From Erysipelotrichaceae bacterium (GTDB lineage Bacteria; Bacillota_I; Bacilli_A; Erysipelotrichales; Coprobacillaceae): a DNA stretch of 47,805 nt. The translations under genes were made by a program, and so were the position numbers. The stretch is from NCBI GenBank assembly GCA_017633115.1, contig JAGBPZ010000017.1:1-47805 (forward strand), in the 5' to 3' direction. This document shows, in pieces, positions 1 to 47,805 of the stretch. Positions within the stretch are counted from its first letter, which is position 1, and each line of letters begins with the position of its first letter. The notes under the pieces are model-generated. The model was not told the DNA's origin and did not search any database. It saw only the letters and a program-made list of their open reading frames with translations.

Positions 1-909
1 GATACCAATACGATCAAAACGTTTGAATTGATAAGAAAAGTCATCAAAGAGCGAGGTATTGTTATAGGTTTTAGACACATTAACAAGTTCAATAGTTTTC
101 TTGCCTGAACGGGCAGCAGTATGAATGAGATTGACGTCACGTTGCTGTGATAACTGTGCAATACTGTTGAGCTCTTCAAAATGTTGTAATCGCGCTTTAC
201 TTTTAGTGGTACGGGCCTGAACCCCAGCGCGTACCCATTCAATTTCTTTACGTAAAAATTGATTACGCTTATGTTCCTGCATCATCAAAGCCTCTTCATG
301 AATGGCTTTTTGTTCCAGATAGGAAGAATAATTCGCCTCATAAATATTTAACTGTGAGCGCGTAATATCAACAATTTTGTGCGTGATACGTTCAAGGAAA
401 TAGCGGTCATGAGTGACCATCAATAAAGCTTTGTTGCGACGAATCAATGCTTTTTCTAAGGTTTCAATCATAGGCGTATCAAGATGGTTTGTTGGTTCAT
501 CGAGAATCAGAAGATCACATTCTTTAAGCATGGCGATGGCTAATGCCAAACGTTTGCGTTGTCCTCCTGAAAGAGTCTTGATCAAAACATCATGTTCATA
601 AAGGCCATAACGGTTAAGTGAAGCTTTGATTTCATAATCCTGGACATCAATAAGTGCTTCTTTTGCCTGTTGGATAATGGTTAGGTCTTCATTAAATTGT
701 GGTAATTGTGGCAGATAAGAAATAGTCATATCCTTTTTATAGGTGATTGCAGGATCTCTTGAAGCAATCAACGACAAAAAGGTGCTCTTACCAGCACCGT
801 TGACACCTACGACGGCAATCTTATCCTGTTCTTCAATAATCATAGAGACATCGTCTAAAATTGTACGATCACCAATATGACTGCTTAAATGATTGATATT
901 AACCAGCAT
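1..909 (-). CDS. ABC-F family ATPase, N-terminal part (cut by window edge)
   Basis: Reading leftward from the ATG at 909 gives 303 residues with no stop before the window edge. The first ABC domain has Walker A GVNGAGKST near residue 35, the signature LSGGQRKRLALA near 115 and Walker B LLILDEPTNHLD near 133. The linker after it is basic and rich in Arg, Lys and Gln, as in ABC-F proteins, and a second domain is just starting at the edge. There are no membrane segments, so it should act at the ribosome (translation factor or antibiotic protection). A promoter TTTCCA-17-TACAAT lies directly upstream. The subfamily cannot be fixed without the missing half. Confidence 0.93.
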   Translation of the reverse strand, partial: MLVNINHLSSHIGDRTILDDVSMIIEEQDKIAVVGVNGAGKSTFLSLIASRDPAITYKKDMTISYLPQLPQFNEDLTIIQQAKEALIDVQDYEIKASLNRYGLYEHDVLIKTLSGGQRKRLALAIAMLKECDLLILDEPTNHLDTPMIETLEKALIRRNKALLMVTHDRYFLERITHKIVDITRSQLNIYEANYSSYLEQKAIHEEALMMQEHKRNQFLRKEIEWVRAGVQARTTKSKARLQHFEELNSIAQLSQQRDVNLIHTAARSGKKTIELVNVSKTYNNTSLFDDFSYQFKRFDRIGI

Positions 910-927
910 TTTTTTATCACCGTTTTT

Positions 928-956
928 ATTGTAGAGAAAATTGGTGGTTTTGGAAA
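928..956 (-). promoter_or_regulatory. Promoter of the ABC-F gene
   Basis: On the minus strand, TTTCCA (956-951) and TACAAT (933-928) are 17 bp apart, about 20 nt before the ATG at 909. Confidence 0.5.
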
Positions 957-1034
957 GTGCCAGAAACAAAAAAATTGTAAAGGGCATATGATTTAAAGGT
1001 CGATTTTGATAAAATAAGAATAGGAGGTGGTAAC

Positions 1035-1970
1035 GTGATTAAATACGACATTCTTTTAGATGATTTAAAGACATATCGTGAACAGGATTTGTATCATGGT
1101 ATTACTCAGCCGATCTCTATTCGTGCTGGTCATCATTTGTATTTTGTCACTATTGATGAGGATGGTACTTTGACAATCTATACACGTTACTACTACTGCC
1201 TGAAAGCTTTGCTCAATAAGCAATTCAAAACAATGGATGAGCAGATGTCAATCAGTGCTTATATGTGCTTTATCGAGCCAATGAGTCAGGCTATGTTTAA
1301 AGGATTTAACCGTGCCGGCTTGCTTCCTGATTCATATGCAACAAAAGATACTTCCGTTATCTGTCTGTCAGAAGGAGCTTTTCCTCGTTTTATCAGTGAT
1401 GATGAAGCAGATGCCCTGATTACAGTGGTCCGTGTCTTACGCGAAGCGCTTGCTGCCATCAAAGAGACGAATATTACTATTGATAACACGTCTCAATATT
1501 ATCGTTACGCTGATTTAACACATCAAATGTTCGTTGATACTTTGGAATATGAAAAGCCACATCAACATATTCAGGCTTCTGTTGATAATCAATCTATTCA
1601 GGATTTAAAAGACAGGCCAAAATCTGGCACATGGTATGTGGCATTGATGTATATTCCAATGCGTGAAAAAGGCGCTGAGGGCTTCCCGGCCTTATTGTTG
1701 GCATATGATCGTGAGGCTGATCATTTTGTCGTCAACAGTTTGATTGCTTACGAAAAGAAGAATCTTATTTATCGTACATTCATCGAAAATCTCAATCGAT
1801 ATGACCATCTGCCTTCAAAAATCATTGCTTATGATTATAAGACGCTTTGTTATATCAAGGACTTTATCGATCGTACACAAATCAATTATGACTTAAAGAA
1901 TGATGTCTTCTTTAAGAAATGTTATCAATATGCGGAGAATCTGATTGAGACAGCTGAAATCATAAAATAG
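1035..1970 (+). CDS. DUF6930-like protein of unknown function
   Basis: A soluble 311-residue protein starting at GTG 1035, chosen because AGGAGGTGG (1022-1030) lies just before it. It has no signal peptide or membrane segment. The C-terminal third (residues about 200-310) alternates beta strands and helices; the pattern of a value 'put in your activity', then 'PSKIIAYDYKT', then a run of charged helices resembles proteins annotated DUF6930. That assignment is from memory of the family and is tentative. The gene stands alone, diverging from the ABC-F gene, and ends 10 nt before a long inverted repeat in front of tRNA-Thr. No catalytic motif is recognised. Confidence 0.75.
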   Translation: MIKYDILLDDLKTYREQDLYHGITQPISIRAGHHLYFVTIDEDGTLTIYTRYYYCLKALLNKQFKTMDEQMSISAYMCFIEPMSQAMFKGFNRAGLLPDSYATKDTSVICLSEGAFPRFISDDEADALITVVRVLREALAAIKETNITIDNTSQYYRYADLTHQMFVDTLEYEKPHQHIQASVDNQSIQDLKDRPKSGTWYVALMYIPMREKGAEGFPALLLAYDREADHFVVNSLIAYEKKNLIYRTFIENLNRYDHLPSKIIAYDYKTLCYIKDFIDRTQINYDLKNDVFFKKCYQYAENLIETAEIIK

Positions 1971-1972
1971 TA

Positions 1973-2000
1973 TTGCATAAAGAGATATCTGTGCTAAAAT
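1973..2000 (+). promoter_or_regulatory. Likely promoter of tRNA-Thr
   Basis: TTGCAT (1973-1978), 16 bp, TAAAAT (1995-2000), placing a start about 20 nt before the mature tRNA. The -10 lies in the loop of the 14-bp inverted repeat at 1980-2017. Confidence 0.5.
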
Positions 2001-2017
2001 AATCACAGATATCTCTT
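1980..2017. repeat. Perfect 14-bp inverted repeat over a promoter
   Basis: AAGAGATATCTGTG (1980-1993) is exactly mirrored at 2004-2017 around a 10-nt loop. It may terminate the 1035-1970 gene, although there is no proper T-run, and it surrounds the -10 of the tRNA promoter. Confidence 0.6.
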
Positions 2018-2026
2018 ATATTTTAT

Positions 2027-2102
2027 GCCGATTTAGCTCAGTAGGTAGAGCGCAACAATGGTAATGTTGAGGTCATCAGTTCGATTCTGGTAATCGGCAC
2101 CA
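2027..2102 (+). tRNA. tRNA-Thr(GGT)
   Basis: Acceptor stem GCCGATT pairs with AATCGGC (2092-2098), followed by discriminator A and an encoded CCA. The anticodon arm is CAACA-ATGGTAA-TGTTG with anticodon GGT, which reads ACC. The T-loop is TTCGATT. All four arms fold normally. Confidence 0.96.
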
Positions 2103-2115
2103 TTTCTGTTCATGA

Positions 2116-2145
2116 CACTTTCATTAAAAGGGAAGTGCTTTTTTT
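2116..2145 (+). terminator. Terminator after tRNA-Thr
   Basis: CACTTTC (2116-2122) pairs with GGAAGTG (2131-2137) with one wobble, followed by a T-run. Confidence 0.75.
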
Positions 2146-2157
2146 ATGTATTATTTT

Positions 2158-2222
2158 GATGTAACTATTGATGTTACGACATAAACGTGTTATAGTTTTG
2201 ATGTAATCGATATAGTTACAAC
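2158..2222 (+). promoter_or_regulatory. Promoter with two tandem operators for the Rrf2 operon
   Basis: Two copies of GATGTAA-N9-TTAC(G/A)AC lie at 2158-2180 and 2200-2222, exactly 42 bp (four helical turns) apart. Each is a near-dyad. A promoter TTGATG (2169-2174), 16 bp, TATAGT (2191-2196) sits with its -35 inside the first copy and its -10 just before the second. Binding by the downstream Rrf2 protein (autorepression) is inferred from position. Confidence 0.7.
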
Positions 2223-2233
2223 GAGGTGAAATC

Positions 2234-2650
2234 ATGAAATTATCAACAAAATTCACAATGGCATTACATTTAATGATTGCTGTTGATTATTTTTCAAATC
2301 AGAAAATCACAAGCGATTTCTTAGCTGGCAGTATCAATACCAATCCTGTTGTTGTCAGACGTTTATTATCACAACTTAAAGCAGCAAATTTAGTAGAAGT
2401 TGTAAGAGGTACAGGTGGTGTTAAAATAACCCAGCCCCTTGATACAATTACATTTCTTGACATTTATAATGCAGTCGAGAAACCCGAGCTTTTTCATTTC
2501 CATGACCATCCTAATCTGGAATGTCCTGTAGGTTCTCATATTCATGAACTACTTGATCAGCGTCTCGCTGATGTTCAGAAAGCTATGGAAGATAAGCTTC
2601 AGACAATGACTTTAGCTGATCTTACAACTGATTTATCGCATATGGTGTAG
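2234..2650 (+). CDS. Rrf2 family transcriptional regulator (YwnA-like)
   Basis: A 138-residue winged-helix protein starting at ATG 2234 behind GAGGTGA. Residues 1-60 form the Rrf2 DNA-binding domain, with the recognition stretch NTNPVVVRRLLSQL followed by a wing (RGTGGVKITQP). The region ECPVGSHIHELLDQ and the long C-terminal helix match the YwnA branch. The three-cysteine Fe-S cluster set of IscR/NsrR is absent; only one Cys is visible, so sensing is unlikely to use a classical cluster. It is first in a tight operon with the Fe-S/flavin, Zn-Macro and SirTM genes and probably represses that operon through the tandem sites upstream. Confidence 0.9.
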   Translation: MKLSTKFTMALHLMIAVDYFSNQKITSDFLAGSINTNPVVVRRLLSQLKAANLVEVVRGTGGVKITQPLDTITFLDIYNAVEKPELFHFHDHPNLECPVGSHIHELLDQRLADVQKAMEDKLQTMTLADLTTDLSHMV

Positions 2651-2660
2651 GAGGATAATG

Positions 2661-3281
2661 ATGAAAACAATAGATTATTTTGCTTATCTGGTTGAAAACA
2701 TCCATACCACAATTATAGCAACAGTTGATGATGCAGGACATCCGGTGACATCAGCCATCGATATGATGGATTATGATGAAAGTGGCCTTTATTTTTTGAC
2801 GGCTAAGGGAAAGAAATTCTATCAGCGTCTCAAAGCTCATCCACATATTGCTTTAACAGGACTTAAAGGTGAATCGACGATGACATCTGTTGCTTTATCA
2901 CTTCAGGGAGAAGTTAAAGAAATAGGACCTGATTATCTACCACGACTTTTCTCTAAAAATCCTTATATGTATGAGATCTATCCTAATGAAACAGCACGTG
3001 AGACTTTGACAGTCTTTAAAATTGAACGTGGTCATGGGGAATGGTTTGATTTATCTAAACGTCCAATCGAGCGTGATCAATTCACTTTTGGTGATGACGA
3101 CATGGTAGAACATGGCTTTTTCATTACCAATCAGTGCATAGGATGTGGTGCCTGTGTAGCGGTTTGTCCACAACTTTGTATTGTTGATGACCAGGTACCA
3201 TTTCAAATTGAACATAGACATTGTTTAAGATGTGGCGCTTGCCTTAAAGAGTGTCCAGTCAATGCCATCAAAAGGAAGTGA
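2661..3281 (+). CDS. Flavin-type split-barrel protein fused to a two-cluster ferredoxin
   Basis: Residues 1-130 resemble the pyridoxamine 5'-phosphate oxidase-like (FMN-binding) split barrel. The C-terminal part carries two CxxCxxCxxxCP motifs, beginning CIGCGACVAVCP and CLRCGACLKECP near residues 159 and 188, which should bind two [4Fe-4S] clusters. The protein probably moves electrons between a flavin and its clusters; the partner is unknown. Two ATGs are possible (2658 and 2661). AGGAGG at 2649-2654 gives a better 6-nt spacing for 2661. It follows the Rrf2 gene by about 10 nt and precedes the Zn-Macro gene by 5 nt, so the four genes should be one transcript. Confidence 0.88.
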   Translation: MKTIDYFAYLVENIHTTIIATVDDAGHPVTSAIDMMDYDESGLYFLTAKGKKFYQRLKAHPHIALTGLKGESTMTSVALSLQGEVKEIGPDYLPRLFSKNPYMYEIYPNETARETLTVFKIERGHGEWFDLSKRPIERDQFTFGDDDMVEHGFFITNQCIGCGACVAVCPQLCIVDDQVPFQIEHRHCLRCGACLKECPVNAIKRK

Positions 3282-3286
3282 GATGA

Positions 3287-4114
3287 ATGAAAACTAAGGA
3301 ACTTAATTATTTAGTAGAAGCCTTTAAAAAAGATTCAATCAAATATGCTCACATAGAAACGCCAGAAACTGTTGCTGAACAAGTCCAATTATTACGTGCA
3401 TTAATGAACATTCGTATGCCTGGTCATTTAGATGAAACAGTATTGAAGGTCCAGGATGATTATTTAAAGGATCGAGCCCACGATAAAGGGATTGTGACAC
3501 TTGATGATATTAATGATATTACTTCTTTCAGTAGTCACCCTTATGCATCAAAATTATCACTATGGCAAGGTGATATAACCCGTTTAAGCGTTGATGCTAT
3601 TGTCAATGCTGCGAATTCACAGATGCTGGGATGTTTTATTCCACTACATACATGTATTGACAACAGTATTCATACTTATGCTGGCGTCCAGTTACGCCTT
3701 GAATGTGCTAAGCAGATGCAGGATTTAAGAGAACGTCATGGATATGACTATGAACAGCCTACAGCAATTCCGATGTTGACAAAAGGCTACAATTTACCGG
3801 CTAAACATGTTATCCATGTTGTTGGTCCGATAGTTCAAGGGCCATTAACAACAGATGATGAAGCTATGCTTGCTGCTTGTTACACAAATGTTTTGGATAT
3901 GTGTTTAGACAATGGCTTAAAAAGTGTTGCGTTTTGTTGTATTTCAACAGGAGTCTTTCATTTTCCACCTTTTGAAGCTGCTCGAATTGCCGTGGCAGCT
4001 GTAACTAAGTGGTTAGAACAACATGAAGATGCCATGGACCGTATTATATTTAATGTCTTCAAAGATGAAGATCTATCTTATTATCAAACAATCCTGACAA
4101 GTGGGGTGAAGTAG
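3287..4114 (+). CDS. Zinc-dependent macrodomain, protein-ADP-ribose hydrolase (Zn-Macro)
   Basis: This 275-residue protein has an N-terminal helical extension (1-80) and a macrodomain from about 88. Visible motifs are GDI (95-97) and VNAAN (106-110), then the metal-binding insertion CFIPLHTCIDNSIH with C116, H121 and C123, and the phosphate loop STGVFHFPP near 209-217. These residues define the Zn-Macro class that removes ADP-ribose from proteins. Its gene is 1 nt from the SirTM gene, the partner that adds ADP-ribose in known operons. The role here is therefore to reverse a regulatory modification; the target is not visible. Confidence 0.93.
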   Translation: MKTKELNYLVEAFKKDSIKYAHIETPETVAEQVQLLRALMNIRMPGHLDETVLKVQDDYLKDRAHDKGIVTLDDINDITSFSSHPYASKLSLWQGDITRLSVDAIVNAANSQMLGCFIPLHTCIDNSIHTYAGVQLRLECAKQMQDLRERHGYDYEQPTAIPMLTKGYNLPAKHVIHVVGPIVQGPLTTDDEAMLAACYTNVLDMCLDNGLKSVAFCCISTGVFHFPPFEAARIAVAAVTKWLEQHEDAMDRIIFNVFKDEDLSYYQTILTSGVK

Positions 4115-4115
4115 A

Positions 4116-4988
4116 ATGAGTGAACGTATAAGAGTATATAAAGTGAATACCGAAAATGGAGTCGAGGTTTTATCAGAAGCCATTAAGAAAGCTGATGCTA
4201 TCGTAATCGGTGCTGGTGCTGGTCTATCAACTTCTGCAGGTTTTATTTATAGTGGTGAACGTTTTGAACGTTATTTTTCTGATTTTATTGAACGTTATCA
4301 TTTCGCTGATATGTATTCGGGAGGCTTTTATCCCTTTGAAACACCTGAAGAAATGTGGGCTTACTGGTCTCGTTATATTTATATTAATCGCTATATGGAT
4401 GCACCTAAGCAAACCTATAACAAGCTTTATGACTTGGTAAAAGATAAAGATTATTTTGTGCTCACGACCAATGTTGATCATTGTTTCCAAAAAGCTGGCT
4501 TTAATAAAGACAGATTATTCTATACCCAGGGTGATTATGGTTTATTCCAATGCAGTGAACCTTGTCATCAGACAACTTATGACAATGAAGAAATAGTCGA
4601 AAAGATGATTATGGAACAAAAAGATATGAAGATTCCAAGTGAACTCATTCCTCGTTGTCCTGTTTGCGGTAAGCCGATGACGATGAATCTGCGCGCTGAT
4701 GATACCTTTGTCCAGGATGAAGGCTGGTATGAGGCAAGAAGTCGTTATTATGATTTTCTCAACACTCATAGTGAGCAGAACATTTTGTTTTTAGAACTTG
4801 GTGTTGGCGCTAATACACCAGTGATCATTAAATATCCATTCTGGCAGATGACCAATGAATGGCCACATGCTACCTACGCATGTATTAATTATAATGAAGC
4901 CATCACACCTGAAATGATTGTTGAGAAATCGATTTGTATCAATGATGATATCGATGCCGTACTTGATCAATTATTAGCACTTCAATAA
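4116..4988 (+). CDS. Class M sirtuin (SirTM), protein ADP-ribosyltransferase type
   Basis: A 290-residue sirtuin with the NAD-binding loop GAGAGLS (32-38), TTNVDH (117-122) and a zinc finger C146, C150, C181, C184. The deacylase hallmark HG is replaced by Q138-G139 in TQGDYG, as in SirTM enzymes, which transfer ADP-ribose rather than remove acyl groups. It lies directly after the Zn-Macro gene, as in described SirTM operons. The usual companions GcvH-L and LplA2 (lipoylation) are not in this window. The substrate is therefore open; the flavin/ferredoxin protein in the same operon is one candidate. Confidence 0.93.
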   Translation: MSERIRVYKVNTENGVEVLSEAIKKADAIVIGAGAGLSTSAGFIYSGERFERYFSDFIERYHFADMYSGGFYPFETPEEMWAYWSRYIYINRYMDAPKQTYNKLYDLVKDKDYFVLTTNVDHCFQKAGFNKDRLFYTQGDYGLFQCSEPCHQTTYDNEEIVEKMIMEQKDMKIPSELIPRCPVCGKPMTMNLRADDTFVQDEGWYEARSRYYDFLNTHSEQNILFLELGVGANTPVIIKYPFWQMTNEWPHATYACINYNEAITPEMIVEKSICINDDIDAVLDQLLALQ

Positions 4989-4990
4989 GT

Positions 4991-5019
4991 CTGAATGTTG
5001 TAAGCATTCAGGCTTTTTT
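4991..5019 (+). terminator. Terminator of the Rrf2-SirTM operon
   Basis: CTGAATG (4991-4997) pairs with CATTCAG (5005-5011), followed by GC and six Ts. Confidence 0.85.
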
Positions 5020-5043
5020 GTCGCTTTAGCCTGTTAGTATAAT
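5015..5043 (+). promoter_or_regulatory. Candidate promoter of a small orphan transcription unit
   Basis: A perfect TATAAT (5038-5043) has a poor -35 (TTTTTG, 5015-5020) at 17 bp. It would start a transcript ending at the terminator at 5262-5294. Confidence 0.4.
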
Positions 5044-5134
5044 TGTCTGAATTCTATTGAAGGGAAAAATGATGAATGCTAAAATTTGAACCGTGAAAGA
5101 AAATTTTCGCTAATTCTAAGAGAGGAACAGAACC

Positions 5135-5227
5135 ATGAAAAGACGTCTTGATACTTATAGAATGACAACTCACAACAAAATTAATACTTTAGGCATCATG
5201 ACGTACGAGTTTATTTATCGTATCTGA
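5135..5227 (+). CDS. Possible 30-residue basic small protein
   Basis: ATG 5135 follows AGAGGAAC by about 10 nt and reads 30 codons to TGA at 5225-5227. The peptide starts MKRRLDTYRMTTHNK, is basic, and has no membrane segment. It lies alone between a promoter-like TATAAT and a strong terminator, so the roughly 240-nt unit could be a small mRNA, a regulatory RNA or both. A six-codon ORF and a GAAAATTTTC palindrome lie in the leader. I know no homologue. Confidence 0.35.
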   Translation: MKRRLDTYRMTTHNKINTLGIMTYEFIYRI

Positions 5228-5261
5228 TTTTTAGTGACCCAACATAAGGAATTTAATCAGG

Positions 5262-5294
5262 CGGATTGTCAATGGTGCAATCCGTTTTTATTTT
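5262..5294 (+). terminator. Terminator of the orphan unit, overlapping the tRNA-Arg promoter
   Basis: CGGATTG (5262-5268) pairs with CAATCCG (5278-5284), followed by TTTTTATTTT. TTGTCA (5266-5271), 17 bp, TATTTT (5289-5294) in the same bases could be the tRNA-Arg promoter. Confidence 0.75.
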
Positions 5295-5306
5295 ATCTTT
5301 ATTAAT

Positions 5307-5382
5307 ACCGCCATCGTCTAAGCGGAGAGGACATACGCCTTCTAAGCGTACAATCAGGGTTCGAATCCTTGTGGCGGTGCCA
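5307..5382 (+). tRNA. tRNA-Arg(TCT)
   Basis: Acceptor ACCGCCA pairs with TGGCGGT (5372-5378), then G and an encoded CCA. The anticodon arm TACGC-CTTCTAA-GCGTA carries anticodon TCT, reading AGA. The T-arm is CAGGG-TTCGAAT-CCTTG. Confidence 0.96.
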
Positions 5383-5460
5383 TATGTGGGAGAGGTCTTT
5401 AAGCAGTTTCGATACTGTTACCCACACCAAACAAAATATCAAGGAAAGGGGAAGAGGAAA

Positions 5461-6003
5461 ATGTTGAATGCAAAAGGACGAAAAGTATCATTTGAACAGA
5501 TGATGAATCAAATAGAGAAGTTTTACCAAATGAACAAGCATTATGGTGCACCATTTGAAATCGTTGTTGGTTCTGACTCTCAGGACTTTACTTCAGTCAC
5601 TAAAATTGTCACCGCAATCGCAATTATCTGTCGTGGTCATGGCGGTATCTTCTTCTATGATATTCAGTGGGATGATACGATTTATGGCATTAAAAAGTAT
5701 TATGATGGCAGCTATAAAAAGCTGGCTCCACAAATTGTCAAAATCAAGCTGAACACGGAAACATCACTCAGTATCGAGTGGGCACAGGCAATCATCAACT
5801 TTATGATTAGTGATGACCAATACAGAGAGATGTTTGACAAGATGCCAGTGACAATTCATATTGATGCCGGACATTCAAAAAAGGGTTTAACTGCGGATAT
5901 GATCAACGAATTGATTGGCTGGGTACACGCTCAGGGTTATCCATGTTGTATCAAACCTGATTCATTTGCGGCATCTACTATAGCTGATAGAATTTCTAAG
6001 TAA
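5461..6003 (+). CDS. RNase H-like protein of the YkuK family (DUF458)
   Basis: The start at ATG 5461 is chosen because GGGGAAGAGG lies just before it; the longer open frame to 5266 runs through tRNA-Arg and is not coding. The 180-residue product has a VVGSDSQDF strand with an acidic residue near the N-terminus, and IHIDAGHSKKG and KPDSFAAS further on, consistent with the RNase H-like fold assigned to B. subtilis YkuK. No nuclease activity is established for the family to my knowledge. It is a single gene between tRNA-Arg and a terminator. Confidence 0.85.
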   Translation: MLNAKGRKVSFEQMMNQIEKFYQMNKHYGAPFEIVVGSDSQDFTSVTKIVTAIAIICRGHGGIFFYDIQWDDTIYGIKKYYDGSYKKLAPQIVKIKLNTETSLSIEWAQAIINFMISDDQYREMFDKMPVTIHIDAGHSKKGLTADMINELIGWVHAQGYPCCIKPDSFAASTIADRISK

Positions 6004-6025
6004 CCACCACTAAGTGGTGGTTTTT
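6004..6025 (+). terminator. Terminator after the YkuK-like gene
   Basis: CCACCA (6004-6009), loop CTAAG, TGGTGG (6015-6020), five Ts. Confidence 0.85.
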
Positions 6026-6117
6026 GCGTGAAGATATTTTTATTTATCTGTAATGAGTGGTAAAATGGACTTAGTGAAAGACATGTTGATAGTTGTCAAG
6101 AAATGAGGGAATGAATC

Positions 6118-6927
6118 ATGGATTATGAAGAAATCGTTAATATGACGCCAACGAGACGTCGTCAATGTATTAATCAGTTATCAGAAGATGAACGTTATGG
6201 TCTTCTCAATTATGTTATTAATCATGCCAAACATACTGTGTTCTTTGGTGGGGCTGGTGTGTCAACAGAAAGCGGCATTCCAGATTTCCGTAGTAAGGAT
6301 GGTCTTTATAACCAGCATGATGTTCAATTTGATGCCTATACACCAGAATATTTATTGAGTCATGACTGTCTTTACCGTGAAAGTAAAGTATTCTTTGAGT
6401 ATTATCGCCAAAAAATGAATGTTGAAGGCATCAAGCCAAACCGAGCTCATGAAAAGCTCGCGGAAATGGAAGCCAAGGGGAAACTGGACTGCGTTATCAC
6501 ACAAAATATTGATGGTCTTCATCAAAAGGCAGGCAGTAAGAAAGTTTATGAAATCCATGGTTCAACAATGCGAAATTATTGTGTTGGCTGTGGCACAAAA
6601 TATCCTGAAGATTTTATCTTTAAAAATACCCAGCCAGTACCACTATGTCCAAAATGTGGCAAGATGATCCGTCCAGATGTCACTATGTATGGAGAATCAC
6701 TGCCTGATGTTGCATTTATGAATGCCCAAATGGCTGTTATGCGTGCCGACTGCTTGATTGTTGGAGGAACTTCTCTAATGGTCTATCCTGCAGCTGGACT
6801 GGTTACCAATTACAATGGTGATTTTCTCATCTTAATAAATAAAGATGTGACAGCTCAGGATCGCTATGCTGATCTGGTATTCCATGATAGTATTGGTAAG
6901 GTCATGTCAAGAATCAAAGTCGATTAA
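6118..6927 (+). CDS. NAD-dependent protein deacylase, sirtuin (SIR2/CobB type)
   Basis: A 269-residue canonical sirtuin: GGAGVSTESGIPDFRS (44-59), TQNIDGLH (128-135), catalytic H147 in EIHGS, and a zinc ribbon C155, C158, C177, C180. It should remove acetyl or related acyl groups from lysine using NAD, in the cytoplasm. About 40 residues precede the Rossmann core as a helical extension. It is monocistronic, started by ATG 6118 behind GAGGGA, and closed by a strong terminator. It differs from the SirTM gene 1.1 kb upstream by keeping the catalytic His, so the two should have different activities. Confidence 0.95.
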   Translation: MDYEEIVNMTPTRRRQCINQLSEDERYGLLNYVINHAKHTVFFGGAGVSTESGIPDFRSKDGLYNQHDVQFDAYTPEYLLSHDCLYRESKVFFEYYRQKMNVEGIKPNRAHEKLAEMEAKGKLDCVITQNIDGLHQKAGSKKVYEIHGSTMRNYCVGCGTKYPEDFIFKNTQPVPLCPKCGKMIRPDVTMYGESLPDVAFMNAQMAVMRADCLIVGGTSLMVYPAAGLVTNYNGDFLILINKDVTAQDRYADLVFHDSIGKVMSRIKVD

Positions 6928-6933
6928 AACAAA

Positions 6934-6971
6934 GAGGAAGGGTCAACGTCTTGACTCTTCCTCATTTTTTT
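6934..6971 (+). terminator. Terminator of the sirtuin gene
   Basis: A 13-bp stem (6934-6946 with 6951-6963, one G-T wobble) with loop CGTC, followed by eight Ts. Confidence 0.9.
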
Positions 6972-7024
6972 TGAAACCGTTTGATTTTCTTTTAAAGTGT
7001 ATTTTCGTAAGGTACAATATTAAT

Positions 7025-7141
7025 AGAAGCCAGGGGAACCTGTAGCTTTACGGAGTCTACCGTGCAAATACGCGCATGTACCAGGCATGTAAAACCTGGA
7101 CTGAAGCCACTCTCAGTATAAATAGAGTGGCAGTTTTCTTT
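7025..7141 (+). ncRNA. Candidate structured small RNA, family unknown
   Basis: A TACAAT (7013-7018) precedes about 115 nt that end in a strong terminator (GCCACTCT 7106-7113 with AGAGTGGC 7124-7131, then TTTTCTTT). Between them are CAGG-GGAA-CCTG, a GNRA-type hairpin, ACGG...CCGT and CCAGG...CCTGG. The downstream regulator gene has its own TTGACT-type -35 at 7155, so this may be an independent RNA rather than a leader. It does not match 6S, SRP, T-box or any riboswitch core I can recall. No protein frame fits it. Confidence 0.5.
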
Positions 7142-7207
7142 ATCCAATTTTTTATTGACTAAAACAAAATAAGATGACATGATAATGAGCGAGGATGGTG
7201 TTCAAAT

Positions 7208-7444
7208 ATGGTCGAAAACAAAGCTTTAAATGTGACGGTTGGAGAACGCATTAAAACTCTTCGCCGTAAATATCATATGACGCAAGCAGAATTAGCTACA
7301 GCAGCTGAAGCTGATCGCTCTTATGTCAGTAATATTGAAAACGGGCAGCGTAATGCTTCCCTGACATTCTTATATAGAATCTGTCAGACATTTGGCATCA
7401 CATTAAGAGAATTCTTTGAAGATGAATCTTTTATGGAAATATAA
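7208..7444 (+). CDS. Small Cro/C1-type (XRE) helix-turn-helix regulator
   Basis: A 78-residue protein that is almost entirely one HTH_3 domain: GERIKTLRRKYHMTQAELA, then SYVSNIENGQRNASL. Size and layout resemble stand-alone XRE regulators and the controller proteins of restriction systems, but no methylase or nuclease gene is near. It starts at ATG 7208; the ribosome site (GAGG, 7191-7194) is rather far upstream, and no in-frame start fits better. It lies between a candidate RNA and a bidirectional terminator. The target is unknown. Confidence 0.88.
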   Translation: MVENKALNVTVGERIKTLRRKYHMTQAELATAAEADRSYVSNIENGQRNASLTFLYRICQTFGITLREFFEDESFMEI

Positions 7445-7463
7445 ACAATAAACTTATTAAATG

Positions 7464-7494
7464 AAAAAGATATCCTGAAACAGGATATCTTTTT
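7464..7494. terminator. Bidirectional terminator between convergent regulators
   Basis: AAAAAGATATCCTG (7464-7477) and its complement at 7481-7494 form a 14-bp stem with loop AAA, with T-runs on both strands. Confidence 0.85.
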
Positions 7495-7511
7495 ATTACT
7501 ACTTAATGAGA

Positions 7512-7934
7512 CTACAAACTACTATCTTCAAGTTTAGTAGTAATACTGGCGATCGTAATCTGGCTCAAAACCTCATCGCAAGTTTGATTTAACTTAACGA
7601 AAATATCGTCCAGAATATTTTGAACGCCTTGTCGTTGTGCATCCGTTTGATTAATCTCACCACTATGCCAAGTAACATGGATGTAATCATCCGATAAGGC
7701 CTTTGCCACTTGTGATAAGGTGATCGTATCAGGGCTTTCGTTTAGTGAGTATCCTCCTGTTACGCCTGCTTTGGTGGTAATCATGCCGGCTTCCTTTAGT
7801 TTGATCATGACTCTACGAATGCGGACGGGATGCGTGTTAATTGTTTTGGCAAGTTCATCACTTGAGGCGAGCGACTCACGCTTGCCTGAAAGATGCACTA
7901 AAGCATACACTGCAATATTAAAGTCACTTGTCAT
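7512..7934 (-). CDS. Rrf2 family transcriptional regulator
   Basis: The ATG at 7934 is preferred to a GTG at 7946 because the product then begins MTSDFNIAVYALVHL, the normal Rrf2 start. The winged helix spans residues 1-70, with NTHPVRIRRVMIKLKEAG as recognition helix and AGVTGGYSL as wing. Only one Cys is seen (NQTCDEV, C-terminal), so the three-Cys cluster site is lacking. The gene diverges from the superoxide reductase gene. The leader contains a GATGTAA half-site (7976-7970, minus strand), shared with the other Rrf2 operator, but not the full site. Confidence 0.87.
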   Translation of the reverse strand: MTSDFNIAVYALVHLSGKRESLASSDELAKTINTHPVRIRRVMIKLKEAGMITTKAGVTGGYSLNESPDTITLSQVAKALSDDYIHVTWHSGEINQTDAQRQGVQNILDDIFVKLNQTCDEVLSQITIASITTKLEDSSL

Positions 7935-7946
7935 TTTTGAAAACAC

Positions 7947-8197
7947 GTCCTCTCAAAATTGTATTTGCCTTACATCTATAGAATACATGAATCAAAATAT
8001 TCTCGCAATAGTTTACAGAATCAAAACATGAAAAAAAGGCTTAAATTCAACGAAAATAAACGAAAAATAACGTTCTTCAAGATTCTCTTAAACACAAATA
8101 AAATTGAAATAATCGCAAGAAATGCAAATCAATAGAAAAAAAGTACTGTTTATGAGATAATAATTGCGTAGACTAAAAATTAAGGAGGACTATAATA
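7947..8197. other. Divergent intergenic region of Rrf2 and superoxide reductase genes
   Basis: Very AT-rich. A GATAAT (8156-8161) and AAGGAGG serve the superoxide reductase gene. No clear -35 and no further gene are seen. Confidence 0.5.
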
Positions 8198-8566
8198 ATG
8201 GAATTTTATCGTTGTGAAACATGTGGACAGATTATTGTTTATATCAACAAAACTGCTTGTAATGCATTCTGCTGTGGCCAGGAAATGGTTAAAATTGAAC
8301 CTAATACAACAGACGCTGCATTAGAAAAACATGTACCAGTTGTTGAACAGGAAGGTAATATTGTCACTGTAAAAGTTGGTAGTGTTGCTCATCCAATGAC
8401 AGAAGCTCACTATATTACAACAATTGCTTTAGAAACTAAGAATGGTTTACAGATTAAACAGTTAACACCAACTGATGAACCATGTGCAGTCTTTGCTTTA
8501 GCTGATGGCGATGAAGTCGTTGCAGCTTATGAAAACTGTAACTTACATGGTTTTTGGAAAAAATAA
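8198..8566 (+). CDS. Desulfoferrodoxin, superoxide reductase
   Basis: This 122-residue protein has the N-terminal desulforedoxin iron site C6-x2-C9 with C25-C26, and the superoxide reductase site with H45 (EKHVP), H65 and H71 (AHPM...AHY), C114 and H117 (CNLHG). It reduces superoxide to peroxide without making oxygen, which is typical of anaerobes. It starts at ATG 8198 behind AAGGAGG. The Rrf2 gene diverging from it is a natural candidate regulator. Full length for a 2Fe-type enzyme; all ligands are present. Confidence 0.96.
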   Translation: MEFYRCETCGQIIVYINKTACNAFCCGQEMVKIEPNTTDAALEKHVPVVEQEGNIVTVKVGSVAHPMTEAHYITTIALETKNGLQIKQLTPTDEPCAVFALADGDEVVAAYENCNLHGFWKK

Positions 8567-8625
8567 TTCACTATTATACAAAAATCAGTATAATTAATAA
8601 GTGTTAATCCTTAAAGAAAGGAAAA

Positions 8626-9963
8626 ATGATTATGCGTCAAAATGTCGATAAACAACTGAAAAAGTCAATCATATGTATCGTCATTGGCATGCTTTGCATG
8701 TTGTTTGCGATGTTTATGACGGGCAGTATCAAAACGATTCTGTTGTCAGCTGGTTTGGTTTTACTTGCTGGAGCCATTTATTGGCTGATGCGTCTTGATC
8801 AGCGTACTGTCATTGAAGAAAACGAGGAAGCCTTCAAGGATTATTCTCATCACTTGATTATGACACACGCCAGTCATGACCTGCGCACACCAATGAATGC
8901 GATTCTTAACTTTTCTAATCCAGAATTGATTAAAGATTCTAACCCAAAAGAATTAATGGAAGCTATGGCTGCCATTAATGATTCGGGTCATTATATGTTG
9001 ACACTGATTAATGACTTATTCACATTGACAGGCATGGAAAATGATGAAAACCTGTTCCATGTAGAATCAACAACAATTGCTTCTTGTGTCGAGCCAGCTA
9101 TTGAAATGATGCATGGACGCATTCAAGCCAAGAAACAAATTATCACCGTTAATTATCACAATATAGATAAATATCGCTATGTCAGTGTTGACCCACAGCG
9201 TGTACGTCAAATCATGATGAACCTTCTCAGTAATGCCAATAAGTACACCCCAGATGGTGGTTTCATTGATGTACTGGTTGAAGGTGTGGATGTTGATGAT
9301 CATATCGATGTCAAGATCCATGTGAAAGATAATGGTATGGGTATTGAACATAACAAGTTAAAAGCGATTCAGAAAGCCTATCGTGAAAATATCATTGAAA
9401 ATAATGATGTTATTGGTTTAGGCTTCTCAACAGTTTTTATCCTTGTCAATGCGATGAATGGCGATTTCCATGTTGAATCAGTTGAAGGTGAAGGGACTGA
9501 ATGTACAGTATCTTTACAGTGGCCATCATCGAATGGACCTGAAGAATCAACCTATGATTTCTCAATCTTACAAGGTAAGAATGTTTTGCTTGTAGAAGAC
9601 AACACGGTCAATGCAGAAATCACTAAAGTCATTCTCGAAAATAAAGGTATGTCAATGGATCTGGCAGTCAATGGCCAGCAAGGTGTCGCCATGTTTACTC
9701 ATGCAATGCCACATACCTATGATTTGATTTTGATGGATGTTAAGATGCCGATTATGGATGGTTTGGAAGCGACTCGTATCATTCGTGCCTCAACACATCC
9801 TGAAGCAGCACAGATTCCAATCATTGCCATGACAGCTGATGCCTTCGAAAATGACCGTGAACGTACGTTCAATGCTGGTATGAATGATCATATTGTCAAA
9901 CCAATTGATCCTGAAGAATTGTATAAGACATTATCGAATTTCCTTTCTCGAGGACAAATGTAA
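8626..9963 (+). CDS. Hybrid histidine kinase without a sensor domain
   Basis: 445 residues. Two hydrophobic segments (about 13-32 and 37-55) are joined by a very short turn, so almost nothing is outside the cell. HisKA follows with H84 in HASHDLRTPMN, then the HATPase: LLSNANKYTP (N-box), D225 in VKDNGMGI, and GLGFS near 264. A receiver domain begins near 309 with E314-D315, phosphoacceptor D361 (LMDVKMP) and K415. There is no output domain and no partner response regulator next to it. It starts at ATG 8626 after AGAAAGGA and is followed by a terminator, so it is a single gene. Confidence 0.93.
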   Translation: MIMRQNVDKQLKKSIICIVIGMLCMLFAMFMTGSIKTILLSAGLVLLAGAIYWLMRLDQRTVIEENEEAFKDYSHHLIMTHASHDLRTPMNAILNFSNPELIKDSNPKELMEAMAAINDSGHYMLTLINDLFTLTGMENDENLFHVESTTIASCVEPAIEMMHGRIQAKKQIITVNYHNIDKYRYVSVDPQRVRQIMMNLLSNANKYTPDGGFIDVLVEGVDVDDHIDVKIHVKDNGMGIEHNKLKAIQKAYRENIIENNDVIGLGFSTVFILVNAMNGDFHVESVEGEGTECTVSLQWPSSNGPEESTYDFSILQGKNVLLVEDNTVNAEITKVILENKGMSMDLAVNGQQGVAMFTHAMPHTYDLILMDVKMPIMDGLEATRIIRASTHPEAAQIPIIAMTADAFENDRERTFNAGMNDHIVKPIDPEELYKTLSNFLSRGQM

Positions 9964-9968
9964 ACACA

Positions 9969-9997
9969 AAACGCGTTATTCCCTAACGCGTTTTTTT
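9969..9997 (+). terminator. Terminator of the hybrid kinase gene
   Basis: AAACGCGTTA (9969-9978) pairs with TAACGCGTTT (9984-9993), loop TTCCC, followed by Ts. Confidence 0.88.
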
Positions 9998-10051
9998 ATG
10001 CAGTTGACTTTTAGTTTCTCTCTTCCTAAAATGAAGGCAGGAGTGATGCCA

Positions 10052-10870
10052 ATGTTAGAGTATATCTCAATTACGACATTTGATGACGAACGATTAGATA
10101 TTTATGCCCGTTTATCAGAGAAGCAGCTATACCGTTATAACGAACCTGATTTAGGCCTCTTTGTAGCCGAAAGCCCTAAAGTGATTACCCGTGCTTTAGA
10201 TGCAGGATATGAACCAGTGTCAATCTTAGTAGAAGATAAGACTATTAAAGGAGAAACCCTTGAGGTGATCGAACGTTGTCAGGTCACAACATTTGTCGCT
10301 GATTTTAAGACCCTGACTCAATTGACAGGTTTTCATCTGACAAGAGGATTGCTTTGTGCCATGAAGCGTCAGCCACTTATCTCTCTGGAAACGATCTGCA
10401 GGCAGGCTAAACGTATCGCGGTTCTTGAAGACGTAGAAAATCCAACTAATGTTGGGGCAATCGTCAGAAGTGCAGCGGCTCTCAATATTGATGCCGTCAT
10501 TTTTAATCGCGAGTGCAGTGATCCTTTATATCGTCGTGCCGTAAGAGTCAGTATGGGGACGATTTTTCAGGTGCCTTGGACTTTCGTTGGTGATGATTAT
10601 ATGGCATTACTAAAGCGATCAGGCTTTAAAACAGTAGCCATGGCTTTGAGTGAGGACTCGATTTCATTAGATGATGAAAGACTTAAACAAGAAAGCCGAT
10701 TGGCAATCATTCTTGGTGCTGAAGGTGAAGGTCTTAAGGATGAGACCATCGCTCAGAGTGATTATGTTGTACGTATCCCAATGACACACGGTGTTGATTC
10801 ATTAAATGTAGCGGCCGCAAGCGCTGTCACGTTCTGGGAATTAAGAAGTAGAGAAGGAGGATGCTCATGA
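10052..10870 (+). CDS. TrmH/SpoU family RNA 2'-O-methyltransferase
   Basis: The start at ATG 10052 is favoured by AGGAG at 10039-10043 with 8-nt spacing; upstream in-frame codons lie in the previous terminator. The 272-residue product has an N-terminal substrate-binding region and the SPOUT knot motifs: NPTNVGAIVRSAAAL (motif 1), ILGAEGEGL (motif 2) and IPMTHGVDSLNVAAASAV (motif 3). It should methylate ribose in rRNA or tRNA using S-adenosylmethionine; the exact site cannot be read from sequence. Its TGA overlaps the next ATG (ATGA at 10867), indicating coupling with the HAD gene. Confidence 0.93.
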   Translation: MLEYISITTFDDERLDIYARLSEKQLYRYNEPDLGLFVAESPKVITRALDAGYEPVSILVEDKTIKGETLEVIERCQVTTFVADFKTLTQLTGFHLTRGLLCAMKRQPLISLETICRQAKRIAVLEDVENPTNVGAIVRSAAALNIDAVIFNRECSDPLYRRAVRVSMGTIFQVPWTFVGDDYMALLKRSGFKTVAMALSEDSISLDDERLKQESRLAIILGAEGEGLKDETIAQSDYVVRIPMTHGVDSLNVAAASAVTFWELRSREGGCS

Positions 10871-11661
10871 AACGTCTATATTTCTTCTTCGATATTGATG
10901 AGACACTGGCAGTTGGTATTCCCGGACATCAATATGTACCTGAGTCAGCGCTTTATACATTAAGACAGTTGGAAGAAAGAGGTCATTTTATTGCGATTGC
11001 TACTGGTCGCAGCTACATGCGTGCGATTGATTATATGAAATCAATGGGATTTCATAATATGGTTTCAGATGGTGGCTATGCTTTGACAGTCAATGATGAA
11101 TTATTATATTGTCATCCTCTTGATCATGATGATTGTATTGCCTTTTTGGAAGAGTGTATTGAAAAAGATATGACTTGGGCGGTTACAACCGATATGAGTG
11201 GTGCCCGTTATACCCCGGATATGAAATTCATCCATTATTCCGAAAACTTTCCGTACATGCAGGGGGTCCTCAAAGAAGATTTAAATATCTATGAAGAGGA
11301 GAATATTTATAAAATTTATGTCGCTTGTCCTGTTGGTCAGGAAGAAACTTTAGAGACATTGAAAAAACTGCCATATGGACGCTTCAATGACCGCTATATC
11401 TATATTCAGCCTGATGACAAAGCAGGTGGTATCAGAGCGATGGTCGATCATATGGGCGGCAACTATGAAGACGTGGTTGTCTTTGGTGATCATGTCAATG
11501 ACATCAGTATGTTTTGCGATGAATGGACAAATATCGCTGTCGGCAATGCGGTGGAAGAGCTCAAACAAAAAGCAACTTATGTCACTCAAGACGCAGCAGA
11601 TGATGGCATCTACTATGCATGTGTCCACTTTGGGTGGATCGATGATGATTTTAAACGTTAA
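10867..11661 (+). CDS. HAD superfamily IIB (Cof-type) phosphatase
   Basis: The start at ATG 10867 is 6 nt after AAGGAGG; an ATG at 10861 abuts that site. The 264-residue product begins with the nucleophile motif DIDET (D9, D11), then IAIATGRS (motif II) and VVFGDHVNDISMF (motif IV), with a C2 cap between them. It likely hydrolyses a sugar phosphate or nucleotide phosphate. It is translationally coupled to the methyltransferase gene and ends in a terminator. Confidence 0.93.
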   Translation: MKRLYFFFDIDETLAVGIPGHQYVPESALYTLRQLEERGHFIAIATGRSYMRAIDYMKSMGFHNMVSDGGYALTVNDELLYCHPLDHDDCIAFLEECIEKDMTWAVTTDMSGARYTPDMKFIHYSENFPYMQGVLKEDLNIYEEENIYKIYVACPVGQEETLETLKKLPYGRFNDRYIYIQPDDKAGGIRAMVDHMGGNYEDVVVFGDHVNDISMFCDEWTNIAVGNAVEELKQKATYVTQDAADDGIYYACVHFGWIDDDFKR

Positions 11662-11689
11662 AAAGATATTGATGACAATATCTTTTTTT
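11661..11689 (+). terminator. Terminator after the HAD gene
   Basis: AAAAGATATTG (11661-11671), loop ATGA, CAATATCTTTT (11676-11686), T-run. Confidence 0.85.
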
Positions 11690-11724
11690 ATTTGTTTATA
11701 AATAGTTAGGAAACAAAATATTTG

Positions 11725-11758
11725 TTGACAAAACATTAGTCATAGCTTATCATTGATA
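11725..11758 (+). promoter_or_regulatory. MarR-operon promoter with palindromic operator
   Basis: TTGACA (11725-11730), 17 bp, TATCAT (11748-11753). The palindrome TATCA-T-TGATA (11748-11758) covers the -10, as expected for an autorepressing MarR protein. Confidence 0.75.
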
Positions 11759-11775
11759 GTGACAGGAGGTATGTT

Positions 11776-12222
11776 ATGGCAACACAATGTGGATTTCTGA
11801 TTTCTAAAATCAAACAGATTCATGATCGTTTGATTGATAGAAAATTGAATGAGCGCCAAATAGATGTTTTTAACGGTGCCCAGGGTCGTGTCTTACATGT
11901 TCTTTATGGAGAAGACAATATCCAGATGAATCATATTTCTGATAAGATTGGTTTGTCTTTGCCAACCCTTACAGGATTAATCGATCGTATGGAAAAAAGT
12001 GGACTTGTGATGCGTCAACCATGTCTAACTGATCGTCGTAAGCAGATGATTGTTTTAACAGATAAAGCCAAAGGTTTACAAGAGGATTACCAGGCCATCT
12101 CAGAAGAAATGGAAGATATCTTTTTCCAAGGTTTTGATGCCGATGAAAGACGTCAGTTTGAAGATATGATTGTACGCATTAAAGATAATTTAGAAATGGC
12201 TGATAATGATAGGAGGAAGTAA
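11776..12222 (+). CDS. MarR family transcriptional regulator
   Basis: A 148-residue winged-helix protein. MNHISDKIGLSLPTLTGLID forms the helix-turn-helix and LTDRRKQMIVLTDKAK is the typical MarR wing and helix 5. It starts at ATG 11776, 5 nt after AGGAGGT. It is one nucleotide upstream of a lectin-fold gene whose ribosome site lies inside its last codons, so the pair is one operon. The palindrome over its -10 suggests self-repression. The ligand is unknown. Confidence 0.92.
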   Translation: MATQCGFLISKIKQIHDRLIDRKLNERQIDVFNGAQGRVLHVLYGEDNIQMNHISDKIGLSLPTLTGLIDRMEKSGLVMRQPCLTDRRKQMIVLTDKAKGLQEDYQAISEEMEDIFFQGFDADERRQFEDMIVRIKDNLEMADNDRRK

Positions 12223-12223
12223 A

Positions 12224-12826
12224 ATGGATATCAAAAATTTGAAAGCTGTTAACGTAGGTTTAGAAGAGTGTGAATTAAATGGCGAAAAAGTAGTAAGAGT
12301 CACTAAACCTGCAGATAATTTGGTTCCTGATGTCGATACTTATGCGAAAGTTGTCGATAGTGATTTTCACAATGGTACGATTACGGTGAAAGTCTTTGCG
12401 AAACTATTGCCAACAGCTCCAGACTATGCACGTGGTTTTATTGGTATTGTGTTTAGAGCTAATAAAGAAGACAATGAATTTGAATCATATTATGTACGTC
12501 CAACGAATGGACGTCATCCAGATCCTGTCAGACGTAGCCATGGCAGTCAGTATTTCTCATATCCTGGTTATACATTTGATTATTTTAGAAAACATCAGAT
12601 TACTCAATATGAAGCTCCAGTTGATATTGATTTAGAAGAATGGATTACAATCAAAGCTGTCATCAATGATGATCATGGTGAATTCTATGTCAATGATATG
12701 GAACATCCTGCTCTTGTCGTTGATGGTTTCAAGCATGGCAAAGATGCTCGTGGTACAGTTGGTCTATATACTGATATTGGTACTGATGGCTATTTTAAAG
12801 ACTTAGAAATCGAATACGCAGATTAA
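12224..12826 (+). CDS. Concanavalin A-like (LamG/DUF1080-type) domain protein
   Basis: The start at ATG 12224 follows AGGAGGAAG (12211-12219); a frame opening at 12206 lies inside the MarR gene. The 200-residue product is mostly beta strands: ITVKVFAKLLP, then RGFIGIVFRA, FESYYVRPTNGR, WITIKAVIND, GEFYVNDMEHPALVVDG and ARGTVGLYTDIGTDGYFKDLEI. This order matches the jelly-roll of LamG and the 3-keto-disaccharide hydrolase-like (DUF1080) family. No signal peptide is present, so it acts in the cytoplasm. It may bind or cleave a glycan-like ligand sensed by MarR; this is inference. Confidence 0.8.
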   Translation: MDIKNLKAVNVGLEECELNGEKVVRVTKPADNLVPDVDTYAKVVDSDFHNGTITVKVFAKLLPTAPDYARGFIGIVFRANKEDNEFESYYVRPTNGRHPDPVRRSHGSQYFSYPGYTFDYFRKHQITQYEAPVDIDLEEWITIKAVINDDHGEFYVNDMEHPALVVDGFKHGKDARGTVGLYTDIGTDGYFKDLEIEYAD

Positions 12827-12833
12827 TCAAAAG

Positions 12834-12871
12834 AAAAAGCAAACACTGAGACTATCAGGTTTGCTTTTTTT
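12834..12871 (+). terminator. Terminator of the MarR operon
   Basis: AAAAAGCAAAC (12834-12844) pairs with GTTTGCTTTTT (12859-12869), with an inner CTGA/TCAG stem. Confidence 0.88.
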
Positions 12872-12915
12872 GAGGATTATATGTAGACAAAATGAAAAAT
12901 ATAAAAATAAAAAAA

Positions 12916-12989
12916 TGGCAGGGGCGGCAGGAATCGAACCCGCATCAACGGTTTTGGAGACCGATGCTCTACCATTGAACCACGCCCCT
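12916..12989 (-). tRNA. tRNA-Trp(CCA)
   Basis: On the minus strand the acceptor AGGGGCG (12989-12983) pairs with CGCCCCT, followed by G and an encoded CCA. The anticodon arm is TCGGT-CTCCAAA-ACCGT, anticodon CCA. The T-loop is TTCGATT. Confidence 0.96.
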
Positions 12990-13006
12990 GTTTGGATTGC
13001 CCTCAA

Positions 13007-13035
13007 ATAATAACACATCGAAGTTTTAAAAGCAA
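13007..13035 (-). promoter_or_regulatory. Promoter of tRNA-Trp
   Basis: On the minus strand TTGCTT (13035-13030), 17 bp, TATTAT (13012-13007), 17 nt before the mature tRNA. Confidence 0.7.
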
Positions 13036-13081
13036 TAGAATTCTTGATTTCTTAATCATGCTTAACTACAAAAATTCAAGG

Positions 13082-13110
13082 TTTACCTGTTTTGATGAAC
13101 ATGATATGAT
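13082..13110 (+). promoter_or_regulatory. Promoter of the rhodanese-like operon
   Basis: TTTACC (13082-13087), 17 bp, TATGAT (13105-13110). Confidence 0.55.
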
Positions 13111-13132
13111 GTTGTCTAGGAGATGATGAGCC

Positions 13133-13498
13133 ATGTTTTTTAAGAAAACGAATGTTCAACAATTAGAATTTAATCATGCATATGAATACTTTTTAGACCA
13201 CGAAGAAGTCATTCTTCTTTGTGTGGATGAGATGCGCCAATTCGATGAAAACCATCCCGTAGGTGCGCAATGCTTCCCTTTAAGAGTTATTGATTCTCGT
13301 GCAAAAGTTGAATTAGACAAAGACTACGTCTACTATATCTATTCTATAAATAAGTTTACGGCTGAAGATGGCACTAAGAAATTGTTGCGTCAGGGTTTTG
13401 ATGCCTATTGCTTAGGTTCAAATGTTGAATTTAAAGGTCCTGAAGAAGGTGTCAATATTAAAAACAGAAAGCGTCGTCGTCGCAATAAGGGCAGATAA
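13133..13498 (+). CDS. Rhodanese-like domain protein lacking the catalytic cysteine
   Basis: 121 residues. The order EYFLDHEEVILLCVDEMRQF, then NHPVGAQCFPLRVID, LDKDYVYYIYS and LLRQGFDAYCLG follows a single rhodanese domain (vilIDVRe...GHIpGA...yvyC...L...Gf...v..LGG). The residue where the persulfide-forming Cys belongs is Ser71, so sulfurtransferase activity is unlikely. A basic tail (NRKRRRRNKGR) may bind nucleic acid. It starts at ATG 13133 behind AGGAGATGATG and is 3 nt from the next HAD gene. The family call rests on pattern, not on a search. Confidence 0.72.
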   Translation: MFFKKTNVQQLEFNHAYEYFLDHEEVILLCVDEMRQFDENHPVGAQCFPLRVIDSRAKVELDKDYVYYIYSINKFTAEDGTKKLLRQGFDAYCLGSNVEFKGPEEGVNIKNRKRRRRNKGR

Positions 13499-13501
13499 AG
13501 T

Positions 13502-14287
13502 ATGGAAAAAAGACTGTTTTGCTTTGATGTTGACGGTACTTTAAGAGATACTATCGATCATCAAGTGCCTGCTTCAACTATTGAAGCACTTAAACGCCTT
13601 AAACTTGCAGGACACAAGATTATTGTCAGCACTGGCAGAGCATGGGATTCTTTACAAAAGACACAGATCGTTGGTTGTGCCCCATGGGATGGCTATGTGC
13701 TCAACAACGGTCAGACACTTATTAATGATCAAGGCGAAGTCATTGAAAGTTATGTTTTTGATCCTCAAACAGTTATTGAGACAATTAAAGTCGCTGATTC
13801 CCTTGACATGCCGGTGATTCTGAAAAAGGATAAACGTCTTATTACGAGAGAACCAAATGAGTATGTCTATGAAGTTCAGCGTTATTTTAAAAATGTGATT
13901 CCTGAAACAGGTCGTTACAATGGTAAAGATAATGTGTATGCCATGGTATTATATGGACCAATTGGTTATGACTATGCACCATATCTTCATATTAAAGGCC
14001 TTGATGTCTTACCGGGAATGTCTTATTTTGCTGATGCGACGATTAGTGGTGTTACCAAAGGGACTGCCTGTCTAGCATTTGCGAAACGATTTGGTTTATC
14101 AGGGTATACATGTTTTGGTGACTCTCAAAACGACCTGGAAATGTTTAAACACGCTGACTTTGCGATTTGCATGGGTGATGGCGATGAGCTGGCAAAAGCA
14201 GCAGCTGATTATATAACTGATGATTTATTCCATGATGGCATACTTAATGCCTGCATTCATTTAGGTTATATTGAGGAGGAAGTATGA
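13502..14287 (+). CDS. HAD superfamily IIB (Cof-type) phosphatase
   Basis: A 261-residue HAD with FDVDGT (D9, D11), IIVSTGRAW (motif II), a C2 cap, and TCFGDSQNDLEMF (motif IV). It follows the rhodanese-like gene by 3 nt and overlaps the next gene by ATGA at 14284-14287, so the three are one operon. The substrate is probably a small phosphorylated metabolite. Confidence 0.93.
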   Translation: MEKRLFCFDVDGTLRDTIDHQVPASTIEALKRLKLAGHKIIVSTGRAWDSLQKTQIVGCAPWDGYVLNNGQTLINDQGEVIESYVFDPQTVIETIKVADSLDMPVILKKDKRLITREPNEYVYEVQRYFKNVIPETGRYNGKDNVYAMVLYGPIGYDYAPYLHIKGLDVLPGMSYFADATISGVTKGTACLAFAKRFGLSGYTCFGDSQNDLEMFKHADFAICMGDGDELAKAAADYITDDLFHDGILNACIHLGYIEEEV

Positions 14288-14532
14288 CAAGAGAAGAAGC
14301 TATGACAACCGGTAGAGACCTGGATGTTTATATCGACAGCGAAATGGCTGATGAAAAAACAGGAGAACTTGATGACTTATGGCAGTCAATTTATGATATT
14401 GTTCAAGTCGCCACATTTGGTATCGTTGAAGAAGATCCTGAGGAACTCAAAGCTGCCATTGTCTGGCTGAAAGAAGTCCAGCCGATGACGGAAGCTTATA
14501 AAACCCTCGCTATTCCTTTTGAAGTTGAATAA
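14284..14532 (+). CDS. Small acidic protein of unknown function
   Basis: 82 residues, strongly acidic and predicted mostly helical (MTREEAMTTGRDLDVYID, then EDPEELKAAIVWLKEVQPM). It has no Cys cluster or membrane segment. Coupled by ATGA overlap to the HAD phosphatase upstream, so it may be a partner of that enzyme. I do not recognise the family. Confidence 0.75.
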   Translation: MTREEAMTTGRDLDVYIDSEMADEKTGELDDLWQSIYDIVQVATFGIVEEDPEELKAAIVWLKEVQPMTEAYKTLAIPFEVE

Positions 14533-14542
14533 AGAAAAAAAG

Positions 14543-14588
14543 AACCCATATCTAAGATACGAGTAGATGTCTTAGATATGGGTTTTAG
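14543..14588. terminator. Bidirectional terminator between convergent operons
   Basis: AACCCATATCTAAGA (from 14543) pairs with TCTTAGATATGGGTT (14570-14584); Ts follow on the plus strand and a longer T-run on the minus strand. Confidence 0.85.
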
Positions 14589-14594
14589 TTTGGA

Positions 14595-17309
14595 TTATTT
14601 CTTCGTTTTGAAGGAAACAGAGCCGAGTGTCTTTTTACTAGATTTATCAATGAATGTCGCTTTATAGCTGCGGTTTGGTACCAGTTTGGCAAATGTATAA
14701 GAGCTGCCACCACTGATCGTTACCTGAGTTGAACTGCCACCAGATAATTTGACAATCATTTTCTTTGAAGAAGAACCAGAAGCTCTAACTGTAATCGAAT
14801 TCTTTTTGAGAGTTGAACCACTTCTGACAGCAGCGCCACCGGAACTGATTGAATAGCTTAATGCTGATTCTGTCGTTCTTGTTCTTGATGAATGGTTATC
14901 TGTCGTTGGTTTTTTCTTCTTTTTGTCTTCCTCTGGTTTTTTCTTCTTTTTCTTTTTATAGTTGGCTGTGTATTTAGTGATTGAGTTCGATTGTGCGCCC
15001 TTAGCGGTCGCGTAACCGACAACTTTGAATGTTGTATTCTTACTAACGCGAACAGGAACACTAAATGATTGACTTGATGATGTTTTAGAACCAACTACTT
15101 TGCTTCCAGAATAGACACTGACATGATATTTAACTTTCTTTGTCTTTCTGCCCTTTGGAGCATATCTTGAGAATGAAACTCTGATTGATCCACCAGAATA
15201 ATAAGCACTAAATGATGATAGACGCATCTGGTTATATTCAGCACGAGAAGATACTGTCTTAGGTGTATGTCCTTTTGCGAAATAGCCTGTAAGTACCTGG
15301 CCACTTGTATAAGCATTAGGTGCAATATATGGATAAATACCTTTGATAAATCTACGCTTAACGACTGTTTTAGGTTTCTTAAACTTCTTACCACGTTTCT
15401 TCTTCTGAAGGTAACGTGCAACTCTTGAGGCAATGGCACCAGCGTCGTTGTTGCCACCTACAAGATATTTATGTTTCTTGACCTGAATCTTACCAGGATA
15501 ACCATTCCAGAATGCCCATGCATAATCGGCATTGTAACAGCAGAGCCATGAGTCTTTAGATCTGCCTTTAGGGATACCAGGAATCGTACCATCGTGGTTA
15601 GATGTACCAGTTTTAGCACCGATTGTATCATTGATGCCTCTTAAATTAGCATACATGCTGTTAGTCTTAACATATTTTGTCATGACATGGCGAAGCATGA
15701 AGGCAGTTGCTGCTGAAATCGCACGATGCTTTGCTTCTTGGATCTGCGCATCGATATTAATGATTTCACCGGTGTCAGCCATGATGATGTAGTCAACACA
15801 ATGTGGCTCAATGTAGTAGCCGCCATTAGAGATTGCAGCATAAGCTGCAGCCTGCTGAAGTGTAGTAACACCATAAGTCCAACCACCAATGGCATATGAT
15901 AGAGTGACCGTTTGGTCATCCATGTTATAACCAAATCCTTTGAGGTATTTTGTGACTTTTTTAGTACCAACAGCATCAATAACTGATTTTAAAGTATTGA
16001 TAGCGGCTAAGTTCCAAGAATTACCTAAAGCATTATCGATTGAAACGTCACCATGGAACTTGTTGTCCCAGTTATTTGGTTCCCATTTACCAACTTTGAG
16101 CTTACTGTCATCGGCCATATGACCAGTTGACCAGTAAAGATATTCAAAGGCTGCACCATAACTGATGATTGGTTTGATTGATGAACCAGGCTGATGACGT
16201 TCTGTATAAGCATAGTCATAGTTACCGGTCTTATATTTTCTTGCAGCAAGGATACCAGTGATGTGACCTGTATCAGATTCCTGAACGACACCACCAACCT
16301 GCATATCAACATTACTGTATCTGTATGTTTTACCACTGGAGATATTGTTGAGGAACTTTTGGGTACCCTTATCCATATAAGTATAGATCGTCATGACTGT
16401 ATCATTTGGATCATAACCAGTTTTTTCTTTAACTTCTTTCGCAACACGGTCTGCATAGGCAGCATATTTACGATTTGTTTTGATTGGATTAGACTTCAAT
16501 GTCTTTGCAACACTGATAGCTTTGGCTGATTCATACATCGAATCATTGATATAACCATGTTCACGCATCAAATATAAAACGATATCACGTCTTGACTGTG
16601 CTTTTTCAATGTTGACAAATGGGTCATAGCTGACAGGGGAGTTGATACATCCCGCTAACATTGCCGCTTCTGGTAATGTCAGATTGCTTGGATGTTTATT
16701 GAAATAATACTTACTTGCAGCATAGATACCGATTGAGTAGTCGTTCTTACCGAAGTAAATTTTATTCAAATAGAGCTCCATGACTTTAGATTTAGAGAAA
16801 CTGTTGGTGACCTTGATTGACATCATAATTTCACCAAGCTTACGTTCGATTGTCTGTTGTTCGGCAGGATAGAACGTTTTCTTAACCAACTGCTGAGTGA
16901 TCGTTGAACCACCGGCTGTAATACCACCGGCAGTGATATTTGAAATCAGGGCTTTGATAATACGAGGAATATCGAAACCGTTGTGTTCAAAATATCGCGC
17001 ATCTTCAGCTGAAACGACAGCATCAATCAAAGTCTCTGGTAACTGTTCGTAAGTGATATACTGGCCTTTGGCAGTGCCGAATGTATAGTAAGTTTTACCA
17101 TGCTGATCGACAAGTTCACTGGAAATCTGAGCTGTCAATTTGTTTAAACTGAAATCTTCAGTTTTCTGGTAAACATTATAAGTATATTTGCCAACAACAG
17201 TACCGATTGCCACGCCTGCCACCACAATCAGTGTCAGGGCCACAATCAGGATGTGTTTAAGACCAATTTTTCTTTTCTTAGCTTTCAATGTCTTCATCCT
17301 TCCTTTCAC
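14595..17309 (-). CDS. Class A penicillin-binding protein (PBP1A-type transglycosylase/transpeptidase)
   Basis: A 904-residue type II membrane protein: basic N-terminus, one membrane helix (about 18-40), then a GT51 glycosyltransferase with catalytic Glu in SAEDARYFEHNG (E102) and GGSTITQQLVK, then the transpeptidase with S376-x-x-K379 (QPGSSIKP), S431-W-N433 and K566-T-G. It polymerises and crosslinks peptidoglycan. After about residue 690 it carries two beta-rich modules joined by a run of lysines and glutamates (KKKKKKPEEDKKKKK). Start is uncertain: GTG 17309 lacks a ribosome site, while ATG 17297 and TTG 17291 follow AAAGGAAGG. It is a single gene on the minus strand with promoter TTGATT-18-TATAAT. 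Confidence 0.95.
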   Translation of the reverse strand: MKGRMKTLKAKKRKIGLKHILIVALTLIVVAGVAIGTVVGKYTYNVYQKTEDFSLNKLTAQISSELVDQHGKTYYTFGTAKGQYITYEQLPETLIDAVVSAEDARYFEHNGFDIPRIIKALISNITAGGITAGGSTITQQLVKKTFYPAEQQTIERKLGEIMMSIKVTNSFSKSKVMELYLNKIYFGKNDYSIGIYAASKYYFNKHPSNLTLPEAAMLAGCINSPVSYDPFVNIEKAQSRRDIVLYLMREHGYINDSMYESAKAISVAKTLKSNPIKTNRKYAAYADRVAKEVKEKTGYDPNDTVMTIYTYMDKGTQKFLNNISSGKTYRYSNVDMQVGGVVQESDTGHITGILAARKYKTGNYDYAYTERHQPGSSIKPIISYGAAFEYLYWSTGHMADDSKLKVGKWEPNNWDNKFHGDVSIDNALGNSWNLAAINTLKSVIDAVGTKKVTKYLKGFGYNMDDQTVTLSYAIGGWTYGVTTLQQAAAYAAISNGGYYIEPHCVDYIIMADTGEIINIDAQIQEAKHRAISAATAFMLRHVMTKYVKTNSMYANLRGINDTIGAKTGTSNHDGTIPGIPKGRSKDSWLCCYNADYAWAFWNGYPGKIQVKKHKYLVGGNNDAGAIASRVARYLQKKKRGKKFKKPKTVVKRRFIKGIYPYIAPNAYTSGQVLTGYFAKGHTPKTVSSRAEYNQMRLSSFSAYYSGGSIRVSFSRYAPKGRKTKKVKYHVSVYSGSKVVGSKTSSSQSFSVPVRVSKNTTFKVVGYATAKGAQSNSITKYTANYKKKKKKKPEEDKKKKKPTTDNHSSRTRTTESALSYSISSGGAAVRSGSTLKKNSITVRASGSSSKKMIVKLSGGSSTQVTISGGSSYTFAKLVPNRSYKATFIDKSSKKTLGSVSFKTKK

Positions 17310-17341
17310 GCCATATATATAATAAGGATAAACTACACACT

Positions 17342-17371
17342 ATTATAGCATATTTCGATTGTAAAAATCAA
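17342..17371 (-). promoter_or_regulatory. Promoter of the PBP1A gene
   Basis: On the minus strand TTGATT (17371-17366), 18 bp, TATAAT (17347-17342). Confidence 0.55.
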
Positions 17372-17395
17372 AATAAGTACGGGTAATTATCTTTA

Positions 17396-17412
17396 AAAAG
17401 TATGGTATTTTA
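17396..17412. repeat. Operator-like motif shared with the PTS IIC promoter
   Basis: AAAAGTATGGTATTTTA here is nearly identical to the perfect palindrome AAAAGTA-TGG-TACTTTT at 40239-40255. Confidence 0.35.
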
Positions 17413-17473
17413 TAAACGTTTCATAAATATAATTATTTGACGCAAAAATGAAGTCACATTTTTTTGTCACACA

Positions 17474-17501
17474 TTGTACTTCCTTCCATATTTGATACAA
17501 T
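17474..17501 (+). promoter_or_regulatory. Promoter of a candidate small RNA
   Basis: TTGTAC (17474-17479), 16 bp, TACAAT (17496-17501). Confidence 0.5.
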
Positions 17502-17507
17502 AAAAGT

Positions 17508-17612
17508 GTATTCTAGATATTTCATTAGAATGCCAGCTTCTTAAAAGGAAGCGAGCGAGGAAGGTAAGTGGGAGCAAGGCGACACCGTAAGGTGTCGTTT
17601 TCCTTTTCTTTT
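17508..17612 (+). ncRNA. Candidate small RNA, about 105 nt, family unknown
   Basis: A promoter-like pair ends at 17501, and a clear terminator (CGACACC 17580-17586, loop GTAA, GGTGTCG 17591-17597, then T-rich) closes the unit. Between them are a small hairpin GCTTC...GAAGC (17536-17552) and a purine-rich single-stranded stretch (17553-17578) with several GAGG/GGGAG segments. It holds no open frame with a ribosome site. The GGAAGG part recalls SRP RNA, but the SRP apical loop and its partner strand are missing. It lies 290 bp before pckA, diverging from the PBP gene. Confidence 0.5.
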
Positions 17613-17901
17613 ATGTTTAAGCAACTACTAATTTATCGTATTATTTTTAATTGTCAATAAGTTTTCGGCAGTGAAAGCCATTTCACATAATTTGTGATTG
17701 ACGAGTAATGATCTGATTAAATTATTTTTGAATACAAATAGTGTTATAGACAAATTTGCTCCCTATAATTTATGAAAAGCACAAATATATTAAAAAAATC
17801 TAAATAAAGGTCGATTTTCGACATTTTTTGTTTTACTTTTTTTCACAATAGTGTATATTTAACCTAAGACTAATGTCGAATTGATAAGGGGGGTACTCAA
17901 T
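17613..17901 (+). promoter_or_regulatory. pckA upstream region with cre-like site and promoter
   Basis: TGAAAGCCATTTCA (17672-17685) matches the catabolite-responsive element TGWAANCGNTNWCA at 13 of 14 positions. A promoter TTTACT (17832-17837), 16 bp, TATATT (17854-17859) lies closer to the gene. A short hairpin GTCGA-TTT-TCGAC (17810-17822) followed by six Ts precedes the promoter. The rest is AT-rich with no gene. Confidence 0.55.
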
Positions 17902-19488
17902 TTGGATAAGTATTTAACAAAAGTGGGGATCTATAATGAAACTGGTAAAGTTTATTACAACTTATCACCAGTTGAATTAGTTGAACGAGCATTAAGCAGA
18001 GGCGAAGGCGTTCTGACTGATACGGGGGCACTTTCAATCAGAACCGGTAAATATACTGGCCGTTCACCTCGAGATAAATATATAGTCGATACTGATGATG
18101 TACATGATCAGATTAAATGGGGCAACGTCAATGTACCAATGCCAGAAAGACGTTACCGCCGTATTAAAGAAAAAGTTTGCAGCTATTTAAGCTATCGTGA
18201 ATTATATGTATTTCAGGGCTTTGCTGGTGCCGATAAAAAATATGCACGTAAGTTTACTGTCGTTAATGAACGTGCCTGCCAGAACTTGTTTATTCATCAA
18301 TTATTAGTCAGACCTACAAGCGAAGAACTTGAAGATTTTGGTTATGCTGATTTCACAATCCTTGTCGCTCCAGGCTTCAAGACTATTCCTCATGACCATA
18401 CAAACTCTGAAGCAGCCGTCATTATCAACTTTAAAGAACGTTTAGTTATTATCGTTGGTACACAGTATTCAGGTGAAATCAAGAAGTCAGTATTCACAAT
18501 CATGAACTATCTGATGCCTACTGAAGAAAACCTGCTTCCTATGCACTGTTCTGCCAATATGGATCCAGAAACTGGTGAAACAGCTGTCTTCTTCGGTTTA
18601 TCAGGTACAGGTAAAACAACCTTGTCAGCCGATCCAAACAGATTATTAATTGGTGATGATGAACATGGCTGGTCTGATGATGGTGTCTTCAACTTTGAAG
18701 GTGGTTGTTACGCTAAATGTATCAACTTATCACCAATTAAAGAACCTGCCATCTACAATGCGATTCGATTTGGTGCGGAAGTTGAAAATGTTATTCTTGA
18801 TGAAAATACAAGAAGACCTGACTACACAGATGATACAATTACAGAAAATACCCGTGTAGGATATCCTATTGAGTATATTGATAATGCGGTTATTCCAGGT
18901 ATGGGTGGCATTCCTAAAGTCGTCATCTTCTTAACAGCTGATGCGTTTGGTGTCTTACCACCAATTTCACGCTTAAATGAATATGCCGCCATGTATCAGT
19001 TCGTCACTGGCTTTACTTCTAAAGTTGCTGGTACAGAACGTGGTATCACGGAACCAGAACCTACATTCTCAACTTTATTTGGTGAACCTTTCATGCCATT
19101 AAGAGCTGAAGTTTATGCCAACATGTTGGGTGAACGTATTGAAAAATACAATACCAGAGTTTATCTGCTGAATACTGGTTGGACAGGTGGTCCATACGGT
19201 GTAGGTCATCGAATGAAATTAGCTTATACACGTGCAATGGTTACAGCAGCATTGAATGGTGAACTGGAAAAAGCTGAATTCGTTCATGATGAACGTTTCA
19301 ATCTTGAAGTACCACAATCTTGTCCTGACGTTCCAAGTATCATCATGAATCCACGTGATACATGGGAAGACAAAGAAGCTTACGATATCACTGCTAATAA
19401 GCTGGCACAGATGTTTGAGGATAATTTCAAATCTAAATATCGTCGTATGCCAGACAATATTAAAAACGCAGGTCCAAAACCAATTTAA
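17902..19488 (+). CDS. pckA: Phosphoenolpyruvate carboxykinase (ATP)
   Basis: The start is TTG 17902, 8 nt after a very strong AAGGGGGG; the frame runs open further upstream but without a ribosome site. The 528-residue enzyme has [14 protein letters not shown] near the N-terminus, the kinase loop [11 protein letters not shown], the metal-binding GDDEHGW, and [11 protein letters not shown]. It interconverts oxaloacetate plus ATP with phosphoenolpyruvate plus CO2; in fermenting anaerobes it often runs toward oxaloacetate. A cre-like site 230 bp upstream points to carbon catabolite control. Full length. Confidence 0.98.
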
Positions 19489-19501
19489 AAATCAAAATGA
19501 A

Positions 19502-19526
19502 AGGTCGGAACATTCCGACCTCTTTT
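19502..19526 (+). terminator. Terminator after pckA
   Basis: AGGTCGGAA (19502-19510) and TTCCGACCT (19513-19521), followed by CTTTTG; the T-run is weak. Confidence 0.65.
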
Positions 19527-19545
19527 GTTAGAAGGAGAAAATCAT

Positions 19546-20019
19546 ATGTCGTTAGATACAGTAAGAGACTATTTTCGCTCAGTAGGCTTTGATGATCGTC
19601 GCATTATTGAACTAGATGAATCAAGTGCGACAGTTGCTTTAGCTGCTCAGGCACTCGGTACTCAGGAAGAACGCATTGCGAAGTCATTGTCTTTCATGAT
19701 TGAAAGTCATGCTATCATAATTGTTGCTGCTGGTGATGCCAAAATTCAGAACGGTAAATATAAGCGTACATTTGGCAAGAAAGCTAAAATGATACCATTT
19801 GATGATGTCGAAAAACGTATTGGTCATCCTGCTGGAGGCGTTTGTCCTTTTGGTGTTAAAGAAGGTGTTGCAGTCTATCTAGATGAATCACTTAAACGTT
19901 TTGATACGGTTTTTCCGGCTTGTGGTGCCACTAATACCGCCATCGAATTGACGCTCGCAGAACTTGAAGAGCTTGCTCGCCCAGTAGAATGGATCGACGT
20001 CACTAAAATTCCTGAGTAA
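19546..20019 (+). CDS. YbaK/EbsC family aminoacyl-tRNA editing domain protein
   Basis: The start is ATG 19546 behind GAAGGAGAAAA. The 157-residue single-domain product has the invariant lysine of the family in RIAKSLSFM, and GVCPFGVKEGVAVYLDESL and PACGATNTAIELTL in the C-terminal half. Such proteins hydrolyse mischarged tRNA (for example Cys- or Ala-tRNA-Pro) in trans. It is a separate gene after the pckA terminator. Confidence 0.93.
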   Translation: MSLDTVRDYFRSVGFDDRRIIELDESSATVALAAQALGTQEERIAKSLSFMIESHAIIIVAAGDAKIQNGKYKRTFGKKAKMIPFDDVEKRIGHPAGGVCPFGVKEGVAVYLDESLKRFDTVFPACGATNTAIELTLAELEELARPVEWIDVTKIPE

Positions 20020-20100
20020 ATTTTGAAATGGAAGCATGAAAAAAAGACGCAGACTTCTTTCTTAGGGTATAATTAGAATATAAGGAAGGAGGCTCGTCTT

Positions 20101-20319
20101 ATGGAAATCAAAGTAGAAGTCCAATTATATGAAAAAAATGTCAAAATTGCGGATGTAAAAGCGCTTGTTATTAAAGATATGCAAAGCAACGGTATTGATT
20201 TGGCTGATGTTGATACTTTGGATATCTATTACAAACCGGGGACAGGCTCTATCTATTATGTCGCAACAACGATTGACAAAAAGATTTATGGTGTCGGTAA
20301 CCGCCCACTACATATTTAG
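20101..20319 (+). CDS. Small conserved protein, possibly DUF6465-like
   Basis: 72 residues: MEIKVEVQLYEKN, a helix, a loop, then DIYYKPGTGSIYYVATTI and a basic end. The alternation suggests a small alpha/beta fold. The YKPGTGSIYYV segment resembles DUF6465 proteins, from memory only. AAGGAAGGAGG and TATAAT (20068-20073) precede it. Function unknown. Confidence 0.75.
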   Translation: MEIKVEVQLYEKNVKIADVKALVIKDMQSNGIDLADVDTLDIYYKPGTGSIYYVATTIDKKIYGVGNRPLHI

Positions 20320-20327
20320 ACTCTAAG

Positions 20328-20353
20328 GCATGACTGGACAGTCATGCTTTTTT
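20328..20353 (+). terminator. Terminator after the 20101 gene
   Basis: GCATGACT (20328-20335), loop GGAC, AGTCATGC (20340-20347), six Ts. Confidence 0.88.
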
Positions 20354-20362
20354 AATGTCAAA

Positions 20363-20395
20363 ATCCCACTGTGATTGGCAGTGGGATGGTTTTTT
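20363..20395. terminator. Second terminator, convergent with the TetR gene
   Basis: ATCCCACTG (20363-20371) pairs with CAGTGGGAT (20379-20387); six Ts follow on the plus strand and four on the minus strand. Confidence 0.75.
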
Positions 20396-20400
20396 ATGAT

Positions 20401-20940
20401 CTATTTTAAAACATATTCAAAGACGTGGCTGATTTCTTTGCTGACTTCTTCTTTGCTGGCTTGACCACTAATCAGACCATTGAAGATGACATTGAATTCA
20501 GCGCCGGCAACGGCATAGATACGCAGTCGATCTTCATCGGTTAATGCATTACCAAGTATTTCTTCAAAACGTTCGATGTAGAATCTATTGAGGTAATCCA
20601 GATAAAGACTGGATAATCCGTTCTTATTCAATACAATAAAGAGTTCCTGATAGCGATCAACATATTTAAATTCAGCCGAGATACGATCGATATTCATTAA
20701 ATCATTCAATGTTTGACAAGGATATTCTGACCAGAAGGCTTTTTGACATCTGTAAATAAACTGCTTCAAGATATCTTCTCGGGAAGAATAGTTTCGATAG
20801 TAAGTGGCTCTGGCAACGCCAGCTTTTTTGACCAGTTCGGTGATGGTGATTTCCGAAAAAGGTTTCTGACTCATCAATTGAAACAAGGCTTCAGTCATAC
20901 TTTCCTGAGCGATTCTGTGTTCTTCTGTGTGCAGATTCAT
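20401..20940 (-). CDS. TetR family transcriptional regulator
   Basis: The start is ATG 20940, just after TTGAGGTGA; the frame upstream runs through the promoter. The 179-residue product has the TetR helix-turn-helix in ITITELVKKAGVARATYYRNY followed by SREDILKQF, and a helical ligand domain of the DhaS-like type. It is alone between terminators. Paired half-sites TGACATGTTGT (20963-20973) and its mirror (20989-21003) flank its promoter, suggesting autorepression. Confidence 0.92.
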   Translation of the reverse strand: MNLHTEEHRIAQESMTEALFQLMSQKPFSEITITELVKKAGVARATYYRNYSSREDILKQFIYRCQKAFWSEYPCQTLNDLMNIDRISAEFKYVDRYQELFIVLNKNGLSSLYLDYLNRFYIERFEEILGNALTDEDRLRIYAVAGAEFNVIFNGLISGQASKEEVSKEISHVFEYVLK

Positions 20941-20958
20941 TTCATTCACCTCAATTTC

Positions 20959-21003
20959 ATTATGACATGTTGTTTTGAATTGTAAAGGACAAACATGTGT
21001 CAT
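20959..21003 (-). promoter_or_regulatory. TetR promoter and operator half-sites
   Basis: On the minus strand TTTACA (20986-20981), 16 bp, CATAAT (20964-20959). Inverted half-sites with core ACATGT lie at 20963-20973 and 20989-21003. Confidence 0.55.
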
Positions 21004-21015
21004 TCAAAGTTTATA

Positions 21016-21040
21016 AAAACACAGCTTAGAGCTGTGTTTT
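21016..21040. terminator. Terminator of the RpiR gene
   Basis: AAAACACAGCT (21016-21026), loop TAG, AGCTGTGTTTT (21030-21040). It includes the stop codon region of the RpiR gene on the minus strand. Confidence 0.8.
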
Positions 21041-21851
21041 AACTATTGTTCAAGATTCTCATCATGTTTTCATCGTAATGTTTCATGAACAGGCAACTGA
21101 CAATGTAATCAAGGACATAAGACATACTTAATAATGAGGCAAATGTACTGATCTTCACTTCAGGTTTTTCAAAAGATGTTAGGGCAATATGATAAGTACT
21201 GTTTTCAATTAAAGTGGTTGCTCTTGGGCTGGAGATGACAATGACTTTGCCACCTTGCTGCTTAAGAATACGTGCTATTTCAATCAATTTTTGATCATCC
21301 TCATAACTCCAGACAAATGATACTGAAGTTGGTCCACTGACTCTGGCCGCAGACTTAAAATATTGTTGGGGAATAATATTGACATAAAAATCATGATTTT
21401 CAAACTTTGTCTGGAAGGTATTGGCATGGCTGAGATACTGTGGTGATGAATAGACAGTTACACTGTCAACACTGTCGATGGCATCGATAATAGCTTCGAT
21501 TGTCTCATCATTGATAGACTCTTCAGTCTGCTTAATCGTAGTTTGATATAACTGTCCCAGCTTTTCACGTACTTCCAGTCTCGTATCGTCTTTACTGAAC
21601 GGAAAGTTGGCATCAAGACTTTGACTGTCAATCTCTTCAGATAACTGTTGCTGAAAAGTTTCAAAACCGCTGCGATTGATTTTTTTGCATAATCGCGAAA
21701 TTGTTGCGATTGAATAACCTGATAATTGTGCCAGTTCAGTAATTGATTTACCCCTGACAAGATTGATATTCTGGATGAAATAACGAGCACATTCTTTTTC
21801 GGCATTTGTCAGATTTGATTGATACTGTAGCCGATAGATCACCGATGACAT
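21039..21851 (-). CDS. RpiR/MurR family regulator with SIS domain
   Basis: 270 residues. The N-terminal HTH_6 domain includes SITELAQLSGYSIATISRLCKK (recognition near 45-60). The SIS sugar-phosphate domain (about 105-240) includes VTVYSSPQYLSHA and GGKVIVISSPRATTL. It should sense a phosphosugar. It starts at ATG 21851 behind GGGGGTG and diverges from the two-component operon and a small leader ORF. No sugar gene is adjacent, so the target is unclear. Confidence 0.9.
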   Translation of the reverse strand: MSSVIYRLQYQSNLTNAEKECARYFIQNINLVRGKSITELAQLSGYSIATISRLCKKINRSGFETFQQQLSEEIDSQSLDANFPFSKDDTRLEVREKLGQLYQTTIKQTEESINDETIEAIIDAIDSVDSVTVYSSPQYLSHANTFQTKFENHDFYVNIIPQQYFKSAARVSGPTSVSFVWSYEDDQKLIEIARILKQQGGKVIVISSPRATTLIENSTYHIALTSFEKPEVKISTFASLLSMSYVLDYIVSCLFMKHYDENMMRILNNS

Positions 21852-21916
21852 ATGACTTTACACCCCCACATATAAATACTAACAGAAGATTGTTACAATT
21901 ACAAGAGGAGTATCCG

Positions 21917-22003
21917 ATGTTATGCAATTATTATCAAGTTCAAACTCATGATTATGTGGTAAAAATAATGAACACACTTTTCATAAATTCGTTCAAATGG
22001 TAA
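21917..22003 (+). CDS. Possible 28-residue leader peptide before the two-component operon
   Basis: ATG 21917 stands 7 nt after a good ribosome site (AGAGGAG, 21903-21909) and reads 28 codons to TAA. The peptide begins MLCNYYQVQTHDYVVKIM. It ends 25 nt before the response regulator gene. A weak promoter (TTTTCA 21978, 17 bp, TAAGAT 22001) overlaps its end. It may be a small protein, a leader or chance. Confidence 0.35.
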   Translation: MLCNYYQVQTHDYVVKIMNTLFINSFKW

Positions 22004-22027
22004 GATGAATGTATCGGAGGTTTTAGT

Positions 22028-22738
22028 ATGAAATATTCCATTTTAATTGCAGAAGATGATGAAAGTATCGTTGATTTATTGACGCTTTACCTTCAGGATT
22101 CTTATGACATCTATAGTGCCAACGATGGTCTTGAGGCACTGGAAGTCCTTAAAAATAATGACATAGATCTAGCTCTTGTTGATATTATGATGCCACGACT
22201 AAACGGCTATGAACTAATTGAACGTATTCGTGAACACAACAATATGCCAATTATTGTAGTATCAGCTAAAGTTATGGGACCAGATCGTATCAAGGGTCTT
22301 GATTTAGGTGCTGATGCTTATATCACAAAGCCATTTAATCCATCAGAAGTTGTCGCTTATGTGAATGCCACATTGCGTCGTTACCATAAACTAGGTAATT
22401 TTGAGAAGAACGAACATGAATCAAAATTCCTGCATGTAGGTGAAATCAGTCTTGATACCGATAATCATATCGTCATCAAAGGTAACCAACAGAAATCACT
22501 GACATCAGCTGAATATAAGATTCTCCATGCCTTGATGAAGACACCAGGTAAAATCTATACCAAAAAACAATTATATGAATGCATCAATGGTGATTCTTAT
22601 CTCAATGATGATAATACGATCATGGTGCATATGTCTAACTTAAGAGGCAAGGTGGAAGATAATCCATCTAAGCCAGAATACATTAAAACTGTGAGAGGAA
22701 TAGGATACAAAATAGAAGATGTTCAAAAAGAAGAATAA
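22028..22738 (+). CDS. OmpR/PhoB family response regulator
   Basis: 236 residues. The receiver domain has E9-D10-D11, phosphoacceptor D52 (LVDIMMP) and K101 (ITKPF). The winged helix (about 135-232) includes TKKQLYECINGD and YIKTVRGIGYKIE. It overlaps the histidine kinase gene by 20 nt, so the two are cotranslated. The start is set by CGGAGG upstream. A clostripain-type protease and hydrolase-fold genes follow in the same direction. Confidence 0.97.
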   Translation: MKYSILIAEDDESIVDLLTLYLQDSYDIYSANDGLEALEVLKNNDIDLALVDIMMPRLNGYELIERIREHNNMPIIVVSAKVMGPDRIKGLDLGADAYITKPFNPSEVVAYVNATLRRYHKLGNFEKNEHESKFLHVGEISLDTDNHIVIKGNQQKSLTSAEYKILHALMKTPGKIYTKKQLYECINGDSYLNDDNTIMVHMSNLRGKVEDNPSKPEYIKTVRGIGYKIEDVQKEE

Positions 22739-24323
22739 GAGTTTAATCACGACGTGGGTCGTCTTCTTCATTGTTGGCTCTTTGGTTATCTTTGGCATAT
22801 TTCTGTTGAGTATTTATGCATTCCAGCTTTATTACCTCAGCTACTATTCTTCTATTAGTGATATCGTTAAGTATGAATCAAAACTGAAGAATGATGATTT
22901 TATCAACATTCCTATGCAGAAATACCGTAACAGTGCCATCATCGCTTTCGGGGAGAAAAATGAAGTGCTGTATACCAGTGACGAATCACTGCGAGAATCG
23001 GTCAAAGCAGAAGATCTATGGCTGATCAAAAATGAAGATGGCAGTATGTATTATAATGTCTACAGTGATGCCAATGTTGCTGGTAACAGTTTGATCGTTT
23101 TAGTTCGACAAACCAACGATGGACCAATCACCAGTGATTACTGTATAGTTGATAAGAATTTAAATGTCATTTCTGGCTCACTATTCTCCAGTGTGTCAAA
23201 ATTGACACAGCATCAGCTGAATCTGATTGAAGGCACTTTTAAAAAGTCAACCAATGAAACGATGGATATCGCTAAATACGAATATCTCAATGGTAAAGGC
23301 GAACGTCGTACGATTGTCTTTGTGAGTCCATATTTTGACTCGACAGAATATGATGCGTTAGTTCGACGTTCATGGGTTTTCCTGCCAATACCAATCATAT
23401 TAGGTATTGCTTTCATTTTGTTCATGACCTACTTGTTTAACCGACGTCTTAAAGCTTCTGTTCATCCTGTTTCTGAAGCCATTGTCAAATATGGTCAGGG
23501 TGAATCAGAAATGCTTGATGCAGTCGGTATCTACAGTGAATATGAAGAAATTATCGACAGTTTCAGCTCATTGATGCAGGAACTTGAAGAAAGCAACCGC
23601 GCTAAAGTCAAGGCGGAAGAAGAACGTCATCGTGCAATTGCGAATATTTCCCATGACTTAAAAACACCATTGACAGTCATTCAGGGTTATGCCCGTGCCA
23701 TTATCGATGGTATTGTCCCTGAAGAAAAACGTGATGATTATTTGGAAACAATCTACAATAAAGCCATTTATTCATCAGAAATGATGGATACATTGCTGGC
23801 ATATACAAAAATGGATTATCCAGAATATTCCTTACATCTGAATGTGGTTGATTTTAATGAATTTTGTCGTGAATATCTGGCATCTAAATATGCGGATATT
23901 GAATTTGCAGGATTTGAATTCCATCCATCAATTGATGAAGAACCATTGATGGACGCAATTGATGTCAACCTGATGATTCGCTGCTTTAATAACCTGATCG
24001 ATAATTCACTAAAATATAATGAACCAGGAACAGGTATTTATTTTAAAGTTACTCAGGAGGAGAATCATATTATAATTAATGTTGCGGATGATGGTATCGG
24101 TATTAATGCGGATATCAGAGACCGTATATTTGAACCATTTGTAACCGAAAACAATGCGCGTACACCAGGTAAGGGTACGGGTCTTGGTATGACGATTACA
24201 AAGACGATTATTGAACTTCATGGCGGCACGATCCATGTAGTCAATCATCCAACACTTGGTAAAGGCGCTGAATTTGAAATCAGCCTGCCAATCATAACAG
24301 AAATCAATAATGGCAAAGCATAA
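22719..24323 (+). CDS. Sensor histidine kinase, partner of the upstream regulator
   Basis: 534 residues: membrane segments at about 10-33 and 219-240 enclose an extracellular sensor region of about 185 residues. HisKA has H312 in NISHDLKTPLTV, and the HATPase has NNLIDNSLKYNEPG (N-box), VADDGIGI and GKGTGLGMTI. It begins within the response regulator gene and is followed after 23 nt by the clostripain-type gene, so surface proteolysis could be part of its output or its signal; that link is inference. Confidence 0.96.
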   Translation: MFKKKNKSLITTWVVFFIVGSLVIFGIFLLSIYAFQLYYLSYYSSISDIVKYESKLKNDDFINIPMQKYRNSAIIAFGEKNEVLYTSDESLRESVKAEDLWLIKNEDGSMYYNVYSDANVAGNSLIVLVRQTNDGPITSDYCIVDKNLNVISGSLFSSVSKLTQHQLNLIEGTFKKSTNETMDIAKYEYLNGKGERRTIVFVSPYFDSTEYDALVRRSWVFLPIPIILGIAFILFMTYLFNRRLKASVHPVSEAIVKYGQGESEMLDAVGIYSEYEEIIDSFSSLMQELEESNRAKVKAEEERHRAIANISHDLKTPLTVIQGYARAIIDGIVPEEKRDDYLETIYNKAIYSSEMMDTLLAYTKMDYPEYSLHLNVVDFNEFCREYLASKYADIEFAGFEFHPSIDEEPLMDAIDVNLMIRCFNNLIDNSLKYNEPGTGIYFKVTQEENHIIINVADDGIGINADIRDRIFEPFVTENNARTPGKGTGLGMTITKTIIELHGGTIHVVNHPTLGKGAEFEISLPIITEINNGKA

Positions 24324-24346
24324 AATCATTAGTAGAAAGGAGAACA

Positions 24347-26671
24347 ATGATGAGTGCACCAAGAAGCAGAGAAAAACATGTCACCAATAATAGTAAAGGT
24401 GTCGCTAAAACCGGTAGTGGCACACATGGTGGTAAAGTAGGATCAGGCGGCTATTTTGAAGGTGGCGGCAAAGGGTCACAGCGTGCCGGTGGTACGACCC
24501 GTAGTCCAATCAGCATTATTATTATCATTATCGCATTGCTGTTTGGTGGTGGTGGAGGACTGTTCTCAAGCATGTCAAGTAACAGTATGCCATCAACCAC
24601 AACAACTAATTTGAATGGTGCAAGCGGCAGTTCCAGAGGCTGGCGTTTAGGCAATAATACCGGCAATCTGAATACATCAATTGTTGGTGGTACCCGCAAG
24701 AAATACACAACACTTAAAGGTAATGGTAAAGATGAAATGACATTGATGGTCTACATGTGTGGTACAGACCTTGAATCAAGAAGTGGTATGGCTACATCTG
24801 ATCTTAATGAAATGCTCAAAGCAACCACTACAAACAGTAAACTTCATATTCTCGTTTACACCGGTGGCTGTGCACGTTGGAAAAACAACGTCATCAGCAG
24901 TTCTTATAACCAGATTTATGCGATTGAAAATGGTAGATTTGTCACTAAAGTAAATAATGATGGCGCTAAGGCTATGACATCACCATCAACTCTGACTGGT
25001 TTTATTAACTGGTGCAACAAGAATTATCCAACATCTAATCGTAAAGCTTTGATTTTATGGGATCATGGTGGAGGTTCAATCAGTGGTTATGGTTATGATG
25101 AAAAATATCGAACCAGTGGCACGATGACACTGTCAGCCCTTCAGAAAGCATTAAAAGCAACCAATACAAAATTTGATTTTATTGGTTTTGATGCCTGCCT
25201 GATGGCAACCGTTGAAAACGGCTTGATGCTTAATGATTTTGCCGACTATATGATTGCCAGTGAAGAAACAGAACCAGGTATTGGCTGGTATTATACAAAC
25301 TGGGTCAGTCAGCTCAATAAAAATACATCAATCAACACCCTTGAATTAGGTAAGATGATTGCTGATGATTTCGTTGCTAAATGTGCAACATCATGTGCTG
25401 GTCAGTTAACAACGTTATCAGTTGTTGACTTGGCAGAACTTGCGGCAACAGTACCTGATGTCTTTAAGAATTTTGCAGCAAGTACTCGTTCAATGATTTC
25501 TAATAGTCAGTATAAAACCGTCTCATCTGCCCGCAACAATGCCAGAGAATTCTCACGTACCGCAAGAGTTGATCAGATTGATTTAGCTGACTTTGCAACG
25601 ATCCTTGGAGAAGATGAAGGTAAAGAGTTAAGTGATGTATTGTTGAGTGCAATCAAGTATAACAAGACATCAGCCAATATGACAAATGCTTATGGTCTTT
25701 CTGTTTACTTCCCATATACCAAAGTCAATAAAGTTGATACGATGGTCAATACTTATAAAGCTATTGGTATGGATGCTGAATACACAAAATGTATCCAGGA
25801 ATTTGCCAAAGTAGAAGTCACTGGACAAGCCGCTTCACAGTCAACTGGTAATCCTTATCAGTCACTCTTTGGCAATAATACATCACCATCACAATCTACG
25901 ATGACTGAGCAGGCAATTGAAACCTTGCTGCAAAGCTTCCTGACAGGCAACTATGGAACATTGAGTGGTTACTCATCTAGTAATTCACACTTCCTGACGG
26001 GTCGCAGTATCGATGATGAAACAATAGCTAATTATGTTGCTGAGAATCAGTTTGATACTTCTGAATTACAGTGGAATGGCACTTCAATGAAGCTGTCAAA
26101 AGCTAACTGGGAACTTGTTGAAGGATTAGAGCTCAACATGTTCTATGATGATGGTGAAGGCTATATCGAGTTAGGTCTTGATAATATTTATGATATTGAT
26201 GGTCGTACCTTAAAAGGCAGTGATGATCGCACATGGCTTGCTATTAATGGTCAACCAGTTGCCTACTATCACACTCAGACCTTTGAAGATGGTGACAACT
26301 ATACAATTATGGGTCGCGTTCCATGTCTGTTGAATGGTACTAGAGTTGATTTGATTCTGATTTTTGATCAGGATAATCCACATGGATATATCGCTGGTGC
26401 CCGCTTAGACTATGGTAAAAAAGTCGATACTCAGGCACGTGGTTTGATCGAACTGCAAAAAGGCGACAAATTAAAATTCTTATGTGATTACTACTCTTAT
26501 GATGGTGATTATATTGATACTTACTATTTAGGTGAAACCATGCGCGTCACCTCAAAGATGGAAATCTCTAATGTTGATGTTGGTGATGGAGATGTCTTTA
26601 TCTCTTATCGTTTCACTGATTTGTATAATAATCACTTCTGGACACCAGCATTAACACTGTCAAAACAATAA
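24347..26671 (+). CDS. Clostripain family (C11) cysteine protease, membrane-anchored
   Basis: 774 residues. A Gly/Ser-rich cytoplasmic N-terminus leads to one membrane helix (about 54-66, Ile-rich), so the catalytic part faces outward. The C11 domain starts near 128 (DEMTLMVYMCGTDLESRSG), with catalytic H240 (LILWDHGGG) and C284 (GFDACLM). A C-terminal region of about 290 residues has no family I can name. The start may be ATG 24347 or 24350; AAAGGAG fits both. Clostripains cut after Arg, and self-activation is usual. The gene follows the two-component genes closely. Confidence 0.95.
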   Translation: MMSAPRSREKHVTNNSKGVAKTGSGTHGGKVGSGGYFEGGGKGSQRAGGTTRSPISIIIIIIALLFGGGGGLFSSMSSNSMPSTTTTNLNGASGSSRGWRLGNNTGNLNTSIVGGTRKKYTTLKGNGKDEMTLMVYMCGTDLESRSGMATSDLNEMLKATTTNSKLHILVYTGGCARWKNNVISSSYNQIYAIENGRFVTKVNNDGAKAMTSPSTLTGFINWCNKNYPTSNRKALILWDHGGGSISGYGYDEKYRTSGTMTLSALQKALKATNTKFDFIGFDACLMATVENGLMLNDFADYMIASEETEPGIGWYYTNWVSQLNKNTSINTLELGKMIADDFVAKCATSCAGQLTTLSVVDLAELAATVPDVFKNFAASTRSMISNSQYKTVSSARNNAREFSRTARVDQIDLADFATILGEDEGKELSDVLLSAIKYNKTSANMTNAYGLSVYFPYTKVNKVDTMVNTYKAIGMDAEYTKCIQEFAKVEVTGQAASQSTGNPYQSLFGNNTSPSQSTMTEQAIETLLQSFLTGNYGTLSGYSSSNSHFLTGRSIDDETIANYVAENQFDTSELQWNGTSMKLSKANWELVEGLELNMFYDDGEGYIELGLDNIYDIDGRTLKGSDDRTWLAINGQPVAYYHTQTFEDGDNYTIMGRVPCLLNGTRVDLILIFDQDNPHGYIAGARLDYGKKVDTQARGLIELQKGDKLKFLCDYYSYDGDYIDTYYLGETMRVTSKMEISNVDVGDGDVFISYRFTDLYNNHFWTPALTLSKQ

Positions 26672-26677
26672 TATCAA

Positions 26678-26713
26678 AGGGGTAGCTTTAAACTGCCCCT
26701 CTGATTGCAGGGG
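26678..26713 (+). promoter_or_regulatory. Mutually exclusive hairpins controlling the next ribosome site
   Basis: AGGGGTAG (26678-26685) can pair with CTGCCCCT (26693-26700). The same CCCCT (26696-26700) can instead pair with AGGGG (26709-26713), the ribosome site of the 26723 gene. No T-run follows either stem, so translation control or RNA processing is more likely than termination. Confidence 0.45.
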
Positions 26714-26722
26714 ACTCTATTA

Positions 26723-27532
26723 ATGAAAAAACAAACAATGCCTCATGGCAAACTATATAAGGGTTCTGAACAGAATGTCATCATTGTACTTGTGCGACGA
26801 CGTTTTCGTCATGAAATGTGTCGTTACCTAGTCAAGCATGGTATTTCGGCATTCGCAATGGACATTGATCTGCCCCTCGCAAAGGCATCAATCGATGATC
26901 TTGAAGAAGTCTGTGCTTTCTTGAAGCAGACATATAGTCAAATTGGATTGCTTTGTTTTGAAACTTATAGTGTTTATGGTCTTTATGGTGCAACAGTATG
27001 TCCGGATATCAGTCTGGTTGTGGCATCATTGCCAATGGACCGTGTCTTTGAAAGCTTAAAACTGGGACAATCCATGTTGTCCTATCGTGGTGAAGATGTA
27101 CCTTATCAATCAATGGGAATGGATGCTCAGGAATTGCATCACTTACATCATTTTTACTCACGACGCTTTCATCACAACCGTTACATCGAGGTCTATGAAT
27201 TTGCTTTGCTGAAGACTGAAGCAGCAGGTCTCATTGATTGTCATCAAATCAATGGTGATTTATATCTGTTTTCTAGTGCAGATGATGTTTATTGGAACAG
27301 TCGTGAAGCTTGTCGCCGTATTAAGAAACAATTGATTGCCAATAACTTTAAGAGACGTTTCAAGCATGTTCTGTATAAACGTGGCGCCCATGATTTAATG
27401 CCACTTGAGGTTTATAATCGTGGAGCGAGCTTGCTGAGTCATCCTGATCAAGCAACTCAGGGCAGTCGCCAGGACTTTGGTGAACAACTTGAAGCCATTT
27501 TAGATGATTGGCTTGAAGCAGGACGTTTTTAA
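26723..27532 (+). CDS. Alpha/beta-hydrolase-fold protein (BAAT C-terminal-like) without nucleophile serine
   Basis: The start is ATG 26723, 9 nt after AGGGG; the frame upstream runs without a ribosome site. The 269-residue product resembles the acyl-CoA thioester hydrolase (BAAT) C-terminal domain: IGLL-CFETY-SVYGLYGA aligns with the nucleophile elbow (normally GISKG), so the Ser is replaced by Glu80. An Asp (FSSADDVYWN) and a His (RGAHDLMP) at the other catalytic positions remain. It is followed by two more hydrolase-like genes. Classical esterase activity is doubtful. Confidence 0.75.
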   Translation: MKKQTMPHGKLYKGSEQNVIIVLVRRRFRHEMCRYLVKHGISAFAMDIDLPLAKASIDDLEEVCAFLKQTYSQIGLLCFETYSVYGLYGATVCPDISLVVASLPMDRVFESLKLGQSMLSYRGEDVPYQSMGMDAQELHHLHHFYSRRFHHNRYIEVYEFALLKTEAAGLIDCHQINGDLYLFSSADDVYWNSREACRRIKKQLIANNFKRRFKHVLYKRGAHDLMPLEVYNRGASLLSHPDQATQGSRQDFGEQLEAILDDWLEAGRF

Positions 27533-27603
27533 AGATTTTTAAGTGTGTTTGTTGTATAATACAGTTATGATAATGATACATATTAAGAAAAGGAGGGAAC
27601 AGA

Positions 27604-28467
27604 ATGGCTTATCGCATTTTTACTGTCAATGAAGACGGTTTTCTGGCCTATATGGTTTTGCCAGAACAACGTGCTAAACTGGCAGTCATCATGATGTTTG
27701 ATGGCGATGTACAATTACCAGCCACTGATATTGTGCGTTATTTGTCTGATTTAGGCTATATTGGTGTCTATCTGCCACTCTATGGTGGCCGTGGCCAGTC
27801 ACGTACACCAAACTGTATCCCGCTTGAATATGTCGAAATGGCAGTTGGCTATTTGCGCCAACGCCTCAATGTTCAAAAAATTATTCTTTATGGCATGGGC
27901 CTCGGTTCAGTTTTTGCCTGTTATGGCGCTTATTATCTTGAAGATGTTGATGGTGTGATAATGGTATCACCAACACATGTCAATTATTCAGGTGTTGGTT
28001 CAAGACGTCGTCAGACTGGCCATTCGCTTGTGACCTATAAAGGAGAAGAATTACCTTACCTTACAGTAGACTTTAAAGTCAGTCATCAGTTCGATGCTTT
28101 TAATAATGCTTACTGGCATTTTAAAGAAGAAGAAATGGCTCTTTTGCCAATCAGCAAACTAAAGTCAAAAATTTTGATCCTGGCATCTGATTCTGATGAA
28201 GTCTGGCCAGCTGCTTATTCATTGAAAAAGATGGAGTACCAGCTGAAAGATGATTTATACCCATACGCCTATAGGACGCATATCTTCCATAATGCCAGTC
28301 ATTATATTGGACTGTTCCCAGAAACCAATGATGTGAGACGTTATTTACGTCAACAGCTTGTAACATCGAATACGGAACGTCGTCATCGCAAGATATGCAA
28401 TCAAGCCCGAGATGAATCGGCAACAATGATTTATGATTTCTTTAATGAAATCATTTCTGATGAATAA
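27604..28467 (+). CDS. Alpha/beta-hydrolase-fold protein (BAAT C-terminal-like), nucleophile replaced by Gly
   Basis: A 287-residue paralogue of the previous gene and closer to the family: LPLYGGRGQSRTPN, then the elbow ILYGMGLGSVFA (97-101 G-M-G-L-G, where the family has G-x-S-x-G), MVSPTHVNYSG, LILASDSDEVWP (Asp) and HNASHYIG (His). Only the serine is missing. AAGGAGGGA precedes ATG 27604, and a TATAAT (27555-27560) in the 71-bp gap may give it an extra promoter. A short inverted repeat (28475-28492) follows. Confidence 0.82.
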   Translation: MAYRIFTVNEDGFLAYMVLPEQRAKLAVIMMFDGDVQLPATDIVRYLSDLGYIGVYLPLYGGRGQSRTPNCIPLEYVEMAVGYLRQRLNVQKIILYGMGLGSVFACYGAYYLEDVDGVIMVSPTHVNYSGVGSRRRQTGHSLVTYKGEELPYLTVDFKVSHQFDAFNNAYWHFKEEEMALLPISKLKSKILILASDSDEVWPAAYSLKKMEYQLKDDLYPYAYRTHIFHNASHYIGLFPETNDVRRYLRQQLVTSNTERRHRKICNQARDESATMIYDFFNEIISDE

Positions 28468-28474
28468 ACTATAA

Positions 28475-28492
28475 AAAGTAGGGCACTACTTT
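28475..28492 (+). terminator. Weak terminator-like hairpin
   Basis: AAAGTAG (28475-28481), loop GGCA, CTACTTT (28486-28492); no long T-run. Confidence 0.45.
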
Positions 28493-28504
28493 CCGCCTGC
28501 ATTA

Positions 28505-28533
28505 TAGACAAATGTAACGGAAAACGTTATAAT
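28505..28533 (+). promoter_or_regulatory. Promoter of the third hydrolase-like gene
   Basis: TAGACA (28505-28510), 17 bp, TATAAT (28528-28533). AACG-GAAAA-CGTT lies in the spacer and -10. The leader (28540-28698) contains a hairpin TATGCCC...GGGGCATA. Confidence 0.6.
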
Positions 28534-28698
28534 AATCTTGCTGCAGATGCCACGCCATAATAATAATGTGGATATGCAGTATGGGGTATGCCCTGGTGGT
28601 GCGGGGCATAGAAGGATGAAAACGGGAATTCGTGGAACTTTGATGTTAGGAGGAGGCATCTTAGTTTCACGTTTTCTTTTGTACGAAAGAGGGACACT

Positions 28699-29430
28699 AT
28701 GGAGATTACAACATATGCAGCCAATCAACCAGTGTTGCTGCTGATTGATGGACTAGTCAGCTTTGAGCATGTCATCACCTATTTACGTGCTGATTTCCAT
28801 ATTATTGAGGTGCATGTTGATGGCAATCGTGTTGATGAAAACATTGTTGAGCTCGAAGAATACATCAAGGACCATTGTGCAGGTCATGTTGACTATGCCT
28901 ATGGAACGGATATGGGTGGCCATATATTGATGAAACTTTGTGCGCGTCAACAAGTCCATATTGATCAGGCGGTATTTGGCTCTATCAATGCTAAAAATCA
29001 TAGTCGTTTCGTTAGTTCTTGTATTATTTTCTGGATGTTGCTTATTTATGGCCATTTAGTCAAGAAAAAAAGATACCCATGGTGGTATCGTCTCTTTCAT
29101 AGACAGTCCAGTCGTGCCCGCAGACAATATAATGAACGTTTAGCATTATTGATGCTTGGTCATTTTGGTGATCAGTATAATGATTTGAAATCACTTCTGA
29201 AGTGGCATTTCACAAGCTCCTGGCCAGCATCTTTCACTACCGATACCAAACTTCATTTCTTCTGGTCAATGAAAATGGGAGCCCGTTATCCCCGCCGCTA
29301 TATCAAACAGTTTGCTCATCTTGGCCTGGTCATGATGAATCAGTACCAGGAAGAAATGCTGGTGGTGTATCCAATGCGCTGGGTTCAGTTTTTAAAGAAT
29401 ACATTTGATCCAAAATCTATACCCGTATAA
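28699..29430 (+). CDS. Divergent alpha/beta-hydrolase-fold protein with Asp at the nucleophile position
   Basis: 243 residues. The strand VDYAYGTDMGGHILM carries G69-T-D71-M-G at the nucleophile elbow, so Asp stands where Ser is usual; Asp nucleophiles occur in haloalkane dehalogenases and epoxide hydrolases (GxDxG). Beyond this the similarity is low: a hydrophobic stretch CIIFWMLLIYG and a basic region KKKRYPWWYRLFHRQSSRARR follow. The acid and His are not obvious. It starts at ATG 28699 after GAGGGAC and has its own promoter. Confidence 0.68.
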   Translation: MEITTYAANQPVLLLIDGLVSFEHVITYLRADFHIIEVHVDGNRVDENIVELEEYIKDHCAGHVDYAYGTDMGGHILMKLCARQQVHIDQAVFGSINAKNHSRFVSSCIIFWMLLIYGHLVKKKRYPWWYRLFHRQSSRARRQYNERLALLMLGHFGDQYNDLKSLLKWHFTSSWPASFTTDTKLHFFWSMKMGARYPRRYIKQFAHLGLVMMNQYQEEMLVVYPMRWVQFLKNTFDPKSIPV

Positions 29431-29431
29431 A

Positions 29432-29455
29432 AAAAGATGTCGCATGACATCTTTT
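29432..29455. terminator. Bidirectional terminator
   Basis: AAAAGATGTC (29432-29441), loop GCAT, GACATCTTTT (29446-29455); it serves the convergent genes on both sides. Confidence 0.85.
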
Positions 29456-29858
29456 ATAGTATACGCTGTCTTTCACCAATTGTGTATTGCAGGTAAGCGC
29501 TTGGATTTGACAGATAAAACCATTGCAGTGTTTTGCCTGTCAGTTCATTGTAATAACGCTTTAAATCTGGTACACGGCGTAGAATGACACGAGTTAGTTC
29601 TTCATCTTCAACAAAAGCAACAGTGCCTTCATAAATGAGTGAACGGTCATGACTGATAGCCGCGACGACTGACAGGCGGGGTCTTTCAATCATCAGTGTA
29701 TGTTCATATGAATATTTTTCGACCGCAAATAGAATACGGTTATTGCGGAACAGTTTAATCTTTGTTGGCATCACAAAAGGCTTGTGGCCATTAACGATTG
29801 TAATATAGAACATATCTGCAGAATTAAGCATCGTACTGATTGAGAGTATTGGATCCAT
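29454..29858 (-). CDS. Pyridoxamine 5'-phosphate oxidase-like split-barrel protein
   Basis: 134 residues with the strand pattern of small FMN-binding split barrels: MFYITIVNGHKPFVMPTKI, ILFAVEKYSYEHTLMIERP, RLSVVAAI and SLIYEGTVAFVEDEEL. A flavin or related ligand is likely, but the cofactor residues are not clear. It starts at ATG 29858 after GGAGGTGA, with promoter TTTCAA-17-TATAAT. It is a single gene diverging from the barnase operon. Confidence 0.78.
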   Translation of the reverse strand: MDPILSISTMLNSADMFYITIVNGHKPFVMPTKIKLFRNNRILFAVEKYSYEHTLMIERPRLSVVAAISHDRSLIYEGTVAFVEDEELTRVILRRVPDLKRYYNELTGKTLQWFYLSNPSAYLQYTIGERQRIL

Positions 29859-29884
29859 TGATTGTCACCTCCGTCTGTAAAATT

Positions 29885-29913
29885 ATTATATACTATATTG
29901 TTTTAGATTGAAA
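29885..29913 (-). promoter_or_regulatory. Promoter of the split-barrel gene
   Basis: On the minus strand TTTCAA (29913-29908), 17 bp, TATAAT (29890-29885). Confidence 0.55.
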
Positions 29914-29919
29914 AAAATA

Positions 29920-29948
29920 TTTTCAGATATTTATTGGGTCGATATAAT
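29920..29948 (+). promoter_or_regulatory. Promoter of the barnase operon
   Basis: TTTTCA (29920-29925), 17 bp, TATAAT (29943-29948). Confidence 0.6.
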
Positions 29949-29971
29949 AAATATGAGAAAGGAATGACGCA

Positions 29972-30409
29972 ATGAAAACAATCAAAAGACTAGCTCGTTT
30001 GCTGATGATAGTCGCATTTGTCTTCACAATTGTGGGATGTAAGGAGAAGAGCACACCATCTGCAATCACTGAAGATGGTACTTATACATCAAAAGAAGAT
30101 GTAGCCTTGTATTTGCACACCTACAATCATCTGCCAGACAATTTTATCACTAAGAAGCAGGCACAATCATTAGGCTGGCCCGGAGGCGGTCTGGATGGCT
30201 ATGCTGATGGTAAATGTATTGGTGGTGACCGTTTTGGTAACTATGAAGGACAGCTGCCAAAGAAAAGTGGGCGTCAATATTATGAATGCGATATTGATAC
30301 CCTTCATCAAAGCAAACGTGGCCCTAAACGTATTATTTATTCCAATGATGGACTGATTTATTATACAGAAGATCATTATAAAACCTTTGAACAGTTATAT
30401 GGAGATTGA
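29972..30409 (+). CDS. Barnase-type ribonuclease with lipoprotein signal
   Basis: 145 residues. A basic and hydrophobic leader ends in the lipobox IVGC (Cys23), so the mature enzyme should be lipid-anchored outside the membrane. The rest follows barnase closely: HLPDNFITKKQAQSLGW, KCIGGDRFGNYEGQLP, SGRQYYECDIDT, and RIIYSNDGLIYYTEDHYKTF. Catalytic residues correspond to E105, R120 and H135 (barnase E73, R87, H102), and K61 and R101 are also kept. It cleaves single-stranded RNA. The barstar gene follows 2 nt later. Anchoring differs from free, secreted barnase. Confidence 0.95.
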   Translation: MKTIKRLARLLMIVAFVFTIVGCKEKSTPSAITEDGTYTSKEDVALYLHTYNHLPDNFITKKQAQSLGWPGGGLDGYADGKCIGGDRFGNYEGQLPKKSGRQYYECDIDTLHQSKRGPKRIIYSNDGLIYYTEDHYKTFEQLYGD

Positions 30410-30411
30410 TT

Positions 30412-30690
30412 ATGAAAGTGATTGATATTGATTTAAAAAATGTAACGACTACTAGAGGCTTTCATCGTGTTGTCAAAAAAGGGCTGCAGGCACCTGATTA
30501 TTATGGTTATAATCTTGATGCTCTTTATGATGTTTTGACGACGATCAATGAAGAGACACAAATAGTTTTTCATAATTTCAAGGTTATTAAGGCCAATTTG
30601 CCAGATTTAGCTGACACACTTGAAGGATTACTACTTGATGCAACAGAAGAAAATGATAATCTGGAAATTATCACAATTGATGGAGAATAA
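30412..30690 (+). CDS. Barstar-type ribonuclease inhibitor
   Basis: 92 residues from ATG 30412, chosen because GGAG (30401-30404) is 7 nt before it; a TTG at 30406 would overlap the barnase stop. The YYGYNLDALYDVL stretch is the barstar helix that blocks the barnase active site, with Asp and Glu further on. No signal peptide, so it stays in the cytoplasm and protects the cell from unexported barnase. It is second in the operon, as expected for an immunity gene. Confidence 0.95.
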   Translation: MKVIDIDLKNVTTTRGFHRVVKKGLQAPDYYGYNLDALYDVLTTINEETQIVFHNFKVIKANLPDLADTLEGLLLDATEENDNLEIITIDGE

Positions 30691-30702
30691 GGAGGAGCAA
30701 CA

Positions 30703-31044
30703 ATGCCATTTATTGATTCAAAAATTACTGTATCTGTTGATGATGCAACAAAAGAAGCGATTAAGAATGAACTAGGTAAGGCTATTTCAATTCTACATAA
30801 GCCTGAAAGCTATCTCATGGTAGGTATCAAAGATAATTATGATCTCTATTTTGCAGGTCAAAAACTTGAAAAAGGTGCTTTTGTATCGGTTCAATGTTAT
30901 GGTAAACCAAGTTCTGCAGATACTGATAAAATGACCGCACGTATTTGTGAAATCTATCGTCAATTACTGGATATTCCTGGCGACCATATTTATATCACTT
31001 ATCAGGGCATTGGTGATTGGGGCTGGGATGGCAGCAATTTCTAA
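30703..31044 (+). CDS. MIF/phenylpyruvate tautomerase family protein
   Basis: 113 residues beginning MPFIDSKITV; Pro2 is the catalytic base of the tautomerase superfamily. The end IYITYQGIGDWGWDGSNF matches macrophage migration inhibitory factor-like proteins. The usual product is a homotrimer. It follows barstar by 12 nt behind GGAGGAG, so it is third in the barnase operon, although no functional link is known. Confidence 0.92.
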   Translation: MPFIDSKITVSVDDATKEAIKNELGKAISILHKPESYLMVGIKDNYDLYFAGQKLEKGAFVSVQCYGKPSSADTDKMTARICEIYRQLLDIPGDHIYITYQGIGDWGWDGSNF

Positions 31045-31049
31045 TCAAT

Positions 31050-31073
31050 GAGCATGATTATCATGCTCTTTTT
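31050..31073 (+). terminator. Terminator of the barnase operon
   Basis: GAGCATGA (31050-31057), loop TTA, TCATGCTC (31061-31068), five Ts. Confidence 0.88.
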
Positions 31074-31086
31074 ATAATGAAAGATT

Positions 31087-31743
31087 ATGTCTTATCGTTT
31101 AATAATATTTGACATGGACGGAACGATTCTTGATACGCTTGATGATTTAAAGAACAGCCTCAATTATGCCCTGGCATGTAATCACTTGCCGTCAAGAAAT
31201 ACTCAGGAAGTCCGCAGTATGATTGGCAATGGTATTCGCCGTTTAGTCGAATTAGGTGTGCCTGCAGGCGCAAGCCTTGACGTTGTCGATCAGGTTTTCG
31301 CTGATTTCAAACCACACTATGATCAACACTGCCTTGATTTAACGCGTCCTTATCCAGGCATCATGGAACTTCTTAAAGAACTCAAAGCACAAGGCTATAA
31401 GCTGGCAGTTGTTTCCAATAAAGCTGACTCTGCCGTTCAATCATTAAGTCAACGATATTTTGCAGATTATTTTGACATTTCTGTTGGTGAGCGTCCAGAT
31501 GTCAGAAAAAAGCCGTTCCCAGATAGTGTCAATCAGGTCATGAAAGAACTCGACATTGCCGCTGAAGATACACTTTATGTAGGTGATAGTGAAGTTGATG
31601 TTGAAACCTGTCAAAATGCCAATCTTGATCTTATTTTAGTTGATTGGGGCTTTAGAGATCGGAAAATTTTGTTGACAATGCCGGCAAAAACTGTTATATC
31701 TATCCCGGACGAGTTGCTTCAACACTTAAAAAAGGCATGTTAG
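31087..31743 (+). CDS. HAD family phosphatase (phosphoglycolate phosphatase-like, Gph/PpaX)
   Basis: 218 residues with IIFDMDGTILDT (D9, D11), KLAVVSNKAD (motif II), a conserved Lys before PFPDSV, and TLYVGDSEVDVETC (motif IV), with a helical C1 cap. Likely a phosphoglycolate or pyrophosphate phosphatase. No ribosome site is visible: TATAAT (31073-31078) lies only 8 nt before ATG 31087, so the mRNA may be leaderless. Confidence 0.92.
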   Translation: MSYRLIIFDMDGTILDTLDDLKNSLNYALACNHLPSRNTQEVRSMIGNGIRRLVELGVPAGASLDVVDQVFADFKPHYDQHCLDLTRPYPGIMELLKELKAQGYKLAVVSNKADSAVQSLSQRYFADYFDISVGERPDVRKKPFPDSVNQVMKELDIAAEDTLYVGDSEVDVETCQNANLDLILVDWGFRDRKILLTMPAKTVISIPDELLQHLKKAC

Positions 31744-31770
31744 GAAAATCACTAATCTGATGTCGTTTAT

Positions 31771-31825
31771 TTCTTAAGAAATTCTTAAGAAATGGTTTGA
31801 TGTTTGTGTAAGTGTTTGTTATAAT
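31771..31825 (+). promoter_or_regulatory. Promoter of the NlpC/P60 gene with tandem palindromes
   Basis: TTCTTAAGAA occurs at 31771-31780 and again at 31782-31791, giving CTTAAG-N5-CTTAAG with an 11-bp period just upstream of TTGATG (31797-31802), 17 bp, TATAAT (31820-31825). The spacing fits an OmpR-family dimer and resembles the CiaR site of streptococci (NTTAAG-N5-WTTAAG). Confidence 0.65.
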
Positions 31826-31848
31826 AGACTCGTCTAGGAGATGAGTCG

Positions 31849-33285
31849 ATGAAAACTTTAAGCAAAAAAAGCAGTTTAAAGAAAAGAATAAATTCTATTA
31901 AAAAAACATTATTGGTTTTAACTCTATGCCTTGTTGGTATTCAGGCAGTAGGTTTTGATAAAGCAGACCGCATTCCACCAGTCATCAATTCTTCAAAAGT
32001 ATGGCTTCCATATGGTGAAACATTAACTGGTGAAGACTTAAATGTCACTGATGATAGCGGTGTTGATGATATGATCAACATTACTATTGATGAAGGTGAC
32101 TATAACAGTGGTGTTCTTGGCTTATACGAAGTCTATGTTACAGCAAGTGACTGGATGAAGAATTCAACAGAAAAAGTTGTTGAAGTTGAAGTCTATGATG
32201 CTTATCCACCAGTTATGGCTATCAAAGACGAAGATGCTACAATCCAGGTTGAAGCTGGTACAGATTTCGTTTATGGTGATTACATCAGCGCTATTGATGA
32301 TGTCGATGGTGATGTATCAGATCAGATCACAGGTGATGATGTTGATACTAAAAAATTAGGTGGTCAGGTTATTAAAGCCAAGGTACGCGATAATGCCGGC
32401 AATATGACTGAAGAAGAGTATGCAATCGATGTTGAAGATACAGTCGCACCTGTCTTTAAGTTTAAAAAAGGTAAGAACGCAAAAGTTGGTTACCAGGCTA
32501 AATTTGATTTAGATGATTATGTTGACATGGTTGATGCTGGTGATGACAACGCCACTATGACTGTTGAAGGCGATGTTGATACTTCAACTCTTGGTAAAGT
32601 CTCTAAGTTAAAACTTACAGGTGTTGATGCTTCAGGTAATATTTCTGAGGAAACTCTAAAAGTCACTTGTGCTGATTTGACAGCACCAAAACTTAAACTG
32701 AAATATGCATCTGCTACAGTTGAAATGAACAGCACTTTCAATCCACAAGAATTTGTTGCTAAAGCAAAAGATGATGTTGATGGTGATTTAACTAAGAAAG
32801 TCACAACTGACGGTGTTGTTGATACAAGCCAGAGTGGTCAGTACACTGTTACATTTGTTGTATCAGATAAAGCTGGTAACAAGACAACTGCAACTTTAGA
32901 TATTGAAGTTGTAGATGATATCAAGGCAACAGGATTGATCAATACTGCAAAAACTAAACTTGGACATGCTTATGTCTGGGGTGCAACTGGTCCTAACGTC
33001 TTTGACTGTTCAGGATTTACACGTTGGGTTTTCGCTCAGAATGGTATCTCATTACCTAGAACTGCAGCTGCTCAGTATAGTGCAACTAAGAGAGTCAGCA
33101 GAGGCGACTTAAGAAAAGGCGATTTGATTTTCTTTAAAGGCACAACAGGTAGAGGCGGTATCACTCACGTAGGTATTTACATCGGTGATGGCCAATTCAT
33201 CCATGCTGCAAACAGCGGCATTTCATACAATAACTTATCTGAAAGCTATTATTCAGCTCACTATGCTGGTGGCGGCAGACGATAA
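31849..33285 (+). CDS. Secreted NlpC/P60 endopeptidase with Ig-like repeats
   Basis: 478 residues. A long basic leader and hydrophobic segment (about 18-35) form a signal peptide. Four beta-sandwich modules follow (about 42-115, 120-196, 200-275 and 280-356), of the DUF5011/Ig-like type, with repeated DVDGD and AGN motifs. The C-terminal NlpC/P60 domain has C387 (FDCSGFTRW), H440 (ITHVGIYIG) and H452. It should cut peptidoglycan stem peptides. It is monocistronic. Confidence 0.95.
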   Translation: MKTLSKKSSLKKRINSIKKTLLVLTLCLVGIQAVGFDKADRIPPVINSSKVWLPYGETLTGEDLNVTDDSGVDDMINITIDEGDYNSGVLGLYEVYVTASDWMKNSTEKVVEVEVYDAYPPVMAIKDEDATIQVEAGTDFVYGDYISAIDDVDGDVSDQITGDDVDTKKLGGQVIKAKVRDNAGNMTEEEYAIDVEDTVAPVFKFKKGKNAKVGYQAKFDLDDYVDMVDAGDDNATMTVEGDVDTSTLGKVSKLKLTGVDASGNISEETLKVTCADLTAPKLKLKYASATVEMNSTFNPQEFVAKAKDDVDGDLTKKVTTDGVVDTSQSGQYTVTFVVSDKAGNKTTATLDIEVVDDIKATGLINTAKTKLGHAYVWGATGPNVFDCSGFTRWVFAQNGISLPRTAAAQYSATKRVSRGDLRKGDLIFFKGTTGRGGITHVGIYIGDGQFIHAANSGISYNNLSESYYSAHYAGGGRR

Positions 33286-33301
33286 GATTTAACGCAAAAA
33301 C

Positions 33302-33333
33302 AACGGCTTTAGTTGATTAACTGAAGCCGTTTT
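33302..33333 (+). terminator. Terminator after the NlpC/P60 gene
   Basis: A 13-bp stem (33302-33314 with 33319-33331, one wobble) with loop GATT, then TTTT. Confidence 0.85.
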
Positions 33334-33421
33334 AAATTGGCATTATTCAGTCGAAATCAAGGCAAAGCTGCCCTCAGATGTGAAAGATTTAATTCGATTT
33401 CAGTTTTTTTCGGCGTTTTAA

Positions 33422-33449
33422 TTGATTTCAAAACTGATTTTGTTACAAT
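33422..33449 (+). promoter_or_regulatory. Promoter of the AI-2E family gene
   Basis: TTGATT (33422-33427), 16 bp, TACAAT (33444-33449). Confidence 0.6.
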
Positions 33450-33477
33450 GTATTTGTGCTAAAGGAAGTGGTTAAAA

Positions 33478-34635
33478 ATGAAGTGGAAAGAAAGAATTAG
33501 AAACAGCTCATGGTATTCAACTGCAGTAGCCTTATGCATTGCGGTCGTTTTGTATGTCTTCCTTACTCATTTGGCCACTGTTAAGCACATTCTAGGTGTC
33601 TTGATTGGTTTTATCAAACCGGTAATCACAGCGTTGATTATTGCTTATGTTTTAGATCCAATCGTTAGATTCTTTGAAAGACTGTTCAACAAGAAACTTA
33701 AGTCACCAACTGCTTCCCGTAACATTGCTACATTGATTACCTTTGTCATGGTAATCATAATCATGGTTATCATTGCCTATGAATTAATTCCACAACTCGC
33801 CAATAGTGTAATGACGTTCTTGGGCAATCTTGACAGTTACAATGCCAGCTTTGAAGCCTGGTTACGTACTCTTGACTTTATGACACCAGAGCATGTGACA
33901 AGTATTATGGAACACCTGAATCGTCTCAGAAATATTGCTGAAACATTAGGCACAGTCATTGTCAATAATGCAACAGATGTTTTACATGTGTCATTTAATA
34001 TCGGTTCGATGATTATTAATGGTTTCATTTCATTCATTCTCGCAATGTATATGTTGACTTATAAAAACAAGCAGCTTGCCAGTTTTGAAAAAATGTTCCG
34101 CGTTGTAATGAGTGATGAAGCTTATGGTAATTTCACGACCTTTATCATGAAATGCAACTATATTCTGATTCGCTTTATCAGCTGTGACCTTTTAGATGGT
34201 TTGATCGTCGGCGTAGCTAATGCGGTCTTTATGACTATTATGGGCATGAGCTATGTGCCACTTATTTCTGTCATCGTTGGGGTAACAAACCTGGCACCTA
34301 CATTTGGTCCATTTGTTGGCGGCTTTGTTGGCGCATCAATTCTCTTATTAGTCAATCCAATGCATGCATTGATCTTCTTGATCTTCACGTTGTCATTACA
34401 GCAGGTTGATGGTTATGTTATCAAGCCATTATTGTTTGCAGATGCATTTGAAATTCCATCAATGTGGGTATTGATTTCAATTGTTGTTGGGGGTCGTATG
34501 TTTGGTGTCTGGGGCATTATTCTTGGTATCCCAACAGCAGCCATTATTGACTTCACTTATCAGGAAATTATCTATCCACAACTTGAACGCAGGAAGGAAA
34601 AAATGCTGGCAAAACAGGAAAATATTGAACCTTAA
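33478..34635 (+). CDS. AI-2E family transporter
   Basis: 385 residues with about seven to eight membrane helices (for example ALCIAVVLYVFL, VITALIIAYVLDPIV, FVMVIIIMVIIAYEL and MINGFISFILAMYML) and the conserved C-terminal half IMGMSYVPLISVIVG...APTFGPFVGGF and PSMWVLISIVVGGRMFG. Family members export the quorum signal AI-2 or act as ion transporters; the substrate here is not known. AAAGGAAGTGG precedes ATG 33478. Confidence 0.93.
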   Translation: MKWKERIRNSSWYSTAVALCIAVVLYVFLTHLATVKHILGVLIGFIKPVITALIIAYVLDPIVRFFERLFNKKLKSPTASRNIATLITFVMVIIIMVIIAYELIPQLANSVMTFLGNLDSYNASFEAWLRTLDFMTPEHVTSIMEHLNRLRNIAETLGTVIVNNATDVLHVSFNIGSMIINGFISFILAMYMLTYKNKQLASFEKMFRVVMSDEAYGNFTTFIMKCNYILIRFISCDLLDGLIVGVANAVFMTIMGMSYVPLISVIVGVTNLAPTFGPFVGGFVGASILLLVNPMHALIFLIFTLSLQQVDGYVIKPLLFADAFEIPSMWVLISIVVGGRMFGVWGIILGIPTAAIIDFTYQEIIYPQLERRKEKMLAKQENIEP

Positions 34636-34660
34636 TAGACCACAAAAGTGGTCTATTTTT
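34636..34660 (+). terminator. Terminator after the AI-2E family gene
   Basis: TAGACCAC (34636-34643), loop AAAA, GTGGTCTA (34648-34655), T-rich tail. Confidence 0.88.
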
Positions 34661-34697
34661 ATATTTTGAAAAGATTAAAAAAGTGTTCCTAAATCGC

Positions 34698-34726
34698 TTG
34701 CAAGCGCTTACATTATAGTGTATATT
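34698..34726 (+). promoter_or_regulatory. Promoter overlapped by a cre-like site
   Basis: TTGCAA (34698-34703), 17 bp, TATATT (34721-34726). TGCAAGCGCTTACA (34699-34712) matches the cre consensus at 13 of 14 positions and covers the -35, as for CcpA repression. Confidence 0.65.
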
Positions 34727-34732
34727 ATAAGT

Positions 34733-35190
34733 GCAAGGTAAGAAACGAATTCTTATCTGAGACAAAAGATACTTTGAATATTGCTCCTGGCATAACAAAT
34801 AATGATTGTGAGCGTCATTAGGCAAAGCCAGACAAGAAACTACCCATTATTAATATTTAACATCGCATAAGTTAAAGATTCAAAAGCAATAATAATACTG
34901 AATCTTTATAAACAATTCGTTATTATTTATTAATAGAAGGCTGTTCTGCTTGTCGTTTGTTGGTGGCACAATAGGTTGTGACGATGATTCAAAAGCCCAT
35001 ATACAAAGAGACTATTTAAGGGATCCCGCGATATATACAAATAGTGACATTAGTCAGAGGTATAGGCAGAGTAAGAGGCTATTAAAATATTCACATATAC
35101 CATCACACTAGGGGTTTCGAGCAATAATAAAAATCAAAGTATCTTTTTTGCTGGGTTAAAAAAATATATTTTTTTAAAAAATCATTAAAC
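34733..35190 (+). ncRNA. Gene-free stretch with strong potential structure, candidate long RNA
   Basis: About 460 bp behind the cre-overlapped promoter hold no convincing protein frame but several paired segments: TAAGAA/TTCTTA (34739-34755), CTGGC/GCCAG (34787-34831) enclosing TAATGA/TCATTA, AAAGATTCA/TGAATCTTT (34874-34907), GGCT/AGCC (34939-34997) enclosing TCGT/ACGA and CACAA/TTGTG, and ACTATTT/AAATAGT (35011-35045) enclosing GGGATCCC. A single large structured RNA is possible, and so is a decayed gene. I see no clear terminator before 35190. The ends are estimates. Confidence 0.35.
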
Positions 35191-35192
35191 AC

Positions 35193-35220
35193 TTGTAAAC
35201 GCTTACGTGTTTGTTATAAT
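35193..35220 (+). promoter_or_regulatory. Second promoter overlapped by a cre-like site
   Basis: TTGTAA (35193-35198), 16 bp, TATAAT (35215-35220). TGTAAACGCTTACG (35194-35207) matches the cre consensus at 13 of 14 positions. Confidence 0.7.
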
Positions 35221-35226
35221 TAGATT

Positions 35227-35286
35227 AGCAATAAAAGGTTGCCCCTCAAGCTTGGTTCAAATCCCCCTTTGAACTAGGCTTTTTTA
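35227..35286 (+). ncRNA. Candidate CcpA-controlled small RNA with C-rich anti-Shine-Dalgarno loop
   Basis: A roughly 60-nt transcript begins after the cre-overlapped promoter and ends in a 12-bp terminator (35250-35261 with 35268-35279, two wobbles) whose loop is TCCCCC, followed by Ts. A second C-rich stretch, GCCCCTC, lies at 35241-35247. Loops of this kind (UCCCC) are the pairing elements of Gram-positive regulators such as RsaE/RoxS and RsaI. No frame is present. It ends 43 nt before the LRR gene. Confidence 0.6.
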
Positions 35287-35329
35287 TTTGTCGCTTCTTT
35301 GTTATAATGAAGCACGGAGAGTGATACAT

Positions 35330-36079
35330 ATGGAATTTGTAATTGAAAACAATCAGTTAATACAATACATCGATCAGGGACAGACAGAAATCACGATTCC
35401 TAAAGAAGCAGAAGTGATTTCCGAGATGTTGTTTCGTGGTAACGACTCATTAGAATCAGTGACTCTTTCTGAAGGTGTCAAAAAGATAGGCCGTGGTGCT
35501 TTTAGTGATTGCCACCATTTAAAATCAGTCATCCTTCCAGATTCTTTGGAAGAAATTGAAGATGGTGCTTTTTTAGGCTGTCATGCCCTGACTTCATTGA
35601 CATTGCCAGAATCATTGACTTATATGTCACGTGCTTTGCCAACAATGGTGCCAGTACATTTGACACGTCATGGAAGAAAAACAACGATTACTTTAAAAGA
35701 TAAAGATTTCCATCTCAATGATTCATTCATGGCTGGTCGCGATAATGACTATTTCCACAGCTTATGTATTTATCAGGAAGGGGAATTGCGTGAAATCTTT
35801 GATTTGATCAAGGATATGGATTATCGTATTCCTGCAGCTTTCGTATTGTGGGATCTTGAACAGGATCAATATTATAAAGACTTTATTGAACGCAATACGA
35901 TTCGTAGTTTTCGCTACATGATGGATACTCATGATGAAACGCATTTGCGCTTTATGCTTGATTACTTAAGCGAAAAGAATACCAATAGTGTGATTAAGTA
36001 TGCTCACAAAACAAACAATACTGAAGCCTTAAATATTATTGAAACCTATTTAAAGGAAAGAGAACATGCCAAAGATTAA
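35330..36079 (+). CDS. Leucine-rich repeat (BspA-type) protein
   Basis: The start is ATG 35330 after CGGAGAG; TATAAT (35303-35308) gives a leader of about 16 nt. The 249-residue product has two to three LRR_5 units (LESVTLSEGVKKIGRGAFSD, LKSVILPDSLEEIEDGAFLG) at about 35-100 and a helical, charged C-terminal half. No signal peptide is present, so it acts inside the cell, unlike most BspA proteins. It overlaps the next HAD gene by 14 nt. Confidence 0.88.
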   Translation: MEFVIENNQLIQYIDQGQTEITIPKEAEVISEMLFRGNDSLESVTLSEGVKKIGRGAFSDCHHLKSVILPDSLEEIEDGAFLGCHALTSLTLPESLTYMSRALPTMVPVHLTRHGRKTTITLKDKDFHLNDSFMAGRDNDYFHSLCIYQEGELREIFDLIKDMDYRIPAAFVLWDLEQDQYYKDFIERNTIRSFRYMMDTHDETHLRFMLDYLSEKNTNSVIKYAHKTNNTEALNIIETYLKEREHAKD

Positions 36080-36725
36080 ATGTGCCATCTTCGATATGGA
36101 TGGTTTGATGTTCAATACCGAATATATCCGTGGTGTTATGCTGATCGACGTAGCTGCTGAATTTGGCTACACAGTGACAATGGCTACCCGCTGTAAAATG
36201 TTAGGGCGCTCTCGAGCAGATATCTATGATATTTTACGCGGTGATTGTGGAGCCGATTTTCCTGTCGACGCTATTTTGAAAGAACGTACAAAACGTGAAG
36301 AAGTCTATTATCAGGAACACGGTGTTCCTGTCAAAAAGGGATTGTTTAATTTATTGCGTTACTTAAAATCACAAAATATTTTAGTGGCAGTTTGTTCATC
36401 AACTGCACTTGATATAGTTGAAAGACGATTGGAGGCAACAGGCGTCAAGCCTTATATTGACTATGTCGTAGGTGGCAATATGGTTAAACACAGTAAGCCA
36501 GATCCAACCATATTCCTATTGGCAAAAGATTATTTCCATATGGATGCTAAAGATTGTATGATCTTTGAGGATTCGAAAGATGGCATCTTAGCTGCATACA
36601 ATGCGCATATACCAGTGATTTGTGTGCCAGATCTTGTTGAGCATGATGATGACATTACTAAGCTGACATACCGTACCGTTAAAGATTTAGATGAAGTAAT
36701 TGATGTATTAGAGGAGGATGCATGA
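36066..36725 (+). CDS. HAD family hydrolase (beta-phosphoglucomutase-like)
   Basis: 219 residues: CAIFDMDGLMFNTE (D10, D12), helical cap, LVAVCSSTAL (motif II), KPDPTIF (conserved Lys) and CMIFEDSKDGILAA (motif IV). It belongs to the group with C1 caps that holds beta-phosphoglucomutases and sugar phosphatases. It overlaps the LRR gene (14 nt) and the next HAD gene (ATGA at 36722), so all three are one operon. Confidence 0.93.
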   Translation: MPKIKCAIFDMDGLMFNTEYIRGVMLIDVAAEFGYTVTMATRCKMLGRSRADIYDILRGDCGADFPVDAILKERTKREEVYYQEHGVPVKKGLFNLLRYLKSQNILVAVCSSTALDIVERRLEATGVKPYIDYVVGGNMVKHSKPDPTIFLLAKDYFHMDAKDCMIFEDSKDGILAAYNAHIPVICVPDLVEHDDDITKLTYRTVKDLDEVIDVLEEDA

Positions 36726-37384
36726 TGTTACCAGAAATGAAAGCCGCCATCTTTGATCTAGATGGTGTTCTTCTTGATTCAATGGATATCTGGGTCGATG
36801 TTGACAAAGAATTCTTTGAGATGCATGGTATGGACTATACACCAGAAATCAGTAAGCATCTTTCGACTCTTAACATGGAGCAGGGTGCTAAATATATGAT
36901 CAATGACTTTCAGCTTGATTTGACGGTTGACGAAGTGATGAAACAACTTCTTGATATTGTCATGGATATGTATTTACATGATATCGATGTTAAACCTGGG
37001 GTTTTGGAACTGTTAGAGCTCATAAGTAAACAAGGTATCCCAATTGGCCTTGCAACTTCAAACACACATGAACTTGTCGGTGCTTCACTTAAAGCTCATG
37101 GCCTCAATCATTTTTTTAAGGCCGTTGTGACTTGTAACGATGTAGGTGCAGATAAAGGGTCCACAAAAGTTTATGATCGCTGCTGCGAGATTATGGATGC
37201 AGATATTGCCCAAACATACGTCTTTGAAGATTCGCTTCATGCTATCGCCACATTAAATGAGTCAGATTACATCACTGTTGGTGTTTATGACCCGTATAGT
37301 GAGGTGGAACAATACATGATTGAAGAAATCAGTGATATATATGTCAAAGATCTCAATGATTTTATTAAGAAAATGAAAATTTAA
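36722..37384 (+). CDS. HAD family hydrolase (beta-phosphoglucomutase-like)
   Basis: 220 residues: AAIFDLDGVLLDSMD (D12, D14), IGLATSNTHE (motif II) and YVFEDSLHAIATL (motif IV). A paralogue of the gene before it. Start at ATG 36722 (overlapping the previous stop) or 36725, both served by GAGGAGG at 36711-36717. The substrate is unknown. Confidence 0.92.
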   Translation: MMLPEMKAAIFDLDGVLLDSMDIWVDVDKEFFEMHGMDYTPEISKHLSTLNMEQGAKYMINDFQLDLTVDEVMKQLLDIVMDMYLHDIDVKPGVLELLELISKQGIPIGLATSNTHELVGASLKAHGLNHFFKAVVTCNDVGADKGSTKVYDRCCEIMDADIAQTYVFEDSLHAIATLNESDYITVGVYDPYSEVEQYMIEEISDIYVKDLNDFIKKMKI

Positions 37385-37426
37385 TAAGTGTTCACATTGG
37401 ATTCATAATGTAAGACTATAGTAAAT

Positions 37427-37455
37427 TTGACAAAAGAATTTGTCACATTCATAAA
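37427..37455 (+). promoter_or_regulatory. Promoter overlapped by an inverted repeat
   Basis: TTGACA (37427-37432), 17 bp, CATAAA (37450-37455). TGACAAA-AGAA-TTTGTCA (37428-37445) is a perfect 7-bp inverted repeat across the -35 and spacer. Confidence 0.5.
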
Positions 37456-37487
37456 TTTTCCTTTCTTAAAATATTTTTGACAAAAAG

Positions 37488-37518
37488 AGATGCCGCACCC
37501 CCGGCATCTTTCTTTTTG
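37488..37518 (+). terminator. Strong terminator with C-rich loop, possibly the end of a short RNA
   Basis: AGATGCCG (37488-37495), loop CACCCC, CGGCATCT (37502-37509), TTCTTTTT. It closes the LRR-HAD-HAD operon about 100 nt downstream, and would also end a transcript of about 55 nt from the promoter at 37427. Confidence 0.88.
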
Positions 37519-37567
37519 TCTGTGAACGTGTTAAAATGAGCCATATTTCAAAAAAGGAGTGACCCTT

Positions 37568-38722
37568 ATGCCAACAATTAGACTCTACGATCAAACACCA
37601 TATGAAACAGAATTCAACGCAATTATTAAAACCGTTGAAGTTGAAAAGAAACGTACTTTGATTACTCTTAATCAGACTCTGTTTTTCCCTGAAGAGGGTG
37701 GTCAGGAATGTGATGAAGGCACAATCAATGGTTTAACGGTTACTCATGTAGCAATTAAAGATGGTGTCATCATTCATACATTAAAAGGTCGCATAGAAGA
37801 TTTAACACCAGGTATGAGTGTTCATGGTGTTATTGACTGGACTCACCGTTTTGATCAGATGCAGAATCACAGTGCTGAGCATCTTGTCTCGGGTATTGTC
37901 CATAATCATTTTGGATATGATAATGTAGGGTTTCATTTAAGTCGCAATGAAATGACCGTCGATTATAATGGACCTTTGAGTGATGAGGACATTCGTTTTG
38001 TTGAAGATCAAGTCAATGTGGCTATTACCAGTAATGTAGCCATCAAATGTGAATATCCTGATCCATCAAAGCTTCCCGAAATAGATTATCGTTCAAAACT
38101 GGAATTGACTGAAGATGTGCGTATTGTCACCGTAGAAGGTTATGATGTTTGTGCCTGCTGTGCGCCTCATGTACGTACCACAGGAGAAATTGGACAGTTA
38201 AGAATCATTCGTTGGATTCGTAACAAACAGGGCATCAGACTATGGCTGATCGCTGGCCAGCGTGCGTTAAAGTATGAACAGAAAGATTTTGATAACCTTA
38301 CGGAAATCTATCATCTTTTAAGTGCCAATCAGACCAGTGTTGTCAAACATGTGAACCGTCTGAATGAAGAAAACGGCCAATTAAAGAAGGCTATGCATGA
38401 TATGGCTTTACATTATATGCAGGAAAAAGTTGAACAGCTGAAAACTCAAACTCATATTTATCTGTTTGAAGACAACTTGTCATCAGGCATGATTCGCGAC
38501 ATGATCAATTATATGCTTGAAGTCAGCGCAGGTTATGTCGGTGTTTTTAATGGAAATGATCAACAAGGCTACCGCTATGTGATTGCAGCAAAATCATTAG
38601 ATGCCCGTACGATTGGCACACTGCTAAGAGATGCCGGTGGTAAAGGTGGTGGCAAGATGGAAATGATACAGGGTTTCATCAAATTGACACACGATGAATT
38701 AAGCGGACTATTACCTCATTAA
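37568..38722 (+). CDS. Alanyl-tRNA editing protein, AlaX-L type
   Basis: The start is ATG 37568, 9 nt after AAGGAG; a GTG at 37559 abuts the site. The 384-residue product contains a beta-barrel N-terminal part (FFPEEGGQECDEG), the zinc motif HSAEH (HxxxH) and CACCAPH, and a C-terminal DHHA1-like domain ending in DAGGKGGG. It deacylates Ser- or Gly-tRNA-Ala in trans. A coiled segment joins the two parts. It is monocistronic. Confidence 0.94.
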   Translation: MPTIRLYDQTPYETEFNAIIKTVEVEKKRTLITLNQTLFFPEEGGQECDEGTINGLTVTHVAIKDGVIIHTLKGRIEDLTPGMSVHGVIDWTHRFDQMQNHSAEHLVSGIVHNHFGYDNVGFHLSRNEMTVDYNGPLSDEDIRFVEDQVNVAITSNVAIKCEYPDPSKLPEIDYRSKLELTEDVRIVTVEGYDVCACCAPHVRTTGEIGQLRIIRWIRNKQGIRLWLIAGQRALKYEQKDFDNLTEIYHLLSANQTSVVKHVNRLNEENGQLKKAMHDMALHYMQEKVEQLKTQTHIYLFEDNLSSGMIRDMINYMLEVSAGYVGVFNGNDQQGYRYVIAAKSLDARTIGTLLRDAGGKGGGKMEMIQGFIKLTHDELSGLLPH

Positions 38723-38791
38723 TTATCTGTGATAGCTTGCAAAATAAGAAAAGGTCAGTATAATGTGGTTTAAATTGAGGGGGAACTTAAT

Positions 38792-40039
38792 ATGGCAACA
38801 GTATTACCATTTAGAGCAGTAAGACCTGATAGTAAAGTCGCTGATCAGGTTGCAGCCTTACCTTATGACGTTTACACACGTGAAAGTGCCAAACAGTATG
38901 TCATCGATAAGCCATTGTCGTTTTTAAATATTGATCGTCCAGAAACACAATTTCCTGATGGCTATGATATTTATGCACCAGAAGTTTATCAAAAAGCTAA
39001 TCAGCTTCTCCAATCACAGCGCAGTCAGAAAATTTATATTCAGGATCATCAGAAACACTACTATGTTTACGAATTGACAATGCAGGGCAGACGTCAGACA
39101 GGCATCGTTGCCTTATCATCAATTGATGATTATATCAATGATGTTTGTCGTAAACATGAGAATACCATTGAAGAAAAAGAGTTAGACCGTATCAACCATG
39201 TTGATGTGTGCTCAGCACAGACTGGTCCGATTTTCTTAGCTTATCGTGCTCAAAGAGCGATAGATCGCATCGTCAGAGAAGTCAAAAAACATCAATCAAT
39301 TTTTAATTTCGTCGCTGATGATGGCATTCGTCATCGTGGCTGGAAAGTTTCCGAAGAACAGACAGATGCTATTATGCGTGCTTTTGAAAAAGTTAAATGC
39401 ACATATATCGCAGATGGTCATCATCGTGCCATGTCAGCAGTGAAAGTTGGCCTTAAACGACGCGCAGCTCATCCTGATTATGATGGTACAGAAGAATTTA
39501 ACTATTTCTTATCCGTGTTATTCCCAGACAATCAGTTAAAAATCATGGATTATAACCGTTTTGTCAAAGATCTTAATGGCTTAACTGAAGAAGAATTTTT
39601 GAATCAGCTCAGTGAATCATTTACAGTCAATGAACTTCATGGCAAGCGTCACCCATTACAGAAATTTGATGTGACTATGTATCTGCATCATAAATGGTAT
39701 TTATTACGTGCAAAACCAGAAGTCATTGCTTCACGTGTTGGTAATGTTGTTGAAGAGCTGGATACATCACTGCTACAGGATGTTGTTCTCAAACCGATCC
39801 TTGGTATTGATGATCCGCGTACCGATAAACGCATTCAATTTGTAGGTGGAATTGAAGGCTTAGATGGCCTCACAAAACGTGTTAATGCAACCGTTGATGG
39901 CGTCGCTTTTGCGATGTATCCAACCAGTATTCAGGAGCTGTTTGAAGTAGCTGATGCACACCTGTTAATGCCACCAAAATCAACCTGGTTTGAGCCAAAA
40001 ATCAGAAGTGGATTATTCATTCACGAAATCGAAAGATAA
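38792..40039 (+). CDS. DUF1015 family protein
   Basis: 415 residues starting LPFRAVRPDSKVADQVAALPYDV, typical for DUF1015, with YIADGHHR, EEFNYFLSVLFPD and a C-terminal FVGGIEGL...DGVAFAMYPTS region. The family is common in anaerobes, sometimes beside serA genes; its activity is not known to me. Start at ATG 38792 behind GAGGGGGAAC. It is followed by a terminator. Confidence 0.93.
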   Translation: MATVLPFRAVRPDSKVADQVAALPYDVYTRESAKQYVIDKPLSFLNIDRPETQFPDGYDIYAPEVYQKANQLLQSQRSQKIYIQDHQKHYYVYELTMQGRRQTGIVALSSIDDYINDVCRKHENTIEEKELDRINHVDVCSAQTGPIFLAYRAQRAIDRIVREVKKHQSIFNFVADDGIRHRGWKVSEEQTDAIMRAFEKVKCTYIADGHHRAMSAVKVGLKRRAAHPDYDGTEEFNYFLSVLFPDNQLKIMDYNRFVKDLNGLTEEEFLNQLSESFTVNELHGKRHPLQKFDVTMYLHHKWYLLRAKPEVIASRVGNVVEELDTSLLQDVVLKPILGIDDPRTDKRIQFVGGIEGLDGLTKRVNATVDGVAFAMYPTSIQELFEVADAHLLMPPKSTWFEPKIRSGLFIHEIER

Positions 40040-40049
40040 AGCAAAATAG

Positions 40050-40098
40050 AATGCCAGCAGGCTATGGAAATCATCGCTTTTCTGCCTCTGGCATTTTT
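40050..40098 (+). terminator. Terminator after the DUF1015 gene
   Basis: AATGCCAG (40050-40057) with CTGGCATT (40088-40095), an inner AGGC/GCCT stem, then Ts. Confidence 0.8.
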
Positions 40099-40222
40099 AA
40101 TATTTACATGATAATTCGTAATAAATTCGCATTTTCATGACATTGTTCATTTCTCGAAAATGACAATTGTAAATTAAAATCGACAAATCAAAAATTCGAT
40201 TTTCAAATTATTTAAATCGAAG

Positions 40223-40295
40223 TTCTTAAATAACTCTTAAAAGTATGGTACTTTTCAAAGAAAGCGTTGACATTTGACATTAAAGAAATTATACT
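40223..40295 (+). promoter_or_regulatory. PTS IIC promoter with stacked operators
   Basis: TTGACA (40267-40272), 17 bp, TATACT (40290-40295). Upstream lie CTTAAA-N5-CTTAAA (40225-40241), the perfect palindrome AAAAGTA-TGG-TACTTTT (40239-40255) and a cre-like AGAAAGCGTTGACA (40259-40272, 13 of 14) over the -35. A weaker inverted repeat AAAATCGA...TCGATTTT (40177-40204) is further upstream. Confidence 0.7.
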
Positions 40296-40330
40296 AAAGT
40301 TGTCGAAAATATTTTAAGGGAGGAAAAAAT

Positions 40331-41689
40331 ATGGATGCTTTATCTGAAGTACTAGGTCGTGCTGGTGCTTGGGCAGGTCAGAACAAATACTTGTCAGCAA
40401 TCAAAAACGGCTTCCAGAACTTCATGCCAGCTACAATTTCAGGTGCAGTTGGCGTTCTGTGGACTAACGTATTAGTCAACTCTTCTACAGGTTTAGGTGC
40501 TTTCTTTAAACCTATCATGGCATTACAGGTTGTTAACCCAATCTTCGCTGCAATGCAGTATGCTACTATCTCATGTATCACTATCGGTGTAACTATGTTA
40601 GTTGCTAACGAAATCGCTCAGGCTAATGGCGAAACTGGTGCTTATCCAGCATTAGTTGGTTTCTTATTATGGTTAATGGTAACTCCAACTTCTTTTGATG
40701 CAGTTACTACATTAGGCATGGCTGATTACGTTGATTCAGCTAAAATGGCTGCAGACGGTGCAAGCTTCTCTTACTCAGGTATTATGAGCGGCTACACTGG
40801 CGCAACTGGTCTTTTCACTGGTTTGATCATCGCTCTTGTTGGTATGGAACTTTACAATGTATTCAGAAAGATGGATGCATTAAAAATCAAGATGCCTGAT
40901 CAGGTACCTCCAGGTGTTGCTCGTGCGTTCGAAGTATTGATCCCAACTGCAATCACTATGATCGTTGTTGGTGCTGTTGGTTTAATCGTTCAGTTAGTAA
41001 CTGGCGCTGAATTAAACGCTTTAATCTACAACTCAGTACAGAAACCATTACAGTCTATCATCGGTTCTAACATCGTTGCAGTATGTATCATGTACGTAAT
41101 CATCATGTTATTCTGGTGCGTAGGTATTCATGGTAACAACATGGTATCAGCTGTTAAAGAACCTATCTTCCGTCCATTACTTTATGAAAACGTTGCAGTT
41201 TACGCAGCAGGCGGTCGTGGATCTGAAATCCCTAACATCTTGAACTTAACAGAACTTCAGATGATGGGTGAATTCGGTGGTTCTGGTGTAACAATCGGTT
41301 TAGTTATCGCAATCTTCATCTTCGGTAAACGTGAAGAAAACAGAACTATCGCTGGTATCTCATTAGTTGCAGGTTTATTCAACATCAACGAAACTATGAC
41401 ATTTGGTATCCCTCTAGTATTGAACCCAATCTTAGACATTCCATTTATCTTAGCTCCAGTTATTACTGAAATCGTTGGTTACATCTTAATCTCTATCGGT
41501 ATCTGTCCAAAGATCGTTATCGAAGTACCTTGGACAATGCCTCCAGTATTATTCGGTTTCGTTGCTACAGGTGGTAACATCATGGGTGCTTTAACTCAGT
41601 TAGTATTAATCGCTTTAACTGTAGTTATCTACACTCCATTCTTACTTGCATACGAAGCAGAACAGAACAGAGAATCTGCAGAAATGTAA
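40331..41689 (+). CDS. PTS system, cellobiose/lactose-family IIC component (CelB type)
   Basis: 452 residues with about ten membrane helices and the family signatures GIHGNNMVSAV and NINETMTFGIPLVLNPI. It imports a beta-glucoside or related disaccharide with phosphorylation. No IIA or IIB gene is next to it, so these must be encoded elsewhere. Codons are strongly biased (many AAC, ATC, GTT and TTA), suggesting high expression. GGGAGG precedes ATG 40331. The phospho-beta-glucosidase gene 3 kb downstream is a natural partner. Confidence 0.95.
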   Translation: MDALSEVLGRAGAWAGQNKYLSAIKNGFQNFMPATISGAVGVLWTNVLVNSSTGLGAFFKPIMALQVVNPIFAAMQYATISCITIGVTMLVANEIAQANGETGAYPALVGFLLWLMVTPTSFDAVTTLGMADYVDSAKMAADGASFSYSGIMSGYTGATGLFTGLIIALVGMELYNVFRKMDALKIKMPDQVPPGVARAFEVLIPTAITMIVVGAVGLIVQLVTGAELNALIYNSVQKPLQSIIGSNIVAVCIMYVIIMLFWCVGIHGNNMVSAVKEPIFRPLLYENVAVYAAGGRGSEIPNILNLTELQMMGEFGGSGVTIGLVIAIFIFGKREENRTIAGISLVAGLFNINETMTFGIPLVLNPILDIPFILAPVITEIVGYILISIGICPKIVIEVPWTMPPVLFGFVATGGNIMGALTQLVLIALTVVIYTPFLLAYEAEQNRESAEM

Positions 41690-41711
41690 TTATTGGAAAT
41701 CGACAAAAATT

Positions 41712-41735
41712 GGAAGGCCTAGCCTTCCTTTTTTT
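41712..41735 (+). terminator. Terminator of the PTS IIC gene
   Basis: GGAAGGC (41712-41718), loop CTA, GCCTTCC (41722-41728), seven Ts. Confidence 0.92.
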
Positions 41736-41736
41736 A

Positions 41737-41765
41737 TTGTTTATTAAAACGTTATCGTGTATAAT
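41737..41765 (+). promoter_or_regulatory. Promoter of the PH-like membrane protein gene
   Basis: TTGTTT (41737-41742), 17 bp, TATAAT (41760-41765) with a TG before the -10. Confidence 0.65.
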
Positions 41766-41795
41766 GTGGGGGTATGCAAAAGGAGTTGTAAAGTT

Positions 41796-42350
41796 ATGAG
41801 ACAAGAGTTCAAGGTTAAACCAAATCTGGCAGTAGGTATTTTCTTGACAGCCCTCACCGGCGTTATGATTTTTTATATCGCGGAATATTTTGCAGGTATC
41901 GTTACATTAGGCTATGTTTTAGTTGATGTAGTTTTCATGATCTTCATGTATTTGTATTTCCTGGGATGTCGTCCTTATGTTTATATTGTTGAGAACAAGA
42001 AAATCATTTCTAAGAATAGATTGTTTGGTGATAAGACAGTTGATTTAATGCGTTGTGAAGTCATCACAGATGCAGTATCACGTTTAGCTGACTTAGTCAC
42101 TCGTCCTCATGCAATTGAAATCTATGATGAAGCTAAAAAGAGACATAAATATTTCCCTGCAGATCCAGTTGGTTTTACAGGTGCTGTTGTTGCCAGCAAC
42201 AAACGTATCCACTGTACAGTCGCAGCTTATACAGACGTACACAGATCAATTGAAAAGCGTCAGCGTCGTGAACGCAGACGTCAACAGCGTGCCGACTATA
42301 ACAATACCGAGACTGCAAATAACGGTTCATCAAGAAAACGTAGAAGATAA
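41796..42350 (+). CDS. Two-helix membrane protein with bacterial PH-like domain
   Basis: The start is ATG 41796, 10 nt after AGGAG; the upstream frame is outside the transcript. The 184-residue product has two membrane helices (about 13-32 and 36-56), a beta-rich cytoplasmic part of bacterial PH type (PYVYIVENKKIISKNRLFG, VDLMRCEVI, FPADPVGFTGAV) and a highly basic tail (EKRQRRERRRQQR and SSRKRRR). The tail could bind RNA or acidic lipid. Function unknown. Confidence 0.8.
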   Translation: MRQEFKVKPNLAVGIFLTALTGVMIFYIAEYFAGIVTLGYVLVDVVFMIFMYLYFLGCRPYVYIVENKKIISKNRLFGDKTVDLMRCEVITDAVSRLADLVTRPHAIEIYDEAKKRHKYFPADPVGFTGAVVASNKRIHCTVAAYTDVHRSIEKRQRRERRRQQRADYNNTETANNGSSRKRRR

Positions 42351-42374
42351 GAGTACCTCACGTACTCTTTTTTT
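42351..42374 (+). terminator. Terminator after the PH-like gene
   Basis: GAGTAC (42351-42356), loop CTCAC, GTACTC (42362-42367), seven Ts. Confidence 0.85.
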
Positions 42375-42386
42375 CATATGTTGATA

Positions 42387-42415
42387 TAGACAATAAACTG
42401 TGAAATTGATAAAAT
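42387..42415 (+). promoter_or_regulatory. Promoter of the glutamine synthetase gene
   Basis: TAGACA (42387-42392), 17 bp, TAAAAT (42410-42415); the leader is about 19 nt. Confidence 0.65.
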
Positions 42416-42440
42416 ACAGACATTAAAAGGGGGCTCTTAT

Positions 42441-44522
42441 ATGGAAATGAAAGAATTACTTGAAGACTATGGTTGTCTGACTTTCAGCGATCATGTCATG
42501 AAAGAACGTATCCCAAAATCTACCTATAAAGCATTCCACGAATCACTCGATAAAGGCGAAGCTTTAAGTCGTGAAACGGCAACAATCATTGCCAACGCTA
42601 TGAAGTTATGGGCAATTGAACTGGGTGCTACTCACTTCACACACTGGTTTACACCAATGACTGGTTTAACTGCTGAAAAGCATGATGCATTCTTAGAACC
42701 TGAAGGCAGCAAAGCAACATTAGAATTCAGTGGTAAGACATTACGTAAAGGTGAACCTGATGCTTCAAGTTTTCCAAGTGGTGGCTTGCGTGCAACTTTT
42801 GAAGCCCGTGGTTATACGGCCTGGGATTGTACCTCACCTGCATTTGTCAAAGACGGTACACTCTATATTCCAACATTATTCTGTTCTTATACAGGAGAAG
42901 CACTTGATAAGAAAACACCATTATTACGTTCAGTTGATGCCCTAAGTAAATCTGCAGTCAACCTGTTACCTCTTATTGGTGTTGAAGGCGTGACTAAAGT
43001 CAGCGCTTCTGTTGGTGCTGAACAGGAATATTTCCTCGTTGATGATAGATTCTACCAGAAACGTATGGACTTACGTTTAGCAGGACGTACGCTCTATGGT
43101 GCCTTAGCACCAAAAGGCCAGGAACTTGATGACCATTACTTTGGTTCAATCAAACGTAAAGTCGGATCATTTATGCGTGAACTGGATGATACGCTCTGGA
43201 AATATGGTATTCCATCAAAAACAAAACATAATGAAGCAGCTCCTGCACAGCATGAAGTGGCTTGTGTTTATACAAAGGCAAACATCACATGTGACAACAA
43301 TCATCTATTGATGATGCTAGCTAAAGATATCGCTAAAAAACATGGCTTAAGATGCCTTCTTCATGAAAAACCATTTGCGGGCGTAAATGGTTCTGGTAAA
43401 CACAACAACTGGTCAATTACCACAAATACGGGTATCAATTTATTTGATCCTGGTGATAATCCTGCAAACAATCTGCCATTCCTCGCAATGCTTGCATGTA
43501 CGATCAAAGGTATTGATGAATATGCAGAATTATTACGTATGTCTGCAGCAAGTGCAGGTAATGACCATCGTTTAGGTGCTAATGAAGCACCACCAGCCAT
43601 CATGTCAATCTTCTTAGGTGAAGACTTGGAAAACATCGTCAACAGTATTATCAATGATGTTGAAGTGACAAACAATTCAATGGACCGTTTTGAAACTGGT
43701 GTCTCTGTTGTACCTACTTTTTCTAAAGATACAACTGACCGTAACAGAACATCTCCATTTGCCTTCACTGGTAATAAATTCGAATTCCGTGCTGTTGGTG
43801 CCTCACAGTCAATTGCTGGTCCTAATACGATTCTTAATACCATTCTTGCTGAAGAAATGGATCAGATGGCTGCCGCTATTGAAAATGGCGAAACACCTAT
43901 GGCAGTGATCAAGAGATTCTTTAAAGATCATCAGCGTATTATCTTCAATGGTGATGGTTATTCTAAAGAATGGGAAGAAGAAGCTAAAAGAAGAGGTCTT
44001 CCTAACAAGAAGAATACAGTTGATGCTTTAGATTGTCTGTTGAATGAAGACTTTATTGAAATGTTTGCTCGTCATGATGTCTATTCTAAAATCGAATTAG
44101 AATCACGTTATGACATCTTGATGAATGGCTATATTAAAATCATTCAGGTTGAAGCTTTGACGATGCTGAAGATGGCTCGTAATGAACTTTATCCTGCAGT
44201 TAGCCGTTATATCAACAAGCAGGCGGAAACTGCTAAACATCTTGAAGATATTGGTATTGCCAACGATTTCATGAAAGAAGAAGTAGGCGATTTAGCACGC
44301 TATGCATCCTGGATGTATAATGAAATGCAGTATCTTGATAAAGCGATCAGCTATGCTAAGAGTATTCCTGACAATCACCTGAAACTCAAGGCAAGTCGTT
44401 ATCGTGATGATGTCCTTGTTTCAATGAATCGTTTAAGAGAAACAGCAGACCGTTTAGAAACACTTGTTGATTCAGCTGAATGGCCAATTCCAGATTATGT
44501 TGATTTAATGTTTGGCATTTAA
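42441..44522 (+). CDS. glnN: Glutamine synthetase type III
   Basis: 693 residues, the normal size of the type III (GlnN) enzyme. Motifs include FPSGGLRATFEARGYTAWD, GAEQEYFLVD (metal site), HNEAAPAQHEVACVY, FAGVNGSGKHNNWS and GNDHRLGANEAPPAIMS. It makes glutamine from glutamate, ammonia and ATP as a dodecamer. The start at ATG 42441 follows AAAAGGGGG. Type I GlnA and GlnR are not nearby, so regulation by nitrogen is unclear from this window. Confidence 0.97.
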   Translation: MEMKELLEDYGCLTFSDHVMKERIPKSTYKAFHESLDKGEALSRETATIIANAMKLWAIELGATHFTHWFTPMTGLTAEKHDAFLEPEGSKATLEFSGKTLRKGEPDASSFPSGGLRATFEARGYTAWDCTSPAFVKDGTLYIPTLFCSYTGEALDKKTPLLRSVDALSKSAVNLLPLIGVEGVTKVSASVGAEQEYFLVDDRFYQKRMDLRLAGRTLYGALAPKGQELDDHYFGSIKRKVGSFMRELDDTLWKYGIPSKTKHNEAAPAQHEVACVYTKANITCDNNHLLMMLAKDIAKKHGLRCLLHEKPFAGVNGSGKHNNWSITTNTGINLFDPGDNPANNLPFLAMLACTIKGIDEYAELLRMSAASAGNDHRLGANEAPPAIMSIFLGEDLENIVNSIINDVEVTNNSMDRFETGVSVVPTFSKDTTDRNRTSPFAFTGNKFEFRAVGASQSIAGPNTILNTILAEEMDQMAAAIENGETPMAVIKRFFKDHQRIIFNGDGYSKEWEEEAKRRGLPNKKNTVDALDCLLNEDFIEMFARHDVYSKIELESRYDILMNGYIKIIQVEALTMLKMARNELYPAVSRYINKQAETAKHLEDIGIANDFMKEEVGDLARYASWMYNEMQYLDKAISYAKSIPDNHLKLKASRYRDDVLVSMNRLRETADRLETLVDSAEWPIPDYVDLMFGI

Positions 44523-44532
44523 ATACTCATTA

Positions 44533-44560
44533 ACTGTTGTCCTTAGGGGCAACAGTTTTT
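44533..44560 (+). terminator. Terminator after the glutamine synthetase gene
   Basis: ACTGTTG (44533-44539) pairs with CAACAGT (44550-44556), followed by Ts. Confidence 0.85.
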
Positions 44561-44591
44561 CTTTGCTTCAATCTCAAATTAGGAGTAAATA

Positions 44592-46105
<1,514 letters not shown>

Positions 46106-46114
46106 TAACTCCTT

Positions 46115-46138
46115 AAAGATCCGCTTCGGCGGATTTTT
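46115..46138 (+). terminator. Terminator of the phospho-glucosidase gene
   Basis: TCCGC-TTCG-GCGGA (46120-46133) with stable tetraloop, then five Ts. Confidence 0.88.
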
Positions 46139-46144
46139 AAGTAC

Positions 46145-46169
46145 AAAAAAATGGAAGCCAACGCTTCCA
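46145..46169 (-). terminator. Terminator of the FNT gene
   Basis: TGGAAGC (46152-46158) and GCTTCCA (46163-46169); seven As at 46145-46151 are a T-run on the minus strand. Confidence 0.88.
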
Positions 46170-46176
46170 TAAAGGC

Positions 46177-46737
46177 TTATTCTTTTGTCAAGAACGAGCA
46201 AAGTAATGATCCTGCAAAATTACCCAGCACACAAATGATGATTGTCATTGAAAAAGTCTGAGCGACACCACAGGTAATGATATTGGCGATACAGTGCTGG
46301 AAACCTGCAAAGATAAATAGTGGTACACCAACTAAAATACCTAAACGGGTACCATTGCGATAGAGCTTCACAGCAACATACATGACAATACCACAGAAGA
46401 CGGATTTGATGAAAAAGGCAATGCCCATATCCCAACTAGCTACTTTTTCTGCAGCAGCAGCGATTAAATCGTTGTTGAGATAACCACCGGCATATCCTGC
46501 AATGTAACCTGCAACAAGATTTGTCACTAAAATCACAATTAAATCCTGAAGAGGAATTTTATCTTCAAGCCAGAATCCACATTTGCCGGTAAATAAATTG
46601 AGCTTCAAATCACAAACGGCTAATAAGCCTAATGCAAATAAGAATGGGCCAAGTGGCTGACCAACCTTTAATAAAACCAATGATCCCAAAGCAATCATTA
46701 AAGCGGCACCTGCACTTTTTCTTATAGTATCTAACAC
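46177..46737 (-). CDS. Compact formate/nitrite transporter (FNT) family channel
   Basis: 186 residues starting at GTG 46737 behind GAGGTGAGG. Membrane helices include KSAGAALMIALGSLVLLKVG, FLFALGLLAVCDLKLNLFTGK (family NLFTGK motif), LIVILVTNLVAGYIAGYAGG, FFIKSVFCGIVMYVAVKLY and FIFAGFQHCIANII (family GFxHxxAN motif). The protein is much shorter than FocA (about 280), with loops and ends reduced, but no frameshift is seen. It would move formate or another small anion and fits a formate-producing anaerobe. Confidence 0.9.
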   Translation of the reverse strand: MLDTIRKSAGAALMIALGSLVLLKVGQPLGPFLFALGLLAVCDLKLNLFTGKCGFWLEDKIPLQDLIVILVTNLVAGYIAGYAGGYLNNDLIAAAAEKVASWDMGIAFFIKSVFCGIVMYVAVKLYRNGTRLGILVGVPLFIFAGFQHCIANIITCGVAQTFSMTIIICVLGNFAGSLLCSFLTKE

Positions 46738-46793
46738 TTACCTCACCTCGTGACACAATATATCAAACTCATCCATAAAAGAAAAGAGTAAAT

Positions 46794-46821
46794 TTGAAAT
46801 TTCTGACAATAGGCATATAAT
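46794..46821 (+). promoter_or_regulatory. Promoter giving a leaderless vanZ-like mRNA
   Basis: TTGAAA (46794-46799), 16 bp, TATAAT (46816-46821). The ATG is at 46828, about where transcription should start, and no ribosome site is visible. Confidence 0.6.
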
Positions 46822-46827
46822 AAACCT

Positions 46828-47259
46828 ATGAAAACGAAGAAACTATCAAAACGTATCATGGCTTATATACCATCACTAATCATGCTGAGTATCATTTTTG
46901 GCTTTTCATCTCAAAATGGCGCTTCATCAGGGCATCTCTCGGCGGTATTATTTGATTATTGTGATTATTTCCTGCATTTGCCGATTTCAAGAGATTTAGG
47001 GATCGTAATCATTCGTAAAGCAGCTCATATGAGTGAATTTGCTTTATTGACGCTCACGCTAGATTATGCTCTGTATCAAAATGACCATGAACATATACAA
47101 TTGAAAGCCTTACTACTGTGTCTATTGTTTGCCTGTCTCGATGAATGGCATCAGACCTTTGTGACTGGCAGGACTGGCTTATTGACGGATGTTCTCATAG
47201 ATACGAGTGGTGGGTTATTGACACAAATGATCTACACAATCAAAAAAACACTGACTTAG
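46828..47259 (+). CDS. VanZ family protein
   Basis: 143 residues with about three to four membrane helices and the VanZ signatures RKAAHMSEFALLT and DEWHQTFVTGRTG. Some members give low-level teicoplanin resistance; most have unknown roles in the envelope. Its messenger probably starts at or next to the ATG. It converges with the right-hand ABC-F gene. Confidence 0.92.
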   Translation: MKTKKLSKRIMAYIPSLIMLSIIFGFSSQNGASSGHLSAVLFDYCDYFLHLPISRDLGIVIIRKAAHMSEFALLTLTLDYALYQNDHEHIQLKALLLCLLFACLDEWHQTFVTGRTGLLTDVLIDTSGGLLTQMIYTIKKTLT

Positions 47260-47278
47260 CTGCCAGTGTTTTTTTTAT
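47246..47278. terminator. Bidirectional terminator of VanZ and ABC-F genes
   Basis: AAACACTG (47246-47253) pairs with CAGTGTTT (47264-47271); it overlaps the ends of both genes. Confidence 0.8.
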
Positions 47279-47805
47279 TGGAGCATCATCCACTCTTCCA
47301 TGAGCGTTTCCTGTTCTAAATTGAGATCTTCAATTTCCTCAACGAGTGCATTATAACGTACATAATCATTAATAACTTCTTCAGTTGTCAATTCTTCCTG
47401 TCTACGACTGATCAGATCATCGAGTTTGGCAATATCATCTTCCAGCTTCTTGATCTTGTTTTTAAGTTTACGGTCCTGTGACAACTGTTTTTTGGTATTA
47501 AGATAGTCACTGTTGTCTTTTGTATTAGATCCTTTTTGTGGACGGATAGCCAGATAGTCATCGTAGTTACCCATGATGGTTGAGGCACCATGTTGATCTA
47601 AGGCAACGATTTTTGTTGCCAGCTTGTTGATAAAGTAACGGTCATGACTGATAAAAAGAATGGTACCCGGAAAATCATACAATGCATCTTCAAGAACTTC
47701 TTTTGATTGAATATCAAGATGGTTAGTAGGTTCATCAAGAATCAGGAAGTTGGCTTTGTTAAGAAGCAATTTGATTAAAATAACACGTCCTTTTTCGCCA
47801 CCTGA
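47275..47805 (-). CDS. ABC-F family ATPase, C-terminal part (cut by window edge)
   Basis: The frame runs from the right edge: the first residues are SGGEKGRVILIKLL (signature motif), then FLILDEPTNHLD (Walker B), SHDRYFINKLATKIV (H-switch) and a charged coiled coil of about 80 residues at the C-terminus (KNKIKKLEDDIAKLDDLI). These are the second ABC domain and tail of an ABC-F protein of the YdiF/Uup kind. It is a different gene from the one at the left edge. The internal TTG at 47769 is not a real start. Confidence 0.93.
   Translation of the reverse strand, partial: SGGEKGRVILIKLLLNKANFLILDEPTNHLDIQSKEVLEDALYDFPGTILFISHDRYFINKLATKIVALDQHGASTIMGNYDDYLAIRPQKGSNTKDNSDYLNTKKQLSQDRKLKNKIKKLEDDIAKLDDLISRRQEELTTEEVINDYVRYNALVEEIEDLNLEQETLMEEWMMLQ

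Follow-up and report, generated by a model that had tools for sequence, protein, structure and literature searches.

Hydrolases of the BAAT_C family (Pfam PF08840), to which the type-I acyl-CoA thioesterases ACOT2 and ACOT4 belong, carry a nucleophilic serine or cysteine within a G-x-S/C-x-G elbow together with a catalytic aspartate and histidine. Single pseudo-hydrolases are known, mainly from plants and animals. RsbQ keeps a complete Ser-His-Asp triad. Epoxide hydrolases and dehalogenases that use an aspartate as nucleophile also need a histidine, and the epimerase BotH has the hydrolase fold. The gibberellin receptor GID1 has the α/β-hydrolase fold but no enzyme activity. It is thought to have arisen when an active hydrolase lost one residue of its triad, with the pocket reused for the ligand, and in D14 and KAI2 the hydrolase fold serves signal perception (PMC3531792). 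The NDRG family comprises catalytically inactive α/β-hydrolase proteins with regulatory roles (PMC12132217). An incomplete search of the literature found nothing relevant on bacterial hydrolase sets that lack the serine.

The genes considered here lie in a window (the whole 47,805-nucleotide stretch of DNA that was analysed) corresponding to contig C94 in the draft assembly (2.0 Mb) of a gut-type Erysipelotrichales bacterium, whose genus is represented in our comparison set by this genome only. Between positions 22028 and 29430, six genes on the + strand encode a response regulator, a histidine kinase, a clostripain-family protease and three proteins that we term orf4 (26723..27532), orf5 (27604..28467) and orf6 (28699..29430). 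For orf4, translation more likely starts at the ATG at 26723, which has an AGGGGA ribosome site, than at the TTG at 26705. Further along the window, at 29972-30690, a gene for a Barnase-like secreted ribonuclease (PF00545) is directly followed by one for a barstar inhibitor (PF01337). Searches of the window with defence-system and phage libraries returned no matches.

All three proteins are assigned to the α/β-hydrolase fold. Both orf4 (28.8 bits, E 1.6e-6) and orf5 (43.9 bits, E 3.8e-11) match BAAT_C above its curated cut-off of 20.9, and orf5 is further assigned by an identity of about 32% with its subfamily and by its position in the tree. Although orf6 has no Pfam match, it shows homology (E about 1e-22) to Ser-bearing abhydrolases with the motif YG-x-S-L-GG, including a paralogue on contig C54 of the same genome. 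AlphaFold models built with relatives reached pLDDT 90.1 and pTM 0.90 for orf4, and pLDDT 86.1 and pTM 0.84 for orf6, which adopts the α/β-hydrolase fold. The best PDB folds found by Foldseek for orf4 are human ACOT4 and ACOT2. For orf6 the best is the hydrolase 4rpc (TM 0.80), followed by esterases, the plant hormone receptors D14 and KAI2, RsbQ, epoxide hydrolases and BotH.

The original prediction for this locus was that three successive hydrolase-fold proteins have each lost the nucleophilic serine, with the first two retaining the aspartate and histidine, and the alignments bear out both statements. The elbow reads LLC-F-E80-T-Y in orf4, YG-M-G99-L-G in orf5 and YG-T-D71-M-G in orf6, so that the serine is replaced by Glu80 (codon GAA, 26960..26962), Gly99 (GGC, 27898..27900) and Asp71 (GAT, 28909..28911), all encoded on the + strand. 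In the alignment to relatives, these residues fall exactly in the nucleophile column, and the two available models agree: Glu80 of orf4 sits at the elbow between strand 73-79 and helix 82-92, and Asp71 of orf6 between strand 63-70 and helix 72-83. More than 200 relatives, together with the models, rule out a serine located elsewhere in the fold or a misaligned motif. We also considered a single-base sequencing error and rejected it, because neither Glu nor Asp can be reached from the serine with fewer than two base changes, and because the oxyanion loops and one histidine are altered as well; one base change could suffice only for Ser to Gly in orf5.

The G-x-S/C-x-G nucleophile typical of BAAT_C hydrolases is thus absent from orf4 and orf5, and the catalytic aspartate and histidine are present in both (Asp188 and His223 in orf4, Asp198 and His233 in orf5), in columns that are invariant in alignment A5. 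In orf6 the near-invariant catalytic histidine is replaced by Gln217 (codon CAG, 29347..29349, + strand). Serine and histidine are therefore both gone, which separates orf6 from Abhydrolase_1-like enzymes; it also differs from the Asp-nucleophile epoxide hydrolases and haloalkane dehalogenases, in that the aspartate is there but the histidine is not. The oxyanion region is affected in every member of the trio: orf4 has lost the oxyanion loop and the loop after β4, the orf5 motif has changed from MGGEQSL to MFDGDVQ, and orf6 has lost the GTCC oxyanion loop and is shortened by loop deletions.

Relatives of the trio keep the serine almost without exception, and the loss is therefore real and specific to this locus. 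In the order, 71 of the 74 BAAT-type sequences and 49 of the 51 orf6-type ones retain the serine, counts that include a few cases of the same gene fetched twice; the five exceptions are orf4, orf5, orf6 and one protein each from genomes G059 and G027. When named genomes were scanned with the orf5 subfamily, 79 loci emerged, mainly from Lachnospiraceae, Ruminococcus and Oscillospiraceae, and all 105 hydrolases with a covered elbow carry the serine (68 orf5-type, 19 other BAAT and 18 orf6-type). One of the scan patterns covered the elbow but accepted serine or glycine, so that glycine variants could be retrieved. Among orf5-type relatives the serine is found in 79/79 covered sequences, and the aspartate and histidine in nearly all that are covered. 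Intact G-x-S-x-G motifs in relatives had been named as grounds for rejecting the prediction; here they mark the locus as derived and so support the loss. No close orthologues of the trio were found, and none of orf5 in 84,980 genomes, a set from which the home genome may be absent. As judged from the sequences, the co-occurrence of three Ser-less proteins is a real oddity of this locus and more than chance.

The two exceptional relatives, the only ones that a class-wide search for further Ser-less proteins of the orf4 and orf6 types returned, come from two other genera, are intact, and have glycine, not an acidic residue, at the nucleophile position. The G059 protein (L204:12058-12912) is of the BAAT type, reads GWGFGG and adjoins lipoprotein-like genes. 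The G027 protein (L051:9354-10133) is of the orf6 type, has lost both the serine (GLGHGG) and the histidine (SAQELL), and adjoins a homoserine-dehydrogenase-like gene. Their neighbourhoods are unrelated and offer no common context that hints at function.

The serine losses were originally described as three independent events. At least two are certain, as two different families are involved, and three are probable. The third is held at this strength because a sister relationship of orf4 and orf5 (a tandem duplicate with one loss), although the two are separated in the tree, is not rejected by the AU test (p 0.39). In the tree, three Ser-bearing relatives form a clade with orf5 (support 100/99), and orf4 groups with the Ser-less protein of G059 (support 94/85), both on long branches; two loop deletions are common to the latter pair. 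For orf6 and the Ser-less G027 protein, which have the motif SMKMGARYxRRY in common, the analysis neither resolves nor rejects a sister pair. The end branches of orf4, orf5 and orf6 (3.6, 2.3 and 3.7) exceed the median 10- to 20-fold (medians 0.23 and 0.17), whereas the genome's own Ser-bearing paralogues (0.40 and 0.73) have branches of near-normal length. These values fit an accelerated, gene-specific divergence of the trio, and such long branches are also compatible with relaxed selection.

The genomic contexts of the relatives point to the ancestry of this gene set. Another BAAT, orf6-type or ATC_hydrolase gene lies within 8 kb at 38 of 70 orf5-type loci in named genomes, many of which are on short contigs. 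At L290, orf5-type, orf6-type and BAAT genes stand in a row, and L261 and L248 are alike. Same-strand neighbours that recur beside trio relatives are ATC_hydrolase, ABC-transporter and membrane-protein genes; at L242, DUF6796 and ATC_hydrolase were identified. The resulting cluster of BAAT, orf6-type and ATC_hydrolase genes, which occurs in Lachnospiraceae, Ruminococcus, Oscillospiraceae and Erysipelotrichales, resembles the trio in combining the same two families on one strand. It differs in that all of its members keep the serine, and the trio lacks ATC_hydrolase, ABC-transporter and membrane-protein neighbours. For the arrangement in the window (BAAT, BAAT, orf6-type), the best reading is a derived copy of this Firmicutes hydrolase cluster, for which an incomplete literature search found no described function. 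Among the contexts surveyed, BAAT genes of the order stand directly 3′ of ATC_hydrolase (PF14196) at L039:523-2165, L043:11026-12590 and L045:14192-15835, a pairing that likewise seems to lack a described function, and at L168:576-2168 (G122) a Ser-bearing orf5-type hydrolase is fused to a C-terminal methyltransferase-like domain. The genome under study also carries Ser-bearing members of both families: a BAAT gene that adjoins ATC_hydrolase on contig C15, and on contig C54 the orf6-type paralogue, which adjoins a methyltransferase-like gene.

We consider it on balance probable that orf4, orf5 and orf6 are cytosolic pseudo-hydrolases of this descent, kept for ligand binding or regulation. They would descend from a Firmicutes cluster of acyl-ester/thioester-type α/β hydrolases and would have been kept in this lineage as a second, Ser-less set, with the Ser-bearing members of both families encoded elsewhere in the genome. 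With serine and oxyanion hole lost, the acyl-enzyme route is closed, and proteins so altered should be incapable of forming an acyl-enzyme. The substrate pocket, however, has most likely been kept, and the proteins could then act by binding a ligand, with the outcome that an acyl or ester compound is sensed, buffered or presented, or that the live paralogues, which would be the obvious candidate partners, are regulated. The original prediction had proposed a new role next to a sensor kinase and a surface protease. A genuine loss of the serine without gene decay does make a non-hydrolytic role the leading idea, and it is the partnership with the two-component system and the clostripain that finds no support.

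Two other accounts of the trio were weighed against such retention for binding. The genes might be relics under relaxed selection, drifting to loss after the ancestral pathway disappeared or passed to the live paralogues, as their very long branches, the joint disappearance of several catalytic elements, the shortening of orf6 by loop deletions and the lack of a conserved context around the Ser-less relatives could suggest. Yet the frames of all three genes are open, with plausible ribosome sites and a coding-type codon use like that of the neighbours (z 5.5-7.0). About 5% of point changes in these genes would create a stop codon, so that any of them drifting freely to 0.5 changes per site would almost certainly have its frame disrupted; open frames at the observed level of divergence thus imply selection for an intact protein during much of that time. 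Confident folds for orf4 and orf6, the aspartate and histidine still present in orf4 and orf5, and the integrity of Ser-less relatives of orf4 and orf6 in other genera likewise argue against decay. As far as sequences and models can tell, the trio is not recent wreckage and gives no sign of decay, and a recent relaxation of selection may be compatible with the intact frames; we regard the relic account as unlikely. Less likely still is a new chemistry on the old fold, in which Glu80 would act with the aspartate and histidine in orf4, the remaining aspartate and histidine would act in orf5, and Asp71 would serve as nucleophile or base in orf6. Acidic residues do stand exactly at the elbow in orf4 and orf6, the structural matches of orf6 include epoxide hydrolases and BotH, and orf4 and orf5 retain aspartate and histidine. 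Against this account, the histidine that Asp-nucleophile chemistry requires is gone from orf6, Ser-less proteins related to orf4 and orf6 have glycine and no acid at this position, and in each of the three proteins the oxyanion segment is missing or altered.

The earlier model, a single signalling or scaffold system made up of the two-component system, the outward clostripain and the trio, now appears very improbable. The genes concerned are a response regulator (22028..22738, +; Response_reg E 1.8e-28, Trans_reg_C E 1.3e-24), a neighbour of the trio; an adjacent sensor histidine kinase with HisKA and HATPase_c domains by Pfam (22719..24323, +), whose hydropathy indicates an outward sensor domain between two hydrophobic spans; and, also as a neighbour, a membrane-anchored clostripain-family (C11) protease (24347..26671, +; PF03415, E 1.9e-40) with WDHGGG and FDACLM motifs and a hydrophobic span near residues 47-77. 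The cytoplasmic tail of the protease (24347-24500) starts with a PRSREKxVT-type motif that is also found in the G027 orthologue and, loosely, in that of G051. A single system would be in keeping with the common strand, with the short gaps from response regulator to orf4 (a 20-bp overlap, 23 bp and 51 bp), with the failure to find a terminator between clostripain and orf4, and with the two-component systems that adjoin clostripain in G051 and G102 as well. However, of 316 genomes of the order, 107 encode clostripain homologues (orthologues 40-54% identical), and in the neighbourhoods inspected in 22 other genomes there are no trio-type hydrolases (0/22) and an adjacent two-component system in those two only, leaving 20 without. 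Conversely, the trio relatives sit in other clusters, and their 79 loci include four with even a distant response-regulator homologue and none with clostripain. The predicted locations also disagree: orf4, orf5 and orf6 show neither a signal peptide nor a clear membrane span, which would place them inside the cell, while protease and sensor domain would face outward. Finally, orf5 and orf6 are separated by 231 bp (28468-28698) that contain a promoter-like site (TAGACA-17-TATAAT, 28505..28533, +; 11/12 consensus positions), suggestive only, as the promoter scan in total returned hits at chance level. RNA from this gap is predicted to fold strongly (MFE -53.4, z -3.04) and could be a leader or small RNA; searches for such a structured RNA 5′ of orf6 gave no match in Rfam, and 316 genomes yielded no convincing homologue. 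It is possible that the first five genes share transcription, but the link of two-component system and clostripain to the trio is probably incidental. The most sensible treatment of these genes is as a module of their own, whose connection with orf4-orf5 would at most be a common transcript.

Cytosolic pseudo-hydrolases kept for binding or regulation can be compared with several described proteins. The type-I acyl-CoA thioesterases ACOT2 and ACOT4 belong to the same family as orf4 and orf5, which keep the aspartate and histidine, and the orf4 model is closest to them; orf4 and orf5 differ in lacking the nucleophilic serine and an N-terminal acyl-CoA thioesterase domain and in having a changed or missing oxyanion loop. 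RsbQ, D14 and KAI2 are among the structural matches of orf6 and, unlike it, have a complete Ser-His-Asp triad. With their intact frames and good folds, orf4, orf5 and orf6 would fit pseudo-hydrolases of the GID1 or NDRG kind that retain a role. NDRG proteins, though, are animal proteins of another subfamily, as opposed to three neighbouring bacterial genes drawn from two families of hydrolases, and GID1, of the plant HSL family, lost the histidine and keeps the serine, where the trio lost the serine. A GID1-like outcome, with the pocket kept, catalysis lost and binding reused, would therefore be the best-supported analogy of function and not one of membership. More tentatively, neighbouring hydrolases from two families may have become a ligand-binding or regulatory set beside active paralogues, a bacterial counterpart of GID1-type evolution. 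If so, three adjacent pseudo-hydrolases from two families, with Ser-conserved ancestry and live copies, would make a compact case of enzymes turning into binding or regulatory proteins, and the trio also points to a widespread gut-Firmicutes cluster of BAAT, abhydrolase and ATC_hydrolase genes. Set beside the systems described so far, what looks new here is a trio that appears to be a derived copy of this Ser-bearing cluster, with a live copy of each family elsewhere in the same genome.
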